From Shinella zoogloeoides (lineage in GTDB: Bacteria > Pseudomonadota > Alphaproteobacteria > Rhizobiales > Rhizobiaceae), in the NCBI RefSeq assembly GCF_003574625.1, contig NZ_QNUJ01000013.1, forward strand, positions 1-64,000: DNA of 64,000 bases, in the 5' to 3' direction. The translations under genes and the position numbers were made by a program. Shown here piece by piece: positions 1-64,000 of this stretch. Under the pieces are notes generated by a model that worked only from the letters and a program-made list of their open reading frames with translations, had not been told where the DNA came from and made no database searches. Numbering within the stretch: the stretch's first letter is position 1; every line of letters starts with the position of its first letter.

Positions 1-119
1 TTGAACTCGCCGAAGTACTTCGTGATCGCTGCAGTCGTCGACGTCTTGCCATGGTCAACGTGGCCGATCGTGCCGATGTTTACGTGAGGCTTGTTGCGCT
101 CAAACTTACCTTTTGCCAT
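1..119 (-). CDS. tuf: Elongation factor Tu, N-terminal part (cut by window edge)
   Basis: Only the first 39 codons lie in the window. They read [16 protein letters not shown] followed by the GHVDHGKT P-loop of EF-Tu, which delivers aminoacyl-tRNA to the ribosome. A purine-rich AGGAAAAAG lies just before the ATG. The residue after GKTS is Thr where I expect Leu (GKTSLTAA in the relatives I remember); a variant or a base error could explain it. No fusA precedes it, so this is probably the stand-alone tuf copy that rhizobia carry near tRNA-Trp and secE. That is inference, since the downstream side is outside the window. Confidence 0.95.
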
Positions 120-423
120 GTCTTTTTCCTACTGAACGAAAGTTGGGCTAACCGGCCCGTCCGGTTTGGCAGGCGTTTAAGGCTTTCGCAACGAATGCGC
201 AAGCCTTAAATGCACAGCGAAAACTGCGGGAAAGGAGCTTGGGAAAACCGGATTTGCCTTAGATCGGCATGCCGAATCGCTTTTTCAAGGCAAAGCGTTA
301 TGCCGAAACGCCGGCGCGCGGCGTCTCGGACATGAGGCAGGACATAATGGACGACGCACCCCGCCTCCCTTCGGCCGGCAAGGTACCCGTAACCCTGCCT
401 TCAAGTCGGCCTTATCGCCGCCG
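120..423. promoter_or_regulatory. Non-coding region upstream of tuf with two hairpins
   Basis: No gene is visible in these 304 bases. Two inverted repeats are clear. TTTAAGGCTT at 176-185 pairs perfectly with AAGCCTTAAA at 201-210, and CGC/GCG extends the stem. The segment 265-304 folds through CGGCAT...ATGCCG with an inner AAGCG/CGCTT pairing. They lie between the lipoprotein gene and tuf, both on the minus strand, so they may end the first transcript or form the tuf leader. No T-run proves a terminator. Confidence 0.45.
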
Positions 424-789
424 CTAGATCTCGATCCCGGCTTTCCGGCAGAAATTCATCGTCAGCGCGGCTTTTCCTTCATCGCTGCCGACCCCGGTCA
501 CGGCGAAGGACGACTTCGGCGAGACGGTCAGGACGCCCATGAAGGGGAAGGCGCCGACATAGCCGCACACATTGATCACGCCATCGGGGCGGCGCGTCGC
601 CTTCATCCGGTCGAGTTTGGCCGATGCCAGATCCTTGAGAGAACTTCGCACACCCGTCTCGACGACCTTCACGTCCGCCTGCGTCAGCGTGTAGGCGCTC
701 GCCGAGGGCGCCGTTTCCTTTTGGGCGGTCTGGCCGCAGCCCGCAAGGGCTGCCGCCACGGCGACAACAACATAGGATTTCACATTCAT
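424..789 (-). CDS. Small predicted lipoprotein
   Basis: The product is 121 aa and starts MNVKSYVVVAVAAALAGCGQ, a lipoprotein signal peptide with lipobox LAGC, so the mature protein should begin at the cysteine and be anchored in a membrane facing the periplasm. I chose the ATG at 789 because the signal peptide starts there; an upstream in-frame start would add ten charged residues ahead of it. The mature part has no domain I recognise. It contains two cysteines (VCGY and FCRK) that could form a disulfide. It lies alone between the tRNA genes and tuf on the same strand. Function unknown. Confidence 0.75.
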   Translation of the reverse strand: MNVKSYVVVAVAAALAGCGQTAQKETAPSASAYTLTQADVKVVETGVRSSLKDLASAKLDRMKATRRPDGVINVCGYVGAFPFMGVLTVSPKSSFAVTGVGSDEGKAALTMNFCRKAGIEI

Positions 790-945
790 GATGCTTCCCC
801 CATCGCTCGCAAGGATCATGAGCCCAATCGGGGAAAGAGTCGAGTCGATCCTGCACGCCTGAATTTGCGGCCGGAAGGAGGAAGAAGGGAATGGGCAACA
901 GGAGGTGCCCGAAAGACGCCCTCAACCTGCAAATGCCTGAAAATC

Positions 946-1019
946 TGGAGCGGGTAGCGGGAATCGAACCCGCGTATTCAGCTTGGAAGGCTGCTGCTCT
1001 ACCATTGAGCTATACCCGC
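946..1019 (-). tRNA. tRNA-Gly (anticodon TCC)
   Basis: The reverse strand begins GCGGGTATAGCTCAATGG and shows the anticodon arm CAGCCTTCCAAGCTG with anticodon TCC, T-arm GGGTTCGAATCCC, acceptor pairing GCGGGTA/TACCCGC, discriminator T and an encoded CCA at 946-948. It reads GGA codons. It sits 26 bp from tRNA-Tyr on the same strand, probably in one transcript, and upstream of tuf as in other rhizobia. Confidence 0.97.
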
Positions 1020-1045
1020 GGGGGTCTTGATCCGAAGCAACGGAA

Positions 1046-1130
1046 TGGTGGAGGGAGTTGGATTTGAACCAACGTAGGCTGAGCCAACGGATTTACAGTC
1101 CGTCCCCTTTAACCACTCGGGCATCCCTCC
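1046..1130 (-). tRNA. tRNA-Tyr (anticodon GTA)
   Basis: The reverse strand begins GGAGGGATGCCCGAGTGG and carries a long class II variable arm. The anticodon loop CTGTAAA has anticodon GTA, and the T-arm is GGTTCAAATCC. Acceptor GGAGGGA pairs with TCCCTCC; the discriminator is A and CCA is encoded at 1046-1048. The 85-nt length with a variable arm fits bacterial tRNA-Tyr. Confidence 0.97.
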
Positions 1131-1377
1131 ATATTCCGTCGGGATCAAGCGACCAGTATCGACCGTTCGGCAGTGCCTTGCGGCGGCGCCTTCGATCTGG
1201 CGCGGTATATGACGGGCACAATTCATCCTGTCAACACGACGTCACGGAAAAAATTGCGAAAAATGTCGTCGTCCCCATGCGGGGCGTCCAGGCGCCCGCA
1301 ATTGCTTCCTGCCCGATTTTTCGCGCGCCTTGCAAAACCGCTGCACACTTTTGCGCGACATGCATTATAGAAGCGGC

Positions 1378-2253
1378 ATGAGCAAAGACGATACCGGCGG
1401 CAAGTCCGCAAAAGACACCCATTATGCCAAGCTCCGCCGGGCGCATCGCGACCAGCGGCGCGAGCGCGGCGAGATCCCGACGCCGAAGGACGACCGCCGC
1501 CGCCGGCAGGCGGAAGGCTGGAAGCCGCCGGCCGTCGCACCGGATCAGGTCCTCCTCTATGGCCTGCACACGGTGCGCGCGGCGCTCGACAATCCCGAGC
1601 GCCGGATCATCAAGCTTTCCGTCAGCCAGAACGCCGCCCAGCGGCTGGAGCTGCCGGACCTCTCCACCCTGCCCTATCCCGTCGAGACGGTGCTTCCGTC
1701 CGATCTCGACAAGGTGCTCGGGCCGGAAGCCATCCACCAGGGCGTGATGCTGGAAACGCGGCCGCTTCCCGTGCGCCGCCTCGAGGCGCTGAAGGATTCG
1801 CCGCTTCTCCTCGTGCTCGACCAGGTCACCGATCCGCACAATGTCGGCGCCATCATGCGCTCGGCCGTCGCCTTCAATGCCGGCGCCGTCATCACCACGC
1901 AGCGCCACTCCCCGACGGAATCCGGCGTGCTGGCGAAAACCGCCTCCGGCGCGCTGGAGCTCATTCCCTATATCCAGATCACCAATCTCTCGGATGCGCT
2001 GGAAGAGCTGCACAAGCTCGGCTTCCTGACCGTCGGCCTCGATTCGGAAGGCCCCGCCCCGCTGGAGGGCACGCTTTCCGGTCAGCGCATCGCGCTCGTC
2101 ATGGGCTCGGAGGGCAAGGGCCTGCGGCAGAAGACGCGCGCGACCTGCAAGGCCCTCGCCCGCCTCGACATGCCCGGCGCCATCAAGTCGCTCAACGTGT
2201 CGAATGCGGCCGCCATCGCGCTCTACGCTTCGCATCGCCACCTGTTCGGCTGA
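1378..2253 (+). CDS. rlmB: 23S rRNA 2'-O-methyltransferase RlmB-like (SpoU/TrmH family)
   Basis: The 291-aa protein has an N-terminal substrate-binding region (LLYGLHTVRAALDNP) and a C-terminal SPOUT methyltransferase domain with its three motifs: LVLDQVTDPHNVGAIMRSA, ALVMGSEGKGLR and SLNVSNAAAIALY. This family methylates ribose 2'-OH groups, in E. coli G2251 of 23S rRNA. I use the ATG at 1378, which starts the charged MSKDDTGG tail; an in-frame ATG 48 bases upstream lies in a sequence without coding character. A strong bidirectional terminator follows. The exact modified nucleotide cannot be read from sequence. Confidence 0.9.
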   Translation: MSKDDTGGKSAKDTHYAKLRRAHRDQRRERGEIPTPKDDRRRRQAEGWKPPAVAPDQVLLYGLHTVRAALDNPERRIIKLSVSQNAAQRLELPDLSTLPYPVETVLPSDLDKVLGPEAIHQGVMLETRPLPVRRLEALKDSPLLLVLDQVTDPHNVGAIMRSAVAFNAGAVITTQRHSPTESGVLAKTASGALELIPYIQITNLSDALEELHKLGFLTVGLDSEGPAPLEGTLSGQRIALVMGSEGKGLRQKTRATCKALARLDMPGAIKSLNVSNAAAIALYASHRHLFG

Positions 2254-2273
2254 ACCGGTATTCCTGAATGCAC

Positions 2274-2305
2274 AAAGGCCCGCCGGTGAAAGCCGGCGGG
2301 CCTTT
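2274..2305. terminator. Bidirectional Rho-independent terminator
   Basis: AAAGGCCCGCCGG (2274-2286) and CCGGCGGGCCTTT (2293-2305) form a perfect 13-bp stem with a 6-nt loop. A-rich and T-rich flanks make it work both for rlmB from the left and azoR from the right. Confidence 0.9.
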
Positions 2306-2324
2306 GCGTTGAAACCGGTATCTC

Positions 2325-2948
2325 TTAGCTTGCGAGCCTCAGGTTACCGCGGCCGGAAATGACGCGCTCGGCTTCCGAAATGGCTTCGACCTTCGAATCG
2401 GCACTGAGGTTCAAGCCCTCGGCGCGAACGATTTCGATATCCGTGATACCGAAGAAGCCGAGCACGGTCTTCAGGTAGCTTTCCTGATGGTCCATGACCG
2501 CAGCCGGACCGGCGCTGTAGTGACCGCCGCGGGTGGAAACGATGATGACCTTCTTGCCCTTGGCAAGGCCTTCCGGGCCTTCCGCCGTGTAGCGGAACGT
2601 CTTGCCGGCAACGGCGACGCGGTCGATCCAGGCCTTGAGCTGGCTCGGCAGGGAGAAATTATACATCGGCACGCCGAGGACGATGGTATCGGCGGCGAGG
2701 AACTCGTCCAGCACGACCTTGCTCTCCTCGACCTCCGCGGCGACCTGCGCGTCGACCTCTTCCGGTTTGGCGTTGGCGGCCATCAGGTGGGCGCCGGAAA
2801 GATGCGGCAGCGGATTGGCGACGAGGTCGCGATAGGTGACGGTCGCGCCGGGCTGGTCGGCCTCGATCTGAGCGGCGACGGCAGCGGTCAGGCGGCGGGA
2901 TACGGAATGGTCTCCGAGAATGCCGGAGTCGATATGGAGGACGTTCAT
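2325..2948 (-). CDS. azoR: FMN-dependent NADH:quinone/azo reductase AzoR
   Basis: The 207-aa flavodoxin-like protein opens MNVLHIDSGILGDHSVSR, the phosphate-binding N-terminus of AzoR. It also carries VLGVPMYNFSLPSQLKAWID and STRGGHYS, which contact FMN. AzoR proteins use NADH to reduce quinones and azo dyes by two electrons, in the cytoplasm as homodimers, and protect against thiol stress and quinones. It is divergent from a LysR-type regulator with 130 bp between the two starts, a usual arrangement for control by that regulator. Confidence 0.92.
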   Translation of the reverse strand: MNVLHIDSGILGDHSVSRRLTAAVAAQIEADQPGATVTYRDLVANPLPHLSGAHLMAANAKPEEVDAQVAAEVEESKVVLDEFLAADTIVLGVPMYNFSLPSQLKAWIDRVAVAGKTFRYTAEGPEGLAKGKKVIIVSTRGGHYSAGPAAVMDHQESYLKTVLGFFGITDIEIVRAEGLNLSADSKVEAISEAERVISGRGNLRLAS

Positions 2949-3078
2949 GAGTCAGCACCTTTGCTTGAAATTCGATGCAACCCATATGCCCCGAAAACAA
3001 TCACGCGATTAGACAGCAAAAATCCAATTGACTGTTTCAAATGAGAAACAATAATCGGGCAATGACCGGAGAAACGCC
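2949..3078. promoter_or_regulatory. Divergent azoR/LysR control region with dyad
   Basis: TGTTTC at 3033-3038 and GAAACA at 3045-3050 form a dyad with a 6-bp gap. For the rightward gene TTGACT (3028-3033) and AATAAT (3050-3055) give a 16-bp spaced sigma-70-like promoter that overlaps this dyad, so a regulator bound there could repress its own gene. The leftward promoter was not resolved. Confidence 0.5.
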
Positions 3079-4026
3079 ATGCAGGACCTGAATGATCTCG
3101 CGCTTTACGCCGCCGTGGTGCGGCACAAGGGCTTCACGGCGGCGGCCAATGCCCTGTCGGTGCCGAAATCGAAGATCAGCAAGCGCATCGCCGCGCTGGA
3201 GGAGCAGCTCGGCGTGCGGCTCATCGAGCGTTCCACGCGAAAACTCTCCATCACCGATATAGGCCAGTCCTTCTACGAGCGCTGCGAGGCGGTGCTGTCC
3301 GGCGTCGAGGCGGCCGAGGCCGTGGTCGCCGTCGCGAAGGCCGAGCCTGCGGGCACGGTGCGCCTGTCGATGCCGCCCGGCTTTGCGCCCGTCGTCGCCG
3401 ATATCCTGCCGGGCTTCATGAAGCGCTATCCGCTGGTGCGCCTTTCGATCCTGACGACGGGGCGGCCGGTCGATCTCATCGAGGAGCGGATCGACGTGGC
3501 GCTGCGCGTGCGCGACAGCTACGACACCGACCAGTCGCTGATCGTGCGGCGCTTCGGCGGCACGCGCCGTTATCTCGCGGCAAGCCCGCGCTTCCTGGAG
3601 CGCCATGGCCCCATCGACCTCGACACGATCGGCCGCGTGCCGACCCTTTCCATGCAGGAGAACAATCCGCGCGCCATCTGGACGCTGTTCCACACAAACG
3701 GCGAGGTGCACGACGTCTCCCACTCGCCGGTGCTGACCTGCTCGGATTTCAGCGTGCTGGAACGGGCGACGATCGAGGGGATCGGCCTCGGGCTGTTGCC
3801 GGACATGATCGTCGAGCGCGGTTTTCGCACGGGCCTGCTGACGCCGGTGCTGCCGGACTGGACGAGCGCGGAATCGGCCGTCCACGCCGTCTTCACCTCG
3901 CGCCACGGCATGCTGCCCGCCGTGCGCGCCCTCATCGACCACCTCGCCGAAAACCTGCCGCGCTCCATGCAGCGCTGCCAGGAAATCGTGCCCCAGGCCG
4001 CCTCCGGCGGCGACTGGTCGATCTGA
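3079..4026 (+). CDS. LysR-family transcriptional regulator, divergent from azoR
   Basis: The 315-aa protein has a winged-helix DNA-binding domain in residues 1-60 (FTAAANALSVPKSKISKRIA, then LEEQLGVRLIERSTRKLSIT) and a periplasmic-binding-fold effector domain after residue 90. The DNA-binding part resembles regulators such as DsdC/AaeR-type LysR proteins. Its position opposite azoR suggests it senses quinones, azo compounds or oxidative stress and controls the reductase; this is inference from context. The effector is not identifiable from sequence. Confidence 0.88.
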   Translation: MQDLNDLALYAAVVRHKGFTAAANALSVPKSKISKRIAALEEQLGVRLIERSTRKLSITDIGQSFYERCEAVLSGVEAAEAVVAVAKAEPAGTVRLSMPPGFAPVVADILPGFMKRYPLVRLSILTTGRPVDLIEERIDVALRVRDSYDTDQSLIVRRFGGTRRYLAASPRFLERHGPIDLDTIGRVPTLSMQENNPRAIWTLFHTNGEVHDVSHSPVLTCSDFSVLERATIEGIGLGLLPDMIVERGFRTGLLTPVLPDWTSAESAVHAVFTSRHGMLPAVRALIDHLAENLPRSMQRCQEIVPQAASGGDWSI

Positions 4027-4080
4027 AACGGCCCTTTGCCCTTTACAGCGGCGGAGAATATGCTAACTCCCTCGCAGAGT

Positions 4081-4156
<76 letters not shown>

Positions 4157-4233
4157 CTTGTTTCTCCAAATCAATATTTTAGAGGTAATTCCGCAGTTCG
4201 CGATGCGGCATTCAAATATATGTCCGCGATTCC

Positions 4234-4686
4234 CTACTCCGCACGCCCGATAACGAAGGGCCGTGAACAGGTACCGGTCCGGGGAACAACATCGAGCTTG
4301 TCTCCGATCTTGTAACCATAACTCGGTGCGCCAATACCAACGACGACCCGACATACCACGCTCGTTCCCTTGGGTGTCCGTCGCGTGAATGAAAGTTCCG
4401 CGACGCTCACGGTGGAACCGCGAGACCTCGCTTCTTCCCAAACGTCCTCTATCGTCGCAACGACATGCTCCGCGTGCTTCACACGCCAAAAATATGCCCC
4501 TGCAAAGCCGGCAAAAAGGACAGCCGAACCAACCGTTGAGACAATCAAGACTGGAAGGGTATCCCGGTCTATTCCAACAAGGATCGGCACTGCGTGAACA
4601 ACTCCGCTGACAACCCTCCCGAGCGTAGCCAAAGCCGAGCGGATTTCAACCTTTGCGGAGCTCACACCCTCTAGCACTATCAGCAC
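4234..4686 (-). CDS. Hypothetical single-pass membrane protein
   Basis: The 150-aa frame starts with GTG and has one clear membrane helix near residues 44-68 (PVLIVSTVGSAVLFAGFAGAYFW). A soluble C-terminal half follows, with a pattern (SFTRRTPKGTSVVCRVVVGIG, GYKIGDKLDVVPR) reminiscent of small DUF3592-type beta-rich domains. That resemblance is weak. Base composition is lower in GC than its neighbours, and it lies directly after tRNA-Thr, so transfer is possible. The exact start is uncertain because several GTG codons occur early. No function can be assigned. Confidence 0.45.
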   Translation of the reverse strand: MLIVLEGVSSAKVEIRSALATLGRVVSGVVHAVPILVGIDRDTLPVLIVSTVGSAVLFAGFAGAYFWRVKHAEHVVATIEDVWEEARSRGSTVSVAELSFTRRTPKGTSVVCRVVVGIGAPSYGYKIGDKLDVVPRTGTCSRPFVIGRAE

Positions 4687-4950
4687 AGTTTCCGGCTCGC
4701 TGCTGGCCAGAAGGGATCAGCAGGCATTCCGGGCTGGAAACGGTAGCGACCTCCGGGCTGCATCAATTTCCGCTCGATGCCTCCACGGTCGATTGTTTTC
4801 CTTCCGTTAAGCATTTTCCATCCCATTCATGAGCAAAATCTAAAATTAAATGGACTTCGCGCGCGGGAGGCCCCACCATGCGCCACGGGTCGGCCACATA
4901 GTCCGGACAGACCGTTTCGTCAGCGCATTCCTCCCGTTCCCGGGGTGCCC

Positions 4951-5076
4951 ATGAGATACGTCATCGCCATCTTCGTCTTCGCCTGCGTCCTCGTCTGGGA
5001 CTTCACGCAAAATCGTGGCGCCTATACACAGCAGGTCGTGCAGGACGCCGCCCATTTCGTTCGCACCACGCTTTGA
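4951..5076 (+). CDS. Small single-helix membrane protein (41 aa)
   Basis: The short frame MRYVIAIFVFACVLVWDFTQ then NRGAYTQQVVQDAAHFVRTTL has a typical N-terminal membrane helix followed by a short amphipathic tail. The Lys/Arg at the N-terminus predicts that the tail faces the periplasm. There is no good Shine-Dalgarno, only GGGGTGCCC just before the ATG. It is too short for family assignment. Similar tiny helix-plus-tail proteins are common in rhizobia, so I regard it as probably real. Confidence 0.45.
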   Translation: MRYVIAIFVFACVLVWDFTQNRGAYTQQVVQDAAHFVRTTL

Positions 5077-5116
5077 GGCTCCCCTTCTCTTCCGATCGCC
5101 CTGCCGTCCTCGTCTC

Positions 5117-5151
5117 TTGACCTTTGTCGAAAGATAGAACATAACAAGAAC
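5117..5151 (+). promoter_or_regulatory. SOS promoter with alphaproteobacterial LexA box
   Basis: GAAC (5137-5140), a 7-base spacer and GAAC (5148-5151) form the direct-repeat LexA operator known from Rhizobium, Sinorhizobium and Rhodobacter (GTTC-N7-GTTC on the other strand). A TTGACC -35 element at 5117-5122 with a CATAAC -10 at 5140-5145 (17-bp spacing) is overlapped by the box, so LexA binding would block the polymerase. The operon start codon is at 5169. Confidence 0.75.
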
Positions 5152-5168
5152 ATTCGGAGGATACGACG

Positions 5169-5336
5169 ATGCGGAACGATACGCTCGAACGTGGAAATGC
5201 CATCCTGGAAGCCTGCCGGTCGCTGCGGGAGCGACAGATGCAGAACCGTCTCGAACTCCAGCGCAAGGCCGCGGCCGTCGCCAAGCCGCTTTATGTGCTG
5301 AAGAGCAAGAAGCAGTTGGAGCTGCGGCTGCAATGA
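5169..5336 (+). CDS. Small LexA-controlled protein A (55 aa)
   Basis: The frame MRNDTLERGNAILEACRSLR ... KKQLELRLQ is preceded by a strong GGAGG eight bases before the ATG. It is basic, almost wholly helical, Arg/Lys/Gln-rich and has no membrane segment, so a nucleic-acid or protein-binding helix pair is possible. It is the first gene after the LexA box and overlaps the next start in ATGA, which indicates translational coupling. I recognise no family. The control signal and tight coupling make it a convincing gene with a likely role after DNA damage; the role itself is unknown. Confidence 0.7.
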   Translation: MRNDTLERGNAILEACRSLRERQMQNRLELQRKAAAVAKPLYVLKSKKQLELRLQ

Positions 5337-5521
5337 CCGTGCGGCAATCACCCGCCGGGCGCGAGGAGGCGGCCGAAATCCTCGCGCTTCACAACGGAAA
5401 CGCGCTGGAAGCGCTGCGCACGATGATCGCCGAGCGCGACGCCGTCGAGGAGCGACTGGCCATTGCGACGATGATCATGACGCGCCGTTGCGACAGCCCG
5501 CGACACGGCCGGGGTGGCTAG
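5333..5521 (+). CDS. Small LexA-controlled protein B (62 aa)
   Basis: The start codon overlaps the stop of the preceding gene (ATGA), so the two are co-translated. The product MTVRQSPAGREEAAEILALH ... ALEALRTMIAERDAVEERLA is a helical protein with a heptad-like middle and a positively charged tail (TRRCDSPRHGRGG). A short coiled coil that pairs with its partner is plausible. No known domain is visible. Expression should rise with DNA damage if the upstream LexA box is functional. Confidence 0.65.
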   Translation: MTVRQSPAGREEAAEILALHNGNALEALRTMIAERDAVEERLAIATMIMTRRCDSPRHGRGG

Positions 5522-5723
5522 GATTTCCGGGACATGCCGCGAACGGGCGATCCCTGCCGCAGATCGCGCGTCCGGCAGGCAGCTCCGCCGGCAGCGGCGC
5601 ATTGCCGTGCGCCCTCACCTGTCCTATAGGCGTCTGTAGCTTGAACTCGGCGCCTTGGGGCGTCTGCCCTGCAATCGCTGCCGCTGGCGGCATGAAGCAG
5701 AGCGATCATACGGAGGAACGGAC

Positions 5724-5915
5724 GTGGCGGCAGACAAGGAACCGGTTTCCAAGGTCACTGTGGAGAAGGACACCAAGGGGCGTTATTTCTTCGCGTTGAC
5801 CTTTCGCGGCGTCACCTATCCGGTGAACGGTCCCTTCGCCAATCCGCTCCAGGCCGCTGCTGCTGGACAGACCATGCTAAAGCGTCTCGAGGCGCAGGCG
5901 GGCGGAAAATCCTGA
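5724..5915 (+). CDS. Conserved-looking small protein (63 aa), GTG start
   Basis: A strong CGGAGGAA lies six bases before a GTG, giving VAADKEPVSKVTVEKDTKGR and then YFFALTFRGVTYPVNGPF. The first half alternates in a beta-strand pattern and the second half (ANPLQAAAAGQTMLKRLEAQ) is one helix, so this may be a compact beta-beta-alpha fold. I chose the GTG because the upstream in-frame codons are Cys/Trp/Arg-rich and non-coding in character. Function unknown. Confidence 0.6.
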   Translation: MAADKEPVSKVTVEKDTKGRYFFALTFRGVTYPVNGPFANPLQAAAAGQTMLKRLEAQAGGKS

Positions 5916-6125
5916 GTGCGGCCTGCCGGCGGCACCCTTCCCTGGTATCCCTGTCATATTTTTCAGATGCGCATACCGTAAAGGCATGCGACAAAGGCCG
6001 GCCCGGGCAATTCCGGCAGGCGTGCGAGGCGCGTCTGCGGGAGGATCGCGCGGGCACAGGGAACTGTGGCTTGGAAAGCGGGCGGCGCCCGGACGAGGCT
6101 TTGCAGCGAGGATGCGGATCAGGGC

Positions 6126-6899
6126 ATGACGCGTAATTTCACCTCCTTCTCCTTCGTGGCCTCGCAGGCCCCCGAAGCACAGGAAGCGCGCGACGAGCTG
6201 ATCGCCATCTACGGCAATACGGACCCGGAAGAGGCCGACGTGATCGTGGCGCTCGGCGGCGACGGCTTCATGCTGCAGACGCTGCACACGACGATGAATT
6301 CCGGCAAGCCCGTCTACGGCATGAACCGCGGCTCGGTCGGGTTCCTGATGAACCGCTTCGACACGAAGGACCTTGCGGGGCGTATCGACGGCGCGGTGGA
6401 GAACGCCTTCCGCCCGCTGGAAATGACGACCGGCGATGCGAGCGGCCAGGAGCGCCGGGCGCTCGCCATCAACGAGGTCTATCTCTTCCGCCAGTCCTAC
6501 CAGGCCGCCAAGCTGCGCGTCAGCATCGACGGGCGCGTGCGGCTGGAGGAGCTGATCTGCGACGGCCTCCTTCTGGCGACGCCGGCGGGCTCGACGGCCT
6601 ACAACCTTTCCGCCCACGGCCCGATCCTGCCGCTGGAAGCGCCGCTCCTCGCCATGACGCCCGTCAGCGCCTTTCGGCCCCGCCGCTGGCGCGGTGCGCT
6701 GCTGCCCAACAAGGTGACGGTGGATATCGAGGTACTGGAGGCGGAAAAGCGCCCGGTCAATGCGGTCGCCGACAATACCGAGGTCAAATCCGTGACGACA
6801 GTGCGCATCGCCGAATCGATCGGCCTTTCCGCGCGCATCCTCTCCGATCCGGATCATTCCTGGTCCGACCGGATTCTCGCCGAACAATTCGATTACTGA
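6126..6899 (+). CDS. nadK: NAD kinase
   Basis: The 257-aa protein phosphorylates NAD to NADP, the only route to NADP in bacteria. It shows the GGDG motif at residues 44-47 (VALGGDGFML), the NEVYLFR segment, and the glycine-rich TPAGSTAYNLSAHGPILPL of the C-terminal beta-sandwich domain. It is close to the usual length for the compact alphaproteobacterial form. The ATG at 6126 is preferred because upstream codons do not match the family. It probably shares a transcript with the secreted protein that follows after 31 bases. Confidence 0.93.
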   Translation: MTRNFTSFSFVASQAPEAQEARDELIAIYGNTDPEEADVIVALGGDGFMLQTLHTTMNSGKPVYGMNRGSVGFLMNRFDTKDLAGRIDGAVENAFRPLEMTTGDASGQERRALAINEVYLFRQSYQAAKLRVSIDGRVRLEELICDGLLLATPAGSTAYNLSAHGPILPLEAPLLAMTPVSAFRPRRWRGALLPNKVTVDIEVLEAEKRPVNAVADNTEVKSVTTVRIAESIGLSARILSDPDHSWSDRILAEQFDY

Positions 6900-6930
6900 C
6901 GGTGCGACAGCATCAGGACAGGAGTTCGCC

Positions 6931-7395
6931 ATGAGACGGCACCGGCTCGCCAGCGCCCTCGCCTTCCTCCTCCTCACCGGCTCCGCCGCCTTCGCCGCGG
7001 ACGAGACGCCCGTTCCGGAAACCGTCACCTTCGTCGTGAGCACCGGCTTCTGGGAGGAGCCCGGCGAGGATGCTGCGGAGAGTGCGATGCGCCGCGGCTA
7101 TTACAAACTCGCCGCCGTGCGCCAGCCGGACGGCACGGCGCAGGTCCATCTCCAGCAGATCGAGGCGACCGATGACGGCCCGAAGATCGCCTCCTCGACG
7201 GTCCTCGAGGAATTCTCGGCGCTGAAGCCTTACGTGACCGACATCCGCCCGGAGAACTCCTCCGGCATCACCGCCGAGCCCGGCCTCTTCGCCACTGTCT
7301 ACCTGAAGACCGATCCCAAGGCCGCCGAGCCCGAAAGCTGGACCGTGCTGATCGACGATCTCGGCGAGATCAAGGTCGAGCGCGCGACGAACTGA
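6931..7395 (+). CDS. Secreted protein of unknown function
   Basis: The 154-aa product opens with a Sec signal peptide (MRRHRLASALAFLLLTGSAA) and probable cleavage after AFA, so it is exported to the periplasm. The mature part is acidic, without cysteines or repeats, and its regular strands (TVTFVVSTGFW, FATVYLKTD, SWTVLIDDLGEIKVE) suggest a beta-rich fold. CAGGAG precedes the ATG. It follows nadK closely and ends at a terminator. I recognise no family; a rhizobial conserved hypothetical is likely. Confidence 0.75.
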   Translation: MRRHRLASALAFLLLTGSAAFAADETPVPETVTFVVSTGFWEEPGEDAAESAMRRGYYKLAAVRQPDGTAQVHLQQIEATDDGPKIASSTVLEEFSALKPYVTDIRPENSSGITAEPGLFATVYLKTDPKAAEPESWTVLIDDLGEIKVERATN

Positions 7396-7420
7396 AAACG
7401 GGCGCCGAAGCGCCCGTTTT
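7395..7420. terminator. Bidirectional terminator between the secreted protein gene and prfB
   Basis: AAAACGGGCG (7395-7404) pairs perfectly with CGCCCGTTTT (7411-7420) around a 6-nt loop. The A/T flanks allow use from either side. Confidence 0.88.
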
Positions 7421-7441
7421 CCATGTCATGTCCGGCAGATA

Positions 7442-8573
7442 TCAGTTCAGGTCGTCGACGACCGCGTCCGCACCGCCATTGACGCGGTGGGCGAGCGCGG
7501 CTTCCATGAACTCGTCGATCTTGCCGTCGAGCACATCCGACGGAGCTGAACTTTCGACGCCGGTCCTGAGGTCCTTGACGAGCTGGTAGGGCTGCAGGAC
7601 GTAGGAGCGGATCTGGTGGCCCCAGCCGATATCCGTCTTGGAGGCGGATTCGGCGTTGGCGGCGTCCTCGCGCTTCTTCAGCTCTGCCTCATAGAGACGG
7701 GCGCGCAGCATGTCCCACGCCTTGGCGCGGTTCTTGTGCTGCGAGCGTTCCTGCTGGCAGGCCACCACGATGCCGGTCGGGATATGCGTGATGCGCACGG
7801 CCGAGTCGGTCGTGTTGACGTGCTGGCCGCCAGCGCCCGACGAACGGTAGGTGTCGATGCGGCAGTCGCTTTCGTTCACCTCGATGTTGATCGTGTCGTC
7901 GACGACCGGGTAGACCCAGATCGACGAGAACGAGGTGTGGCGCCGCGCATTGCTGTCATAGGGCGAGATACGCACCAGGCGGTGCACGCCCGATTCGGTC
8001 TTGAGCCAGCCATAGGCATTGTGGCCCTTGACGAGCATCGTCGCGGACTTGATGCCGGCCTCTTCGCCGTCGTGGATTTCCAGCAGCTCGACCTTGTAGC
8101 CGGAGCGTTCCGCCCAGCGGGTGTACATGCGCAGGAGCATGTTCGCCCAGTCCTGGCTTTCCGTGCCGCCGGCGCCCGAATGCACTTCGAGATAGGTGTC
8201 GTTGCCGTCGGCCTCGCCCGAAAGCATGGCCTCGACCTGCTTGCGCGCGGCCTCGGTCTTCAGCACCTTCAGCGCATCCTCGGCGTCCTTGACGATCGAA
8301 GCGTCGCCCTCTTCCTCGCCGAGTTCGATCAGCTCGACATTGTCCCGGAGCTGCTGCTCGATGGCCTTCACGGCGTTGATGCCCTCGTCAAGCTGCTGGC
8401 GCTCGCGCATCAGCTTCTGGGCTTCCTGGGCATCGTTCCAGAGGCTGGGATCCTCTGCCTTGTTGTTCAACCAGTCCAGTCGTCTTACCGCCTGATCCCA
8501 GTCAAAGATGCCTCCTCAGCAGGCTTATGGCCTGCTTGATTTCGTCGACGATATTCTCGATTTCCGCGCGCAT
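7442..8573 (-). CDS. prfB: Peptide chain release factor 2, with programmed +1 frameshift
   Basis: RF2 ends translation at UGA and UAA. Translation starts at the ATG ending at 8573, reads 23 codons to CTT TGA at 8507-8502, then must slip +1 to continue in GAC TGG GAT; the second segment is 8503-7442. The joined protein is 376 aa, the normal RF2 length. The peptidyl-tRNA hydrolysis motif GGQ is near residues 248-250. The stop-recognition tripeptide is SPY near 203-205, where E. coli has SPF; I believe SPY is usual in alphaproteobacteria. It follows mrcA on the same strand, with a hairpin between them. Confidence 0.96.
8499..8516 (-). promoter_or_regulatory. prfB programmed frameshift signal
   Basis: On the minus strand AGGAGG (8516-8511), a 3-base spacer and CTTTGAC (8507-8501) reproduce the E. 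coli autoregulatory site, including spacing. When RF2 is scarce the ribosome pauses at the in-frame TGA (8504-8502). The internal Shine-Dalgarno then promotes a +1 slip at CTT, so more RF2 is made. Confidence 0.93.
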
Positions 8574-8617
8574 GTCCGTTTCTTCGATGCTTCAGGTTTC
8601 GGTGGCCCCGAAATAGA

Positions 8618-8655
8618 GAGGGCGGGCGCGGATGTAAAGCCCCGCGCCCGCCCTC
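8618..8655 (-). terminator. GC-rich hairpin between mrcA and prfB
   Basis: A perfect 14-bp stem pairs 8618-8631 (GAGGGCGGGCGCGG) with 8642-8655 around a 10-nt loop. On the minus strand a short T-containing tail follows, so it probably ends or attenuates the mrcA transcript before prfB. Confidence 0.6.
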
Positions 8656-8673
8656 GCAATTGGATCGGCTGGA

Positions 8674-11124
8674 TCAGAACAGGCCGCCGCTGCCGCCCGT
8701 CACCGCCTGGTTGGCCTGCGGCGAGCTCTTCAGGATCTCGTCGGGCGTCGCATATTCGTCGCCGCCGATGACGGAGAAGACGTCGGCCGGGCCAGTGCCG
8801 GGCTTGAAGGCTTCCATGATCGTGTCCGGGTCGCCCTCATAGGCCTGCATGCCGGTCTTGCGGTTGACGGCGATGAACTTCATGCCCTCCGGCACGATGA
8901 ACTTCGTCGGACGGGTGCCCTGGACGGCAGCCTGCATGAATTCGTTGAAGATCGGCGCGGAGAGCGATCCGCCGGTGCCGCCGCGGCCGAGCGGAGCCGG
9001 GCTGTCGAAGCCGATATAGAGGCCGGCCACGAGGTCCGGCGTATAGCCGACGAACCAGGCGTCCTTCTCGTCGTTGGTCGTGCCGGTCTTGCCGGCCGTC
9101 GGGCGGTCGAGCTTGATCTTGCCGGCTGCGGTGCCGCGCGTGACGACGCCTTCCATCATGGAGGTGATCTGGTAGGCGGTCATCGGGTCGAGCACCTGCT
9201 CGCGGTTGTCGACCAGTTCCGGCTCGGCCTGGTTTTCCCAGTCATTGGCGTTGCAGTTCTCGCAGGTGCGCTCCTCGTGGCGGAAGATCGTCTTGCCGTA
9301 GCGGTCCTGGATACGGTCGATCAGCGAGGGCTTGATCTGCTTGCCGCCGTTGGCGAGCACGGCATAGGCCGAGACCATGCGCATCACAGTCGTCTCGCCC
9401 GAGCCGAGCGACATGGCGAGAACGGGGAGCATCTTGTCGTAGATGCCGAAGCGCTCGGCATATTCGGCGACGAGGTTCATGCCCATGTCGTTTGCGAGGC
9501 GAACGGTCATCAGGTTGCGCGAGCGCTCGATGCCGAGGCGCAGCGTCGAGGGACCGGCCGAGCCGCCGCCGTAGTTCTGCGGGCGCCAGACCTGGCCGCC
9601 CGAGACCATCTCGAAGGGCGCGTCGAGAATCACCGAGGCCGGCGTATAGCCGTTGTCGAGCGCGGCGGCGTAGACGAAGGGCTTGAAGGACGAGCCCGGC
9701 TGGCGCATCGCCTGCGTCGCGCGGTTGAATTCCGACTGGCCGTAGGAGAAGCCGCCGACCATGGCGAGCACGCGGCCGGTATGCGGATCCATGGCGACGA
9801 GGCCGCCCTGAACCTTCGGCGGCTGGCGCAGGCGGTACGAATTGCCGGTCTCGGTCGGCTCGACATAGACGACGTCGCCGACCTCGAGGACCCCTGTCGG
9901 GGACTTCGCCGTCTTGCGGTCGCCCTTGGCGGAGCGATAGGCCCAGCTCATGTTCTTGGCCTCTATGCGGCCGGTCACGCGCTCGGCGACGACCTTGCCG
10001 GACGCCTCCTTGCTCGGCTGCAGGCCGATATCGGCGCCGCCGTCGTCGACGGCGAGGACCACCGCGAGCTTCCATTCCGGCACGTCGGAGAAGGCGTCGA
10101 CCTTGGCGAGCGCCGGCCCCCAGTCGCCGCCGACCTCGATGGTCTTGACGGGACCGTGGAAGCCGCGGCGCTCGTCATAGCTCAGGAGGCCGTGCTGCAG
10201 CGCCTTGCGCGCCGCGACCTGGATGCGCGGGTCGAGCGAGGTGCGGACCGATAGGCCGCCTTCGTAAAGGGCGTTGTCGCCGTAGCGATCGATGATCTGG
10301 CGGCGGACTTCCTCCGAGAAATAGTCGGAGGCGAAGAGATAGGTGCCGCGGTGGCGCGGCGTGACGCCGAGCGGCTGGGCCTTCGCTTCCGCGCCGTCGC
10401 TCTGCGTGACGTAGCCGTTCTCGACCATGCGGTCGATCACCCAGTTGCGGCGCTCCAGCGCGGCGTCTGGATGGCGGAAGGGATGGTAGTTCGACGGGCC
10501 CTTCGGCAGGGAGGCAAGATAGGCGCTCTCGGCGATGGTCAGCTCGGTGACGGATTTGTCGAAATAGGTAAGCGCCGCGCCGGCGATGCCGTAGGAATTC
10601 AGGCCGAAGAAAATCTCGTTGAGGTAAAGCTCGAGAATGCGATCCTTGGAATAGGCCTGCTCGATGCGGAAGGAGAGGATCGCTTCCTTGACCTTGCGGT
10701 CCATGGTCTGGTCGGAGGACAGGAGGAAGTTCTTGGCGACCTGCTGCGTGATGGTGGAGGCGCCGACCGGACGGCGGCCAGAGCCCATGTTCTGCACGTT
10801 GACCACGATCGCGCGGAAGAGGCCGGTCACGTCGACGCCGGGATGCTGGTAGAAGTTCTTGTCTTCCGCCGAGAGGAAGGCAGCCTTCACGCGGTCGGGG
10901 ATCGCCTGGATCGGCAGGTAGAGGCGGCGCTCGCGGGCATATTCGGCCATCAGCGCGCCGTTGCCGGCATGCACACGGGTCGTCACCGGCGGGGCGTAAT
11001 TGTTCAAGACCTCATAATCGGGAAGATCCTTGGCCACACTTGCGAGATAGAGGGCGACCGCCCCCGCCACGCCGAGAAAGAACACGGCGCCAATCCCGAA
11101 GAAATATCCAATCAGTCTGATCAT
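8674..11124 (-). CDS. mrcA: Penicillin-binding protein 1A (bifunctional peptidoglycan synthase)
   Basis: The 816-aa class A PBP has an N-terminal membrane helix (residues 5-28) and a glycosyltransferase family 51 domain with AFLSAEDKNFYQHPGVD, GASTITQQVAKN and LNEIFFGLNSYGI. An OB-like insert follows, then the transpeptidase domain with SSFK near 477, SRN near 536 and KTGTT near 677. It polymerises and crosslinks peptidoglycan in the periplasm. It lies between amiC (upstream, same strand) and prfB, the usual rhizobial order, which links a cell-wall hydrolase with a synthase. Confidence 0.95.
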   Translation of the reverse strand: MIRLIGYFFGIGAVFFLGVAGAVALYLASVAKDLPDYEVLNNYAPPVTTRVHAGNGALMAEYARERRLYLPIQAIPDRVKAAFLSAEDKNFYQHPGVDVTGLFRAIVVNVQNMGSGRRPVGASTITQQVAKNFLLSSDQTMDRKVKEAILSFRIEQAYSKDRILELYLNEIFFGLNSYGIAGAALTYFDKSVTELTIAESAYLASLPKGPSNYHPFRHPDAALERRNWVIDRMVENGYVTQSDGAEAKAQPLGVTPRHRGTYLFASDYFSEEVRRQIIDRYGDNALYEGGLSVRTSLDPRIQVAARKALQHGLLSYDERRGFHGPVKTIEVGGDWGPALAKVDAFSDVPEWKLAVVLAVDDGGADIGLQPSKEASGKVVAERVTGRIEAKNMSWAYRSAKGDRKTAKSPTGVLEVGDVVYVEPTETGNSYRLRQPPKVQGGLVAMDPHTGRVLAMVGGFSYGQSEFNRATQAMRQPGSSFKPFVYAAALDNGYTPASVILDAPFEMVSGGQVWRPQNYGGGSAGPSTLRLGIERSRNLMTVRLANDMGMNLVAEYAERFGIYDKMLPVLAMSLGSGETTVMRMVSAYAVLANGGKQIKPSLIDRIQDRYGKTIFRHEERTCENCNANDWENQAEPELVDNREQVLDPMTAYQITSMMEGVVTRGTAAGKIKLDRPTAGKTGTTNDEKDAWFVGYTPDLVAGLYIGFDSPAPLGRGGTGGSLSAPIFNEFMQAAVQGTRPTKFIVPEGMKFIAVNRKTGMQAYEGDPDTIMEAFKPGTGPADVFSVIGGDEYATPDEILKSSPQANQAVTGGSGGLF

Positions 11125-11408
11125 GAGCCAGTTACCGATGCCTTATGTCTTATAATGTCATCGGGCGATCCTGCCGCCCGGCCGAGCCGCCCCGGCCTCT
11201 TGTGCCGCGCCTTGCCTGTCGAAGACGAGTCGTCCCCATTTTTCCCGATCCCGTCTAGCGATCGGAATGTGAGGAAAATAGGGCTTACAGCATGCGCAGG
11301 GCCTTCGCCACCGCACAATGGCGGCCGCTGTCACTTTTCCGGCACAGGCCGATGCGGGCGAAAGTAGCATGCCTGCCCGCCCGCGTCTCGGCCATCCGCC
11401 GGCCAGGC

Positions 11409-12647
11409 TTAACCGCCGTTCGCGACGACGGTCGCCCGGTATTCCTCCACCGCGTTGGCGATAAGACCCGCCACCTTCTTCTGCCAGGCCGGATCGACCA
11501 GCAATTGCTCGTCCTCCTTGTTCGACAGGAAGCCGAGCTCCAGCAAGATCGAGGGCACGTCCGGCGCGGTCAGCACGCGGAAGCCGGCATGGCGGTGCGG
11601 ATTGTTGATCAGCAGCACCTCGTCCTTGAACTTGCCGACGACACTCTCGGCGAGATTGATGGAGAAGGCCTGCGTCTCGCGGCGGGTGAGGTCCAGCAGG
11701 ATGTCGGCCACCTCGGCCGGCTCGTCCACGAAGGCGATGCCGGCGATCTGGTCGGAAAGGTTCTCGCGCTCGGCAAGGCTTGCGGCGAGGCTGTCGGAGG
11801 CCTTGTCGGAGATCGTGTAGACCGTCGCGCCGCGGATGTCCTTCTGCTTCAGCGTATCGGCATGGATGGAGATGAGGAGATTCGCGCCCTCGCTGCGGGC
11901 AAGCTGCACGCGCTGGGAGAGCGACAGGAACTCGTCCTTGTCGCGCGTCAGGATGGCGCGTGTGCCGGGCAGCTTGTTCAGCGCCTCGGCAAGCTGATGG
12001 GCGAAGGCCAGCGTGACGTTCTTCTCCTCCGTCTTTGTGTTGGCCCCGCGCGCGCCGTTGTCGATGCCGCCGTGGCCGGCATCGACCGCGATGACGAAGG
12101 GGCCATCCGCCTTGCCGCCCGGCAGAATGACCGAAGGCTGCTCGCCGGCGGGGGCGGAAGCCTGCTGCCAGCTCTGCTTTTCCATCTGGCCCTGGAAGAC
12201 CTCCCCGGTGACGATCGCCGTGTCGATGACGAGCCGGTAGCTCGCGGCCCCCTGCTCTTCCTGCACTTCCGCCAGCACCACGCCGACGGGGCGCGAGGCG
12301 GTCAGCACGATGCGGGAGCGGCCCTCTGCCATGGTGCCGTAGCGGATGTCGGAGAAGATGCCGCGCGCCTCCAGCTCGTCCGCCTTGATGCCGAAATCGG
12401 TCTCCGGCAGGTCGATCAGGACACGGTAGGGATTGGCGACATAGTGGACCTTGAAGTCCGGCTTGCGATCGAAATCGATGATGAGGCGCGTGCGGGCGTC
12501 ATCGCCGGCGATGCGGGCGCCGAAAGCCAGCAGCGGCGCGGCAGAGGCCGGTGCGGCAAGTGCCGGCGACAGGATCGCAAGGCAGAGGGCAGCGGCAAGC
12601 GCGCCCGCCGCACGGCGGAAAAAACTCATTGTCGGAAGGTTCGGCAT
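11409..12647 (-). CDS. amiC: N-acetylmuramoyl-L-alanine amidase (AMIN + Amidase_3)
   Basis: The 412-aa exported enzyme has a signal peptide (RRAAGALAAALCLAILSPAL), an N-terminal AMIN domain (TRLIIDFDRKPDFKVHYVAN) that localises amidases to septal peptidoglycan, and a zinc amidase domain. Ligands are visible in [11 protein letters not shown] (His near 191), KTEEKNV (Glu near 206) and SIHAD (His near 262). It cleaves the amide bond between MurNAc and the stem peptide during daughter-cell separation. I use the ATG at 12647, preceded by CAGGTGGTG; an ATG at 12629 is the alternative. Confidence 0.92.
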   Translation of the reverse strand: MPNLPTMSFFRRAAGALAAALCLAILSPALAAPASAAPLLAFGARIAGDDARTRLIIDFDRKPDFKVHYVANPYRVLIDLPETDFGIKADELEARGIFSDIRYGTMAEGRSRIVLTASRPVGVVLAEVQEEQGAASYRLVIDTAIVTGEVFQGQMEKQSWQQASAPAGEQPSVILPGGKADGPFVIAVDAGHGGIDNGARGANTKTEEKNVTLAFAHQLAEALNKLPGTRAILTRDKDEFLSLSQRVQLARSEGANLLISIHADTLKQKDIRGATVYTISDKASDSLAASLAERENLSDQIAGIAFVDEPAEVADILLDLTRRETQAFSINLAESVVGKFKDEVLLINNPHRHAGFRVLTAPDVPSILLELGFLSNKEDEQLLVDPAWQKKVAGLIANAVEEYRATVVANGG

Positions 12648-13281
12648 CACCACCTGCAGTCCGTTCAAACGCGTGGAAACCGCGCGATGCGGCGCTGGAC
12701 AAGGCCTATAGATGCCCCCATATGGTTAACCGAAGCTTGCCGCGCGCACCCGTCGGCGGGTTCACGCACAGATCACGGCAAATCGATCAAGATTATGACG
12801 CTTTTGGCTTTTCCCTTGCCATTGTGACATATCCGCCATAAAAGCAAAATCAGGGAAAAAGAATTGACGGGATAGAATCGCTTAGAGCAGGCAGCCACTC
12901 CTTCGGGATCTTGGCGCCGAACCGGGCCTTCATCCGCCGTCGCGCTGCTTTTTCCCGGCCGATTAGATCGCGTAAACCGGCGGTGGCCGGAACAGTCAAG
13001 GTGGATTTCCACCGCACGCCCTTACCAAAGGGCATTTCATCGGACCGAACAGGTCTATGGCACTGGCATTCTCGTTGGACGTTGATGTTGTCACGGCGGA
13101 TTTTATCAGAGGGTAACCAGCATCGGGGCGCATGCGTTCCGGCCTCCCTCCGTCCGCTTACCCCTCACCGGGGCCCGACGGGAACTTACTTATCCGGCGC
13201 ATCCCTCTCCTCCCCCGGCCCATCCCTTTCAGGGATCGGCTCGCCGCCAGGATTGCGGCTGCGCCGAGGAGCTCAAATTAC
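12648..13281. promoter_or_regulatory. amiC/rne divergent intergenic region, probably the rne leader
   Basis: About 630 bases carry no convincing gene. The left part, near 12780-12870, is AT-richer (TTGCCATTGTGACATATCCG then CCATAAAAG; also TTGACGGGATAGAAT) and probably holds the divergent promoters. If rne starts there it has a 5' untranslated leader of roughly 400 bases. Long leaders that tune RNase E by self-cleavage are known in E. coli; a similar role here is inference. A 61-codon minus-strand frame at 12850-13035 lacks typical codon use. Confidence 0.5.
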
Positions 13282-16140
13282 ATGGCAGAGAAAATGCTTA
13301 TCGACGCGTCTCACGCTGAGGAGACGCGGGTTGTCGTCGTACGCGGGAACCGCATAGAAGAATTCGACTTCGAATCCGAACACAAGAAGCAGATCCGCGG
13401 CAATATCTACCTTGCCAAGGTCACGCGCGTCGAACCGTCGCTCCAGGCGGCCTTCGTCGATTACGGCGGCAACCGCCACGGCTTCCTGGCCTTCGCCGAA
13501 ATCCACCCGGATTACTACCAGATCCCCCTCGCCGATCGTCAGGCTCTCCTGAAGGCCGAGGCCGAGGAACATCGCCGCGACGACGATATCGAGCCGATCG
13601 AGACGGGCACGCGCGCCTCCGAGGAGAGCGAAGCACCGGCCGCGGTCGAGGTTGAGGCCGCCGCGGCCGTCGAAGAGACCGTAGCCGAAGCCCCGGCCGA
13701 GCCGGAAGTCGCCGAAGCCTCCGCCGATCTTGCCGCCGAGGAAGCGCCGGCCGAAAAGCCGAAGAAGCCCCGCCGCACCCGCAAGGCCAAGACGAAGACC
13801 GAAGAAGAAGCACCGGCCGCCGCGGAAGCCGCCGCTCCCAGCGAGGGCAGCGACGACGAGACGCCCGGCGGCGCGATGGCCATGGCCGTCGATACCGACG
13901 AGATCTCCGAGCCGGCCGAGCGCAAGCGTGGCCGTCGCCGCCGCGATGACGACGATGACGACGATCACAACGGTGAGGAAAAGGAAGTCATCGAATCCGT
14001 CGGCGCCGAAGACGCCATGGAAGAGGTGCCGGACCGTGTGCAGCGCAAGCCGCGCAAGCAGTACCGCATCCAGGAAGTCATCAAGCGTCGCCAGATCCTG
14101 CTCGTGCAGGTCGCCAAGGAAGAGCGCGGCAACAAGGGCGCGGCTCTCACCACGTACCTGTCGCTCGCCGGCCGCTACTCCGTCCTGATGCCGAACACGG
14201 CGCGCGGCGGCGGCATTTCCCGCAAGATCACCAACCTGCAGGACCGCAAGCGCCTGAAGGAAATCGCCCGCGACCTCGAGGTTCCGCAGGGCATGGGCGT
14301 GATCCTGCGCACCGCCGGCGCGAACCGCACCCGCGTCGAGGTCAAGCGCGACTTCGAATACCTGATGCGTCTTTGGGAGAACGTCCGCACGCTGACGCTC
14401 GCCTCCACCGCGCCCTGCCTCGTCTATGAGGAAGGCTCGCTCATCAAGCGCTCGATCCGCGACCTCTACAACAAGGACATCAGCGAGATCGTCGTTGCCG
14501 GCGAAGAAGGCTACCGCGAGGCGAAAGCCTTCATGAAGATGCTGATGCCGAGCCACGCGAAGGTCGTCCAGCCCTACCGCGACGTGCATCCGATCTTCTC
14601 GCGCTCGGGCATCGAAGCCCAGCTCGACCGCATGCTGCAGCCGCAGGTGACGCTGAAGTCCGGTGGCTACATCATCATCAACCAGACCGAGGCGCTCGTC
14701 TCGATCGACGTCAACTCCGGCCGTTCGACGCGCGAGCACTCCATCGAGGAGACCGCGCTCCAGACGAACCTGGAAGCGGCGGAAGAAGTGGCGCGCCAGC
14801 TCCGCCTGCGCGACCTTGCCGGCCTCGTCGTCATCGACTTCATCGACATGGAGGAGAAGCGCAACAACCGGGCCGTCGAGAAGCGTCTGAAGGACCATCT
14901 CAAGAACGACCGCGCGCGCATCCAGGTCGGCCGCATCTCGCATTTCGGCCTGCTCGAAATGTCGCGCCAGCGCATCCGCGCCTCGGTCCTCGAATCGACC
15001 ATGCAGACCTGCCCGCACTGCAACGGCACGGGCCATATCCGCTCGCAGTCGTCGGTCGCGCTGCATGTCCTGCGCGGCATCGAGGAATATCTCCTCAAGA
15101 ACACGACGCACGACATCACCGTCCGTACCACGCCGGACATCGCGCTCTACCTGCTCAATCACAAGCGCGGCACGATCATCGACTATGAGGCCCGCTTCGG
15201 CGTCGCCATCATCATCGAGGCCGATGCCCATGTCGGCGCGCAGCACTTCGCGATCGACCGCGGCGAGCCCGTCGAGAACCCGGTCAAGATCGAACAGCTC
15301 CTGCATTTCGAGCCGGAGCCGGAAGAAGACGACGTCGTGATCGAGGACGAGATCGACGAAGAGGAAGAAGACGCACGTCCCGCCGCTGCGGGCCAGGCTT
15401 CGCCGTCCGCCTCCTCCGACGAGAACGGCCGCAACAAGCGCAAGCGCCGCCGCCGCCGTCGCGGCCGCGGCCGCGAGAATGGCGAAGGCACCGATACGGC
15501 CTCCTTCGGCGGCGAACAGGCCGGCGACGAGGACGTCCTCGACGATGACGAGGCGGAAGGCGACGACGGCCAGGAAACCGCACAGGCCGATGCCGACGAT
15601 TCGTCCGAGACGCGCCGCAAGCGCCGCCGCCGCGGCAAGCGCGGTGGCCGCCGCAACCGCCCCGAAGACGGCGTGGAAGCAGCAGCCGATGGCGACGACG
15701 CCGAAGGTGATGGCGAAAGCGACGAGGACGCGTCGGAAGATGCCGTCGCTGTCGAGGCCGAGGTAGACGTCGCCGCCGAGGAAGCGCCGGCCGAGCCGGT
15801 TGCCGAAGAGGCGCCCGCCAAGCCGAAGCGCGCGCGCCGCAGCCGTGCCAAGGCCGCAGCCGAAACGCCGGCCGACGAAGCTGCCCGTAGCGAGGTCGAG
15901 GCACAGCCCGCGCCGGTTCCGGCCGAGCCGGCAGCCGAAGCGACGCCGGTCGAACCGGAAGTCGAGACGGCCGCCGCCGATCTTGCCGAGCCGGCGAAGC
16001 CGGTCCGCGCGAACCGCGACATCAGCAACATCGCCTCCGAACCGGTGGTGAAGTCTTCAACCGCCAAGGAAGGCGCGCAGGAAGACGAGGCCGAAAAACC
16101 CAAGAAGGGCGGCTGGTGGCAACGCCGCGGCTTCTTCTAA
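13282..16140 (+). CDS. rne: Ribonuclease E
   Basis: The 952-aa endoribonuclease is the core of the RNA degradosome. Residues 1-80 begin the S1 domain (IRGNIYLAKVTRVEPSLQAA), which an acidic Ala/Glu/Lys-rich insertion of about 160 residues (roughly 95-253) interrupts before it resumes at QILLVQVAKEERGNKGAALT. The catalytic DNase I-like domain shows SIDVNSG (Asp 476) and DFIDM (Asp 519, 522), and the Zn-link is CPHC at 577-580. The C-terminal third is low-complexity with Arg-rich clusters (KRKRRRRRRG) for RNA and partner binding. The ATG at 13282 starts the conserved MAEKMLIDAS. Confidence 0.95.
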   Translation: MAEKMLIDASHAEETRVVVVRGNRIEEFDFESEHKKQIRGNIYLAKVTRVEPSLQAAFVDYGGNRHGFLAFAEIHPDYYQIPLADRQALLKAEAEEHRRDDDIEPIETGTRASEESEAPAAVEVEAAAAVEETVAEAPAEPEVAEASADLAAEEAPAEKPKKPRRTRKAKTKTEEEAPAAAEAAAPSEGSDDETPGGAMAMAVDTDEISEPAERKRGRRRRDDDDDDDHNGEEKEVIESVGAEDAMEEVPDRVQRKPRKQYRIQEVIKRRQILLVQVAKEERGNKGAALTTYLSLAGRYSVLMPNTARGGGISRKITNLQDRKRLKEIARDLEVPQGMGVILRTAGANRTRVEVKRDFEYLMRLWENVRTLTLASTAPCLVYEEGSLIKRSIRDLYNKDISEIVVAGEEGYREAKAFMKMLMPSHAKVVQPYRDVHPIFSRSGIEAQLDRMLQPQVTLKSGGYIIINQTEALVSIDVNSGRSTREHSIEETALQTNLEAAEEVARQLRLRDLAGLVVIDFIDMEEKRNNRAVEKRLKDHLKNDRARIQVGRISHFGLLEMSRQRIRASVLESTMQTCPHCNGTGHIRSQSSVALHVLRGIEEYLLKNTTHDITVRTTPDIALYLLNHKRGTIIDYEARFGVAIIIEADAHVGAQHFAIDRGEPVENPVKIEQLLHFEPEPEEDDVVIEDEIDEEEEDARPAAAGQASPSASSDENGRNKRKRRRRRRGRGRENGEGTDTASFGGEQAGDEDVLDDDEAEGDDGQETAQADADDSSETRRKRRRRGKRGGRRNRPEDGVEAAADGDDAEGDGESDEDASEDAVAVEAEVDVAAEEAPAEPVAEEAPAKPKRARRSRAKAAAETPADEAARSEVEAQPAPVPAEPAAEATPVEPEVETAAADLAEPAKPVRANRDISNIASEPVVKSSTAKEGAQEDEAEKPKKGGWWQRRGFF

Positions 16141-16167
16141 GAGGCTGTCTGCATTACGGAATTGAAG

Positions 16168-16195
16168 AGGCCCGGTGAAAACCGGGCCTTTTTCT
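16168..16195 (+). terminator. rne terminator
   Basis: AGGCCCGGT (16168-16176), GAAA tetraloop, ACCGGGCCT (16181-16189) followed by a run of T: a textbook intrinsic terminator. Confidence 0.93.
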
Positions 16196-16268
16196 TGCGC
16201 GGGAATCGGGTGGTTGCGCCCTCCTCCTTCTGCGACATCGCTGTCGTCAGAACCAACAGGAGTTCCCC

Positions 16269-17033
16269 ATGACACGCCTCGACGACAAGGTCGCCATCAT
16301 CACCGGCGCAAGCTCCGGCATCGGCCGGGCCGCCGCGCTGCTTTTTACCCGGCAGGGTGCGAAGGTCGTGCTTTCGGCGCGCGGACGCGAACGGCTGGAA
16401 GCGGTCGCCGACGAAATCCGCGCGGCCGGCGGTTCGGTTGCAGCCATTGCCGGCGATGTGAGCGAGGAAGCGCATCACGAAGCGCTGGTCGAAGCCGCGC
16501 AGACGGAATTCGGCGGGCTCGACATCGCCTTCAACAATGCCGGCACGACGGGGCCGGTCGGCGCCCTGCCCGCGCTTTCCATGACGGAATGGCAGAAGGT
16601 GCTCGACGTCAACCTGACGAGCGGCTTCCTGGCCGCGAAGTACCAGCTTCCCGCCCTGGAGGCGCGCGGCGGCGGCAGCCTCGTCTTCACCTCCACCTTC
16701 GTCGGCTATACGGCCGGCTTTCCGGGGCTGGCGGCCTATGCCGCCTCGAAGTCCGGCCTCATCGGCCTCGTGCAGGTGCTCGCCTCGGAATATGGCCGCA
16801 AGGGTATCCGCGTGAATGCGCTGCTGCCCGGCGCGACGGATACGCCCATGGGCCGCGAAGTGGCCAATACGCCCGAGGCGCTGCAATTCGTCGCCGGCCT
16901 CAACGCCTTCAAGCGCATTGCCGCGCCGGAAGAAATCGCGGAAGCGGCGCTGTTCCTCTGCTCGCCGGCCTCCAGCTTCACGACCGGCACGGCGATGCTC
17001 GTCGACGGCGGCGTGTCGATCAACCGCGTCTGA
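16269..17033 (+). CDS. Short-chain dehydrogenase/reductase (SDR)
   Basis: The 254-aa classical SDR has the NAD(P) motif TGASSGIG at residues 13-20, NNAG, the catalytic Ser in FTSTFVGY and the YAASK motif (Tyr 157, Lys 161). The sequence after the first strand (LSARGRERLEAV) has Arg where NADP-preferring members do, which suggests NADP. AGGAG sits six bases before the ATG. It appears monocistronic after the rne terminator. The substrate cannot be deduced; 3-oxoacyl or sugar/alcohol oxidoreduction are common in the family. Confidence 0.9.
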   Translation: MTRLDDKVAIITGASSGIGRAAALLFTRQGAKVVLSARGRERLEAVADEIRAAGGSVAAIAGDVSEEAHHEALVEAAQTEFGGLDIAFNNAGTTGPVGALPALSMTEWQKVLDVNLTSGFLAAKYQLPALEARGGGSLVFTSTFVGYTAGFPGLAAYAASKSGLIGLVQVLASEYGRKGIRVNALLPGATDTPMGREVANTPEALQFVAGLNAFKRIAAPEEIAEAALFLCSPASSFTTGTAMLVDGGVSINRV

Positions 17034-17107
17034 GAAAGTGATTCAGGTGCCTGAAAGATCGAATCCGCTTGCGGGCGCAAGCCATTGAAGCGGAATCGCT
17101 TTCAGCC

Positions 17108-18247
17108 TCACGCGAGCCAGCGCGCGAGGCGGTCGACCGCCTCGCTCATCTCCTCGAAGGAGCCGGCATAGGAAAAGCGCATGGTGTGGTGGCCGTCGCG
17201 CGGATCGAAATCGATGCCGGGCGTCGCGGCCACATCCGTCTCGGCCAGCATGCGGCGGGCGAAGGCCATGCTGTCATTGGTGAAGCGGCTGACATCGACA
17301 TAGGCATAGAAGGCGCCGTCCATCGGCGAGGCGATGGAGAAGCCGAGTTGCGGCAGGCGCTCGACGAGGAAATCGCGGTTCACGCGGTAGGCATCGCGAT
17401 AGACGTTCAGTTCCGCCTCCGCGCCGAGCGCGGCTTCCGCCGCGATCTGCGACAGTTCCGGCGCGGAGATGTAGAGGCTCTGCGCGATGCGCTCGACCGG
17501 GCGCACCAGCTTTTCCGGCAGCACCATCCAGCCGATCCGCCAGCCGGTCATGCAATAGTATTTCGAGAAGGAGTTGATGATCACCGCCTCCTCGCCGAAT
17601 TCCAGCGCCGTCGCTTCTTCGCCGACGAAGGTGAGGCCGTGATAGATCTCGTCCGAGATGAAGGCGATGCCGTTGTCCCGGCAATAGGCGGACAAAGCCG
17701 CGAGATTGGCGCGGCCGGTCACCGTGCCTGTCGGATTGGCCGGGCTGGCCAGCAGAACGCCGTCGATGCGGCCCGCCGCCGACAGCGCCTCAGGCGTCAG
17801 CGTGAAGCCGTTCTCGGCGCTCACCTCGATCTCCACCGTCTCGATGCCGAGCGCGGCGAGGATGTTGCGGTAGGCCGGATAGCCGGGCCGCGCGATGGCG
17901 ACGCGGTCGCCCGCATCGAACAGCGCGAGGAAGGCGAGGTTGAAGCCGGCGGAGGAGCCCGTGGTGATGGCGATGCGGCCGGGATCGACCGTAACGCCGT
18001 GGCGGGTCCGGTAGAAATCCGCAATGGCCTGCCGCAGCGAAAGAAGGCCCAGCGCATCCGTATAACCGATGCGGCCGATCTCCAGCGCCCGGCGCGCAGC
18101 CTCTCGGGCGGCCTGCGGCGCGGGATGGACGGGCTGGCCGACGGCCATCGAGATCACCGGCCGGCCGGCCGCGCGGCGCTTCGTCGCCTCGGCGAGCACG
18201 TCCATGGCGTGAAAGGGTTCGACTGCACCGCGGCGGGAGAGTTTCAT
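17108..18247 (-). CDS. PLP-dependent class I/II aminotransferase
   Basis: The 379-aa fold-type I enzyme carries the PLP-binding landmarks SSAGFNLAF, ASPANPTGT, ISDEIYHGL and the Schiff-base lysine in SFSKYYCMTGWRIGW (Lys 229), followed by an arginine in MRFSYAG that binds substrate carboxylate. It belongs to the aspartate/aromatic aminotransferase superfamily and is cytoplasmic. The CMTGWRIGW segment is typical of rhizobial enzymes annotated simply as aminotransferase. Its amino-acid substrate is not determinable. It is divergent from the DsbA-like gene, with about 200 bp between starts. Confidence 0.9.
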   Translation of the reverse strand: MKLSRRGAVEPFHAMDVLAEATKRRAAGRPVISMAVGQPVHPAPQAAREAARRALEIGRIGYTDALGLLSLRQAIADFYRTRHGVTVDPGRIAITTGSSAGFNLAFLALFDAGDRVAIARPGYPAYRNILAALGIETVEIEVSAENGFTLTPEALSAAGRIDGVLLASPANPTGTVTGRANLAALSAYCRDNGIAFISDEIYHGLTFVGEEATALEFGEEAVIINSFSKYYCMTGWRIGWMVLPEKLVRPVERIAQSLYISAPELSQIAAEAALGAEAELNVYRDAYRVNRDFLVERLPQLGFSIASPMDGAFYAYVDVSRFTNDSMAFARRMLAETDVAATPGIDFDPRDGHHTMRFSYAGSFEEMSEAVDRLARWLA

Positions 18248-18455
18248 GGGTTTTGCTTCCGGTTGGTGGGATGCGGCCTTCCTGCCGCAAGATGCCGGCC
18301 TTCACAATCCCGCGAGGGCCGAAAATCCGCCGCTTTTGCCCTATCGTTTGCATGCCGCCCGCCATAAGGTCGTTGAAAGCGCTGCGCAGCGCATTGACGC
18401 GCGGGTGCCGCCAATGGCACTTCTCCGGCGCATCAAGGACGAGGACAGGACAGAC

Positions 18456-19217
18456 ATGACATTCCAGACGAAGCTCGCGGCCACCGTCGCTCTCACCATC
18501 GCGGTCGCAGCCCCCCTTCCCGCTCTCGCCCTCGACGACGCGCAGAAGAAGGAGATGGGCGAGTTCATCAAGGAATATCTCGTCGAGAATCCGGAAATCC
18601 TGCTCGACGTGCAGGAAGCCCTGCAGAAGAAGCAGGAAGCGCAGCAGCAGGCCAAGGCCCAGTCCGCCATCACCGACAACGAAAAGGCGATCTTCTCCTC
18701 GCCCTACGACATCGCGCTCGGCAATCCGAAGGGCGACGTCACCATCGTCGAGTTCTTCGACTACAATTGCGGCTACTGCAAGCGGGCCCTTTCCGACATG
18801 GACGAGCTGCTGAAGGAGGACAAGAACATCCGCTTCGTTCTCAAGGAACTGCCGATCCTCGGCCCCGATTCGCTTGCCGCCCACAAGGTGAGCGCCGCCT
18901 TCCGCGATCTCGCGCCGGAAAAGTACGGCGAATTCCACCGTGCCTTGCTCGGCGGCGAAGGCCGCGCGACGGAGGAGAGCGCCATTGCGCTTGCCGCCAG
19001 CATGGGCGTTCTGGAAGCCGATATCCGCAAGACCATGACCGAAAAGCCGCATGACGACGCGGTGCGCCAGGCCTATTCGCTGGCCAACGACCTCGGCATC
19101 ACCGGCACGCCCTCCTACGTGCTCGGCCAGGAAATGGTGTTCGGCGCGGTCGGCGTGGACGACCTGAAGGAAAAGATCGCCAATGTCCGCGCCTGCGGCA
19201 AGGCGAACTGCTCGTAA
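18456..19217 (+). CDS. DsbA-family periplasmic thiol:disulfide protein
   Basis: The 253-aa product has a signal peptide (MTFQTKLAATVALTIAVAAP), an N-terminal helical arm (EFIKEYLVENPEILLDVQEA) and a thioredoxin-fold domain with active site CGYC at residues 105-108 in EFFDYNCGYCKRA. The cis-proline is in GITGTPSYVLG. This architecture is that of the Com1/ScsC-like branch, whose helical arm can mediate oligomerisation and disulfide isomerisation. A second cysteine pair ends the protein (ACGKANCS). The start is set by GAGGACAGGA just upstream; longer in-frame extensions lack a signal peptide. Confidence 0.9.
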   Translation: MTFQTKLAATVALTIAVAAPLPALALDDAQKKEMGEFIKEYLVENPEILLDVQEALQKKQEAQQQAKAQSAITDNEKAIFSSPYDIALGNPKGDVTIVEFFDYNCGYCKRALSDMDELLKEDKNIRFVLKELPILGPDSLAAHKVSAAFRDLAPEKYGEFHRALLGGEGRATEESAIALAASMGVLEADIRKTMTEKPHDDAVRQAYSLANDLGITGTPSYVLGQEMVFGAVGVDDLKEKIANVRACGKANCS

Positions 19218-19283
19218 GCGCCATTTTCTCGCCATGCTGGCCGTGTTGAGCCTTTGGCTTGTGGACACGCCCTTTCGACCGGC

Positions 19284-19306
19284 AAAGCCCCTTCCCTTGG
19301 GGCTTT
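19284..19306. terminator. Terminator after the DsbA-family gene
   Basis: AAAGCCCC (19284-19291) pairs with GGGGCTTT (19299-19306) around a 7-nt loop. Confidence 0.8.
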
Positions 19307-19362
19307 CCTCACGCAAACCGCCGGTCTATAGGTAAATCTCTATCCAGCATGCGGAATTGCGA

Positions 19363-19800
19363 ATGGCTTTACCCCTTTTCGTGCTCAACGGCCCCAACCT
19401 GAACGCACTCGGCAAACGCGAGCCCGGTATCTATGGCGGCCAGACGCTCGCCGATATCGAGGCTCTCTGCAAGGCCGAGGGCGAGACGCTGGGCTTTGCC
19501 GTCGATTTCCGCCAGTCCAACCATGAAGGCGATCTGGTCGACTGGATCCATGAGGCCGGCGATGTCGCTGCCGGCGTCGCCATCAACGCCGGTGCCTATA
19601 CCCACACCTCGATCGCGCTGCACGACGCCATCCGCGCCGTGAAGGTCCCGGTCGTCGAACTGCACCTTTCCAACGTGCATGCCCGCGAGGAATTCCGCCA
19701 CAAATCGATGATTGCGCCCGCCGTGAAGGGCGTCATCTGCGGTTTCGGTGCGCATAGCTATGTCCTCGCGCTCCATGCGCTGTCATCCATCACGAAATAA
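19363..19800 (+). CDS. aroQ: 3-Dehydroquinate dehydratase, type II
   Basis: The 145-aa enzyme converts 3-dehydroquinate to 3-dehydroshikimate in the shikimate pathway. It contains the type II signature LNGPNLNALGKREPGIYG (catalytic Tyr), QSNHEGDLVDWIH, INAGAYTHTSIALHDA and ELHLSNVHAREEFRHKS. Type II enzymes are dodecamers of this size. It is the first gene of aroQ-accB-accC, a common bacterial cluster, with 22 bases before accB. Confidence 0.95.
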   Translation: MALPLFVLNGPNLNALGKREPGIYGGQTLADIEALCKAEGETLGFAVDFRQSNHEGDLVDWIHEAGDVAAGVAINAGAYTHTSIALHDAIRAVKVPVVELHLSNVHAREEFRHKSMIAPAVKGVICGFGAHSYVLALHALSSITK

Positions 19801-19822
19801 GAAGAACCAGAGGCTCACTTCC

Positions 19823-20287
19823 ATGGCTGAAAAGAAACACGGCATCGATCAGGCTCTGATCCGCGATCTCGCCAACATCCTCAACGAGACGGACCTGACG
19901 GAGATCGAAGTGGAGCAGGACGACCTGCGCATCCGCGTCTCGCGCGCCGGCACGCCGCAATATGTCCAGGCGCCGATCGCCGCCCCCGTTGCCGCCAGCG
20001 CAGCGCCCGCACCGGTCGCCGCAGCAGCCGCGCCCGCCGATGCCCGCAGCAACAAGAACGCCGTGACCGCGCCGATGGTGGGCACCGCCTATCTTTCGCC
20101 CGCCCCGGGCGCCCGCCCCTTCATCGAAGTCGGCGCGAGCGTCAAGGAAGGCCAGACCATCCTCATCATCGAAGCCATGAAGACGATGAACCAGATCCCC
20201 GCGCCACGCTCGGGCAAGGTCACCGAAATCCTCGTCTCGGATGCAAGCCCGGTCGAATATGGCGAACCGCTGATCGTCATCGAATAA
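19823..20287 (+). CDS. accB: Biotin carboxyl carrier protein of acetyl-CoA carboxylase
   Basis: The 154-aa protein has an N-terminal helical region, an Ala/Pro-rich flexible linker (residues 52-75) and a C-terminal biotinyl domain with [12 protein letters not shown]. The lysine near residue 119 is biotinylated. BCCP carries carboxybiotin between biotin carboxylase (AccC, next gene) and the carboxyltransferase to make malonyl-CoA for fatty-acid synthesis. The ATG at 19823 fits the conserved [10 protein letters not shown] start. Confidence 0.96.
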
Positions 20288-20297
20288 GGCGGATCCC

Positions 20298-21644
20298 ATG
20301 ATCTCCAAAGTCCTCATTGCCAACCGCGGCGAAATCGCCCTTCGCGTCCTTCGGGCGTGCAAGGAGCTGGGCATCGCCACGGTCGCCGTGCATTCGACGG
20401 CCGACGCCGACGCCATGCATGTGCGCCTTGCCGACGAGAGCGTGTGCATCGGCCCGCCGCCCTCGCGCGAAAGCTACCTGAACATCCACCAGATCGTCGC
20501 CGCCTGCGAGATCACCGGCGCAGACGCCGTGCATCCGGGCTACGGCTTCCTGTCGGAGAACGCCAAGTTCGCGGAAATCCTCGACGCGCACGGCATCACC
20601 TTCATCGGCCCGACGGCGGAACATATCCGCATCATGGGCGACAAGATCACCGCCAAGCAGACGGCGCAGGAACTCGGCATTCCCGTCGTTCCCGGCTCCG
20701 ACGGCGAGGTGAAGCCGGAGAACGCGCTGGAAGTCGCCCGTCAGATCGGCTTCCCCGTGCTCATCAAGGCCACCGCCGGCGGCGGCGGACGCGGCATGAA
20801 GGTCGCCAAGACCGAGGCCGACCTTGAAGAGGCCGTCTCGACCGCGCGTTCCGAGGCGCTCGCCGCCTTCGGCAACGACGCCGTCTACATGGAAAAGTAC
20901 CTCGGCAAGCCGCGCCATATCGAAATCCAGGTCGTCGGCGACGGCATGGGCAACGCGGTGCACCTCGGCGAGCGCGACTGCTCCCTGCAGCGCCGCCACC
21001 AGAAGGTCTGGGAAGAAGCCAATTCCCCGGCCCTCAATATCGAGCAGCGCATGAAGATCGGCCAGATCTGCGCCGACGCCATGAAGAAGCTGAAATACCG
21101 CGGCGCCGGCACGGTCGAGTTCCTCTACGAGAACGGCGAGTTCTATTTCATCGAGATGAACACGCGTCTTCAGGTAGAGCATCCGATCACCGAGGCGATC
21201 ACCGGCATCGACCTCGTGCACGAGCAGATCCGCGTCGCCTCCGGCGCCGGTCTTTCGGTCAGCCAGGAAGACATCGTCTTCTCGGGTCATGCCATCGAGT
21301 GCCGCATCAATGCCGAAGACCCGCGTACCTTCGTTCCCTCGCCGGGCACGATCACGCATTTCCATGCGCCGGGCGGTCTGGGTGTTCGCGTCGATTCGGG
21401 CGCCTATCAGGGCTACAAGATCCCGCCCTACTACGACAGCCTGATCGGCAAGCTGATCGTGCATGGCCGCACCCGCGTCGAATGCATGATGCGCCTGCGC
21501 CGCGTTCTGGACGAGTTCGTCATCGACGGCATCAAGACGACGCTGCCGCTCTTCCAGGACCTGATCGGCAATCAGGACATCGCCAACGGCGACTATGACA
21601 TCCACTGGCTGGAAAACTACCTGGCCAGCAAGACCGACGCCTGA
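20298..21644 (+). CDS. accC: Biotin carboxylase subunit of acetyl-CoA carboxylase
   Basis: The 448-aa ATP-grasp enzyme carboxylates biotin on AccB. It shows the N-terminal [20 protein letters not shown], the glycine-rich ATP loop [14 protein letters not shown], the [15 protein letters not shown] motif and [14 protein letters not shown]. The length is standard. AAGGCGG precedes the ATG, and 10 bases separate it from accB, so the pair is co-transcribed and probably co-translated. Confidence 0.97.
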
Positions 21645-21659
21645 GGGGCGTCGGCTCTG

Positions 21660-22274
21660 ATGGCAGGGCGTCGCAGAAAGCACCCGGAGATCACCCCGGA
21701 ACTGCTGCTGCGCGCCTATTCCATCGGGCTTTTCCCGATGGCCGATTCGGCAGACGACCCGGAGCTCTTCTGGGTCGAGCCGGATATGCGGGGCGTCCTC
21801 CCCCTCGACGGATTCCACGTCTCGCGCAGCCTCGCCAAGACGATCCGCAAGAACCCCTTCGACATCCGTTTCGATACCGCCTTCGACGCTGTCGTCGCTG
21901 CCTGTGCGGAGGCCGCGCCCGACCGGCCCTCCACCTGGATCAACGCCAAGATCAAGTCGCTCTACGGCACCCTGCACCGCATGGGCCATGCGCATTGCGT
22001 GGAAGCGTGGGAGGGCGACCAGCTCGTCGGCGGCCTCTACGGCGTCTCGCTGGGTGCGGCCTTCTTCGGGGAAAGCATGTTCTCACGCCGCACGGATGCC
22101 TCGAAGGTTTGCCTCGTGGCGCTGGTGGAGCGGCTGAAGGCAAACGGCTTCCGCCTGCTCGACACGCAGTTCACCACCGAGCACCTCAAGACATTCGGCG
22201 CGATCGACGTGCCGAAGATCGAGTATGAGGACATGCTGGCGAACGCGCTGGCCTCGCCGCACCTGCCGTTCTGA
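21660..22274 (+). CDS. aat: Leucyl/phenylalanyl-tRNA--protein transferase
   Basis: The 204-aa enzyme attaches Leu or Phe to N-terminal Lys/Arg of proteins, marking them for ClpS/ClpAP under the N-end rule. Motifs visible are [46 protein letters not shown] and FFGESMFSR, then [16 protein letters not shown]. It follows accC by 15 bases, as in many rhizobia, and likely ends that operon before the mosaic repeat. Confidence 0.95.
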
Positions 22275-22276
22275 CC

Positions 22277-22462
22277 GCCCCTCATCCGGCCTGCCGGCCA
22301 CCTTCTCCCCGCAAGCGGGGCGAAGGAAATTTGCGGGTCCGGTTTCCCACTTCCATTGCCGTCATTGCTCTACAAGAAAGCGTCCGTTGAACTGGAAACA
22401 GTGCGGCATATCCCTTCGCCCCGCAGCCAAGGAGAAGGTGGCCGGCAGGCCGGATGAGGGGC
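22277..22462. repeat. Rhizobial mosaic palindromic element (RIME-like), 32-bp perfect inverted repeat
   Basis: The arms 22277-22308 (GCCCCTCATCCGGCCTGCCG...) and 22431-22462 are perfect reverse complements over 32 bases and flank 122 bases that contain a further CCCCGC/GCGGGG hairpin. The CTCATCC...CACCTTCTCCCCGC pattern matches the intergenic mosaic repeats I know from Rhizobium and Sinorhizobium. A related half copy lies at 38875-38933. Confidence 0.75.
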
Positions 22463-22485
22463 GATGCGGCCGAAGCGGCCCCGGC

Positions 22486-22926
22486 CTACTTGCCATCCGG
22501 CGGCGGGACGTCCGACTTCGTCTTGCACTCGGTGAGCCAGACGTCATAGACGGGGTGCTCCACCGCGTTGAGACCGGGGCTGTCGGCGAACATCCAGCCG
22601 GTGAAGATGCGGCGAATCTTGCGGTCGAGGGTGATCTCGTCGACCTCGACGAAGGAGGTGATCTTCTGCGCTTCCGTATCGTCGCGGCTGTAGCAGACCT
22701 TCGGCGTCACCTGCAGCGCGCCGAACTGCACGGTCTCGCCGATATAGACGTCGAAGCTGGTGATGCGGCCGGTGATCTTGTCGATGCCGGAAAATGTGGC
22801 GACGGGGTTTTCGATACGCGCGGCGCTGGCCGCGACGGGCGCCATGACGAGACCTGCGGTCGCCGCTGCAAGCGCGACCGAAAGGAACCGCCCTGCGGCG
22901 CCTGCCCGTGAAAACCCTGCTGTCAT
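22486..22926 (-). CDS. DUF2155 secreted protein
   Basis: The 146-aa protein has a signal peptide ending near ASA (residue 35) and the DUF2155 core: ATFSGIDKITGRITSFDVYI, VTPKVCYSRDDTEAQKITSF and RKIRRIFTGWMFADSPGLNA, with two cysteines positioned for a disulfide. DUF2155 proteins are periplasmic and found next to the NDUFA12 gene in alphaproteobacteria, as here. Their molecular role is unknown. Confidence 0.85.
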   Translation of the reverse strand: MTAGFSRAGAAGRFLSVALAAATAGLVMAPVAASAARIENPVATFSGIDKITGRITSFDVYIGETVQFGALQVTPKVCYSRDDTEAQKITSFVEVDEITLDRKIRRIFTGWMFADSPGLNAVEHPVYDVWLTECKTKSDVPPPDGK

Positions 22927-23002
22927 CGATGCCGTCTCCTGCGATCCGAACCGGCCGTCGCCGGTCGCTTCGAGCTACCGGCGAAATGTGGCCAAATCGG
23001 TA

Positions 23003-23398
23003 TCAGTTGCCCGGCGTCCAGGCGTCGTAGTCGCCCGTCACGCGCGGACGCTCGCCGGCAGCGGCAAGTGAGCCCGGCGGACGATAGGCCTGCGAGGTGC
23101 CGGTCGGGTTCGGGCGGTGCAACTTCTGCCATTCGCGCGCCTTGTATTCCTCGTCAGCCGGGGAAACGTCGGTGCGGTGGTGCATCCAGCCGTGCCAGCC
23201 GGCCGGGATGGCGGAGGCGTCGGCATAGCCGTTATAGATCACCCAGCGGCGCGTGCGGCCTTCGGAATCCTTGCCGCCCTGATAGTAGACATTGCCGAAT
23301 TCGTCCTGGCCGACCCGGGTGCCGAAGCGCCAGGTATGGAAACGGGTGCCGATCGTCTGACCGTTCCACCAGGTGAAAATCTGCTTGAGAAGGTTCAT
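23003..23398 (-). CDS. NDUFA12-family NADH dehydrogenase accessory subunit
   Basis: The 131-aa protein starts MNLLKQIFTWWNGQTIGTRF and contains RVGQDEFGNVYYQ, RRWVIYNGYADASAIP and WHGWMHHRTDVSP, the hallmark NDUFA12 (B17.2) core. In alphaproteobacteria it is an accessory subunit of respiratory complex I on the membrane arm junction. I use the ATG at 23398, since sequence upstream of it is not family-like. It is transcribed toward DUF2155, probably as one operon. Confidence 0.9.
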   Translation of the reverse strand: MNLLKQIFTWWNGQTIGTRFHTWRFGTRVGQDEFGNVYYQGGKDSEGRTRRWVIYNGYADASAIPAGWHGWMHHRTDVSPADEEYKAREWQKLHRPNPTGTSQAYRPPGSLAAAGERPRVTGDYDAWTPGN

Positions 23399-23774
23399 GG
23401 GCTGGCGTCCTTGGCAGGGCCATGCCGGAAGCGCGGCCCGCGACTGATATTTCCTCAGCTTATGGCGCGCCATAGCCGAAATGTCCAGCGATTCCGACGG
23501 CTTCCCACCTGCCTTTTCGACACGCCCGCCGTCGCAACCGACGCCCGTCCCTCGGGTCGTTTACAGGCAGCCGAAAGATGTCGGAATGCCTGCAGCGCTT
23601 TTCAAGGGCAATCGCGTTTTCGTGATAAACAATTGAAATGCCGTTCTTTTTTTATGAACACAGCGGTCATAATTTTTGCACTAGTAACCATTTAATGAGG
23701 GCCCTACATGTTAATCATCGAAGCGGACATCATGTCGCTTCGGCAAGCTCAACGAAGCAAACAAGGTGATTAAC
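23399..23774. promoter_or_regulatory. Intergenic region upstream of the tandem DUF1344 genes
   Basis: No gene is visible. The right part is notably AT-rich (23640-23700, including a run of seven T). A hairpin CGAAGCG...CGCTTCG at 23719-23742 lies in the presumed 5' leader of the first DUF1344 gene. The promoter for that gene should be here, but I cannot fix a -35/-10 pair. Confidence 0.4.
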
Positions 23775-24020
23775 ATGAAAAAGATCGCTCTTTCCGTCGC
23801 CGCCCTCGCCCTTCTCGCAGCAGGCTCGGCATCGGCCGCATCCGTCAGCGGCATCGTGCAGGACTACAATGCCCGCACCGGCGTCATCTCCTTCCAGGAC
23901 GGCAAGACCGTGACCCTGCCGAACAGCGTTCCGGTCCCGGCAAACCTCGCTTCCGGCACGTCCGTCAGCGTCCTGCTCAACTCGGACAACAACCAGCCCC
24001 GCGCCGTTCTGACCCGCTGA
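23775..24020 (+). CDS. DUF1344 small secreted protein, tandem copy 1
   Basis: The 81-aa product has a Sec signal peptide (MKKIALSVAALALLAAGSAS, cleavage after ASA) and a mature domain of about 58 residues: VSGIVQDYNARTGVISFQDG, then TVTLPNSVPVPANLASGTSV. The small OB-like beta domain is typical of DUF1344 periplasmic proteins in Rhizobiales. The gene is the first of three copies with an exact 284-bp period. Copy 1 and copy 3 mature proteins appear identical; only the second codons of the signal peptide differ. Function unknown. Confidence 0.85.
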   Translation: MKKIALSVAALALLAAGSASAASVSGIVQDYNARTGVISFQDGKTVTLPNSVPVPANLASGTSVSVLLNSDNNQPRAVLTR

Positions 24021-24058
24021 GCCCTCCCAAGCACAACACAGCAAAAAGGAAACTGAAA

Positions 24059-24304
24059 ATGAAAACGATCGCTCTCTCCGTCGCTGCCCTCGCCGTCCTC
24101 GCAGCAGGCTCGGCATCGGCCGCATCCGTCAGCGGCGTCGTGCAGGACTACAATGCCCGCACCGGCGTCATCTCCTTCCAGGACGGCAAGACCGTCACCC
24201 TGCCGAACAGCGTTCCGGTTCCGGCAAACCTGACTTCCGGCGCCATCGCCGATGTCCTGCTCAACTCGGACAACAACCAGCCCCGCGCCGTACTGACCCG
24301 CTGA
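24059..24304 (+). CDS. DUF1344 small secreted protein, tandem copy 2
   Basis: This 81-aa paralogue differs from copies 1 and 3 mainly in ANLTSGAIADVLLNS where they have ANLASGTSVSVLLNS, and VSGVV in place of VSGIV. The 38-base spacer before it (GCCCTCCCAAGCACAACACA...) is repeated before copy 3, with AAAAAGGAAACTGAAA as ribosome-binding region. All three are likely on one transcript. Confidence 0.85.
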   Translation: MKTIALSVAALAVLAAGSASAASVSGVVQDYNARTGVISFQDGKTVTLPNSVPVPANLTSGAIADVLLNSDNNQPRAVLTR

Positions 24305-24342
24305 GCCCTCCCAAGCACAACACAGCAAAAAGGAAACTGAAA

Positions 24343-24588
24343 ATGAAAACGATCGCTCTCTCCGTCGCAGCCCTCGCCCTTCTCGCAGCAGGCTCGGCAT
24401 CGGCCGCATCCGTCAGCGGCATCGTGCAGGACTACAATGCCCGCACCGGCGTCATCTCCTTCCAGGACGGCAAGACCGTGACCCTGCCGAACAGCGTTCC
24501 GGTTCCGGCGAACCTCGCTTCCGGCACGTCCGTCAGCGTCCTGCTCAACTCGGACAACAACCAGCCCCGCGCCGTTCTGACCCGCTGA
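24343..24588 (+). CDS. DUF1344 small secreted protein, tandem copy 3
   Basis: The 81-aa product has the same mature sequence as copy 1 but the MKTIALS signal start of copy 2. It therefore looks like a chimera made by unequal crossing-over or gene conversion in the array. It ends seven codon-lengths before a terminator shared with the convergent GNAT gene. Confidence 0.85.
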   Translation: MKTIALSVAALALLAAGSASAASVSGIVQDYNARTGVISFQDGKTVTLPNSVPVPANLASGTSVSVLLNSDNNQPRAVLTR

Positions 24589-24618
24589 TACCTTGGAATA
24601 TCGCTACTTTGCAGAAGC

Positions 24619-24646
24619 GGCCCGCCACCCGAAAGGACGGCGGGCC
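24619..24646. terminator. Terminator between DUF1344 array and GNAT gene
   Basis: GGCCCGCC (24619-24626) pairs with GGCGGGCC (24639-24646) around a 12-nt loop, followed by TT. The genes on both sides converge on it. Confidence 0.75.
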
Positions 24647-24707
24647 TTCGTGTATCTGACGCCCGGACGATCCGACGAAAGCCGGCGGCCTCCTTGCCGA
24701 AACCGCC

Positions 24708-25202
24708 CTAGAAGTCGAGCCGTTTTTCCAGAACGAGCGTGGGAAGTCCCAGCGCGCCGCCTTCCGTCGCTTCGCCGATCTTTTCGAAGCCCAGCCGCTC
24801 ATAGAATGAAATGGCAGCGCCGTTGCGCGGCTCGACATGAAGCCGCATGTATTCGGCATCGGGAAAGCAGGTTTCGAGCTCGGCGAACATGTCGCGGCCG
24901 ATGCCCTGGCGCTGATAGCGCGGCAACACGTAGAGCTGGCGCAGGAAGGCCGTCTTCGGCCGGTCCTTCAGCATGGCAACATAGCCCATGCCGGCCAGCT
25001 CCTTGCCGTTGTCTGCGACGACGAACTCGCTGTCCTTGCGTTCCAGCTTGGTCTTGAGCGCCGGCACGGAATGCCAGTGCGCGGTGATCTCGCTGACCTT
25101 GTCGGCACCGTAGAGCGCGTCATAGGTCGCATGCCACGTCTCGGCCAGAAGCACGCTGACCTTCGCCAGATCGCGCTCGGAGGCCGTGCGGACGAAAAAC
25201 AC
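24708..25202 (-). CDS. GNAT-family N-acetyltransferase
   Basis: The 164-aa enzyme shows GNAT motif A, LRQLYVLPRYQRQGIGRDMF (acetyl-CoA pyrophosphate loop RQGIG), and motif B, ISFYERLGFEKIGE. It starts with GTG at 25202, five bases after the gatB stop; GAGGAA at the end of gatB provides the ribosome-binding site, so the two are translationally linked. The acceptor substrate is unknown. Confidence 0.87.
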   Translation of the reverse strand: MFFVRTASERDLAKVSVLLAETWHATYDALYGADKVSEITAHWHSVPALKTKLERKDSEFVVADNGKELAGMGYVAMLKDRPKTAFLRQLYVLPRYQRQGIGRDMFAELETCFPDAEYMRLHVEPRNGAAISFYERLGFEKIGEATEGGALGLPTLVLEKRLDF

Positions 25203-25206
25203 CGGA

Positions 25207-26709
25207 TTATTCCTCGATGCCGAGCTTGGCCTTGACCAGCGCCTGCACGGCCTGCGGATTGGCCTTGCCGCCCGTCGCCTTCATCACCTGGCCGACGAAC
25301 CAGCCGGCGAGCGTCGGCTTGGCCTTGACCTTCTCGACCTGATCCGGGTTCGCGGCGATGATCTCGTCAACGGCCTTCTCGATGGCGCCGGTATCGGTCA
25401 CCTGCTTGAGGCCGCGCGCCTCGACGATCTCGGCTGGGTTGCCGCCCTCGTTCCAGACGATCTCGAAGAGGTCCTTGGCGATCTTGCCGGAGATGGTGCC
25501 GTCCTTGATGAGATCGATGATGCCGCCGAGCTGGGCGGGCGAAACCGGAGTCTCTTCAATGGCTTTGCCGTCCTTGTTCAAGGCGCCCAGCAAGTCGTTG
25601 ATGACCCAGTTCGCGGCGATCTTGCCGTCGCGGCCGGCGGCCACGGCCTCGTAATAGTCGGCGATCGCCTTTTCCGAGACGAGCACCGAGGCGTCGTAGA
25701 CGGAAAGGCCGAGATCCTTGACGAAGCGGATCTTCTTGTCGTCCGGCAGTTCCGGGAGGTCGGCAAGCAGCGCGCCGACGAATTCGTTGTCGAATTCGAG
25801 CGGCAGCAGGTCCGGGTCGGGGAAATAGCGATAGTCGTGCGCGTCTTCCTTCGAGCGCATGGAGCGCGTCTCGCCCTTGCCGGGATCGAAGAGGCGGGTT
25901 TCCTGGTCGATGCTGCCGCCATCCTCCAGAATGCCGATCTGGCGGCGGGCCTCATATTCAATGGCCTGGCCGATGAAGCGGATGGAGTTGACGTTCTTGA
26001 TCTCGCAGCGCGTGCCGAAGGCTTCGCCCGGGCGGCGCACGGAGACGTTGACGTCGGCGCGCATGGAACCCTCGTCCATGTTGCCGTCGCAGGTGCCGAG
26101 ATAGCGCACGATGGAGCGCAGCTTCGTCATATAGGCCTTGGCTTCGTCCGACGAGCGCATGTCCGGCTTGGAGACGATCTCCATCAGCGCGACGCCCGAG
26201 CGGTTGAGGTCGACATAGGACATGGTCGGATGCTGGTCATGCATCGACTTTCCGGCATCCTGCTCGAGATGCAGGCGCTCGATGCCGATCTCGATATCCT
26301 CGAAATTGCCCTGGCGGTCCGGGCCGAGCGAGATGGTGATCTTGCCCTCGCCGACGATCGGATCCTTGAACTGCGAGATCTGGTAGCCCTGCGGCAGGTC
26401 CGGATAGAAGTAGTTCTTGCGGTCGAAGATCGAGCGATGGTTGATCTGCGCCTTCAGGCCGAGGCCCGTGCGCACCGCCTGCCTGACGCATTCCTCGTTG
26501 ATGACCGGCAGCATGCCGGGCATGGCGGCATCGACCAGCGAGACGTTGGCATTCGGCGCCTTGCCGAATTCGGTCGACGCGCCGGAGAAGAGCTTGGAAT
26601 TGGAAAGGACCTGCGCGTGCACCTCCATGCCGATGATGACTTCCCAGTCGCCGGTGGCGCCGGGGATCAAGCGTTTAGGATCGGGGGTGCGGACGTCGAC
26701 GAGGGTCAT
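25207..26709 (-). CDS. gatB: Aspartyl/glutamyl-tRNA(Asn/Gln) amidotransferase subunit B
   Basis: The 500-aa GatB binds misacylated tRNA and activates it with ATP so GatA can amidate Glu-tRNA-Gln or Asp-tRNA-Asn. It shows the N-terminal [13 protein letters not shown], the [20 protein letters not shown] stretch, [19 protein letters not shown] and [10 protein letters not shown], then the C-terminal helical/YqeY tRNA-binding tail. The start is the conserved [12 protein letters not shown]. It is separated from gatC-gatA by about 3 kb, unlike the gatCAB order of many bacteria but usual in rhizobia. Confidence 0.96.
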
Positions 26710-26838
26710 TGCAGGCTCTTTTTGTGGTGTCTTCGGTGCTGTCTCGGTAGAACATATGGGCAGGCGGCGCAAGGTTTTCAGCGGGTGCCGTTCACCCTCG
26801 TTAGCCAAGCCGCAAGGATGATCGGCTAAAAGCATGCC

Positions 26839-27144
26839 ATGGGCACGACAACAACGCTTTTCGTCATCTTCCTTCTCTTCAACATCATCACGTTCTGCCT
26901 CTACTGGTGGGACAAGAGAGCGGCGCGGGACGGCCATTGGCGCGTTTCCGAAGCGCGGCTGCTGCAGTTCGCCTTCCTCGGCGGCAGTCTCGGCGCCGTC
27001 GCCGCCCAGCGGCTGCTGCGGCACAAGACGCGCAAGGAGCCGTTCCGCACGCAGCTCATGGCGATCCTCGTGCTGCATGTGGCGCTCGTGCCGGCGGCGC
27101 TGATCTTCGGCCCTAGTCTCCTCGATATGCTGCGTGCCGGCTGA
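26839..27144 (+). CDS. DUF1294 membrane protein
   Basis: The 101-aa protein has hydrophobic segments at residues 5-25 and 72-95, and the DUF1294 signature [20 protein letters not shown] and [13 protein letters not shown]. In other bacteria this module is sometimes fused to a cold-shock domain; here it stands alone. It is divergent from gatB. Function unknown. Confidence 0.85.
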
Positions 27145-27165
27145 TACCCCCGTCGCCGGCATGTG

Positions 27166-27201
27166 TTGACATGTGGCAGGATTCGTAACTATTATTGTTA
27201 C
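27166..27201 (+). promoter_or_regulatory. Promoter for the Rrf2 gene, predicted leaderless, with dyad operator
   Basis: TTGACA (27166-27171), an 18-bp spacer and TATTAT (27190-27195) place transcription initiation seven bases on, at or near the A of the ATG at 27202. GTAAC (27185-27189) and GTTAC (27197-27201) form a dyad around the -10, ideal for autorepression. No Shine-Dalgarno is present. Confidence 0.65.
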
Positions 27202-27645
27202 ATGAAAAGAAACAGCCGCCTTTCCGCCGTGCTCCATGCACTCATGCACATGGCCGAGCGCGAGGAGCCGATGACCTCGGACGATCTCGCGCTCTGCCTC
27301 GACACCAATGCCGTCGTCGTCCGGCGCACCATGGCCGGGCTGCGCGAGGCCGGCATCGTGCAGTCCGGCCGCGGCCATGGCGGTGGCTGGCATTTCGCCC
27401 GGCCGCTCGCCGAAATCTCGCTGCTCGACATCTACAATGCCCTCGGCGAGCCGATCCTCTTCCAGATCGGCCCGGCGACGGAAATGCCGGGCTGTGTGGT
27501 CGAGCAATCCGTCAACCGGGTGATCGGCGACGCGCTGAAGGATGCCGAGGCGATCCTGATGGCGCGCTTCGCCGGCACGACGCTGGCCGATCTCGCGGCC
27601 GATTTCCGGATGGCGGCGAAACACTGCCGGGCCGACACCGGCTGA
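27202..27645 (+). CDS. Rrf2-family transcriptional regulator
   Basis: The 147-aa winged-helix protein shows the Rrf2 pattern [36 protein letters not shown] and [15 protein letters not shown]. It has only two cysteines (CLDT near residue 33 and MPGCVVE near 96) plus a final C, fewer than the three-Cys IscR/NsrR cluster set, so Fe-S sensing is doubtful and redox or ligand control is possible. It precedes a thioredoxin-reductase-like gene by 84 bases; together they resemble known Rrf2/TrxR-like pairs in Rhizobiales. Confidence 0.88.
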
Positions 27646-27729
27646 AGGCAACCAATTCCCAAGACCTGCATCGAACGGGCAGCACCGGCCGGCCGAACGA
27701 TGCCGCTCGCTCCATAGAAAGGATGAACC

Positions 27730-28632
27730 ATGACCGAAGATGCCATCATCATCGGCGGGGGCTTTGCCGGCCTTTCCGCCGCCATGCAGCTCGCCCGCGC
27801 CCGCCGCCGCATCACCATTGTCGACACCGGCGAGCCGCGCAATCGCTTCGCCGCCCATTCGCACGGCTTCCTCGCGCAGGACGGAAGGCCGGGCAGCGAG
27901 ATTCTTGCCGATGCCCGCCGCCAGCTTGCCGCCTACGAGACCGTGACCTTCCGCGATGCGCCGGCCGAGGGGCTGGAGGGGGAAAGGGACGCCTTCTGCG
28001 TGGTCACCGGCGACGGCGGGCGGATCGCGGCGCGGCGCGTGCTGCTCGCGACGGGTTTCGAGGACCGGCTGCCCGCCATTCCGGGCCTTGCGGAGCGCTG
28101 GGGCAAGACGGTGCTGCATTGCCCCTATTGCCATGGCTATGAAGTGGGCGGCGGGCCGGTCGGGGTACTCGCACGCACGGCGGAGGCCGCGCGCTTCGCG
28201 GCGGTGGTCGCCGACTGGGGCGATGTCACGCTCTTCACCAATCAGGTGCCGGAGCCGGACGAGGAGGCCCTTGCCGTTCTCGCGAAACGCAATGTGAAGC
28301 TGCGGCCGGGCCGCGTCACGGCCATTTCGGATGGACCGGACGGCATGCTCGCCGTCGAGACCGGCCCCGGCATTCCGACGCTGGTCAAGGCGCTCTTCGT
28401 CATGCCGGAGGCGCGGGTGCGCAGCGCCATTCCGGCCGACCACGGCCTGAGGCTGAAGGAGACGCCCGTCGGCGCCATCCTCGACACCGACGACACCGGC
28501 CAGACCTCCCTGCCCGGCCTCTATGCCGCCGGCGACATCGCGCTCGGCGCGGCCAATATCTCGCTCGCCTCGGCCAATGGCGTGAAGACCGGCGTCTTCC
28601 TGCACCACTCGCTGATCTGGCCCGCGCATTGA
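27730..28632 (+). CDS. Thioredoxin-reductase-like NAD(P)/FAD oxidoreductase
   Basis: The 300-aa flavoprotein has the FAD-binding [10 protein letters not shown] at residues 9-18, a CPYC redox pair at 131-134 in [10 protein letters not shown], and the C-terminal FAD segment [18 protein letters not shown]. The NADPH-binding site is [16 protein letters not shown], with a less canonical glycine motif than true TrxB, so partner and coenzyme are uncertain. Neighbouring Rrf2 probably represses it. Likely role: cytoplasmic dithiol reduction or detoxification. Confidence 0.87.
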
Positions 28633-28639
28633 CCTTTAT

Positions 28640-28667
28640 GGATGCCCCGGCTATTTCCGGGGCATCC
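28640..28667 (+). terminator. Hairpin after the oxidoreductase gene
   Basis: GGATGCCCCGG (28640-28650) pairs perfectly with CCGGGGCATCC (28657-28667) around a 6-nt loop. There is no T-run, so termination may be partial. Confidence 0.6.
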
Positions 28668-28680
28668 GCAATGGAGTTTT

Positions 28681-28785
28681 GATGTCTAGCTCTGAGGCCC
28701 GCTGAGGACCCTGCCCGCGAAAGCTTGCGCGCAGGGTCGGAAAAACGATGAGCCCTGCCACCCCTCGGTGGCGGAACGTTTTTTC
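28681..28785 (+). ncRNA. Candidate small RNA or leader element before yjhX
   Basis: Two stable stems lie in 105 bases. GACCCTGC (28707-28714) pairs with GCAGGGTC (28731-28738). GAAAAACG (28740-28747) pairs with CGTTTTTTC (28777-28785) and encloses GCCACC-CCTC-GGTGGC (28757-28772), so the second unit doubles as an intrinsic terminator. It ends 36 bases before the yjhX start. This could be an independent sRNA or an attenuator that controls yjhX. It matches no riboswitch class I can recall. Confidence 0.4.
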
Positions 28786-28820
28786 GCGTTCATTCGAACG
28801 CCGGACGGATTCTCAGGACA

Positions 28821-29081
28821 ATGGACATTTCACGCGCCGAACAGCGCATCCTCCACCTGCTCGCCCAGGGCGGCAGGATCGATATCGAAAAAGACGACGA
28901 CACCCGGAAGATCGTAACGGTCGCCTGCATCACGCGGGACGGCTGGCGGGCGAGCGGCCTCGACCTCGAACTCTTTCGCAAGCTGAAACGCCGGCGCTGC
29001 ATCGCGTCTTCCGGCGGCAGGCCCTACCGCATCACGCAGCGGGGCCTGGAGCTGGTGCGCGCGCAGCAGGATAACCAGTGA
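28821..29081 (+). CDS. yjhX: YjhX-family protein (UPF0386)
   Basis: The 86-aa product MDISRAEQRILHLLAQGGRI ... GRPYRITQRGLELVRAQQDNQ matches the E. coli YjhX pattern end to end (SRQEQRTLHVLAKGGRI, GQPYRINTTGL, VRAQPDN). YjhX is described in E. coli as a topoisomerase I-inhibiting toxin paired with the acetyltransferase YjhQ. A winged-helix-like fold is likely. A GNAT gene is the next neighbour here, on the opposite strand. Whether it acts as antitoxin is inference. Confidence 0.85.
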   Translation: MDISRAEQRILHLLAQGGRIDIEKDDDTRKIVTVACITRDGWRASGLDLELFRKLKRRRCIASSGGRPYRITQRGLELVRAQQDNQ

Positions 29082-29113
29082 CCGACGGGAGGCGTGGCGA
29101 AAGCCCGCCTCCC

Positions 29114-29626
29114 TCAAAAACCGCCCGGCCCGTAGCCGATCGGCTCGTCCGCGACGAGCTGCCGGCGCAGGCCGATCGATTCGACGTTGCGGTCGAGCCG
29201 CGGCGAATAATCCACCGACAGCCAGCTCACCGAATAGCCATGCTTCTGGAAGAAGCCGACGGCCGCGGTGTTGCGCGCATGCGTCTGGAGGCGCACTGCC
29301 TCCAATCCGGCCGCGACGATCTCGTTTTCCATGGCGGCAAGCAGGGCGGAGCCGAGCCCCTTCCTCTGCTGCGGCGGGTCGATCCAGAGATCGGTGATCT
29401 CGTCGTCCAGCGCCTCGCGCGAGGCCCAGCCCGCAAGGACGCCGCCGAATTCGGCGACGCTCGCGCGCAGCCAATGGGCGGCAAGGAATTGCTGGAAGGC
29501 ATTGCGGGCATGATCGCGCCGCACCTGGAGGTCGGCCACGCCGGTGACGGCCTGTTCCCAGGCCCGGACGCCGATATCGATCAGCGCCGGTACATCTTCC
29601 TCGAGGGCATTGCGAACGGTGATCAT
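29114..29626 (-). CDS. GNAT-family N-acetyltransferase, convergent with yjhX
   Basis: The 170-aa protein has the GNAT core TDLWIDPPQQRKGLGSALLA (acetyl-CoA loop QRKGLG) and a C-terminal NTAAVGFFQKHGYSVSW. Its substrate is unknown. E. coli YjhQ, the proposed antitoxin of YjhX, is also a GNAT protein, but there the genes are in tandem. I cannot tell from memory whether this sequence is a true YjhQ orthologue. Confidence 0.85.
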   Translation of the reverse strand: MITVRNALEEDVPALIDIGVRAWEQAVTGVADLQVRRDHARNAFQQFLAAHWLRASVAEFGGVLAGWASREALDDEITDLWIDPPQQRKGLGSALLAAMENEIVAAGLEAVRLQTHARNTAAVGFFQKHGYSVSWLSVDYSPRLDRNVESIGLRRQLVADEPIGYGPGGF

Positions 29627-29718
29627 GCGGCTCTCTCCGCCACCATCAAAGCACCGCGCGGCGCGGTTGGCGAGAGACGCCGACCGCTATCCACGGAGAT
29701 GATGAAGAGGCGGAGGCC

Positions 29719-29744
29719 GGTAAGGGGCCGGACGCCCCCTTACC
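29719..29744 (-). terminator. Hairpin overlapping the gatA stop
   Basis: GGTAAGGGG (29719-29727) and CCCCTTACC (29736-29744) make a 9-bp stem that covers the gatA stop codon (29740-29742). It is a likely transcription end for gatCA. Confidence 0.5.
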
Positions 29745-31221
29745 ACCAGCGCGTCGGCGCGAAGCGGCCGGCGGCCTTTTCGATGACATGGGCCGTCTTG
29801 AAGAGGGTTTCCTCCTCGAAGGGCTTGCCGATGAGCTGGAGGCCGAGCGGCAGGCCCTTGTGATCGAGACCGGCGGGAACGGAAAGGCCCGGCAGGCCCG
29901 CCATGTTCACCGTCACCGTGAAGATGTCGTTGAGATACATCTTCACCGGATCGGAGGCGAGGTCCTCGTCGGCGATGCCGAAGGCCGACGACGGGGTGGC
30001 GGGCGTCAGGATGGCATCGACGCCGGCATGGAAGGCCAGCTCGAAGTCGCGCTTGATGAGCGTGCGCACCTTCTGGGCCTGCAGGTAATAGGCGTCGTAA
30101 TAGCCGGCCGACAGCACATAGGTGCCGATCATGATGCGGCGCTTGACCTCGGTGCCGAAGCCGGCCGCACGGGTCTTCTCGTACATGTCGACGATATCCT
30201 TGCCGTCGACGCGCAGGCCGTAGCGCACGCCGTCGTAGCGGGCAAGGTTCGAGGAGGCTTCCGCCGGGGCGACGATGTAATAGGCCGGCAGGGCGTATTT
30301 GGTGTGCGGCAGGGAGATGTCGATGACATCGGCGCCGGCATCCTTCAGCCAGGCGATGCCCTGCTGCCAGAGCGCCTCGATCTCCTCCGGCATGCCGTCG
30401 ACACGGTATTCGCGCGGAATGCCGATGCGCATGCCCTTCAGCGACTGGCCGAGCGAGGCTTCATAATCCGGCACCGGCAGGTCGACCGAGGTCGTGTCCT
30501 TGGCGTCTACGCTGGCCATGGATTTGAGGAGGATCGCGGCGTCGCGGACGTCGCGGGCGATGGGGCCGGCTTGGTCGAGCGAGGAGGCGAAGGCGACGAT
30601 GCCCCAGCGCGAGCAGCGGCCATAGGTCGGCTTGATGCCGACCGTGCCGGTGAAGGCGGCGGGCTGGCGGATGGAGCCGCCGGTATCCGTGGCGGTCGCG
30701 CCGGCGCACAGGAACGCGGCGACGGCTGCCGCCGAACCGCCCGAGGAGCCGCCCGGCACGAGATCGGCATTGGAGCCGGCCGCGCGCCACGGGTTCTTCA
30801 CCGGGCCGTAATAGGAGGACTCGTTGGAGGAGCCCATGGCGAACTCGTCCATGTTCAGCTTGCCGAGCATGACGGCGCCGTCGTTCCACAGGTTCTGCGT
30901 GACGGTCGATTCGTATTTCGGCTTGAAGCCGTCGAGAATGTGGCTGCAGGCCTGCGTGTGCACGCCCTCGGTCGCGAAGAGGTCCTTGATGCCGAGGGGG
31001 ATGCCTTCCAGCGCACCGGCCTTGCCTTCGGCGATGCGGGCGTCGGAGGCCTTCGCCATCTCGCGCGCCTTTTCGGGCGTGACGGTGACATAGGCGTTGA
31101 GCGCGCCGTTCGCGGCCTCGATCGCGCCGAGATAGGCGTCCGTCAGCTCGACGGCGGTGATCTCCTTGGCGCCGAGCTTTTCGCGGGCTTCGGCAATGGT
31201 GAGGCGGGTGAGTTCGGTCAT
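29740..31221 (-). CDS. gatA: Aspartyl/glutamyl-tRNA amidotransferase subunit A
   Basis: The 493-aa amidase-signature enzyme releases ammonia from glutamine and transfers it to tRNA-bound Glu or Asp. The Ser-cisSer-Lys triad region is visible: [10 protein letters not shown] (Lys) and [20 protein letters not shown] with the downstream [13 protein letters not shown]. It follows gatC by 45 bases in an operon. Together with GatB it lets the cell make Gln-tRNA or Asn-tRNA indirectly. Confidence 0.97.
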
Positions 31222-31266
31222 GGAAGGACTACTTTCGGAAGCGGACGGCTCTGGCGGCGAAGGGCG

Positions 31267-31554
31267 TTATTCGACGACCTTGGGCACCTGGAAGAAGTTG
31301 CGGTCGGACGCCGGCGCATTGGCGACGATATCGTCCGCCTTGCTGCCGTCGTTGACGACGTCTTCGCGCTTGCGCATCTCCATGGGCGTGACGGATGTCA
31401 TCGGCTCGACGCCCTCGACATTCACCTCGGAAAGCTGCTCGACGAAGCCGAGGATGCCGTTCAGCTCGCCCATCATGCGGCTTGCCTCTTCCTCGCTGAC
31501 GGCGATGCGGGCAAGGCGCGCGACGCGCTTCACGGTGGCTAGATCTACGGACAT
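31267..31554 (-). CDS. gatC: Aspartyl/glutamyl-tRNA amidotransferase subunit C
   Basis: The 95-aa GatC wraps around the GatA-GatB interface and stabilises the complex. The sequence [20 protein letters not shown] and [20 protein letters not shown] is canonical, as is the C-terminal VPKVVE. It is the first gene of the gatC-gatA transcript. Confidence 0.96.
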
Positions 31555-31658
31555 GGGTGGTCTCCGACAGGAAATTTCCTACCCGCTATACTGACCAAGC
31601 CCAAGGGGCGCAACGGGGGAATGCCCCCTTTGCAGCCCCTCGCCGCTTTTCCGGCTGC

Positions 31659-32363
31659 TCAGCGCGAGACCGAACCGCCGACCTTCGGCACCTCGATCTT
31701 CGCCGACGCGCCGTCCATCGCCTGCACGAAGAGGTCGGCCGTCTGGTCGATGATGCCGAAGGAGCCGTAGTGACAGGGCAGAACGGTGTCGAACTTGAAG
31801 AAGCGTTGGCAGGCGAGCGCCGCCACGGCACCGCCCATGGTGAAGCGGTCGCCGATCGGCACGAGGCCGATTTCCGGCTGGTGCAGCTCATTGACCAGCG
31901 CCATGTCGGAGAAGATGTCGGTGTCGCCCATGTGGTAGAGCGTCGGCTCATCCTCGAAATGGAGGACGAGGCCGTTGGCATTGCCGAGCGAATGGGAAAC
32001 GCCGTCCTCGGTGATCTGTGCGGAGGAATGGAGCGCATTGACGAAGGTGGTCGAGAAGCCGTCGAAATGCACGGTGCCGCCGGTATTGCCCATGTCGACC
32101 TTCTCCACGCCCTTCGCGCCGAGCCAGGCGGCAAGATCCGCATTGGCGAGAACCGTCGCGCCGGTTTCCGCCGCGATCTTGATCGTATCGCCGACATGGT
32201 CGCCGTGGCCGTGGGTCAAGAGGACATGGGTGAGGCCCGCGACGGCGTCCTTGCGGGTCGATTCGTCGAAGGCGGGATTGCCGGTGAAGAACGGGTCGAT
32301 GAGGATTCTGGCCTTCGCCGTTTCGATCCGGAAGGCGGAGTGGCCGAGCCAGGTGATTTTCAT
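31659..32363 (-). CDS. UPF0173 metal-dependent hydrolase (metallo-beta-lactamase fold)
   Basis: The 234-aa protein starts [15 protein letters not shown] and carries the HGHGDH zinc motif at residues 51-56, [11 protein letters not shown] (bridging Asp) and [13 protein letters not shown] (last His). The short UPF0173 form lacks accessory domains and its natural substrate is unknown; relatives are related to UlaG-like lactonases. It is divergent from the PhnA-like gene. Confidence 0.9.
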
Positions 32364-32437
32364 GCGTGTTCTCCCGATTGAGTGCCTGCCCGCAATATAG
32401 AAACCGCGAGGGCTGTTTCCATCCGCGGCGCGAACGC

Positions 32438-32477
32438 TATAAGCGTGATTTAAACCTTATAAGCGTGGCTTACACCA
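32438..32477. repeat. 20-bp tandem direct repeat upstream of the PhnA-like gene
   Basis: TATAAGCGTGATTTAAACCT (32438-32457) is followed directly by TATAAGCGTGGCTTACACCA (32458-32477), with 15 identical positions out of 20. The repeat lies 18 bases before the PhnA-like start codon, where an operator or duplicated -10 element could act. Confidence 0.5.
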
Positions 32478-32495
32478 TAATGAAGGAACCCCGCC

Positions 32496-32792
32496 ATGAG
32501 CGACGACGACTACATCTATGACGAAGCCACCGGCGAATGGCGCCCGGCCTCGGAAATCGCAGCCGAAAAAGCCGCCGCGAGCGTGGTGCACGACGCCGGC
32601 GGGAATGTGCTCGCGGACGGCGATTCGGTCGTGCTGATCAAGGACCTGAAGGTGAAGGGCGCCGGCCAGACGCTGAAACAGGGCACCGTGATCAAGTCGA
32701 TCCGCCTCACCGACAACCCGGAAGAAATCGACTGCCGGCACGACGCCATCAAGGGGCTGGTGCTGCGCACCGAATTCGTCCGCAAGCGCTGA
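32496..32792 (+). CDS. PhnA/YjdM-like protein lacking the zinc ribbon
   Basis: The 98-aa protein aligns with the C-terminal domain of YjdM/Phn[41 protein letters not shown] and [11 protein letters not shown]. The N-terminal zinc ribbon (CPKC...CPEC) of E. coli YjdM is replaced by [20 protein letters not shown], with no cysteines. GAAGGAA is well placed before the ATG. The family is loosely tied to phosphonate metabolism, but no phn genes are near and its role is unproven. Confidence 0.85.
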
Positions 32793-32800
32793 GGCTTTTC

Positions 32801-33283
32801 ATGGCGACGCTCACCCTCGAAGAACTGGCGGCGATCCTCGGCCCCGGCCAGCCGATCGCCGGCCTCGACCTCGGCACCAAGACCATCGGCCTTTCCGTCT
32901 CGGACCTCGGCCGGCGGCTGGCGACGCCTCGGCCGGTGCTGAAACGGGTGAAGTTCACGCAGGATGCCGAGGTGCTGCTCGCCTTCGCCGAGAAGGAGAA
33001 GGTCGTCGCCTTCGTCATCGGCCTGCCGATGAACATGGACGGCAGCGCCGGCCCGCGCGTGCAGGCGACTCGCGCCTTCGTGCGCTCGATGGCCGACAAG
33101 ACCGACATCCCCTTCGTCTTCTGGGACGAACGGCTGTCGACGGTCGCGGCGGAGCGCACGCTGATCGAGATGGACGTGTCGCGCAAGAAGCGGGCCGAGC
33201 GGATCGATTCGGCCGCCGCCTCCTTCATCCTTCAAGGCGCGCTGGACAGGCTCTCGTCGCTGGCAAGGGCTGCCGACGCCTGA
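32801..33283 (+). CDS. ruvX: Putative pre-16S rRNA nuclease / Holliday junction resolvase-like RuvX (YqgF)
   Basis: The 160-aa RNase H-like protein shows [17 protein letters not shown] (catalytic Asp 23), [30 protein letters not shown] and a final [16 protein letters not shown]. YqgF processes the 5' end of 16S rRNA in E. coli. It lies eight bases after the PhnA-like gene. Its end overlaps the convergent membrane-protein gene by about 50 bases. Confidence 0.92.
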
Positions 33284-33555
33284 CGGCGCGCCCGCCACCA
33301 GGCGGCGATCTGCCGGCGCCGGCGGAAGGCGATGAGGCCGAATACCAGGAAACTGTCGAAGACGATGGCGCGCAGCACGAGCGGCGGCAGGTCTTCCGGC
33401 GGAATGCCGAGGATATGGCCGTAGATGCGGAAGACGAGGTCATGCGCATCCCGCGTCAGCATGAAGATGCCGAAATTCATGTCGTAATAGGAAAGCCCGT
33501 ACCAGCTTCCGAGCAGCGCGATGGGACCGGCCCACAGAATCAGGAACCACTTCAT
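33232..33555 (-). CDS. Two-helix membrane protein, conserved in rhizobia
   Basis: The 107-aa protein has membrane helices at residues 1-22 ([20 protein letters not shown]) and 62-78, with a soluble loop between that contains [20 protein letters not shown], and a very basic stretch after the second helix ([16 protein letters not shown]). It overlaps the stop of the gene upstream by four bases (ATGA) and runs into the 3' end of ruvX. I recall near-identical rhizobial hypotheticals but do not know a function. Confidence 0.75.
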
Positions 33556-33710
33556 GCCGCCCTCCTCCGCATCGCGAAGAGGTCGCCGGCTGCAAAGATC
33601 ATCTCGCTGACCGCCACGCCCGCAACGAGCACGAGGAGCGGCACGACGATATCCACCGCCGCGAAGGAAAACAGGGTCGTCATGACCGATATGCGGGCCG
33701 TTCTGGCCAT
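33552..33710 (-). CDS. Small membrane protein coupled to the two-helix protein (52 aa)
   Basis: The frame MARTARISVMTTLFSFAAVD then IVVPLLVLVAGVAVSEMIFA has one membrane helix and ends in a basic tail (MRRRAA). Its stop overlaps the next start in ATGA, which favours a real, coupled gene. The start could instead be the ATG at 33683 (43 aa); neither has a good Shine-Dalgarno. Confidence 0.55.
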   Translation of the reverse strand: MARTARISVMTTLFSFAAVDIVVPLLVLVAGVAVSEMIFAAGDLFAMRRRAA

Positions 33711-33892
33711 GGCAGGCACTCGCTTCACATGGTTAACACCAGGTAAACAGCACCTTTGCCCGTTAACCTTCCCCGCGCAACGGAAACCCTGCATTAAGGT
33801 TAATTTCCACACGGCGCTTCCCGGCCCTGCCCCTTGCAAGGCCGGCCGCGGCGTGGAATGAGCAGCGGTCCCTTCCCTGCCGATCCGGTGCC

Positions 33893-34828
33893 ATGCCCGC
33901 CATCTTCGAAAGCATCCTGCCCGTCTTCCTGCTCGTGGTCCTCGGCGCCCTACTCAAGCGCTGGCGGCTGATCGACCGCGACATGTGGACCGGGCTCGAA
34001 CAGCTCGGCTTCTTCGTGCTGTTCCCCTCCCTGCTCTTCACCACGCTCGCCAAGGCGGAATTTGCCGGCATGGCGGCGGGCGACGTCGCCCTCGGCTCCA
34101 TCGGGTCGCTCAGCCTCATCGCGCTCCTCCTGGGCCTTTGCTGGCCACTGTTCCGGGCGGCGGGCATTTCGCCGCCGACCTATACCTCGGTCTTCCAGAC
34201 CTCGACGCGGTGGAACGCCTTCATCGCGCTGGCGATCGCCGAAAAGCTCTACGGCGCGCAGAGCCTCGCGCTCGTCGCGCTGGTGGCGACGCTGATCATC
34301 ATCCCGATCAACCTCTACAATATCGGCGTGCTGGTGCTCTTCGGCGGCGGTACGCGAAGCCTTGGAGCCTTCGCGCGGAAAATCCTGACCAATCCGATGA
34401 TCATCGGCTCAGTGCTCGGCGTCGCGGTGAACCTCCTCGGCATCCGCATCTATGCGCCGCTGATGCAGACGGCAGGGCTAGTGGCGGATACCTCGCTCAG
34501 CCTCGGGCTCATCATGGTGGGGGCCGGGCTGAAGCTCGCGGATGCCCTGCGGCCCCGGCCGCTGGTCTTTCTTCCCGTCGTGCTCAAGCTGCTCTTCATG
34601 CCGCTGGTCATGACGGGCGCGGCCTATGCGCTCGGCATGCGCGGCGAGCAGCTTCTCACCATCGCCATGGGCGCGAGCGTGCCGACCGCGATGAATGGCT
34701 ATGTGCTGGCCAAGCAGATGGGCGGCGACGCGCCTTTCTACGCCGCCGTGGCGACGCTCCAGACGATCGCCTCCTTCTTCACCATTCCGATGGTGCTGGC
34801 GACGACGGCTTATCTCGCCGGCGGATAG
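33893..34828 (+). CDS. AEC-family transporter (auxin-efflux-carrier fold)
   Basis: The 311-aa inner-membrane protein has about ten hydrophobic helices in the AEC 5+5 arrangement. Family-like segments are ILPVFLLVVLGALLKRW, TSTRWNAFIALAIAEKLYG and MGASVPTAMNGYVLAKQMGG. Bacterial AEC proteins export or import small acids such as malate or malonate; the substrate here is unknown. Its last 19 bases overlap the convergent aidB-like gene. Confidence 0.88.
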   Translation: MPAIFESILPVFLLVVLGALLKRWRLIDRDMWTGLEQLGFFVLFPSLLFTTLAKAEFAGMAAGDVALGSIGSLSLIALLLGLCWPLFRAAGISPPTYTSVFQTSTRWNAFIALAIAEKLYGAQSLALVALVATLIIIPINLYNIGVLVLFGGGTRSLGAFARKILTNPMIIGSVLGVAVNLLGIRIYAPLMQTAGLVADTSLSLGLIMVGAGLKLADALRPRPLVFLPVVLKLLFMPLVMTGAAYALGMRGEQLLTIAMGASVPTAMNGYVLAKQMGGDAPFYAAVATLQTIASFFTIPMVLATTAYLAGG

Positions 34829-36456
34829 AGCAGGTCGACGATATAGGCCGAATCGAAGCGCGAATCGAGCATGCCGTAGGTCGAGCGCCAGCCGGAGGCG
34901 AGGCGCGTTTCGAGGAACGCATCGGCAATGCGGCCGGCACCGGCGCGGTAGAGTTCGGCGGCGGCGGCGGCGAGCGCCAGCTGCTCGATGAGCATGCGGG
35001 CCGCGCCCTCGTCGCGCTCGCAGAGCGACAGGCAGGCGCGCAGCACCTCCACCGTCTTGCGGCCGGCCGGGCCGAGATCGCGCGCAAGGCCGGCGAAGAG
35101 CATCTCGAAGAGATCCTTGCCCCGGCCGATGACGCGCATCAGGTCGAGCGCCATGACATTGCCGGAGCCCTCCCAGATCGCGTTGACCGGCGCCTCGCGG
35201 TAATGCCGGGCAATGGGCCGCTCCTCGACATAGCCGCTGCCGCCGATGCATTCCATCGCCTCGTAGATGAGGGCGGGTGCGATCTTGCAGCACCAGTATT
35301 TGGTGACCGGCGTCATGATGCGGGCATAGGCGGCGTCTTCCGCGCTGTCGCGCGCCTTGTCGAAGGCTTCGGCAAGACGCAGGGAAAGCGCGGTCGCGGC
35401 GGCGACGTCGAGTGCCATGTCGGCGAGGACCCGCGTCATGATCGGCTGGGCGACGAGCGGCTTGCCGAAGACATGGCGGCCGCGGGTGTGGTGCACGGCC
35501 TCGGCCAGCGAGGCGCGCATGATGCCGGAGGAGGCCAGCGCGCAGTCGAGCCGCGTCAGCGTCACCATGTCGAGGATGGTGCGGATGCCGGCATCGGGCG
35601 CGCCGAGCAGGAAGCCGAAGGTCTCGGAGAACTCGACCTCCGAAGAAGCGTTCGAGCGGTTGCCGAGCTTGTCCTTCAGCCGCTGGAAGCGCAGGCCGTT
35701 GCTGGAGCCGTCCTCCAGCAGGCGCGGCACGAGGAAGCAGCCGATGCCCTCGCGGGTCTGCGCCAGCATGACGAAGCCGTCGCTCATCGGCGCGGACATG
35801 AACCACTTGTGGCCGGTCAGCCGGTAGATGCCCTCGCCGACACGCTCGGCGCGCGAGGTGTTGGCGCGCACATCCGTGCCGCCCTGCTTTTCCGTCATGC
35901 CCATGCCGATGGTGACGGCGCTCTTCTGCATGGCGGGCTTGTTGGTGGAATCGTATTTGCGCGACAGGATCTTGCGGCCCCATTCGCGCTGCACCTGCGG
36001 CGAGGCGGAAAGCGCTGCGACCGAAGCGCTCGTCATCGTCAGCGGGCAGAGATGGCCGCATTCGAGCTGCGCCGTCAGGTAGAAGCGCACGGCGCGCGCC
36101 TTGTGCGCCCTGCCCTGCTCATCGGGCACGTTCTCCCAGAGCGAGGAATGCAGCCCGTTCGCCATGGAGCGGCGCATCAGCGCGTGCCAGGCCGGATGGA
36201 AATCCACGACATCGAGCCGCTCGCCGCGCGGACCGTGCGTGCGAAGCTGCGGCACGCCTTCGTTCGCCATGCGGGCGAGCTCCTGCGCCTCCGGCGCGGT
36301 CACGTAGCGGCCGATCGCGTCGAACTCGTCGCGCAGGGCCTTGGGCATGGCATCGGTGGCATCGACCAGCAGCGGGTCGGAGCGATAGGCGTTGATGCCC
36401 GACCAGAGCGGCGGCTGGTTGAGATCGGCAAGTTTCTGTTCGGTGTCGCGAGTCAT
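34810..36456 (-). CDS. aidB: AidB-like acyl-CoA dehydrogenase
   Basis: The 548-aa flavoprotein begins with the AidB-type N-terminus (LNQPPLWSGINAYRSDPLL) and has GMGMTEKQGGTDVRANTSRA, TGHKWFMSAPMSD, the catalytic-region segment YEAMECIGGSGYVEERPIAR and EGSGNVMALDLMR. In E. coli AidB is induced during alkylation damage and binds DNA; its enzymatic role is unclear. The length and tail match AidB rather than standard fatty-acid acyl-CoA dehydrogenases. No Ada-type box is obvious upstream. Confidence 0.88.
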   Translation of the reverse strand: MTRDTEQKLADLNQPPLWSGINAYRSDPLLVDATDAMPKALRDEFDAIGRYVTAPEAQELARMANEGVPQLRTHGPRGERLDVVDFHPAWHALMRRSMANGLHSSLWENVPDEQGRAHKARAVRFYLTAQLECGHLCPLTMTSASVAALSASPQVQREWGRKILSRKYDSTNKPAMQKSAVTIGMGMTEKQGGTDVRANTSRAERVGEGIYRLTGHKWFMSAPMSDGFVMLAQTREGIGCFLVPRLLEDGSSNGLRFQRLKDKLGNRSNASSEVEFSETFGFLLGAPDAGIRTILDMVTLTRLDCALASSGIMRASLAEAVHHTRGRHVFGKPLVAQPIMTRVLADMALDVAAATALSLRLAEAFDKARDSAEDAAYARIMTPVTKYWCCKIAPALIYEAMECIGGSGYVEERPIARHYREAPVNAIWEGSGNVMALDLMRVIGRGKDLFEMLFAGLARDLGPAGRKTVEVLRACLSLCERDEGAARMLIEQLALAAAAAELYRAGAGRIADAFLETRLASGWRSTYGMLDSRFDSAYIVDLLYPPAR

Positions 36457-36628
36457 GAGCGGGTTCTATCCCAAGTCGGGGCGGTGCGAAACGGGGCCTT
36501 GCGGCCGCAGGCGCGGTTGCGCGCACAAAAGCGTGGGAATGCGCAAAGCATTGATCCCTTCGCCTTGCCGGGGCCGGATCGAGGCTCTATAGACCCCGCG
36601 TATCCACGACAGTTGAGGCGGAGCCCCC

Positions 36629-37566
<938 letters not shown>

Positions 37567-37570
<4 letters not shown>

Positions 37571-38859
37571 CCCGCACCACCGTCCTCAAGAACCTCCGCA
37601 TTCTCGATCCTTCCCGCAATCTCGATGAAAACGGCTCCATCGTCATAGAGAACGGCAGGATCGCCGCCGTCGGCAGCGGCGCGCAGAACCAGGGCGCGCC
37701 CGAGGGCGCCGAGATCGTCGACGGGCGCGGCATGATCGCCGCTCCCGGCCTCGTCGATGCCCGGGTCTTCGTCGGCGAGCCCGGCGCGGAGCACCGCGAG
37801 ACCATCGAATCGGCCTCCCGCGCGGCGGCGGCCGGCGGCGTCACCACCTTCATCATGATGCCGGACACCGATCCGGTGATCGACGACATCGCGCTCGTCG
37901 AATTCGTGCTGAAGACGGCGCGCGACAAGGCCGTGGTGAACATCCACGCGGCGGCCGCGCTCACCAAGCATCTCGCCGGCGAGGAGATGACGGAATTCGG
38001 CCTGCTCAAGGCGGCCGGCGCCGTCGCCTTCACCAATGGCCGCAACCCGATGCACAATGCGCAGGTGCTGCGCCGCGCCATGACCTATGCCCGCGAATTC
38101 GGCAGCGTCATTTCGCTGGAGACGCGCGACAAGCATCTGGGCGCCGGCGGCGTCATGAACGAGGGGCTTCTGGCGAGCTGGCTCGGCCTTTCCGGCACGC
38201 CGCGCGAGGCCGAACTCATCCCGCTGGAACGGGACCTGCGCATCGCCGGCCTCACCCGCGCGAAATACCATGCCGCGCAGATTTCGGTGCCGGAATCGGC
38301 GGAGGCCGTGAAGATCGCCCGCGAGCGCGGCGCGAACGTCACCTGCGCCGCCTCGATCAACCACCTGACGCTGAACGAGAACGACATCGGCGAATACCGC
38401 ACCTTCTTCAAGCTTTCCCCGCCGCTGCGCGGCGAGGACGACCGCAAGGCGATGGTGGATGCGCTGGCCCGGGGCGAGATCGACATCATCGTCTCCTCGC
38501 ACGATCCGCAGGACGTCGATACCAAGCGCCTGCCCTTCGCCGATGCCGCGGACGGCGCCATCGGCCTCGAAACCATGCTGGCTGCGGCGCTCCGCCTCCA
38601 CCACAGCGGCGAGGTTCCGCTGATGCGCCTCATCGATGCGCTCTCGACACGCCCGGCAAAGATCTTCGGCCTCGACGCCGGCACGCTGGCGCCGGGCGCC
38701 CGCGCCGACATCGTGCTGATCGATCCGGACGAGCCGTGGCTCGCCGTCAAGGACGGCTTCGTTTCGCGCTCGAAGAACACGCCGTTCGAAGATGCCCGCT
38801 TTACGGGGCGCGCCGTTAGCACCTATGTTGCCGGCGAACGGGTGCATTCGCTCGGCTGA
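37567..38859 (+). CDS. pyrC': Dihydroorotase-like PyrC', probably catalytically inactive ATCase partner
   Basis: The 430-aa amidohydrolase-fold protein aligns over the whole length with dihydroorotase, but the metal and catalytic residues are gone. The HxH motif at the end of the first strand reads ARVF (Arg 66, Phe 68) in [15 protein letters not shown]. The usual HxED region is SLETRD, and the catalytic DHAPH is replaced by SSHDPQD. This is the pattern of the Pseudomonas PyrC' subunit, which is required structurally for ATCase. The 4-base overlap with pyrB supports the same role. An active dihydroorotase must then be elsewhere in the genome. Confidence 0.85.
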
Positions 38860-38874
38860 CGGAACGCGGCGAAT

Positions 38875-38984
38875 TGCCCCTCATCCGCCCTGCCGGGCAC
38901 CTTCTCCCCGCAGGCGGGGAGAAGGAGACTTGCCGCAACGCTTCCATTCGCCTCCCCGCTTGTGAGGAGGGGGTCAGGGGCAGA
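38875..38984. repeat. Rhizobial mosaic repeat (RIME-like), diverged copy
   Basis: TGCCCCTCATCCGCCCTGCC at 38875-38894 continues into CACCTTCTCCCCGCAGGCGG with a CTCCCCGC/GCGGGGAG hairpin. A complementary CCCCGCTTGTGAGGAGGGGG and CAGGGGCA follow at 38956-38984. It shares its opening with the perfect copy at 22277-22462 and fills the pyrC'-plsY gap. Confidence 0.65.
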
Positions 38985-39022
38985 GCGGTTCCATGGAAAG
39001 AGACGTCTCGGGGGAGAACACA

Positions 39023-39637
39023 GTGTCCGACATCTTCACCTGGCAGCTCGGCGCCTTGCCGACGCTGGCCGCCCTCGCCTTCGGCTATCTTCTCGGCTCC
39101 ATCCCCTTCGGCCTGATCCTCACCCGCATGGCCGGGCTCGGCGACGTGCGCGCCATCGGCTCCGGCAATATCGGCGCGACGAACGTCCTGCGCACCGGCA
39201 ACAAGAAACTCGCCGCCGCAACGCTGCTGCTCGACGCGCTGAAAGGCACGGCGGCGGCGGCCGTCGCCTCGCGCTGGGGGCTCGATGCCGGCATCGCGGC
39301 GGGCCTTGCCGCCTTTCTCGGCCATCTCTTTCCCGTCTGGCTCGGCTTCAAGGGCGGCAAGGGCGTCGCGACCTATGTCGGCGTGCTGCTCGGCCTCGTG
39401 CCGGTCATGGTCGCGGTCTTCGCCGCGGTCTGGATCGGCATGGCCTATCTCACCCGCTATTCGTCGCTCTCGGCCCTGGTTGCAACTGCCGTATCTCCGG
39501 TTGTATTGTGGTTCCTCGGTCACGAGAAGGTGGCGCTGCTCTTCGCCGTTCTCACCGTGATCACCTGGTGGAAGCATCGGGCCAATATCGGCCGCCTGAT
39601 GAACGGCACCGAAAGCAGGATCGGCAGCAAGGGATAG
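39023..39637 (+). CDS. plsY: Glycerol-3-phosphate acyltransferase PlsY
   Basis: The 204-aa inner-membrane enzyme transfers acyl from acyl-phosphate to glycerol-3-phosphate, the first step of phospholipid synthesis. Motifs are [33 protein letters not shown], and [20 protein letters not shown], with five to seven helices. I place the start at GTG 39023 because GGGGGAG sits six bases before it; an ATG 30 bases upstream lacks such a site. It is followed within three bases by dprA. Confidence 0.92.
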
Positions 39638-39639
39638 CC

Positions 39640-40197
39640 ATGGACGACCGCAGCGCAAGGACAAGAGGAATTGCGCTGACGGAACGACAGAGGATCGCCT
39701 GGCTGCGGCTGATCCGCAGCGACAATGTCGGGCCGGTCACCTTCCGCGAACTCATCAATCATTTCGGCAGCGCCGAGACGGCGCTGGAAATGCTGCCGGA
39801 ACTCTCCCGCCGCGGCGGGGCCTCGCGCAGCATCCGCGTCGCCGGCCGGGCCGAGGCGGAACGGGAGCTGGAGATCGCCGAGCGGCACGGCGCCGGCTTC
39901 GTCGGCATCGGCGAGCCGGACTATCCGCCGCTCCTGCGCCAGATCGACGGCGCGCCGCCGCTTCTCGCCGTCAAGGGCAACCGCAAGGTCACGGCGGCGC
40001 CGGCCGTCGGCATCGTCGGCGCGCGCAACGCCTCGATCTCCGGCATCAAGTTCGCCAGCCTCGTCGCGCGGGAGGTCGGCCGCACCGGCTATGTCATCGT
40101 GTCGGGCCTTGCGCGCGGCATCGATACGGCGGCCCACCGCGCCAGCCTTTCCACCGGCACCATCGCCGCCATGGCCGGCGGGCTCGACAAGCCGTGA
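39640..40197 (+). pseudogene. dprA: dprA 5' fragment, interrupted by the integrative element
   Basis: DprA loads RecA onto incoming single-stranded DNA during transformation. This 185-codon fragment has the N-terminal SAM-like region and the first part of the Rossmann-like domain (VGIVGARNASISGIKFASLV, IVSGLARGIDTAAHRASL, AGGLDKP). The frame then meets a TGA created by the insertion at 40195-40197. The true dprA sequence ends at 40189; fused to 47657 it restores AGGLDKPYPPENIGLLEEL and a 383-aa protein. Confidence 0.93.
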
Positions 40198-40212
40198 CAT
40201 ACAGTACACAAA
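40177..40212. other. attL of the integrative element
   Basis: Left of the crossover is the dprA-derived half site GGCGGGCTCGACA (40177-40189). Right of it is the element half AGCCGTGACAT with arm ACAGTACACAAA at 40201-40212. The shared core is CAAGCCGT (40188-40195). The arm is the exact reverse complement of that in attR, at the same 11-base distance from the dyad centre. Confidence 0.85.
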
Positions 40213-40242
40213 ATCTTAGACGTGGAGTTTCTTCCCACACCC

Positions 40243-40271
40243 TTGAGTTTTAAATCTGCCCCTGAGATATC
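40243..40271 (+). promoter_or_regulatory. Candidate promoter of the OLD-family gene
   Basis: TTGAGT (40243-40248), 17 bases, then GATATC (40266-40271). It lies within the element, 28 bases before the TTG start codon, so expression should not depend on dprA transcription. Confidence 0.4.
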
Positions 40272-40298
40272 TCCAAAGGATCACATAGGGACACGATT

Positions 40299-42059
40299 TT
40301 GGCTAAGTTTCTTCACGCGCTGTCGCTTCAATTTTATCGCGGTATAGGACCGCAAGAGCAGCGAATGGCTGGCTTTCAGGACTTCAACTTCTTCATCGGC
40401 GCGAACAATGCGGGAAAATCGATTGTCTTGAACTTTCTTGCGCACCGCGTAGCGCAAGGCCGCAAAGGCCTCGATGCAAACTCGGTCGAGAGTTACAGGG
40501 GGCGTACTACAGGCTCGATGGCCTATTCGATAGGCATTCCCAAAGCGACATTTTTTACCGTCGCAACTGATCAACTGCCGCAAGGCCATCGTGACGAGTT
40601 CACGCGAGGCTTGGTGGAAAAGATTGTTAGCAGAATTAGCAAGAACGACCACGTTTGGGTTGCGACTGCCGAAGGTCGTGGTCACCTTGAGTATGCTGAT
40701 ACCACCGACGTCCTTGACCTATTTCACGAGCGTGAATGGCGAGCAATCTGGAGATTACTAACACGGCAAAGCGGCGGCAGCCTTGAAGGGGATTGCATAC
40801 CGGGGACTCTAGGGAGCCTGATGCGGCCTCAAAAGATTCAGTTACCAGAAATACGGCTCATCCCGGCAAAGCGCGTGATCGGCCCGAAAGACGAGAAGTT
40901 TGAAGACCTAAGTGGGCGAGGCTTGATAGATCGGCTGGTAGAAATCCAAAGCCCCGATCATCACAGTTACGAGCACGACCGGGAGCAGTTCGCCAAAATC
41001 AATCGGTTTCTGCAAAGCGTTACGGATCGCCCCGACGCTCGGATCGAAATTCCTCATAATCGGAGCGCCATCCTGGTCCACATGGACAACAAGGTTCTCC
41101 CCTTAGAGTCTCTGGGAACGGGCATCCATGAAGTGGTTATGATCGCGGCGTTCTCTACAATTCACGAAAACTGCATCATGTGCATTGAGGAGCCGGAGAT
41201 ACACCTGCATCCGATCCTCCAGCGAAAACTCGTGCGATATCTTCAGGAGAACACAAGCAACCAATACTTCATCGCCACACACTCGGCCGCTTTCATCGAC
41301 ACCCCAGGGGCGGCGGTCTTCCACGTAAGCAATGATGGTTCCCAGACCTACATTCGCGGGACGCAATTGCGTTCCGAGAAATATCAGGTTTGCGCCGATC
41401 TTGGATATAAGGCCTCGGATATCCTTCAGTCGAACGCTGTTGTATGGGTAGAAGGGCCGTCTGATCGCATTTACCTAAAAAAGTGGATTGCGACACTGGA
41501 TGCTGACCTCATCGAAGGGGTCCACTACTCAATCATGTTCTACGGCGGTCGCCTCCTCAGTCACCTCAGCGGGGAACCGGAAGCCCTGGAGGATTTCATC
41601 CAGTTACGCTCGCTCAACAGAAACTCAGCTATAGTCATAGACAGCGACAAGACAGGGCCTAAAGCCGCCATCAATTCCACCAAGGAGCGCTTGCAGGAGG
41701 AGTTCTCGAAGGACAGCGGCCTCGCCTGGATCACCAAGGGCCGCGAGATTGAGAACTACGTTGATCACACGGCACTCCAGACGGCGGTACAGGAACTAAA
41801 CGCGGACGCCTACGATAAGCCGTCGGATGGTGGCCCATACGATCACGCCCTCTACTTCCTCAGGAACCAACCCAAGAAGCGCCGCAAGGAAACCAGTGAA
41901 CCGGAAACTCTCCTGGAGACCAGCGTGGACAAGGTGGCGGTTGCTCGCAAGTTGTGCGAGGGAGAGCTATCGCTGGACGTGCTGGACCTCAGGGAACGCG
42001 CTACCGCGCTCGTGAACTTCATTCGCGAAGCAAATCACTTGAGACCGTTGAAGGGCTAG
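40299..42059 (+). CDS. OLD-family ATPase/TOPRIM nuclease (putative anti-phage protein)
   Basis: The 586-aa protein joins an ABC/RecN-like AAA ATPase to a TOPRIM nuclease. Walker A is GANNAGKS (34-41), the ABC-type signature PLESLGTG is near 267-274, Walker B is CIMCIEEPEIHLHP (Glu pair 297-298), and the H-loop is ATHSAAF (His 328). TOPRIM residues are WVEGPSDR (Glu 385, Asp 389) and IDSDK (Asp 448, 450). P2 OLD kills lambda-infected recBC cells; class 1 OLD proteins act alone. Here no UvrD-like helicase follows, so it is not a Gabija pair. TTG start with AGGGA seven bases before. Its DNA is host-unlike in composition. Confidence 0.88.
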   Translation: MAKFLHALSLQFYRGIGPQEQRMAGFQDFNFFIGANNAGKSIVLNFLAHRVAQGRKGLDANSVESYRGRTTGSMAYSIGIPKATFFTVATDQLPQGHRDEFTRGLVEKIVSRISKNDHVWVATAEGRGHLEYADTTDVLDLFHEREWRAIWRLLTRQSGGSLEGDCIPGTLGSLMRPQKIQLPEIRLIPAKRVIGPKDEKFEDLSGRGLIDRLVEIQSPDHHSYEHDREQFAKINRFLQSVTDRPDARIEIPHNRSAILVHMDNKVLPLESLGTGIHEVVMIAAFSTIHENCIMCIEEPEIHLHPILQRKLVRYLQENTSNQYFIATHSAAFIDTPGAAVFHVSNDGSQTYIRGTQLRSEKYQVCADLGYKASDILQSNAVVWVEGPSDRIYLKKWIATLDADLIEGVHYSIMFYGGRLLSHLSGEPEALEDFIQLRSLNRNSAIVIDSDKTGPKAAINSTKERLQEEFSKDSGLAWITKGREIENYVDHTALQTAVQELNADAYDKPSDGGPYDHALYFLRNQPKKRRKETSEPETLLETSVDKVAVARKLCEGELSLDVLDLRERATALVNFIREANHLRPLKG

Positions 42060-42182
42060 CATTCCGCCCGACTTTCACTGCGGGTATAGGCAGACCCCTA
42101 GCGTCCTCCAGGGGGACGGACAGGCGGCGCTGGCTGAGGGGGCGCAGATGGAACGCCGCCGCCCGGCGTAGGCCGGTTCGCG

Positions 42183-42800
42183 CTATTCACTGGTAGTCTC
42201 GGGGCTGGCTTGTGCGTCGGCAGGCCCTTCTGTTCCCATGACTGTGGCATCTGTGTCTTTTCGTTCATTGGCACCTTCCATATTGTAGTAGGCGTGTATC
42301 GATAAGAGCACTACTCCCGCGCAAAACAGCGATAAAGCCAAGAAGTTTAAGCTGTAGGTCGCCGTCCGATACCGATTGCCGATTTCATAAGGGGCACCTT
42401 TTTCGACGCGATCCGCAATCTTCTCCAGTTCCCTCTCAGCGTCCTTCGTTCCCGTCCAATATGACGAAATATTCGACACAATAGAGAGGCCGAATGCAAG
42501 CCAGCTGAGCACTAGCAACTGGGTAAATCCAGATGACCCGGCACTAATCTTGTCCACATTTGCTATTGATATCGCCAGTGCCCCACCGCTCACTGCGAGC
42601 ACGGACCTGTCAAATGTCCGGTACTGGTCGTTTCGAAGCTCCAGCGTGCTCTTCCAGTGTTCGAGGAGGCGTGCGGTTTCTTGCTCATCAGGCGATGCCT
42701 CTACGCTCGCACCCACCTGTTCGTCTGCTGGTATAGGAGTGACTTGTGCCGTCGTTTTGTGCTCAGAGTTCTGACTATCTACCACTTCTCGTTCCGCCAA
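42183..42800 (-). CDS. Three-helix membrane protein of the element, convergent with the OLD gene
   Basis: The 205-aa product starts with TTG (GGGAGAAG just upstream). It has a 60-residue polar N-terminus with a helical EQETARLLEHWKSTLELRND, membrane helices at about 66-82, 94-115 and 148-171, a charged loop (DAERELEKIADRVEKG) and an acidic tail. The layout recalls small membrane effectors of defence systems such as SLATT-type proteins, but I see no definite family match. It could equally be a phage membrane protein. It ends 123 bases from the OLD gene. Confidence 0.6.
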   Translation of the reverse strand: MAEREVVDSQNSEHKTTAQVTPIPADEQVGASVEASPDEQETARLLEHWKSTLELRNDQYRTFDRSVLAVSGGALAISIANVDKISAGSSGFTQLLVLSWLAFGLSIVSNISSYWTGTKDAERELEKIADRVEKGAPYEIGNRYRTATYSLNFLALSLFCAGVVLLSIHAYYNMEGANERKDTDATVMGTEGPADAQASPETTSE

Positions 42801-42870
42801 AGTGCTTCTCCCAGAACAGCGAAAGCGGAACCACGGTCATCCCCAGGACCGACCCGCCCACCAAAGCCAT
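42775..42870 (-). CDS. Tiny membrane peptide overlapping the membrane-protein start
   Basis: ATG at 42870 is preceded by GGGAGA and encodes the 31-aa MALVGGSVLGMTVVPLSLFW then EKHFGGTRSGR, a single hydrophobic helix with a basic tail. It overlaps the next gene's first codons by 26 bases. It could be a leader peptide, a holin/toxin-like peptide, or chance. Confidence 0.3.
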   Translation of the reverse strand: MALVGGSVLGMTVVPLSLFWEKHFGGTRSGR

Positions 42871-43010
42871 AGTGCAAACTCTCCCATTTGCTTGAAGGTA
42901 TCCATTGTTCACACACTCCTGACACAGAATAATCCAAGATTTTCCCCAGGGGACTACCGGGGTCGAAAAATGTGGGAAGGGACACAGTCCGGCTTTGCCG
43001 CTACGCGGCC

Positions 43011-43691
43011 TCATCCTTGATCCTCTTCGCCAGTCTCGCCAGCGTGGACGTGGAGACACCCGTTCCCGGCGACATCGACCGTGCCGAGGAAGAGCGCGTC
43101 GGTGACGATGTTCGACACCAGGGCCTTAGCAGTCGAGGTGAATTCATCGTCGTCCGGCTGGACCACCAGGATGTCAGGGACGACACCCGGGGCGATCTCG
43201 TTGAGGGCGTTGGCGAAGTTGTCCTCATCGGCAAACGTGAGCGAGCCCACACCGGCACCGATGGCGACACCGGCCCAACCGCCTGTGCCGATGGTGGCGG
43301 CGACGGCGGGGAGAGCCTGACCGGCCCCCTCCGCAATCACTTCCCCAACACTCTTATCCGTATCGAACTTCGGATCGAGGCGTTCGGCGTAGTCGCGGAC
43401 GAGGTTCGCGCCGTCACCGAGGATGCTCTCGGGAAGCAGGTTCTCGGCAGCGATCGCTCCGGCGTTCATAGCGCCCTGCCCGATGTCCACGGCGATGCCG
43501 CCAGCGGTCCCCCAGAAGCCCGAGGAGCCTGGGTTGTCGATCATCTGCTGCACGAGGTCTTCGGGCTTGCCGGACAACCGGGCGAAGTCCTTGACCGCAT
43601 CGGGGTACTTGTGGGGGTTAGCGCGGACACGCGCGAGGGTCTCAGCGGATGGGAGGTGAGTCCCATCCGGCTGTCGGATGAAGTTCTTCAT
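43011..43691 (-). CDS. Phage virion/ejection-like protein, probably 3'-truncated
   Basis: The 226-aa frame follows a good AAGGA ribosome site and begins MKNFIRQPDGTHLPSAETLA. Hydrophobic glycine-rich stretches (FWGTAGGIAVDIGQGAMNAG and AVAATIGTGGWAGVAIGAGV) resemble membrane-active parts of podovirus ejection proteins. It is last in an operon after gp13- and gp14-like genes, where T7-type phages keep the large internal virion proteins. The last residues (NGCLHVHAGETGEEDQG) look out of register, and the expected protein is much longer, so a deletion near 43060 has probably cut it. Confidence 0.5.
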   Translation of the reverse strand: MKNFIRQPDGTHLPSAETLARVRANPHKYPDAVKDFARLSGKPEDLVQQMIDNPGSSGFWGTAGGIAVDIGQGAMNAGAIAAENLLPESILGDGANLVRDYAERLDPKFDTDKSVGEVIAEGAGQALPAVAATIGTGGWAGVAIGAGVGSLTFADEDNFANALNEIAPGVVPDILVVQPDDDEFTSTAKALVSNIVTDALFLGTVDVAGNGCLHVHAGETGEEDQG

Positions 43692-43745
43692 GGTTTTCCT
43701 TGAATTGCACTTCAGGAGAATAGGCCCGAAGGCCCCCCTGAGAGA

Positions 43746-44255
43746 TCAATTGAAGCGTCCTGCCGGTGTCTTGGCGGTGTTACCGGACGGGAAGTCGCCC
43801 AACGTGCCGTAACCGGACACGCCGGTTCCGGCGATGTTGAAGAAGGTCGACATCGGGCTAATCGCCTGCCGGTTGATGTCGTTCTGCGCCGTGATCTGGC
43901 TGCTCTTTCCGGCCATCACGTAGTTGGCATTGGCAGATGACTTGCGGTCCTTCGCGTTCTCGATGGACAAGGCGGTCTGACGGGATTGCTCGGCAACCCG
44001 CTGTCCTGCGGTGGCACCGCCCATCCCCTCGCCCATGGCGCGGACGGCGGAGGCGGTGCGGTCGCCCTCAAGCTGAGCCTGATAGCCCTCCTTGTTTGCG
44101 CCATCGATCTGGATCAGCCGCTCTTGCTCCTGAGCAGCATGCTCCAGCTTCGCTTGCCGAATGGACTGGTCCATGTTGGCGTCGGCGGCTTCAGCTTCGC
44201 CAATCGCGGAGGCGGCACCTGAGGCGATGCCTAGAATGAAGCCGGGATCGCACAC
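43746..44255 (-). CDS. T7 gp14-like internal virion protein
   Basis: The 169-aa protein starts with GTG behind a strong AAAGGAG. The opening CDPGFILGIASGAASAIGEA, a central helical Gln/Ala-rich part and a C-terminal SSQITAQNDINRQAISPMST then FFNIAGTGVSGYGTLG follow the layout of T7 gp14 (internal virion protein B), which forms a channel across the outer membrane during DNA ejection. Its start overlaps the end of the gp13-like gene by 25 bases. The assignment rests on pattern, length and gene order. Confidence 0.6.
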   Translation of the reverse strand: MCDPGFILGIASGAASAIGEAEAADANMDQSIRQAKLEHAAQEQERLIQIDGANKEGYQAQLEGDRTASAVRAMGEGMGGATAGQRVAEQSRQTALSIENAKDRKSSANANYVMAGKSSQITAQNDINRQAISPMSTFFNIAGTGVSGYGTLGDFPSGNTAKTPAGRFN

Positions 44256-44731
44256 TCAGCGCTCCTTTCGATCATAAATGGGCGGAATAGTTCCCCGCGA
44301 GGCCCCAAGGGCTTCTTCGGGAAGACCGTCGCGCCGATTGCGCGGAGCCAGCGGAGATAAAGGCGGTTGCTGGCATGGGTGAAGTTGACGAGGTATCGAA
44401 GCTGTGAGTTCTCCGCGAACCAACGGCGGATGACATTGCGGGTCTCTCGCACCAGCGGTGCGCGGAACCGGGAGACAGTCGAGGTGCCAACAGCCCATAC
44501 TCCTGCCGTCGTCTCGTCCAGCGGAGCGAAGCCGAAGACCAGTATAGGTCGCCCGTCGTGTTCCACGATGCGGACCTCAGAGGACTCGGCTACGGCCATG
44601 GTGAGGCGGTCGCGGTAGTTCGAGTGGCCGGAAGCCGCCCGGAGCTCCCTCGCGTCGGCAGCGCGGAGATTGGCGGCGATGTAGTCGAGGTCATCCGGCT
44701 GGAGTTCGCGGATGAGGTAATGGGGGGCCAT
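44231..44731 (-). CDS. T7 gp13-like (internal virion protein A) acetyltransferase-fold protein
   Basis: The 166-aa protein has the shape of T7 gp13: a GNAT-like fold with IRELQPDDLDYIAANLRAAD, GRPILVFGFAPLDETTAGVW and the C-terminal NFTHASNRLYLRWLRAIGAT then VFPKKPLGPRGELFRPF. T7 gp13 has the comparable WVGNTSHIRFLKTIGAVFHE. It is needed for virion assembly but is not in mature T7 particles. It starts two bases after the preceding gene's stop. Confidence 0.65.
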   Translation of the reverse strand: MAPHYLIRELQPDDLDYIAANLRAADARELRAASGHSNYRDRLTMAVAESSEVRIVEHDGRPILVFGFAPLDETTAGVWAVGTSTVSRFRAPLVRETRNVIRRWFAENSQLRYLVNFTHASNRLYLRWLRAIGATVFPKKPLGPRGELFRPFMIERSAECAIPASF

Positions 44732-44733
44732 GT

Positions 44734-45162
44734 TTATGCGGCTACTCCCATTGTTGCGGTGGAGGCCGTGGAGAGGCGTTTGGGTTCGGAGCTACCCTTG
44801 CCTACCTCGCCCCCGTCTTGCGCGTCCTTGACGCCTACGGAGTCAGGGAATGCCTTATATCGGACGGGATGAAGGGAGCGGGTCTCGCTTTCGACCACGT
44901 TGGTCCCGGCCCATGCCGCCAGAGTCCGGTCGCGACGGAAGACAGGGATGAAGCCTTCCCGGTCCAACGCCTTGCGGATGATGTGGACGCGCTCCTGCGG
45001 GTCGTGGCCTTGCTCGATCAGCTTTCGGCAGATTACCGGGATAGGACTCTTGGTGGTCCCCTTCTTGTGCAAGTCGGAATGCCCTGCGGTGGTGTCGCCT
45101 TTAACATGGCGAGCGGCATACGAGCCGATGAGTTCGATTGTGATGGTGGTGGCGGTGTTCAA
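44734..45162 (-). CDS. Hypothetical first gene of the virion-type operon (142 aa)
   Basis: I take TTG at 45162 (AAAGGTATCC upstream) as the start, giving LNTATTITIELIGSYAARHV ... SPIPVICRKLIEQGHDPQER. A basic helical core (VHIIRKALDREGFIPVFRRD) is followed by a disordered acidic tail. No known domain is recognised. It is the head of a compact operon with the gp13-like gene. A role as a regulator, such as a recombination directionality factor, is possible only by position and basic charge. Confidence 0.45.
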   Translation of the reverse strand: MNTATTITIELIGSYAARHVKGDTTAGHSDLHKKGTTKSPIPVICRKLIEQGHDPQERVHIIRKALDREGFIPVFRRDRTLAAWAGTNVVESETRSLHPVRYKAFPDSVGVKDAQDGGEVGKGSSEPKRLSTASTATMGVAA

Positions 45163-46054
45163 ATCTGGATACCTTTGCCAGTGGTCGGGCGGTTGCCCGG
45201 CGAAAGTGCGCGTGGTGCCGAAGGCACGGTGACGCGATGGGACGCCCGGGGGTGAAGCCGGGGCGGATGGGGTGATGAGATGGCGGTGGATTGGTCGGCT
45301 GGAAAAGTCAGCCGTGGAGAGCCGCGAGGGCCTCTCGGGTGTCATCGGTCACGGAAGACGACGAACGCGATAAATCGCTCCTACCGCAACAGAAAGGGCG
45401 TAGGTCTGGTGGCGCTGGAGGATGCAAGATTGGGAGGGACACCAAGGATGCCGCCGAGATCAAGCAAAGCACACCGCCGGGAGGCCTGAGCGATCTACAA
45501 GGCAGCATCCTTGGACCGTATGTCGTGGGAGGGCGACTATGAAGAAGGAGATGGAAGGTTCACTGAAGGGAACCGGGAGGTACTCAGTGACACCCTAAGA
45601 AGAATACTTCTTCATAACCTTCATTAAAAACCAAAAGAAACCCTAAGTGTAACTTAGAGTTAGATAGGGTAGACTGAATACTAAACTCAGGTCAAGAGGA
45701 TTTTGTCTCCAGCGAAGCAAATACCCTGTCTTCTCTGCCATCCAAACCCCATCGGTTGTTCGAAGTTTTTCGTTCGTATGTGCAGTATTGAGGGGGTAAT
45801 GCCTGTCGTCTTTAGGATCACTGAGCATCATCGCCGGTCTCGGAGGGCAATCTACCGGCCACCTGCCGAACCCCGCTGAAACGCCGTCACCGCAACAGAA
45901 CGAACGCGGGTCTGGTGGAGACGGAAGGTGGCCCCGTGGGTGAACCGGCGGGGGCCGAAAGGTGGCTCGGCGTGTACTATATGCAGGGGTAATTCCCACA
46001 GACCCGTGGATGTTCTCTATATGAGCACTTAATTCCGGGACTGCGGTTGTAGGC
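45163..46054. other. Gene-poor zone of the element with direct repeats and hairpins
   Basis: About 890 bases hold no convincing gene. A 30-base motif starting ACCGCAACAGAA and ending GGTCTGGTGG occurs at 45383-45412 and 45889-45918 with 25 of 30 identities. The AT-rich stretch 45590-45700 holds AAGAAG-AATA-CTTCTT (45597-45612) and CTAAGT-GTA-ACTTAG hairpins. Open frames here change character along their length. It may hold phage promoters, an origin, or operon control sites. Confidence 0.45.
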
Positions 46055-47593
46055 TCAGGTAGTATCGTCGCTCCGCTCAAAATCGCTATCGCCGCTGTAG
46101 TCGAAGACAAGATTGTGAGGAAGCCGCCGCCCCCTGAGGTGTACGTGGGCACCGTTTATGTCACCATCGATGTACGGTTCCATCACGATCTTGTCGACAA
46201 CGGAAGCAATCAGATTCCTTAGGGCTGGCCTATCGTTCATCCGCATGGCCTGAGCCCCCTTCAACGCCGTCGCGATACCCGCCACCTGGGAAGCCGCCTC
46301 GCTCTCCGCAGCGGCATCTTCGGACAATTCAACCAGACGCGCCCTCAGGGCGTCAGCGTCCTTGGAGAGCTTGTCAGCGGCCATCCGAAACGAACGCTGG
46401 TTCTCCGGCGTTTCCGCCTCAATGGACATCTGGATGGCGTTCTCTCGTCTAGCGTTCAGCGCCTCCAGGCGCTCCACCAGGGCGTCCCGCTCGCTTGGCT
46501 CGGGGCTGCTCCCAGGTGCCTCAACGGACCTCGCCAGGATGCCCCCGAGTCCCCCGACGAACTTCTCTTCGAAGAAGTCATAAGGCCAGTTTCGAGCGGT
46601 GCACTCGTTCCGGGCTGTCGCCCTATGGGAGCAAACCGCATACCTGTACCGCTTCCATCCGCTGCTCGTGGTCGTGACGTTCATCGGCCCACCACACCCG
46701 CCACAGATGAGGAGCCGAGGAAAGAGATTGGCATCCGTTGATGCCTGGGGGTTCCGCCTCTGCCGCCGCGCCCGATTGCTGATGGCAAGCGAGGTGGTCT
46801 CTGAAATCAGAGCCGGGAAATAGTTCGGTTGCTCATGACCCTTGATCACCAAGGTTCCGTAGGCTTCCTTGGATTTGAGGACATCTTGAACCATGCTCCG
46901 TCCCCAGGTGCCCCCGCGAGAACTCGGGATGCCCTTCTCGTTGATAAGGCGGGTGATTGCACTAGCGCCATACCCCGCCGCCGCAAGCCTGAAAATCTCA
47001 CGGGCATCATCGGCACGGGCGTTGAACTCCTGGGTGTCCCTGTCGATCCAGAACGGCACCTTGCTTATCGGCACACGTTCGCCGGAGGCAATGCGGCTAA
47101 TTCTGTTGCTCCAGGACTCTTTCAGCCGGACACTCTTCTTCCGGCTCTCGTCATGCGCAAGTTGCATGCTGACAAGTGAGGGGACCAGGAGCATCGGGTT
47201 TTCGCGGTACTTCGCGTCAGTGTGGATCGCCTCGTCCTGGAGGGTGACGATGATCAGGCCTGTCTTGAGAACCTCCAGGAAAATCGGCAAGACGTCCATC
47301 GGGTTCAACCGGGAGAAGCGGTCCATGTTCTCAATGAGAAGCACGAGATCGGCGGAGAGAGCGCCGGAGCGGATGCCGTTCAGGAACGCCCCAAGACCGG
47401 CCTCAAGGTTGCTCCCGGAAAACGCGCTAACACCCTCATCGACAATCTGGCGATCAAGCACCATCCCGGCCTTTGCCGCATACTCGGTGGCAATCTTGGT
47501 CTGGCGAGCGGACGAACTCCCACGCGATTGACGCCCTGAGGACCACCGGGCATAGGACACGGCGGTTTTGCCGGATAGCTCTGAGATATGCAT
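46055..47593 (-). CDS. int: Large serine recombinase (integrase) of the element
   Basis: The 512-aa protein has the resolvase/invertase catalytic domain with VSYARWSSGRQSRGSS (nucleophile Ser 18 or 19) and DLVLLIENMDRFSR. The recombinase domain follows (AITRLINEKGIPSSRGGTWG), then a zinc ribbon (LLICGGCGGPM ... CSHRATARNEC) and a coiled-coil segment near 370-430. Large serine integrases join attB and attP without host factors, and need a directionality factor for excision. The gene is next to attR, as usual. ATG at 47593 with GAGGT six bases before. Confidence 0.93.
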   Translation of the reverse strand: MHISELSGKTAVSYARWSSGRQSRGSSSARQTKIATEYAAKAGMVLDRQIVDEGVSAFSGSNLEAGLGAFLNGIRSGALSADLVLLIENMDRFSRLNPMDVLPIFLEVLKTGLIIVTLQDEAIHTDAKYRENPMLLVPSLVSMQLAHDESRKKSVRLKESWSNRISRIASGERVPISKVPFWIDRDTQEFNARADDAREIFRLAAAGYGASAITRLINEKGIPSSRGGTWGRSMVQDVLKSKEAYGTLVIKGHEQPNYFPALISETTSLAISNRARRQRRNPQASTDANLFPRLLICGGCGGPMNVTTTSSGWKRYRYAVCSHRATARNECTARNWPYDFFEEKFVGGLGGILARSVEAPGSSPEPSERDALVERLEALNARRENAIQMSIEAETPENQRSFRMAADKLSKDADALRARLVELSEDAAAESEAASQVAGIATALKGAQAMRMNDRPALRNLIASVVDKIVMEPYIDGDINGAHVHLRGRRLPHNLVFDYSGDSDFERSDDTT

Positions 47594-47623
47594 GAGGTCA
47601 CCTCGCGAAGCACTGAGACCTCA
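47593..47623 (-). promoter_or_regulatory. Inverted repeat at the integrase start
   Basis: TGAGGTC (47593-47599) and GACCTCA (47617-47623) are perfect reverse complements. The local GAGGT-C-ACCTC palindrome (47594-47604) includes the integrase Shine-Dalgarno. It could be an operator or an mRNA fold that hides the ribosome site. Confidence 0.45.
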
Positions 47624-47633
47624 GCGATAGCGC

Positions 47634-47669
47634 TTTGTGTACTGTCTTTCAAGGCAAGCCGTATCCGCC
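47634..47669. other. attR of the integrative element
   Basis: The element arm TTTGTGTACTGT (47634-47645) is followed by CTTTCAAGGCA, the core CAAGCCGT (47655-47662) and the dprA half AGCCGTATCCGCC (47657-47669). The dprA halves of attL and attR together give a dyad with GGCGG and CCGCC arms centred on the same AA dinucleotide as the element dyad. Confidence 0.85.
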
Positions 47670-48258
47670 GGAAAACATCGGCCTGCTGGAGGAACTGACG
47701 GACGGACAGGGCCTTGCCGTCAGCGAAATGCCCTTCGGCTGGGAGCCGCGGGCGCGGGACTTTCCCCGCCGCAACCGGCTGATCGCCGGCATGGCGCTCG
47801 GGCTGGTGGTCGTGGAGGCGGCGGTGCGCTCCGGCTCGCTGATCACGGCGCGCAACGCGGCCGATTTCGGCCGGCTGGTCTTCGCGGTGCCCGGCTCGCC
47901 GCTCGATCCGCGCTGCGAAGGCACCAACGGCCTGCTCAAGGACGGCGCGACCATCACCACGACGCCGGAGGATGTGCTGGAGGCCCTGCGGCCGCTGTCG
48001 GAGCCGGACCTCTTCACCCCCCGCCCCGGCGCCGGCGAGCCGGCGGAGGACGCCGCGCCCGGCCTGCGGCTGCCGCCGAGCGACGGGGAGCGTGACCGTA
48101 TCGCGGATGCGCTGAGCCAAGTGCCCGCCGAGATCGACGAGATCATCCGCCACACCGGCATTCCGGCCGCGACGGTCTATCTCGTCCTTCTAGAACTTGA
48201 CCTTGCCGGCCGGCTTCAGCGGCATGTCGGCGGCGGCGTCTCGCTGAACCTTGAATGA
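47657..48258 (+). pseudogene. dprA: dprA 3' fragment
   Basis: This carries the rest of DprA: YPPENIGLLEELTDGQGLAV, RRNRLIAGMALGLVVVEAAV, SGSLITARNAADFGRLVFAV and PGSPLDPRCEGTNGLLKDGA, then a linker and the C-terminal winged-helix domain (IDEIIRHTGIPAATVYLVLL). It has no promoter or start of its own that I can support; an in-frame start just inside attR would give a fragment lacking the first Rossmann strands. It is intact in frame, so excision would restore dprA. Confidence 0.92.
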
Positions 48259-48444
48259 CAGCGGGCGCAACCCCGCCAGGATATCGCCCGCCTCCATATA
48301 GGCCATCTCGATGAAATAGCGCAGGACGTCCGCACCCTCGTTGTTCACGACGGTGCGCAACTCGCCCAGCATCTGGCGGCTGTAGGCGATGTTCTCCTCT
48401 GCCGTATGCGGCGGAAGCGCAGGTCTGGTGGGTTTCGAGTTCAT
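48190..48444 (-). CDS. Small conserved hypothetical protein overlapping the dprA end
   Basis: The 84-aa protein MNSKPTRPALPPHTAEENIA ... YSRQMLGELRTVVNNEGADV is mostly helical with a basic C-terminus (PLKPAGKVKF). It lies between dprA and topA on the opposite strand, and its last 69 bases overlap the dprA 3' end. A hypothetical gene of this position exists in Sinorhizobium as I recall. I chose the ATG at 48444; upstream codons include a second possible start. Confidence 0.7.
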   Translation of the reverse strand: MNSKPTRPALPPHTAEENIAYSRQMLGELRTVVNNEGADVLRYFIEMAYMEAGDILAGLRPLSFKVQRDAAADMPLKPAGKVKF

Positions 48445-48483
48445 GGCTTTCCCGTTGTGCCTACGTTTCGGAATCACCGAAAG

Positions 48484-48573
48484 GTTGCAATTCCTCTCCC
48501 TAGGAAACGATACAACGATTATTTATAATTGCAACACCACAATAATCTCGTATTGGTTGCATCTCGTTGCATT
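48484..48573. promoter_or_regulatory. AT-rich region with four GTTGCA boxes upstream of topA
   Basis: GTTGCAATT (48484-48492) and AATTGCAAC (48527-48535) are a 9-bp perfect inverted repeat. Two more GTTGCAT boxes follow in direct orientation at 48556-48562 and 48566-48573. The stretch is much richer in A/T than its surroundings. It lies between divergent genes and probably binds a regulator of topA, the small gene, or both. Confidence 0.5.
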
Positions 48574-48697
48574 CGACTAATTTCAACCCTACCTCTTGAC
48601 CCGAACGCTTTCCCTGTTCATGTCGAGACACGACTTTCCGGCGGATAAACGCCCTTTCGCCGCGCATCCAACCCTGCGGCGCCCGGTATCAGAGAAA

Positions 48698-51361
<2,664 letters not shown>

Positions 51362-51365
51362 GGCC

Positions 51366-53717
51366 ATGACGAAGGAACCACGCAGCCGGGCAGGACACGA
51401 AAGACGGCCCGGCCGCGCGGGCCGTGACCTGCCGCCTGCCGACAATGCCCCGATCATCCACGGCGCCGTCCCGCCGCGCGACGTGCTGCTGCGCTTCATT
51501 GCCGAGCACCCAGAGCAGGCCTCCAAGCGTGAACTCGCCAAGGCCTTCGGCCTGAAGGGCGAGGCGCGTGTGGAACTGAAGGCGCTGCTGAAATCCTTCG
51601 AGGAAGACGGCCTCTTGGAAAAGCGCCGCAAGTCGCTGGTGCGGCCGGGCGCCCTGCCCCCCGTCACCGTTCTCGACATTACCACGCGCGACGTCGACGG
51701 CGAGCTGATCGGCCGCCCGGCCGAATGGCTCGACGATGCGGGCGTTGCGCCTGCCGTGCTGATCCGCCAGTCGAGCGGACCGCGCAAGGACAAGGCGCCG
51801 GTGGCCGGCCTCGGCGACCGGGTGCTGGCGAAGATCTTCCCCGCCAAGGAACGCGGCGGGCCGGCCTATACGGGCCGTGTCATCAAGGTCCTCGACAAGA
51901 AGAAGAATTCCGGCATGGGCGTCTTCCGCTCCATGACGGGCGGCGGCGGGCGCATCATGCCCATCGACCGGCGCGGCGAGGAGATGGAGGTCGACGCCGA
52001 GTTTACGGCGGGCGCCAAGGACGGCGACCTCGTGGAGATCGATGTCGTGCGCATGGGCCGCTATGGCCTGCCGCGCGCGCAGATCAAGGGCGTGGTCGGC
52101 TCCGTCGCCTCGGAAAAGGCGATCTCGATGATCGCCATCCACGCCCACGGCATTCCCTATATCTTTCCCGATGCCGTCATCCGCGAGGCGGAGGCTGCCG
52201 GTCCCGCCACCATGTCGCATCGCGAGGACTGGCGGAGCCTGCCGCTCATCACCATCGACCCCGCCGACGCCAAGGACCATGACGACGCGGTCTTCGCCGA
52301 GCCGGACACCTCGCCCGACAATCCGGGCGGCGTGATCGTCACGGTCGCCATTGCCGATGTCAGCTACTATGTCCGCCCGAAATCGGCGCTCGACCGCGAG
52401 GCGCTGAAGCGCGGCAACTCGGTCTATTTCCCGGACCGCGTGGTGCCGATGCTGCCGGAGCGCATCTCGAACGACCTCTGCTCGCTGAAGGAAGGCGTCG
52501 ACCGCCCGGCGCTCGCCGTGCGCATGGTCTTCTCGCATGAGGGGCGGAAGGCGAGCCACACCTTCCACCGCATCATGATGAAGAGCGCGGCCAAGCTCTC
52601 CTACCAGCAGGCGCAGGCCGCCATCGACGGCGCGCCGGACGACAAGACCGGCCCGATCCTCGAAACGATCCTGAAGCCGCTCTGGCAGGCCTACCGCATC
52701 ATGACGGTCGGCCGGAACCGTCGCCAGCCGCTCGAACTCGACATGCCGGAGCGCAAGATCCTCCTGAAGGAGGACGGCACCGTGGACCGGGTCGTCGTGC
52801 CGCCGCGGCTCGATGCGCACAAGCTCATCGAGGAGATGATGATCCAGGCCAACGTCGCGGCTGCCGAGACGCTGGAGAAGAAGAAACAGGCCCTCGTCTA
52901 CCGCGTGCACGACGCCCCCTCGCTCGCCAAGCAGGAGGTGCTGCGCGAGTTCCTGCAGACGCTCGACATCTCGCTGGTCAAGGGCGGCAACATGCGCTCC
53001 AACCATTTCAACGGCATCCTCGCCAAGGCCAAGGACAAGCCGTTCGAGCAGATGGTCAATGAAATGGTGCTGCGCTCGCAGAGCCAGGCGATCTACAGCC
53101 CGGAGAATATCGGCCATTTCGGCCTGAACCTCATGAAATACGCCCATTTCACCTCGCCGATCCGCCGCTATGCGGACCTGATTGTGCACCGGGCGCTGGT
53201 CGGCTCGCTCGGCCTCGGCGAAGGCGGCATCACGCCGGACGAAGAAGCCGTGCTCGACGATATCGCGGCGGAAATCTCCACCTTCGAGCGCCGCGCCATG
53301 GCGGCCGAGCGCGATACGGTCGACCGGCTGATCGCCCATCACCTTGCCGGCCGCATCGGCGAGGAATTCGACGGCCGCGTTTCCGGCGTCACCAAGGCGG
53401 GACTTTTTGTCACCCTGCCGGAGTATGGCGCCGACGGTTTCGTGCCTATATCCCTGCTCGGACGCGACTACTACATCTACGACGAGGCCCATCAGGCGCT
53501 TTCCGGCGAAAAGACCGGGCTCGGCTACCGTCTCGGGGATGAAGTGCGTGTGAGGCTCGCGGAAGCGGTGCCGCTCGCCGGTTCGCTCCGGTTCGACGTG
53601 ATCAGCGAGGGACGCAAGATGCCGACGGCGGTGCGCTCCTTCCACAAGTCGGGCCGGCGCAAGGCTGGCGCGCCGAGACGCCAGCCGGGCACGCGCCCGC
53701 CCCGCGGCAAACGCTAG
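51366..53717 (+). CDS. rnr: Ribonuclease R
   Basis: The 783-aa RNB-family 3'-5' exoribonuclease degrades structured RNA and defective tRNA/rRNA. It has an N-terminal helix-turn-helix (HPEQASKRELAKAFGLKGEA), cold-shock domains, the RNB catalytic motif LITIDPADAKDHDDAVFAEP (three metal-binding Asp), FTSPIRRYADLIVHRAL, and a C-terminal S1 domain (GEEFDGRVSGVTKAGLFVTL) with a basic tail. It is transcribed with topA. Confidence 0.95.
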   Translation: MTKEPRSRAGHERRPGRAGRDLPPADNAPIIHGAVPPRDVLLRFIAEHPEQASKRELAKAFGLKGEARVELKALLKSFEEDGLLEKRRKSLVRPGALPPVTVLDITTRDVDGELIGRPAEWLDDAGVAPAVLIRQSSGPRKDKAPVAGLGDRVLAKIFPAKERGGPAYTGRVIKVLDKKKNSGMGVFRSMTGGGGRIMPIDRRGEEMEVDAEFTAGAKDGDLVEIDVVRMGRYGLPRAQIKGVVGSVASEKAISMIAIHAHGIPYIFPDAVIREAEAAGPATMSHREDWRSLPLITIDPADAKDHDDAVFAEPDTSPDNPGGVIVTVAIADVSYYVRPKSALDREALKRGNSVYFPDRVVPMLPERISNDLCSLKEGVDRPALAVRMVFSHEGRKASHTFHRIMMKSAAKLSYQQAQAAIDGAPDDKTGPILETILKPLWQAYRIMTVGRNRRQPLELDMPERKILLKEDGTVDRVVVPPRLDAHKLIEEMMIQANVAAAETLEKKKQALVYRVHDAPSLAKQEVLREFLQTLDISLVKGGNMRSNHFNGILAKAKDKPFEQMVNEMVLRSQSQAIYSPENIGHFGLNLMKYAHFTSPIRRYADLIVHRALVGSLGLGEGGITPDEEAVLDDIAAEISTFERRAMAAERDTVDRLIAHHLAGRIGEEFDGRVSGVTKAGLFVTLPEYGADGFVPISLLGRDYYIYDEAHQALSGEKTGLGYRLGDEVRVRLAEAVPLAGSLRFDVISEGRKMPTAVRSFHKSGRRKAGAPRRQPGTRPPRGKR

Positions 53718-53746
53718 GCCATACAGCGGCCGGCAGGAGACACGAC

Positions 53747-54217
53747 ATGCAGACGAACGAAACCGACGGCAGCACACAGCATTTCGGCGACATGCCGGCC
53801 ACTGCCCCCGCCGAGCGCCCGCTCGGGCGCGCCATCAAGCGCGGCATGCTGAACCGCTGCCCGGCCTGCGGCACCGGCAAGCTTTTCCGCTCCTACGTCA
53901 AGCCGGTCGATCATTGCGCCGCCTGCGGCGAGGACTACACACACCAGCGCGCCGACGACCTGCCGCCCTATCTCGTCATCACCATCGTCGGCCATATCGT
54001 CGTCGGCGGCTACATGGCGACGGACCTCATCTGGCCGCTCAGCACCTGGCAGCACCTCGCGATCTGGACACCGATCACGCTCATCCTGTCCCTCCTCCTG
54101 CTGCAGCCCATCAAGGGCGGCGCCATCGGCCTGCAATGGGCGCTGAAGATGCACGGCTTCGGCGACAAGCGGGAGGAAGCGGAAGAATCGCCCGCCTACG
54201 GCGACAGAACCGCATGA
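53747..54217 (+). CDS. DUF983 membrane protein
   Basis: The 156-aa protein has a four-cysteine zinc-ribbon-like segment (MLNRCPACGTGKLFRSYVKP ... CAACGEDY) followed by two membrane helices (YLVITIVGHIVVGGYMATDL and IWTPITLILSLLLLQPIKG). DUF983 proteins are found across alphaproteobacteria and have no established role. CAGGAG precedes the ATG. Its stop overlaps the Nudix start in ATGA. Confidence 0.88.
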   Translation: MQTNETDGSTQHFGDMPATAPAERPLGRAIKRGMLNRCPACGTGKLFRSYVKPVDHCAACGEDYTHQRADDLPPYLVITIVGHIVVGGYMATDLIWPLSTWQHLAIWTPITLILSLLLLQPIKGGAIGLQWALKMHGFGDKREEAEESPAYGDRTA

Positions 54218-54876
54218 CTGCGGTCCGGCCCGTCGATGCAGCCTCCATCCTGCTTCTCGATCGGTCGGGCGGCGGAATACGCGTGCTGGTCGGCCGGCGC
54301 AGCAGCCGGCATGTCTTCATGCCGGACGTCTATGTCTTTCCCGGCGGTCGGCGCGATGCGACGGACCGCCTGGTTCCCGTCTCCGGTCCGCTGAACCCGC
54401 TCGCCTACGAGCGGCTTTCGCTGCGGACCGGCACGCGATGTTCCGATTCGCGCCTGCGCGCCCTCGGCGTGGCGGCGCTGCGCGAACTCTACGAGGAGGC
54501 CGGCATCGCCGTCGGCCGCCCGCTGGACGCCGTGGCCGGGGGCGACCTCCCCTTCCGGCCGGACCTTTCCAACCTGCGCTTCCTCGCCCGCGCCATCACG
54601 CCCGCCGGCATGGTGCGGCGTTTCGATACCCGCTTTTTCACGTTCTTCACCGACGAAGCCGGCATCGATCCGGCCGGCGCGACCGCAAGCCACGAGCTGG
54701 AAGACGTGCAATGGATCGATATTTTTGATCACGGGGGCATCGATATGCCCGACATAACCGTATTGATCCTTGAAGAGCTTCGAAAAAGCATTCAGGAAGA
54801 CAAGTCTTTACCCTTCGGGAGAGCCGCACCGCTGTACTACACCCAGCGCGGGCGCTTCCTGCGGGACCTGCTTTGA
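54214..54876 (+). CDS. Nudix hydrolase
   Basis: The 220-aa protein carries most of the Nudix box, with LGVAALRELYEEAGIAVG giving REL-x-EEAGI, preceded by PDVYVFPGGRRDATDR. Nudix enzymes cleave nucleoside diphosphates linked to another group; the CoA-pyrophosphatase-like or ADP-ribose type cannot be chosen from sequence. Translation is coupled to DUF983 by the ATGA overlap. Confidence 0.87.
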   Translation: MTAVRPVDAASILLLDRSGGGIRVLVGRRSSRHVFMPDVYVFPGGRRDATDRLVPVSGPLNPLAYERLSLRTGTRCSDSRLRALGVAALRELYEEAGIAVGRPLDAVAGGDLPFRPDLSNLRFLARAITPAGMVRRFDTRFFTFFTDEAGIDPAGATASHELEDVQWIDIFDHGGIDMPDITVLILEELRKSIQEDKSLPFGRAAPLYYTQRGRFLRDLL

Positions 54877-54889
54877 GGATCGATTGCAT

Positions 54890-56074
54890 ATGACGCAGCC
54901 GCAATCCGGCACAACCGGCCCGGTGGAGCACATTCACCGGCGGTCTCTCATTGCAGCCATCGCGGCCATTTCCGCAGTCGGCATCGCCATGGGCCTCGGT
55001 CTCCCGCTGCTCTCCATCATCATGGAAAAGCGCGGCATCTCTTCCACGATGATCGGCATCAATTCCGCCATGGCCGGCATCGCCGCCATGGCCGCCGCGC
55101 CCTTCACGACGCGCCTTGCGCATGACTGGGGCACCTCCACGACCATGCTCGGCGCGATCCTGCTCGCCGCCGTCAGCGGCCTCGGCTTCTATTACATCGA
55201 GAATTTCTGGCTCTGGTTCCCGCTGCGCCTCGTCTTCCACGGCGCGACGACCATGCTCTTCATCCTCTCCGAGTTCTGGATCAACGCGGCGGCGCCGCCG
55301 CGCCGGCGCGGGCTGGTGCTCGGCATCTATGCGACCGTGCTGTCGCTCGGCTTTGCGACGGGCCCCCTCATCTTCTCTTTGATCGGCAGCGACGGGGTGC
55401 TGCCCTTCGCGCTCGGGGCCGCGATCATCCTGCTCGCCGCCGTTCCCATCTTCATCGCGCGCGGCGAGAGCCCGATCATCGACGAGAAGCCGGAGCTGCA
55501 TTTCATGCGCTACATCCTTCTCGTGCCGACGGCGACGGCGGCGGTCTTCATCTTCGGCGCGGTGCAGGTGGGCGGGCTCTCGCTGCTGCCGATCTACGGC
55601 ACGCGCGCCGGCTTCACCGAATCGCAGGCCGCCCTGCTGCTCACCGTCATGGGCATCGGCAACATGGCCTTCCAGATCCCGCTCGGCATGCTTTCCGACC
55701 GCATGCGGGACCGCCGGAGCCTCCTGACGATCATGGCCGCCATCGGCCTCGTCGGCGCGCTCTCGCTGCCCGTCATCTCGCACAACTGGCTGCTGATGGC
55801 GGCGGTGCTGCTCGTGTGGGGCGGCTGCGTGGCGGGCCTCTACACGATCGGCCTCAGCCATCTCGGCTCCCGCCTCACCGGCGCGGATCTCGCCGCCGCC
55901 AACGCCGCCTTCATCTTCTGCTATGCGGTCGGCACGGTGGTCGGGCCGCAGGCGATCGGCGCGGCGATGGATGTCGGCGGCAATGACGGCTTTGCCTGGG
56001 CGATCGTCGGTTTCTTCGGCCTTTACCTGGTACTTTCTCTGGTGCGGATGGTTTTCCGACCGAAACGGGCTTGA
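54890..56074 (+). CDS. Major facilitator superfamily transporter
   Basis: The 394-aa inner-membrane protein has twelve hydrophobic helices with the MFS loop motif after helix 2 ([13 protein letters not shown]) and a second in [14 protein letters not shown] between helices 8 and 9. It resembles the YcaD-like sugar/drug family. The ATG at 54890 is preferred because the N-terminus ([20 protein letters not shown]) leads directly into helix 1. Substrate unknown. It closes the DUF983-Nudix-MFS group. Confidence 0.9.
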
Positions 56075-56168
56075 CTTTTCGGGCGCGATTTGTAGTTTCC
56101 GGCCAGATTTAAAGCCGTGGAACAGAATGGCTGTCCGCGGCTTCGTTTTTCATAAAGGCAGGACGACC

Positions 56169-56336
56169 ATGGCCAAGGCTACCACCATCAAGATCAAGCT
56201 GCTGTCGACGGCCGACACCGGTTTCTTCTACGTGACCACGAAGAACAGCCGTACGATGACGGACAAGATGACCAAGACCAAGTACGATCCGGTCGCCAAG
56301 AAGCACGTCGAATTCAAGGAAACCAAGATCAAGTGA
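56169..56336 (+). CDS. rpmG: 50S ribosomal protein L33
   Basis: The 55-aa protein [20 protein letters not shown] ... [20 protein letters not shown] is the cysteine-free L33 form (no zinc ribbon). AGGA is well placed before the ATG. It is followed by a strong terminator. L33 sits near the E-site of the large subunit. Confidence 0.97.
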
Positions 56337-56360
56337 TCCTGGGAGCCCTTTGAGGTTCGC

Positions 56361-56393
56361 AAAGGCGCTGGACGGAAACGTCCGGCGCCTTTT
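56361..56393 (+). terminator. rpmG terminator
   Basis: AAAGGCGCTGGACG (56361-56374), GAAA loop, CGTCCGGCGCCTTTT (56379-56393): a 14-bp stem with one G-T pair and a T-run. Confidence 0.92.
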
Positions 56394-56985
56394 CTTTTGC
56401 CCCCTCGCCTGCAACCTCCTGCAACCGCCCGAATCGAAACGCCGCCCCCGTTTCCGGGAGCGGCGTCGAAACGGGGGTCGGTCAGGCACGACGACGGCAC
56501 GAGGATTCCGTTTATGTCGTAGCTGACCGACCGACCCCACGACCCAGGAGATGCGGCGGACCTAGCATCATGGGGTAACCGGTTGTGCGGGCTTGTTTCC
56601 CGCCTATGAGTTGAGCATCGCGCGAAAGAGAAAAAAAATCAACGAATTCTTAACGCTCGCGGACCGCGTCCTTGTCTCATAGTTAATCGCCGGGCCCTGT
56701 TTTGTTCCATCGAGCGGCAGTTTCGTCATGGAAGGCGACACAGCGACGGGCGGCCGATTCGATCGTGGCACGGGCAAATCCACAACCGAGGAAACCTGCC
56801 GCCCTCACACGGCCAGATTGCGGAATCTGCAAGCCGTTGATTAGCTTCATCAAAAATGAATCATACGGCATACGGCCAAAAACCTGCCGAGAGACGTCAA
56901 GTTAACATGCGTCCAGGAATGCCCGGCAACTGCCCGGAATCAAAGGTAAATGCCGGAAATGTGAATACCCCTGTGGAAAAGCCGC
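56394..56985. other. Intergenic region with a strongly structured block at 56440-56532
   Basis: Nearly 600 bases between rpmG and the convergent pleD hold no credible gene. In 56440-56532, CCCCCGTTTC (56445-56454) pairs perfectly with GAAACGGGGG (56468-56477), and CGCCGC/GCGGCG can compete. GGTCGGTCAG (56476-56485) pairs with CTGACCGACC (56523-56532), enclosing an ACGAC/GTCGT helix. A small RNA or alternative-fold switch is possible. The rest, including an A-rich run near 56630, shows nothing I can name. Confidence 0.45.
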
Positions 56986-58353
56986 TCAGGCGGCCGCGGC
57001 CACAACCCGGTTGCGGCCCGAGCGCTTGGCCTCGTAGAGCGCGGCGTCGGCACGCTTCACCAGCGCCTCGGGGCTGTCCCCTTCCGGCAGGATCGAGGCG
57101 ATGCCCATGGAGGCGGTGATCGGCAGGAAGACATCCGTGCCGGGAATGCGGAAGGGCTCCCGCTCGACGATCGCCCGCAGGCGCTCGGCGACGCCCGCCG
57201 CCATCTCGGCGGAGGTATCGGGCATGACCAGCACGAACTCCTCCCCGCCATAGCGGCAGGCAAGGTCCGCGCCGCGCACGGCCGAGCGCACGCGGCTGGC
57301 GAATTCGCGCAGCACGGCATCGCCGGCATCGTGGCCATAGGTGTCGTTGACCAGCTTGAAGCGGTCGATATCCGTCATGCAGACGGAGAGCGCGCGGCCG
57401 CGCGCGGTCGCGCGGTCGATCAGCAGCTTCATGTGGTTGTCGAGATAGCGGCGGTTGTGCAGGCCCGTCAGACCGTCGGTGACGGCGAGCTCGATGGTCT
57501 GGCGCACGCTGGCGCGCAGGCGGTCGTTGCAGCGCTTGCGGCGGATCTGGGTGAGGCTGCGGGCGATCAGCTCGTTGGGATCGATCGGGCGCACCAGATA
57601 GTCGGTGACGCCGAGATCCAGCGCCCGCACGACCATGTCGTCGTCGCCCTGCTCGGCGATCAGCAGGATCGGCAGGAAGCGCGTGCGCTCCAGCGAGCGA
57701 AGCTGCGAGCAGAGGCGCAGCGGATCGTAGTCCTCGAAATTGGCGTTGACGATCACCAGCTCGTAATTGCTCTCGGCCGCCTGGAAGAGCGCGGCCTGCG
57801 GGTCGGACATGCAGGTGACGTCGGCGATGGGCTTCAGCGCGCGGGCGATGCGCTCCTGCGAGGTGGCGCGGCCATCGACGAGCAGGACGTCGCCCGGCTC
57901 GTCGCCGAGATTGCTGTCCAGCCCGTCCTCGAGGGATATCGCGCGGGCCGTCGCGGCGCGCAGGCGCAGCTCGTCCGTCAGCGTCTTGAGGCGCACGAGG
58001 CTCTTGACGCGCGACATGAGCTGCAGGTCGTTGACCGGCTTGGTCAGGAAGTCGTCGGCGCCGGCCTTGAGGCCGCGCACGCGGTCGGAGGGCTGGTCGA
58101 GCGCCGTGACCATGACGACGGGAATATGGGCGGTGCGCGGATTGGCCTTCAGCCGCTCGCAGACCTCGAAGCCGTCGATGCCCGGCATCATGATGTCGAG
58201 GAGAATGAGGTCGACCTGGGTGCTTTCGCAGATGGACAGGGCCTCGTAGCCGTTCTCGGCCGTCAGCACGTCGAAATATTCCGCCAGGAGCCGCGCTTCG
58301 AGCAGCTTCACATTGGCCGGGATATCGTCGACGACGAGGATGCGCGCTGTCAT
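56986..58353 (-). CDS. pleD: PleD-type diguanylate cyclase response regulator
   Basis: The 455-aa protein has REC1 (residues 1-120, phospho-acceptor Asp 53 in LLDIMMPG), a degenerate REC2 adaptor (about 150-280) and a GGDEF domain with active site GGEEF at 369-373. The inhibitory I-site RGAD lies five residues before it. It makes cyclic di-GMP and in Caulobacter controls the swarmer-to-stalked transition. It follows divK by seven bases, as in Caulobacter and rhizobia, so both answer the PleC/DivJ kinases. Confidence 0.95.
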   Translation of the reverse strand: MTARILVVDDIPANVKLLEARLLAEYFDVLTAENGYEALSICESTQVDLILLDIMMPGIDGFEVCERLKANPRTAHIPVVMVTALDQPSDRVRGLKAGADDFLTKPVNDLQLMSRVKSLVRLKTLTDELRLRAATARAISLEDGLDSNLGDEPGDVLLVDGRATSQERIARALKPIADVTCMSDPQAALFQAAESNYELVIVNANFEDYDPLRLCSQLRSLERTRFLPILLIAEQGDDDMVVRALDLGVTDYLVRPIDPNELIARSLTQIRRKRCNDRLRASVRQTIELAVTDGLTGLHNRRYLDNHMKLLIDRATARGRALSVCMTDIDRFKLVNDTYGHDAGDAVLREFASRVRSAVRGADLACRYGGEEFVLVMPDTSAEMAAGVAERLRAIVEREPFRIPGTDVFLPITASMGIASILPEGDSPEALVKRADAALYEAKRSGRNRVVAAAA

Positions 58354-58360
58354 GTCGGCC

Positions 58361-58732
58361 TCACGCGTCCCCGAGATAGGTCTTGATGGTCTCGATGAAC
58401 TTCGGCACGGAGATCGGCTTGGAGACATAGGCCTCGCAGCCGCCCTGCCGGATCCGCTCCTCGTCGCCCTTCATCGCGAAGGCCGTGACGGCGATCACGG
58501 GGATGACGTGCAGCTCGTCGTCCTCCTTCAGCCACTTGGTGACCTCGAGGCCGGAGACTTCCGGGAGCTGGATGTCCATCAGGATCAGGTCGGGACGGTG
58601 CTTACGCGCGAGATCGAGGGCCTCCATCCCGTTCCGGGTCTGGATGGTCGCATAGCCGGATGCCTCGATGAGGTCCCGGAAGAGCTTCATGTTCAGCTCG
58701 TTGTCCTCGACAATCATGACCTGCTTGGGCAT
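58361..58732 (-). CDS. divK: Cell-cycle response regulator DivK
   Basis: The 123-aa single-domain receiver has acidic pocket VEDNELN (Asp 10), phospho-acceptor Asp 53 in [10 protein letters not shown] and YVSKPIS (Lys near 105). DivK-P binds and re-tunes kinases such as DivL and PleC to lower CtrA activity. AGGGA sits seven bases before the ATG. It is the first gene of divK-pleD. Confidence 0.95.
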
Positions 58733-58873
58733 CGTGCGTCCCTGTTCCTCTCGCCGGCCTTGCAACCGTCCGGGAGATAGATAAGTTGCGGCGAAGCCGA
58801 AATCCCCCAGCCCGACCGCAGCCACGTTAGCGTCACTTGGTTGATGAAAAGGTAAATTTCCCGAAGGAAAAGG

Positions 58874-59173
58874 ATGAAACGCCAAAAAGAAACACCCGCG
58901 CGCGAAGACGCGGATGCGACCGCCCTTTCCATCCTCGGCTGGCTGGCCGGAGAGCCGGAGCTCCTGTCGCGTTTCCTGGCGCTGACGGGTGTCGCCCCCG
59001 GCGAGGTCCGCAACGCGGTAAACGACCACGGCTTCCTTGCCGGCCTCGTCGATTTCCTCATGGAGCACGAGCCGACGCTTCTGGCTTTCAGCGCCGCGAC
59101 GGGCATCCAGCCGGAGGCCGTCGTCCACGCCCATGCGGTCCTGTCCGGCCCCCATGGCGGCGGCGACTTCTGA
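58874..59173 (+). CDS. DUF3572 protein
   Basis: The 99-aa helical protein ([50 protein letters not shown]) matches DUF3572, a Rhizobiales family often found beside divK. The charged N-terminus ([16 protein letters not shown]) is preceded by AAGGAAAAGG. It has two repeat-like helical hairpins and no catalytic pattern. Function unknown. Confidence 0.85.
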
Positions 59174-59240
59174 CAAGCCGGCCCCTGCGGGCCATCCTGC
59201 GCATGCCTGTGCATCGTCATGCGTTCAGCCCTTCTTCCCG

Positions 59241-59290
59241 TTGAGACTCGCGAATTTAGGCGGTAATGTCGCGATGTTCAATATTTGTTC
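59241..59290 (+). promoter_or_regulatory. SOS promoter of dinB with LexA box
   Basis: GTTC (59276-59279), 7 bases, GTTC (59287-59290) make a perfect alphaproteobacterial LexA box. TTGAGA (59241-59246) and TAATGT (59263-59268), spaced by 16, place initiation inside the box. The first ATG is only six bases past it, so the mRNA leader is very short. Confidence 0.7.
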
Positions 59291-59296
59291 CAGATC

Positions 59297-60643
59297 ATGA
59301 GCACCGCCGACATGCGTTTTCCGGGCTTCTGCCGCGACTGCCTTGCCGGGCAGCCCGCGGGCCTGCGCCGCTGCCGGGCCTGCGGCAGCCCCCGCCTCCT
59401 CTATCACGGCGAGCTCTACGACCTGACGCTCGCCCATATCGACTGCGACGCCTTCTATGCGGCAATCGAGAAGCGCGATAATCCGGAACTCGCCGACAAG
59501 CCGGTGATCATCGGCGGCGGCAAGCGCGGCGTCGTCTCCACGGCCTGCTACATCGCGCGCATCCATGGCGTGCGCTCGGCCATGCCGATGTTCAAGGCAC
59601 TGGAAGCCTGCCCGAACGCCGTCGTCATCAAGCCGGACATGGAAAAATACGTCAAGGTCGGCCGCGAAGTGCGCGCGATGATGCAGGAGCTGACGCCGCT
59701 CGTGCAGCCGATCTCCATCGATGAGGCGTTCCTGGAGCTGAAGGGCACCGAGCGGCTGCACCACGATCCCCCTGCCCGCGTGCTGGCACGTTTCACCCAG
59801 CGCGTGGAGAAGGAGATCGGCATCACCATTTCCGTCGGGCTCTCCTACTGCAAGTTCCTCGCCAAGGTCGCCTCGGACCTCAACAAGCCGCGCGGCTTTT
59901 CCATCATCGGCGCAGCGGAGGCGCTGGATTTCCTGCGCGACAAGCCGGTGCGGCTGATCTGGGGCGTCGGCAAGGCCTTTGCCGAGACGCTGGAGCGCGA
60001 TGGCATCCGCAGCGTCGGCCAGCTCCAGGCTATGGAGGAGACCGACCTGATGCGCCGCTACGGCGTCATGGGCAAGCGGCTCTTCCACCTGTCGCGCGGG
60101 CAGGACGACCGCGAGGTGCATCCCAACGACCCGGCAAAAAGCGTTTCGGCCGAGACCACCTTCTTCGACGACATCTCGCGCTATGACGAACTCACCGCGC
60201 ATCTGCGCCGGCTGAGCGAGAAGGTCGCCACGCGGCTGCGTAAATCCGGCATTGCCGGCCACACCGTCGTGCTCAAGCTGAAGACAGCGGACTTCAAGAG
60301 CCGCACGCGCAACCGCAAGCTCGAAGACCCGACCATGCTCGCCGACCGGATCTTCCGCACCGGCATGGAGCTCCTGCGCAAGGAGGCGGACGGCACGAAA
60401 TACCGCCTGATCGGCATCGGCGTGAGCGATCTTGCCGATCCCGGCCGCGCCGATCCGCCCGATCTCGTCGATCCCGCCGCAACGCGCCGCGCGGCGGCGG
60501 AAGCCGCGATGAACACGCTGCGCGACAAGTTCGGCAAGGCGAGCGTGGAGACCGGCTATACGTTCGGCAAGAACGGCCCGGAGCGCTTTCACGGAAAGTT
60601 GACCGTCAAGACCTCGGGGAAAACCGGCGATCCCAGCGAATAA
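59297..60643 (+). CDS. dinB: DNA polymerase IV (Y family), with N-terminal zinc-finger-like segment
   Basis: The 448-aa translesion polymerase has the palm motifs [19 protein letters not shown] (metal-binding Asp), [12 protein letters not shown] and [20 protein letters not shown], a helix-hairpin-helix region ([17 protein letters not shown]) and a little-finger domain. About 35 extra N-terminal residues hold CRDC and CRAC pairs that could bind zinc. It bypasses lesions at the cost of accuracy. Control by LexA is indicated by the upstream box. Start at ATG 59297 (or 59309); neither has a Shine-Dalgarno. Confidence 0.93.
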
Positions 60644-60775
60644 AACCCCGCCGGCCCGCGTCCTTCCCTGCATCGGGATGGCACGGATCGTGCCGACCGC
60701 GCGGGTGCATCAAGCCTTCCTTAAGCCCGATGTCCTAGGCTTGCCACCGGTTTGTATTGCGTACGGATGGGTTAC

Positions 60776-62083
60776 ATGAAGTTTCGCCTCGCCACTGGCA
60801 TGAGCATTCTGGGCCTGATGCTGAGCTGCACCACCGTGCTCGGCGGAACGCTGGAAGGGCCGCTCCAGATCATGGTGTCAAAGGACCGCCAGGAGCTGAA
60901 GATCTATGACGGCGGCGTGGTGGTGGCCACCTCGCGCGTCTCCACCGGCAAGGCCGGCCACGGGACGCCGACCGGCATCTTCTCGATCCTCGAAAAGAAG
61001 CGCTCGCACTTCTCGAACATCTACGACAGCGCGCCGATGCCCTTCATGCAGCGACTCACCTGGTCGGGCATCGCGCTGCATGCCTCCAACAGCGTGCCGT
61101 CCTACCCCGCCTCGCATGGCTGCGTGCGCCTGCCGAACGATTTCGCCAAGACGCTGTTTTCCGTCACGCGGCGCGGCGGTCATGTGCTGATCACCGACGG
61201 CGAGGTCGCGCCGCAGCGCATCGTGCACGACGCGCTCTTCCGGCCCTCCGTCGTCGTGCCCGACACGCCGCTGCTTTCCGATGCGGGCCTGCGCCCCGCG
61301 CTCATCGAGGCTGGCGACAAGAGCGTCGAGGTGGCGATGACCGATCCGAAGCCGGAAATCCTCACCCCGGCCGTGGAACGCACCGAACAGGACCCGATCC
61401 GCATCCTCGTCACCCGCCGCGGGGAGCGTGAGATGCTGCTCGATCTTCAGCGAATGCTGACGGACCTCGGCTACGATGCCGGCGTGCCCGACGGACGCCA
61501 CGGCAAGCAGACGGTCGTCGCCATCCGCGCCTTCCAGCTCGCCGAAGGGCTCAAGGAGGACGGCATGGTGACGGCGGAGCTCCTCGCCGCGGTCTATCAG
61601 AAGGCCGGCAAGGGCACGCCGCCGAACGGCCAGATCCTCGTGCGCCAGAAATTCACGCCGCTCATCGAAGAGCCGATCACCATCCGCGAACCGGAGATCG
61701 CGCTCGGCACGCATTTCCTGCTCGCCCGCGACGTCGATGCCGACAAGGGCACGGCCGAATGGTACGGCGTGAGCATGGACAACCAGCTCCCGAAGGCCAC
61801 CATGAAGCGCCTCCGCATCACCACCGAGGCCGACGCCGAAGCTCCGGACGCCATCGCGAGGACGCTCGACCGGCTCGATATTCCGGAAGAGACGCGCAAT
61901 CACATCTCCCGCCTCGTCAGCGAAGGCGCGTCGCTCTCCATCTCCGACACCGGCCTCGGCCCGGAAACCGGCAACGGCACGGACTTCATCACCGTGACCC
62001 GCAAGGTGCAGAAGGCGGATGCCGCGGTCGTGCAGGGCAAGAAGAAGAAAAAGAAGAAGTCCTCGATCACGGTCGTCAACTGA
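60776..62083 (+). CDS. L,D-transpeptidase (YkuD) with peptidoglycan-binding domain
   Basis: The 435-aa exported protein has a signal peptide (residues 1-28), a YkuD catalytic domain with HASNSVPSYPASHGCVRLPN (catalytic Cys) and a PG_binding_1 domain near residues 215-275 (MLLDLQRMLTDLGYDAGVPD). A long C-terminal region ends in a poly-lysine run (KKKKKKKS). L,D-transpeptidases make 3-3 crosslinks or attach lipoproteins, and matter for polar growth in Rhizobiales. ATG 60767 is an alternative start, three codons upstream. Confidence 0.92.
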   Translation: MKFRLATGMSILGLMLSCTTVLGGTLEGPLQIMVSKDRQELKIYDGGVVVATSRVSTGKAGHGTPTGIFSILEKKRSHFSNIYDSAPMPFMQRLTWSGIALHASNSVPSYPASHGCVRLPNDFAKTLFSVTRRGGHVLITDGEVAPQRIVHDALFRPSVVVPDTPLLSDAGLRPALIEAGDKSVEVAMTDPKPEILTPAVERTEQDPIRILVTRRGEREMLLDLQRMLTDLGYDAGVPDGRHGKQTVVAIRAFQLAEGLKEDGMVTAELLAAVYQKAGKGTPPNGQILVRQKFTPLIEEPITIREPEIALGTHFLLARDVDADKGTAEWYGVSMDNQLPKATMKRLRITTEADAEAPDAIARTLDRLDIPEETRNHISRLVSEGASLSISDTGLGPETGNGTDFITVTRKVQKADAAVVQGKKKKKKKSSITVVN

Positions 62084-62095
62084 ACGGGCCGGACC

Positions 62096-62992
62096 TCAAG
62101 CCGGCAAGGTTCTGCCGGTTGGAAAGCGCCAGCCAAGCCGTACACCGAGCGTTCCGAGGGCAATCAGAACCATGCCGAGCGCCTGCGCGATCCCGAGCGG
62201 GTGACCATAGACGATCCAGTCGATGAGAATCGCGACCAGCGGATAGATGAAGGTCAGCACGCCGATGACCGGCGTCGACAGCTTCGGATAGGCCGAATAC
62301 ATCAGCACATAGGCAATGCCCGTGTGCAGGATGCCGATGCCGAGAAGCCATCCCCAGGACGCTGTCGGAATGGAACGGAAGATATCGGCAAACGGGGCAA
62401 GCAAGATGGTGCCGACAACGGTCTGGCACAAGGCCGTCACCTCCGGGCGTTGCTGCCCGAGGCCTTTCGCGAGAATGGTCGCGATCGCATAAAGTAGCGC
62501 GGCGCCAAGCGTCAGCGCGATCCCGACCACCCATGTCGTGTCGACCGCGCCGGAGGAGACGACAAGACCACTGGCGAGAACGACGCCGATAAACGCACCG
62601 ACCATCCAGACGACCTGGTCGAGCGTGATCCGCTCCTTGAGGAACAGCACGCCGATCAGGACCACGAAGAAGGGCTGGATATGGTAGACGATCGTCGTCG
62701 TGGCGATCGATGTCATCGCGAATCCGGCAAAGAACGCGATCCAGCTCAGGACCATGCAAACACCGCCGAGCGCAGCCAGCGCCAGCCGGGCCGACGAAAG
62801 GTCGCGGGCCGGCAGATAGCCGCGTATCAGGCACCATGCACCGAGAAAGACGGTACCGAAGGCGCACCGCCAGAAAACCGTCGTTACCGGGTCCAGTCCG
62901 GCCTCGACCGCAAATGCCCCGACCGTGCCGACGATCACCATCGCGGCCACGAGCTTTGCGGCGGGCAAACGTGTGTCGGATGTTCTTTCCAT
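62096..62992 (-). CDS. EamA-family (DMT) transporter
   Basis: The 298-aa inner-membrane protein has ten hydrophobic helices in two EamA repeats (MVIVGTVGAFAVEAGLDPVT; WVVGIALTLGAALLYAIATI) and conserved TTTIVYHIQPFFVVLIGVLF and FLKERIT at the repeat end. DMT carriers export or import amino acids, nucleosides or other metabolites; the substrate is unknown. It is divergent from, and probably controlled by, the adjacent LysR regulator. Convergent with the L,D-transpeptidase gene, 12 bases away. Confidence 0.9.
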   Translation of the reverse strand: MERTSDTRLPAAKLVAAMVIVGTVGAFAVEAGLDPVTTVFWRCAFGTVFLGAWCLIRGYLPARDLSSARLALAALGGVCMVLSWIAFFAGFAMTSIATTTIVYHIQPFFVVLIGVLFLKERITLDQVVWMVGAFIGVVLASGLVVSSGAVDTTWVVGIALTLGAALLYAIATILAKGLGQQRPEVTALCQTVVGTILLAPFADIFRSIPTASWGWLLGIGILHTGIAYVLMYSAYPKLSTPVIGVLTFIYPLVAILIDWIVYGHPLGIAQALGMVLIALGTLGVRLGWRFPTGRTLPA

Positions 62993-63091
62993 GCTGGCCT
63001 CTCAAACAGGTTGAGAGGTCATATTGCGGCTTGGCACAATTCAATCAAACGAATAGATTTGGAGAACCCTATTCGTTATGCTGATAGCGCC
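62993..63091. promoter_or_regulatory. EamA/LysR divergent control region with 9-bp dyad
   Basis: AACGAATAG (63048-63056) and CTATTCGTT (63069-63077) are a perfect inverted repeat with a 12-bp gap, 15 bases before the LysR gene. This is the usual form of an autoregulatory LysR recognition site that also controls the divergent transporter gene. Confidence 0.65.
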
Positions 63092-63940
63092 ATGACAAAC
63101 CCTCTGGATATCGATCTGCTGCGAACCTTCGTTGCCGTTGTCGAAACGGGCAGCTTCTCCAATGCCGCTCCGCGGATCGGGCGCAGCCAGTCGGCCGTGA
63201 GCATGCAGATGCAGCGGCTGGAACAGGCCGTCGGCAAGCAGCTTCTGGTTCGCGGTCCGAAGGCCGTCACTCCCAACGCGGCCGGCTCGGATTTCCTGGT
63301 CCATGCCCGGCGGCTCCTGAAGCTGTCGGATGAGGCGTGGGCGAGCGTCACGCGGCCGGAAGAGAGCGGCCGCGTCCGGCTGGGTGTTCCGGACGACTAC
63401 GCGGCTTTCCTGCTGCCGCCGGTGCTGGCCCAGTTTGCGGCGGAGCATCCGCGCGTCACGGTCGAACTCGTGTGCGAGCCCACGACCGCATTGACGAAGG
63501 CGATAGAGGACGCACGCATAGACTTGGCCATCGTCACCCGCCTGGCCGAGCAGCCCGTCGAGGTCCTGAGGCGGGAGCCCTTCGTCTGGGTCGCCTCTCC
63601 ATCCCACATCGCCTGGGACGACGATCCGCTCCCTGTCGCGCTGTTCGAACCCGGCTGCACCGCGCGGATCAACGTCCTCAAAGCCCTCGCTGAAGGAGAC
63701 CGCGCCTACCGGTGCACCTATTCGAGCGCCAGCCTGATGGGCCTTGTCGCGGTCGTGCAGGCCGGCCTTGCCATCGCCGGTCTGGCCCTGTGCAGCGTGC
63801 CGCCTTCCCTGCGCATTATCGGAGCCAACGAGGGCCTACCGCGTCTCGACGAGCTGGAAATCAGCATCCTGCGAAACCCGCGATCACGCAGCCCGGCGGT
63901 GGAACGCCTGAACGACTTTCTTCGCCGCGCCCTGTCATAA
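63092..63940 (+). CDS. LysR-family regulator, divergent from the EamA transporter
   Basis: The 282-aa protein has the LysR helix-turn-helix (TFVAVVETGSFSNAAPRIGR, SQSAVSMQMQRLEQAVGKQL) and an effector-binding domain (VRLGVPDDYAAFLLPPVLAQ). The spacing with the transporter gene (99 bp) and the dyad near the start suggest it activates the exporter when its substrate accumulates. The effector is unknown. Confidence 0.9.
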   Translation: MTNPLDIDLLRTFVAVVETGSFSNAAPRIGRSQSAVSMQMQRLEQAVGKQLLVRGPKAVTPNAAGSDFLVHARRLLKLSDEAWASVTRPEESGRVRLGVPDDYAAFLLPPVLAQFAAEHPRVTVELVCEPTTALTKAIEDARIDLAIVTRLAEQPVEVLRREPFVWVASPSHIAWDDDPLPVALFEPGCTARINVLKALAEGDRAYRCTYSSASLMGLVAVVQAGLAIAGLALCSVPPSLRIIGANEGLPRLDELEISILRNPRSRSPAVERLNDFLRRALS

Positions 63941-64000
63941 GGCAGGCGAAACGCCGCCAGCTCCGCCGAGGCGCTCCTTAAACGAGTTCCACGTCCAGCA

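Follow-up and report, generated by a model that had tools for sequence, protein, structure and literature searches.

Structure of the dprA insertion

In the window, i.e. the whole 64,000-nt stretch of Shinella zoogloeoides DNA that was analysed, the dprA gene is split by the site-specific insertion of an integrated element. Gene parts and element ends are the following (coordinates, strand, feature):

40190..47656, no strand, integrated element, 7,467 bp, within dprA (in-frame join; uninterrupted dprA in other genomes)
39640..40189, +, dprA 5' part (DprA_N and DNA_processg_A matches)
47657..48258, +, dprA 3' part (second half of DNA_processg_A, and DprA_WH)
40188..40195, +, left junction CAAGCCGT (8-mer search, in-frame join)
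47655..47662, +, right junction CAAGCCGT (8-mer search, in-frame join)
40201..40212, no strand, terminal arm of inverted repeat I1, ACAGTACACAAA, possible integrase half-site
47634..47645, no strand, terminal arm of inverted repeat I1, TTTGTGTACTGT, possible integrase half-site

The preliminary description of this DNA had stated that the two dprA parts join in frame when 40190-47656 is removed. Indeed, 39640-40189 and 47657-48258 together form one ORF of 383 aa. Intact dprA in relatives, which it had named as a check, was found as well: in all 20 other genomes of the genus (every genus genome returned by the search besides that of the window) the joined gene aligns unbroken across the junction, with 80-98% identity, alignment continuity being the property scored. 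Identity to a genome of the same species is 98.4% over 1,152 bp, gap-free. The proposed 8-bp core was retained in part. CAAGCCGT is present at both junctions, but this 8-mer occurs five times in the window versus 2.3 expected and proves little alone; since the empty site of the same-species genome reads CAAGCCCT, the shared core is certain for CAAGCC at most. The neighbouring G may be a host variant. Immediately internal to both ends lies the 12-bp inverted repeat ACAGTACACAAA/TTTGTGTACTGT. GC content is mostly 0.64-0.70 outside the element versus 0.51-0.65 inside, and an Rfam scan of 39500-48500 gave nothing at E values up to 0.1.

Gene content of the element and its relatives

Seven window proteins were scanned with Pfam and PHROGs. 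The genes of the element are listed from the dprA 3' part inwards; L088-L093 are podophage loci and G698 is another element.

46055..47593, -, large serine integrase of 512 aa, adjacent to the dprA 3' part (Recombinase and Zn_ribbon_recom; PHROG 95 integrase, 2e-59)
44734..45345, -, P0006, putative satellite-family gene (38% over 102 aa to a G698 protein, E 4e-13)
44231..44731, -, protein resembling gp13 of T7-like phages (39-46% to L088-L093; PHROG 308 internal virion protein, 4e-26)
43746..44255, -, gp14-like internal virion (ejection) protein (T7_gp14, 5e-8; 68% to L088)
43011..43691, -, gp15/16-like ejection protein, truncated to its N-terminal 200 residues or so (63% to L088 across 223 aa)
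42183..42800, -, P0002, membrane-type protein by our reading, no family
40299..42059, +, OLD-like ATPase with probable TOPRIM, a candidate for defence cargo (AAA_15, 5e-18; GajA/AriA models)

This gene list agrees with that of the preliminary description as to a serine integrase adjoining attR, a candidate defence nuclease (the OLD-like ATPase) and virion-type genes, with the correction that one of the latter is a truncated gp15/16. Its statement that replication, packaging and transfer genes are missing is borne out in that no packaging or replication family occurs among the element's proteins in Pfam or PHROGs.

The window integrase and those of five other Rhizobiaceae elements form one clade (support 0.999) in a midpoint-rooted tree of 18 of the 26 candidate loci, those with an open stretch of at least 400 aa, plus the element G781. 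Elements G781, G698 and G123 carry other integrases, outside this clade. With related integrases, G172 and G694 are also inserted in dprA, at the same codon; dprA is the site in three elements and, by our reading, comM in a fourth. Since the integrases of the family are open and several different insertion sites are used, active transfer is suggested. It had been proposed to look for other copies of the integrase with the same cargo: related integrases do occur in five elements, but the cargo differs between elements.

Relatives of the window element share a common operon that includes s260 and s245. At E 1e-3 nothing in the window element matches the s260-s245-s180 trio, and the window copy may be a reduced member of the family; because it lacks these three genes and its gp15/16 is truncated, it may be immobile. 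P0006, with a likely true start at TTG 45162 (our reading of the sequence), has its relative in G698 between s158 and gp14. Neither s260 nor s245 has a match in 50,697 phage records, a relative in IMG/VR scans or any detected relative with known function, and s260 has no match in 72,556 plasmids. Structure models predicted from the single L031 sequences of s260 and s245 are not usable (mean pLDDT 47.5 and 54.2). Scaffold mimicry by s245, s260 and s180 was rejected, since HHalign comparison of their profiles with nine G232 podophage proteins, including scaffold and capsid, gave probabilities of at most 1.1%. Between elements CA8 and G781, dN/dS is 0.07-0.22 for five core genes, a set without gp14 of this pair and without gp13; judged by these ratios, core genes of the family are under purifying selection.

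By sequence similarity, window gp13, gp14 and the truncated gp15/16 belong to the T7-like podophage type. The L088 protein matched by the gp15/16 piece has 1,221 aa, and DNA matches stop near 43063-43099. In the gp14 tree, the window groups with phage L088 (0.985) and CA8 with G781 (0.989); when CA8 and G781 are compared at DNA level, gp14 is an island of 61-73% identity within flanks of mostly 82-93%. Another family member carries a gp7.3-like gene. A second gp14 was not found in the genome of the window. Scanning IMG/VR with gp14 yielded six loci. Five of the six podophage contigs are 41-44 kb long, with RNA polymerase and head genes, and T7-type RNA polymerase is present in five of the six podophage records, the sixth being an 8.5-kb fragment. 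At E 0.01, neither window gp14 nor protein P0003 matches any of the 50,697 phage records; the podophage group is thus sparsely represented in them, and absence from these records means less. A shared packaging signal was not found: exact 15-mers common to elements and phages are scattered or lie within gp14, gp15/16 and the gp7.3-like gene.

As to the cargo, the protein of 40299..42059 matches PADLOC models GajA (3e-18) and AriA (5e-18), scores 16.6 bits against OLD-like_TOPRIM, under the cut-off of 23.2, and is aligned by solved OLD and GajA chains mainly in its ATPase part. No helicase family that could stand for the Gabija partner GajB occurs among window proteins. P0002, without match in Pfam or PADLOC, may be paired with the OLD-like protein (our reading). 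Cargo at the far end is defence-like in four of eight elements and varies from one element to another, the types seen being OLD-like, CBASS pair, HD-CE ATPase and type III-like; the other four carry none callable as defence. In three of the four elements with defence-like cargo, the window included, cargo is encoded opposite to the promoter-led operon.

Promoter-like sites between integrase and operon

Two sites resembling promoters of T7-like phages lie between the integrase and the operon:

46013..46034, -, predicted T7-like phage RNA polymerase promoter 1, AATTAAGTGCTCATATAGAGAA (25.2 bits, phage-only matrix)
45973..45994, -, predicted T7-like phage RNA polymerase promoter 2, AATTACCCCTGCATATAGTACA (18.8 bits, phage-only matrix)

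Across matrix versions, promoter 1 scores 25.2-26.2 bits and promoter 2 scores 18.8-20.2 bits. The phage-only matrix was built solely from promoter sites of podophages that encode T7-type RNA polymerase. With this matrix, 18 sites of at least 13 bits were detected in 4.1 kb of integrase-operon gaps (bounds set by hand), distributed over seven of eight elements; all 18 are on the operon strand and none on the opposite one. Elsewhere the same matrix has one match in the remaining 84.6 kb of elements and one in 112.6 kb of host control. The eight-element scan was run without G751, whose contig begins within the operon, without the divergent G123, and without G772 and G792; the last two enter the family comparison only, and G698 is delimited at its inner end only. 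The matrix finds no site in G781 and nothing reaching 13 bits in G123; the one G781 site, CTAATATCGTCATATGGAGA, comes from a looser post hoc search only.

In the 5.375-Mb genome, promoter 1 is the sole match to AATTWN6CATAYAGAGA (at most two mismatches) and matches without mismatch, the pattern having been composed post hoc with the window site already seen. A loose promoter pattern (at most one mismatch) matched nine places outside elements and five inside in 14 host genomes, versus nine for the reversed control; in six phage records it matched eight places versus none for the control. Since matches outside elements equal the control, the loose pattern alone is no evidence, and the case for the predicted promoters rests on their position and on the phage-only matrix.

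Promoter 2 is equally close to sites of L088 and G232 (17/22 bases each), and promoter 1 comes closest to L090 (17/22). A matched helper for the window, with promoter 2 and gp14 both pointing to L088, was therefore dropped. In G172, both sites come closest to those of the G232 phage, which belongs to the same genus (18/22 and 19/22 bases). In six of eight elements, promoter sites are followed by the motif CCTGTTTTTnTCTnGGTGG. A T7 polymerase pause signal, which we had presumed as its candidate identity, was rejected: the motif is absent, with up to three substitutions allowed, from the compared phage stretches, G781 and the window.

Proposed relationship to phage satellites and their helpers

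The preliminary description had left a choice between a satellite-like element and a minimised prophage, in either case undescribed. The satellite side is supported by the clade of related integrases, the conserved operon, podophage-type promoter arrays at a fixed place and interchangeable cargo; the window element itself has the clade integrase and T7-like promoter sites between integrase and operon, together with general satellite traits (site-specific integrase, resolved ends, incomplete phage gene set). We consider it likely that the element is a member, probably reduced, of a family of Rhizobiaceae phage satellites, undescribed as judged against the open-access literature, with T7-like temperate podophages as helpers.

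The minimised prophage stays as the main rival. A T7-like prophage might have decayed by deletion to its integrase, two phage promoters, gp13-gp14, a gp15/16 stump and a defence cargo gene. This would explain why the gp13-gp14-gp15/16 order is that of podophages, why DNA identity to L088 reaches 72-73% in parts, why gp15/16 is truncated and why three satellite genes are absent. We nevertheless regard it as improbable: the integrase falls in the satellite clade and has no relative in the compared stretches of six podophage loci or in the IMG/VR scan (partial coverage in both), the G232 prophage ends by our reading in a tyrosine integrase, P0006 is related to a G698 protein but to nothing in the compared podophage stretches, and the promoters are placed where other elements carry theirs.

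Still less probable is an infection-triggered defence island with phage promoters as sensor, in which a T7-like polymerase would switch on interfering ejection proteins and transfer would occur by other routes. Promoters readable by an invader, defence-like cargo in half of the elements and the lack of packaging and replication families in the window element fit this explanation, but the signs of active transfer and of purifying selection on core genes do not, and the defence-like cargo is mostly oriented against the promoter-led operon. Assembly artefact or chance is very hard to reconcile with the in-frame join and with two other genomes that carry elements of related integrase at this very dprA codon.

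Under the satellite reading, the operon would be silent without a helper. On helper entry, or induction of a helper prophage, T7-type RNA polymerase would read the satellite promoters directly and switch the operon on; it is the promoter-like sites that point to such induction. The satellite would then excise, ride on helper replication and be packaged in helper particles. Satellite gp14 (gp7.3-like protein in another member) may be built into these particles or compete with the helper copy, and cargo would protect the cell from other phages. More tentative, somewhat short of an even chance, is the joint reading in which helper-type gp14 (a gp7.3-like gene in another member) is exchangeable and satellite particles deliver DNA through a satellite-encoded ejection channel; our confidence in it was slightly lowered when the matched helper was dropped.

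PICI and P4-like satellites are marked by AlpA, Rep or primase, and packaging or capsid-size genes. With the named families PICI, cfPICI, PLE and P4-like (listed in PMC11389934) the element shares an integrase and an incomplete virion gene set, whereas no AlpA, primase, Rep, terminase or capsid family was matched here among window proteins and six core proteins of relatives, a search that distant versions could escape. Helper-polymerase promoter-like sites stand here in place of the induction routes that we associate with those families. In PICMI (PMC10803314), whose type element measures 6.1 kb, the defining features are int, alpA and prim together with location at the fis gene; like the window element, PICMI are small, with an integrase, few genes, no capsid remodelling genes in that account and protection (putative in the window element) against other phages. 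The window element differs in having no AlpA or primase match and in residing in dprA, not fis. EcCIMP1 is a PICI whose helper, vB_EcoP_Kapi1, is a temperate phage named as podophage (PMC11773190). A temperate podophage helper is what we propose here too, but EcCIMP1 carries the PICI gene set. Kapi1 is P22-like and is not known to encode a T7-type polymerase. T7-like temperate podophages themselves (L088-L093, G232 prophage) share the type of gp13, gp14, gp15/16 and promoters, but in the compared stretches have no match to s158, s260, s245, s180 or the integrase; conversely, no RNA polymerase, DNA polymerase, head or terminase gene of an intact T7-like phage occurs among window-element proteins.

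DNA-uptake genes recur as insertion sites of the family, and disabling transformation may benefit mobile elements. One study reports satellites moving by natural competence (PMC13376191), which counts against this idea. If the satellite reading is true, T7-like podophages would join the helpers known to have satellites, and helper sensing by a satellite would be a step readable from DNA and testable with one polymerase and one promoter. It would also raise the question of why a satellite keeps its own ejection protein.

Insertion of the element into dprA

The insert at 40190-47656 (7,467 bp) interrupts dprA. Its flanks rejoin in frame into a single 383-aa DprA, as claimed in the preliminary description, and alignment of 21 genomes of the genus, including the window's own, shows dprA continuous over the junction in all 20 others. 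Of the 8-bp core proposed for the two junctions, presence at both was confirmed (CAAGCCGT), but the empty site of a same-species genome differs (CAAGCCCT). A 12-bp inverted repeat lies directly internal to each end. The window element is a real element, with the following genes.

Features of the window element
46055-47593, minus strand: serine integrase, adjoining the 3' side of dprA
Inward from the integrase, in order: 0.7-kb gap, P0006, gp13-like gene, gp14-like gene, N-terminal piece of gp15/16, P0002
Far end, strand opposite to the other genes: OLD-like ATPase/TOPRIM protein

The large serine integrase predicted beside the right end is thus present, with significant Recombinase and zinc-ribbon domains; residues which we take to be the catalytic ones of serine recombinases are conserved across a six-sequence alignment. 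The anticipated defence nuclease candidate corresponds to the OLD-like protein, and the virion-type genes to the gp13-like and gp14-like genes and the gp15/16 piece. Two 57-bp copies, 70% alike (45368-45424 and 45874-45930), are located between the promoter-like sites described below and P0006.

Related integrases and a shared operon

Among 297 family genomes including the window's, integrase relatives at 43-47% identity were found in three genomes (G172, G067, G271), with 33-35% for the runners-up. A search of eight genomes from the genus of G172 added G694 (48%), and Mesorhizobium sp. CA8 (39%) came from a scan of the collection. In a tree of these six and 19 other family serine recombinases (18 of 26 candidate loci, plus G781), the six fall into a single clade with 0.999 support. 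The five non-window integrases group apart from the window's (0.927), which is therefore the deepest branch. The search for integrase copies with the same cargo was successful for the integrase; far-end cargo differs between the elements.

Elements of G172 and G694 occupy the same dprA codon, so that three of six clade members reside in dprA. Those of G271 and CA8 share one site, the end of a conserved gene that we read as DUF2147-like, the element ends being set by uninterrupted relatives; the gene hosting the G067 element we read as dipeptidase-like. The element of G781 (~7 kb; L072, G781:C1:781001-801000) closely resembles CA8 in its core but has a serine integrase other than the clade's. 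We read its site as comM/yifB, a DNA-uptake gene; given also the three elements in dprA, competence genes may be preferred as targets. Integrases of G698 and of the divergent G123 element appear to us to be of tyrosine type, and the G751 element is cut by a contig end. In G781, G698, G751 and G123, operon genes thus persist next to an integration module that is different or was not seen. Such modules appear to be exchanged whole, as in G698 (L074, G698:C92:253001-273000), where the operon core accompanies the tyrosine integrase.

From integrase to cargo, the co-directional operon of the relatives comprises s158, a ParB-like gene, gp14, s260, s245 and s180, with s100 on the reverse strand; gene content varies by member. 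CA8 and G781 have a complete gp14, G698 part of one and G271 a remnant; none was seen in the G172, G694 or G067 elements. Matches to the s245 profile occur in 4 of 394 family genomes. In the genus of G271, 8 of 119 genomes match the s260 profile (five at 490 bits or more), as do 4 of 397 genomes of the order, two of them weakly. For five core genes, dN/dS between CA8 and G781 is 0.07-0.22.

Integrase, P0006 (38% identity to G698 across 102 aa) and gp14 (48-53%) are common to the window element and this family, while s260, s245 and s180 have no match in the window element at E 1e-3; the element is therefore regarded as a reduced family member.

Distant s260 relatives (24-35%) lie beside a ParB-like gene in G772 (L076) and G792 (L077) and may form another family branch. 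About 1 kb downstream, G792 encodes a protein resembling the window's OLD-like protein at 24%.

Defence-like cargo was found in four of the eight compared elements (window, CA8, G172, G698).

Cargo of the eight elements and promoter-like matches (at least 13 bits) in their integrase-operon gaps
Window: 2 matches; OLD-like protein and P0002
CA8: 2; CD-NTase (SMODS plus AGS_C) and SLATT_4 two-TM protein, a CBASS pair, within the element ends
G172: 2; HD-CE plus ATPase protein (Pfam match; sole PADLOC match is part of a DRT model)
G698: 2; helicase with weak type III restriction match (2e-6); in our reading its neighbours are a methyltransferase-like and a third protein, making three large restriction-type genes
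G694: 5; not defence-like, TPR protein lacking a PADLOC match and IS-type transposase
G271: 3; apparently not defence-like, putative second serine recombinase and small genes
G067: 2; nearly nothing besides core
G781: 0; nearly nothing besides core

The putative recombinase of G271 (L036, G271:C44:285001-304600), so read by us, is a 563-aa ORF situated in the far-end part of the 13.6-kb element.

Relation to T7-like podophages

A gp14 scan retrieved six viral loci (L088-L093), five on contigs of 41-44 kb and one on an 8.5-kb fragment. All six contain gp13, gp14, a 650-680-aa gene and gp15/16 in this order, gp15/16 being only partial in L090 and L092. Portal, scaffold and capsid genes are present in the examined stretches of L088-L091, and T7-type RNA polymerase is encoded in five of the six records. 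Identity to L088 is 68% for the window's gp14 and 63% for its gp15/16 piece; CA8 gp14 is 65-67% identical to those of L090 and L091. The small pre-portal gene of the latter two, which presumably takes the place of T7 gp7.3, has a 64% identical counterpart in a 67-aa protein of G067. A tree of nine gp14 sequences pairs the window with L088 (0.985) and CA8 with G781 (0.989), suggesting at least two captures. Between CA8 and G781, gp14 DNA is 61-73% identical and most of its flanks 82-93%; gp14 was either exchanged or diversified independently.

The G232 podophage (L093) carries six copies of ATTTCCCCCTCATATWG, situated, as we read them, upstream of the RNA polymerase, portal block and capsid genes, within the early genes and close to the right end. 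The corresponding site upstream of the gp7.3-position gene in L088-L091 is AATTACCCCTCCATATAGAGAG and variants. Using a matrix of ten phage sites, with the six from G232 weighted as one, window sites score 25.2 and 18.8 bits; in 100 first-order Markov sequences the best score averaged 10.1 and did not exceed 16.8. Integrase-operon gaps of the eight elements (4.1 kb) contain 18 matches of at least 13 bits, all on the operon strand, compared with one in the other 84.6 kb of the elements and one (13.7 bits) in 112.6 kb of host control. In G271, three sites are in tandem, 98 bp apart. With up to two mismatches, AATTWN6CATAYAGAGA occurs at one place in the window's whole genome, inside the element and with 0 mismatches; its reversed control also occurs once.

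Downstream of the promoter-like sites, a CCTGTTTTTnTCTnGGTGG motif was observed in six of eight elements (gaps of L032, L075, L034, L036, L071, L074); it was not found in G781, the window or the podophage stretches examined.

A probable satellite of T7-like phages

The suggestion that the element could be phage-satellite-like is favoured by the integrase clade with its conserved operon, by the promoter-like sites and by the interchangeable cargo, and we consider a satellite probable. For the window copy alone, a decayed prophage is a less probable alternative.

Satellites named in a 2024 review include P4-like, PICI, cfPICI, PLE, PICMI and VEIME, as well as tycheposons, satellites of soil bacteria and pDolos (PMC11389934); a PICI with helper vB_EcoP_Kapi1 is known (PMC11773190). 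Among the open-access papers listed, those on Rhizobium included, none is by title or abstract about a family like this one; no such paper from 2015 on brought phage satellites and helper phages together with T7-like podoviruses, and none in the open-access literature linked phage satellites to single-subunit RNA polymerase, none of which proves novelty.

The satellite's proposed working is derived here from the observed parts and their order. Since the window element yielded no match to a replication family, and the relatives only the ParB-like protein, replication is proposed to depend on the helper. The satellite's own gp14 would be incorporated into particles that the helper makes, or disturb the helper's core. 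By length the elements form a shorter group (6,929 bp in G067, about 7.05 kb in G781, 7,467 bp in the window) and a longer one (12,557 bp in G694, 13,603 bp in G172, about 13.6 kb in G271, about 13.8 kb in CA8). Satellites packaged in small capsids have genomes of roughly one third of the helper's; with a helper of 41-42 kb, most elements of the longer group come close to this fraction, a likeness that is suggestive only. The proposed switch by the helper polymerase is the new and most testable part of the satellite reading: this polymerase would read the operon, whose expression would then be confined to places where a T7-like phage is active.
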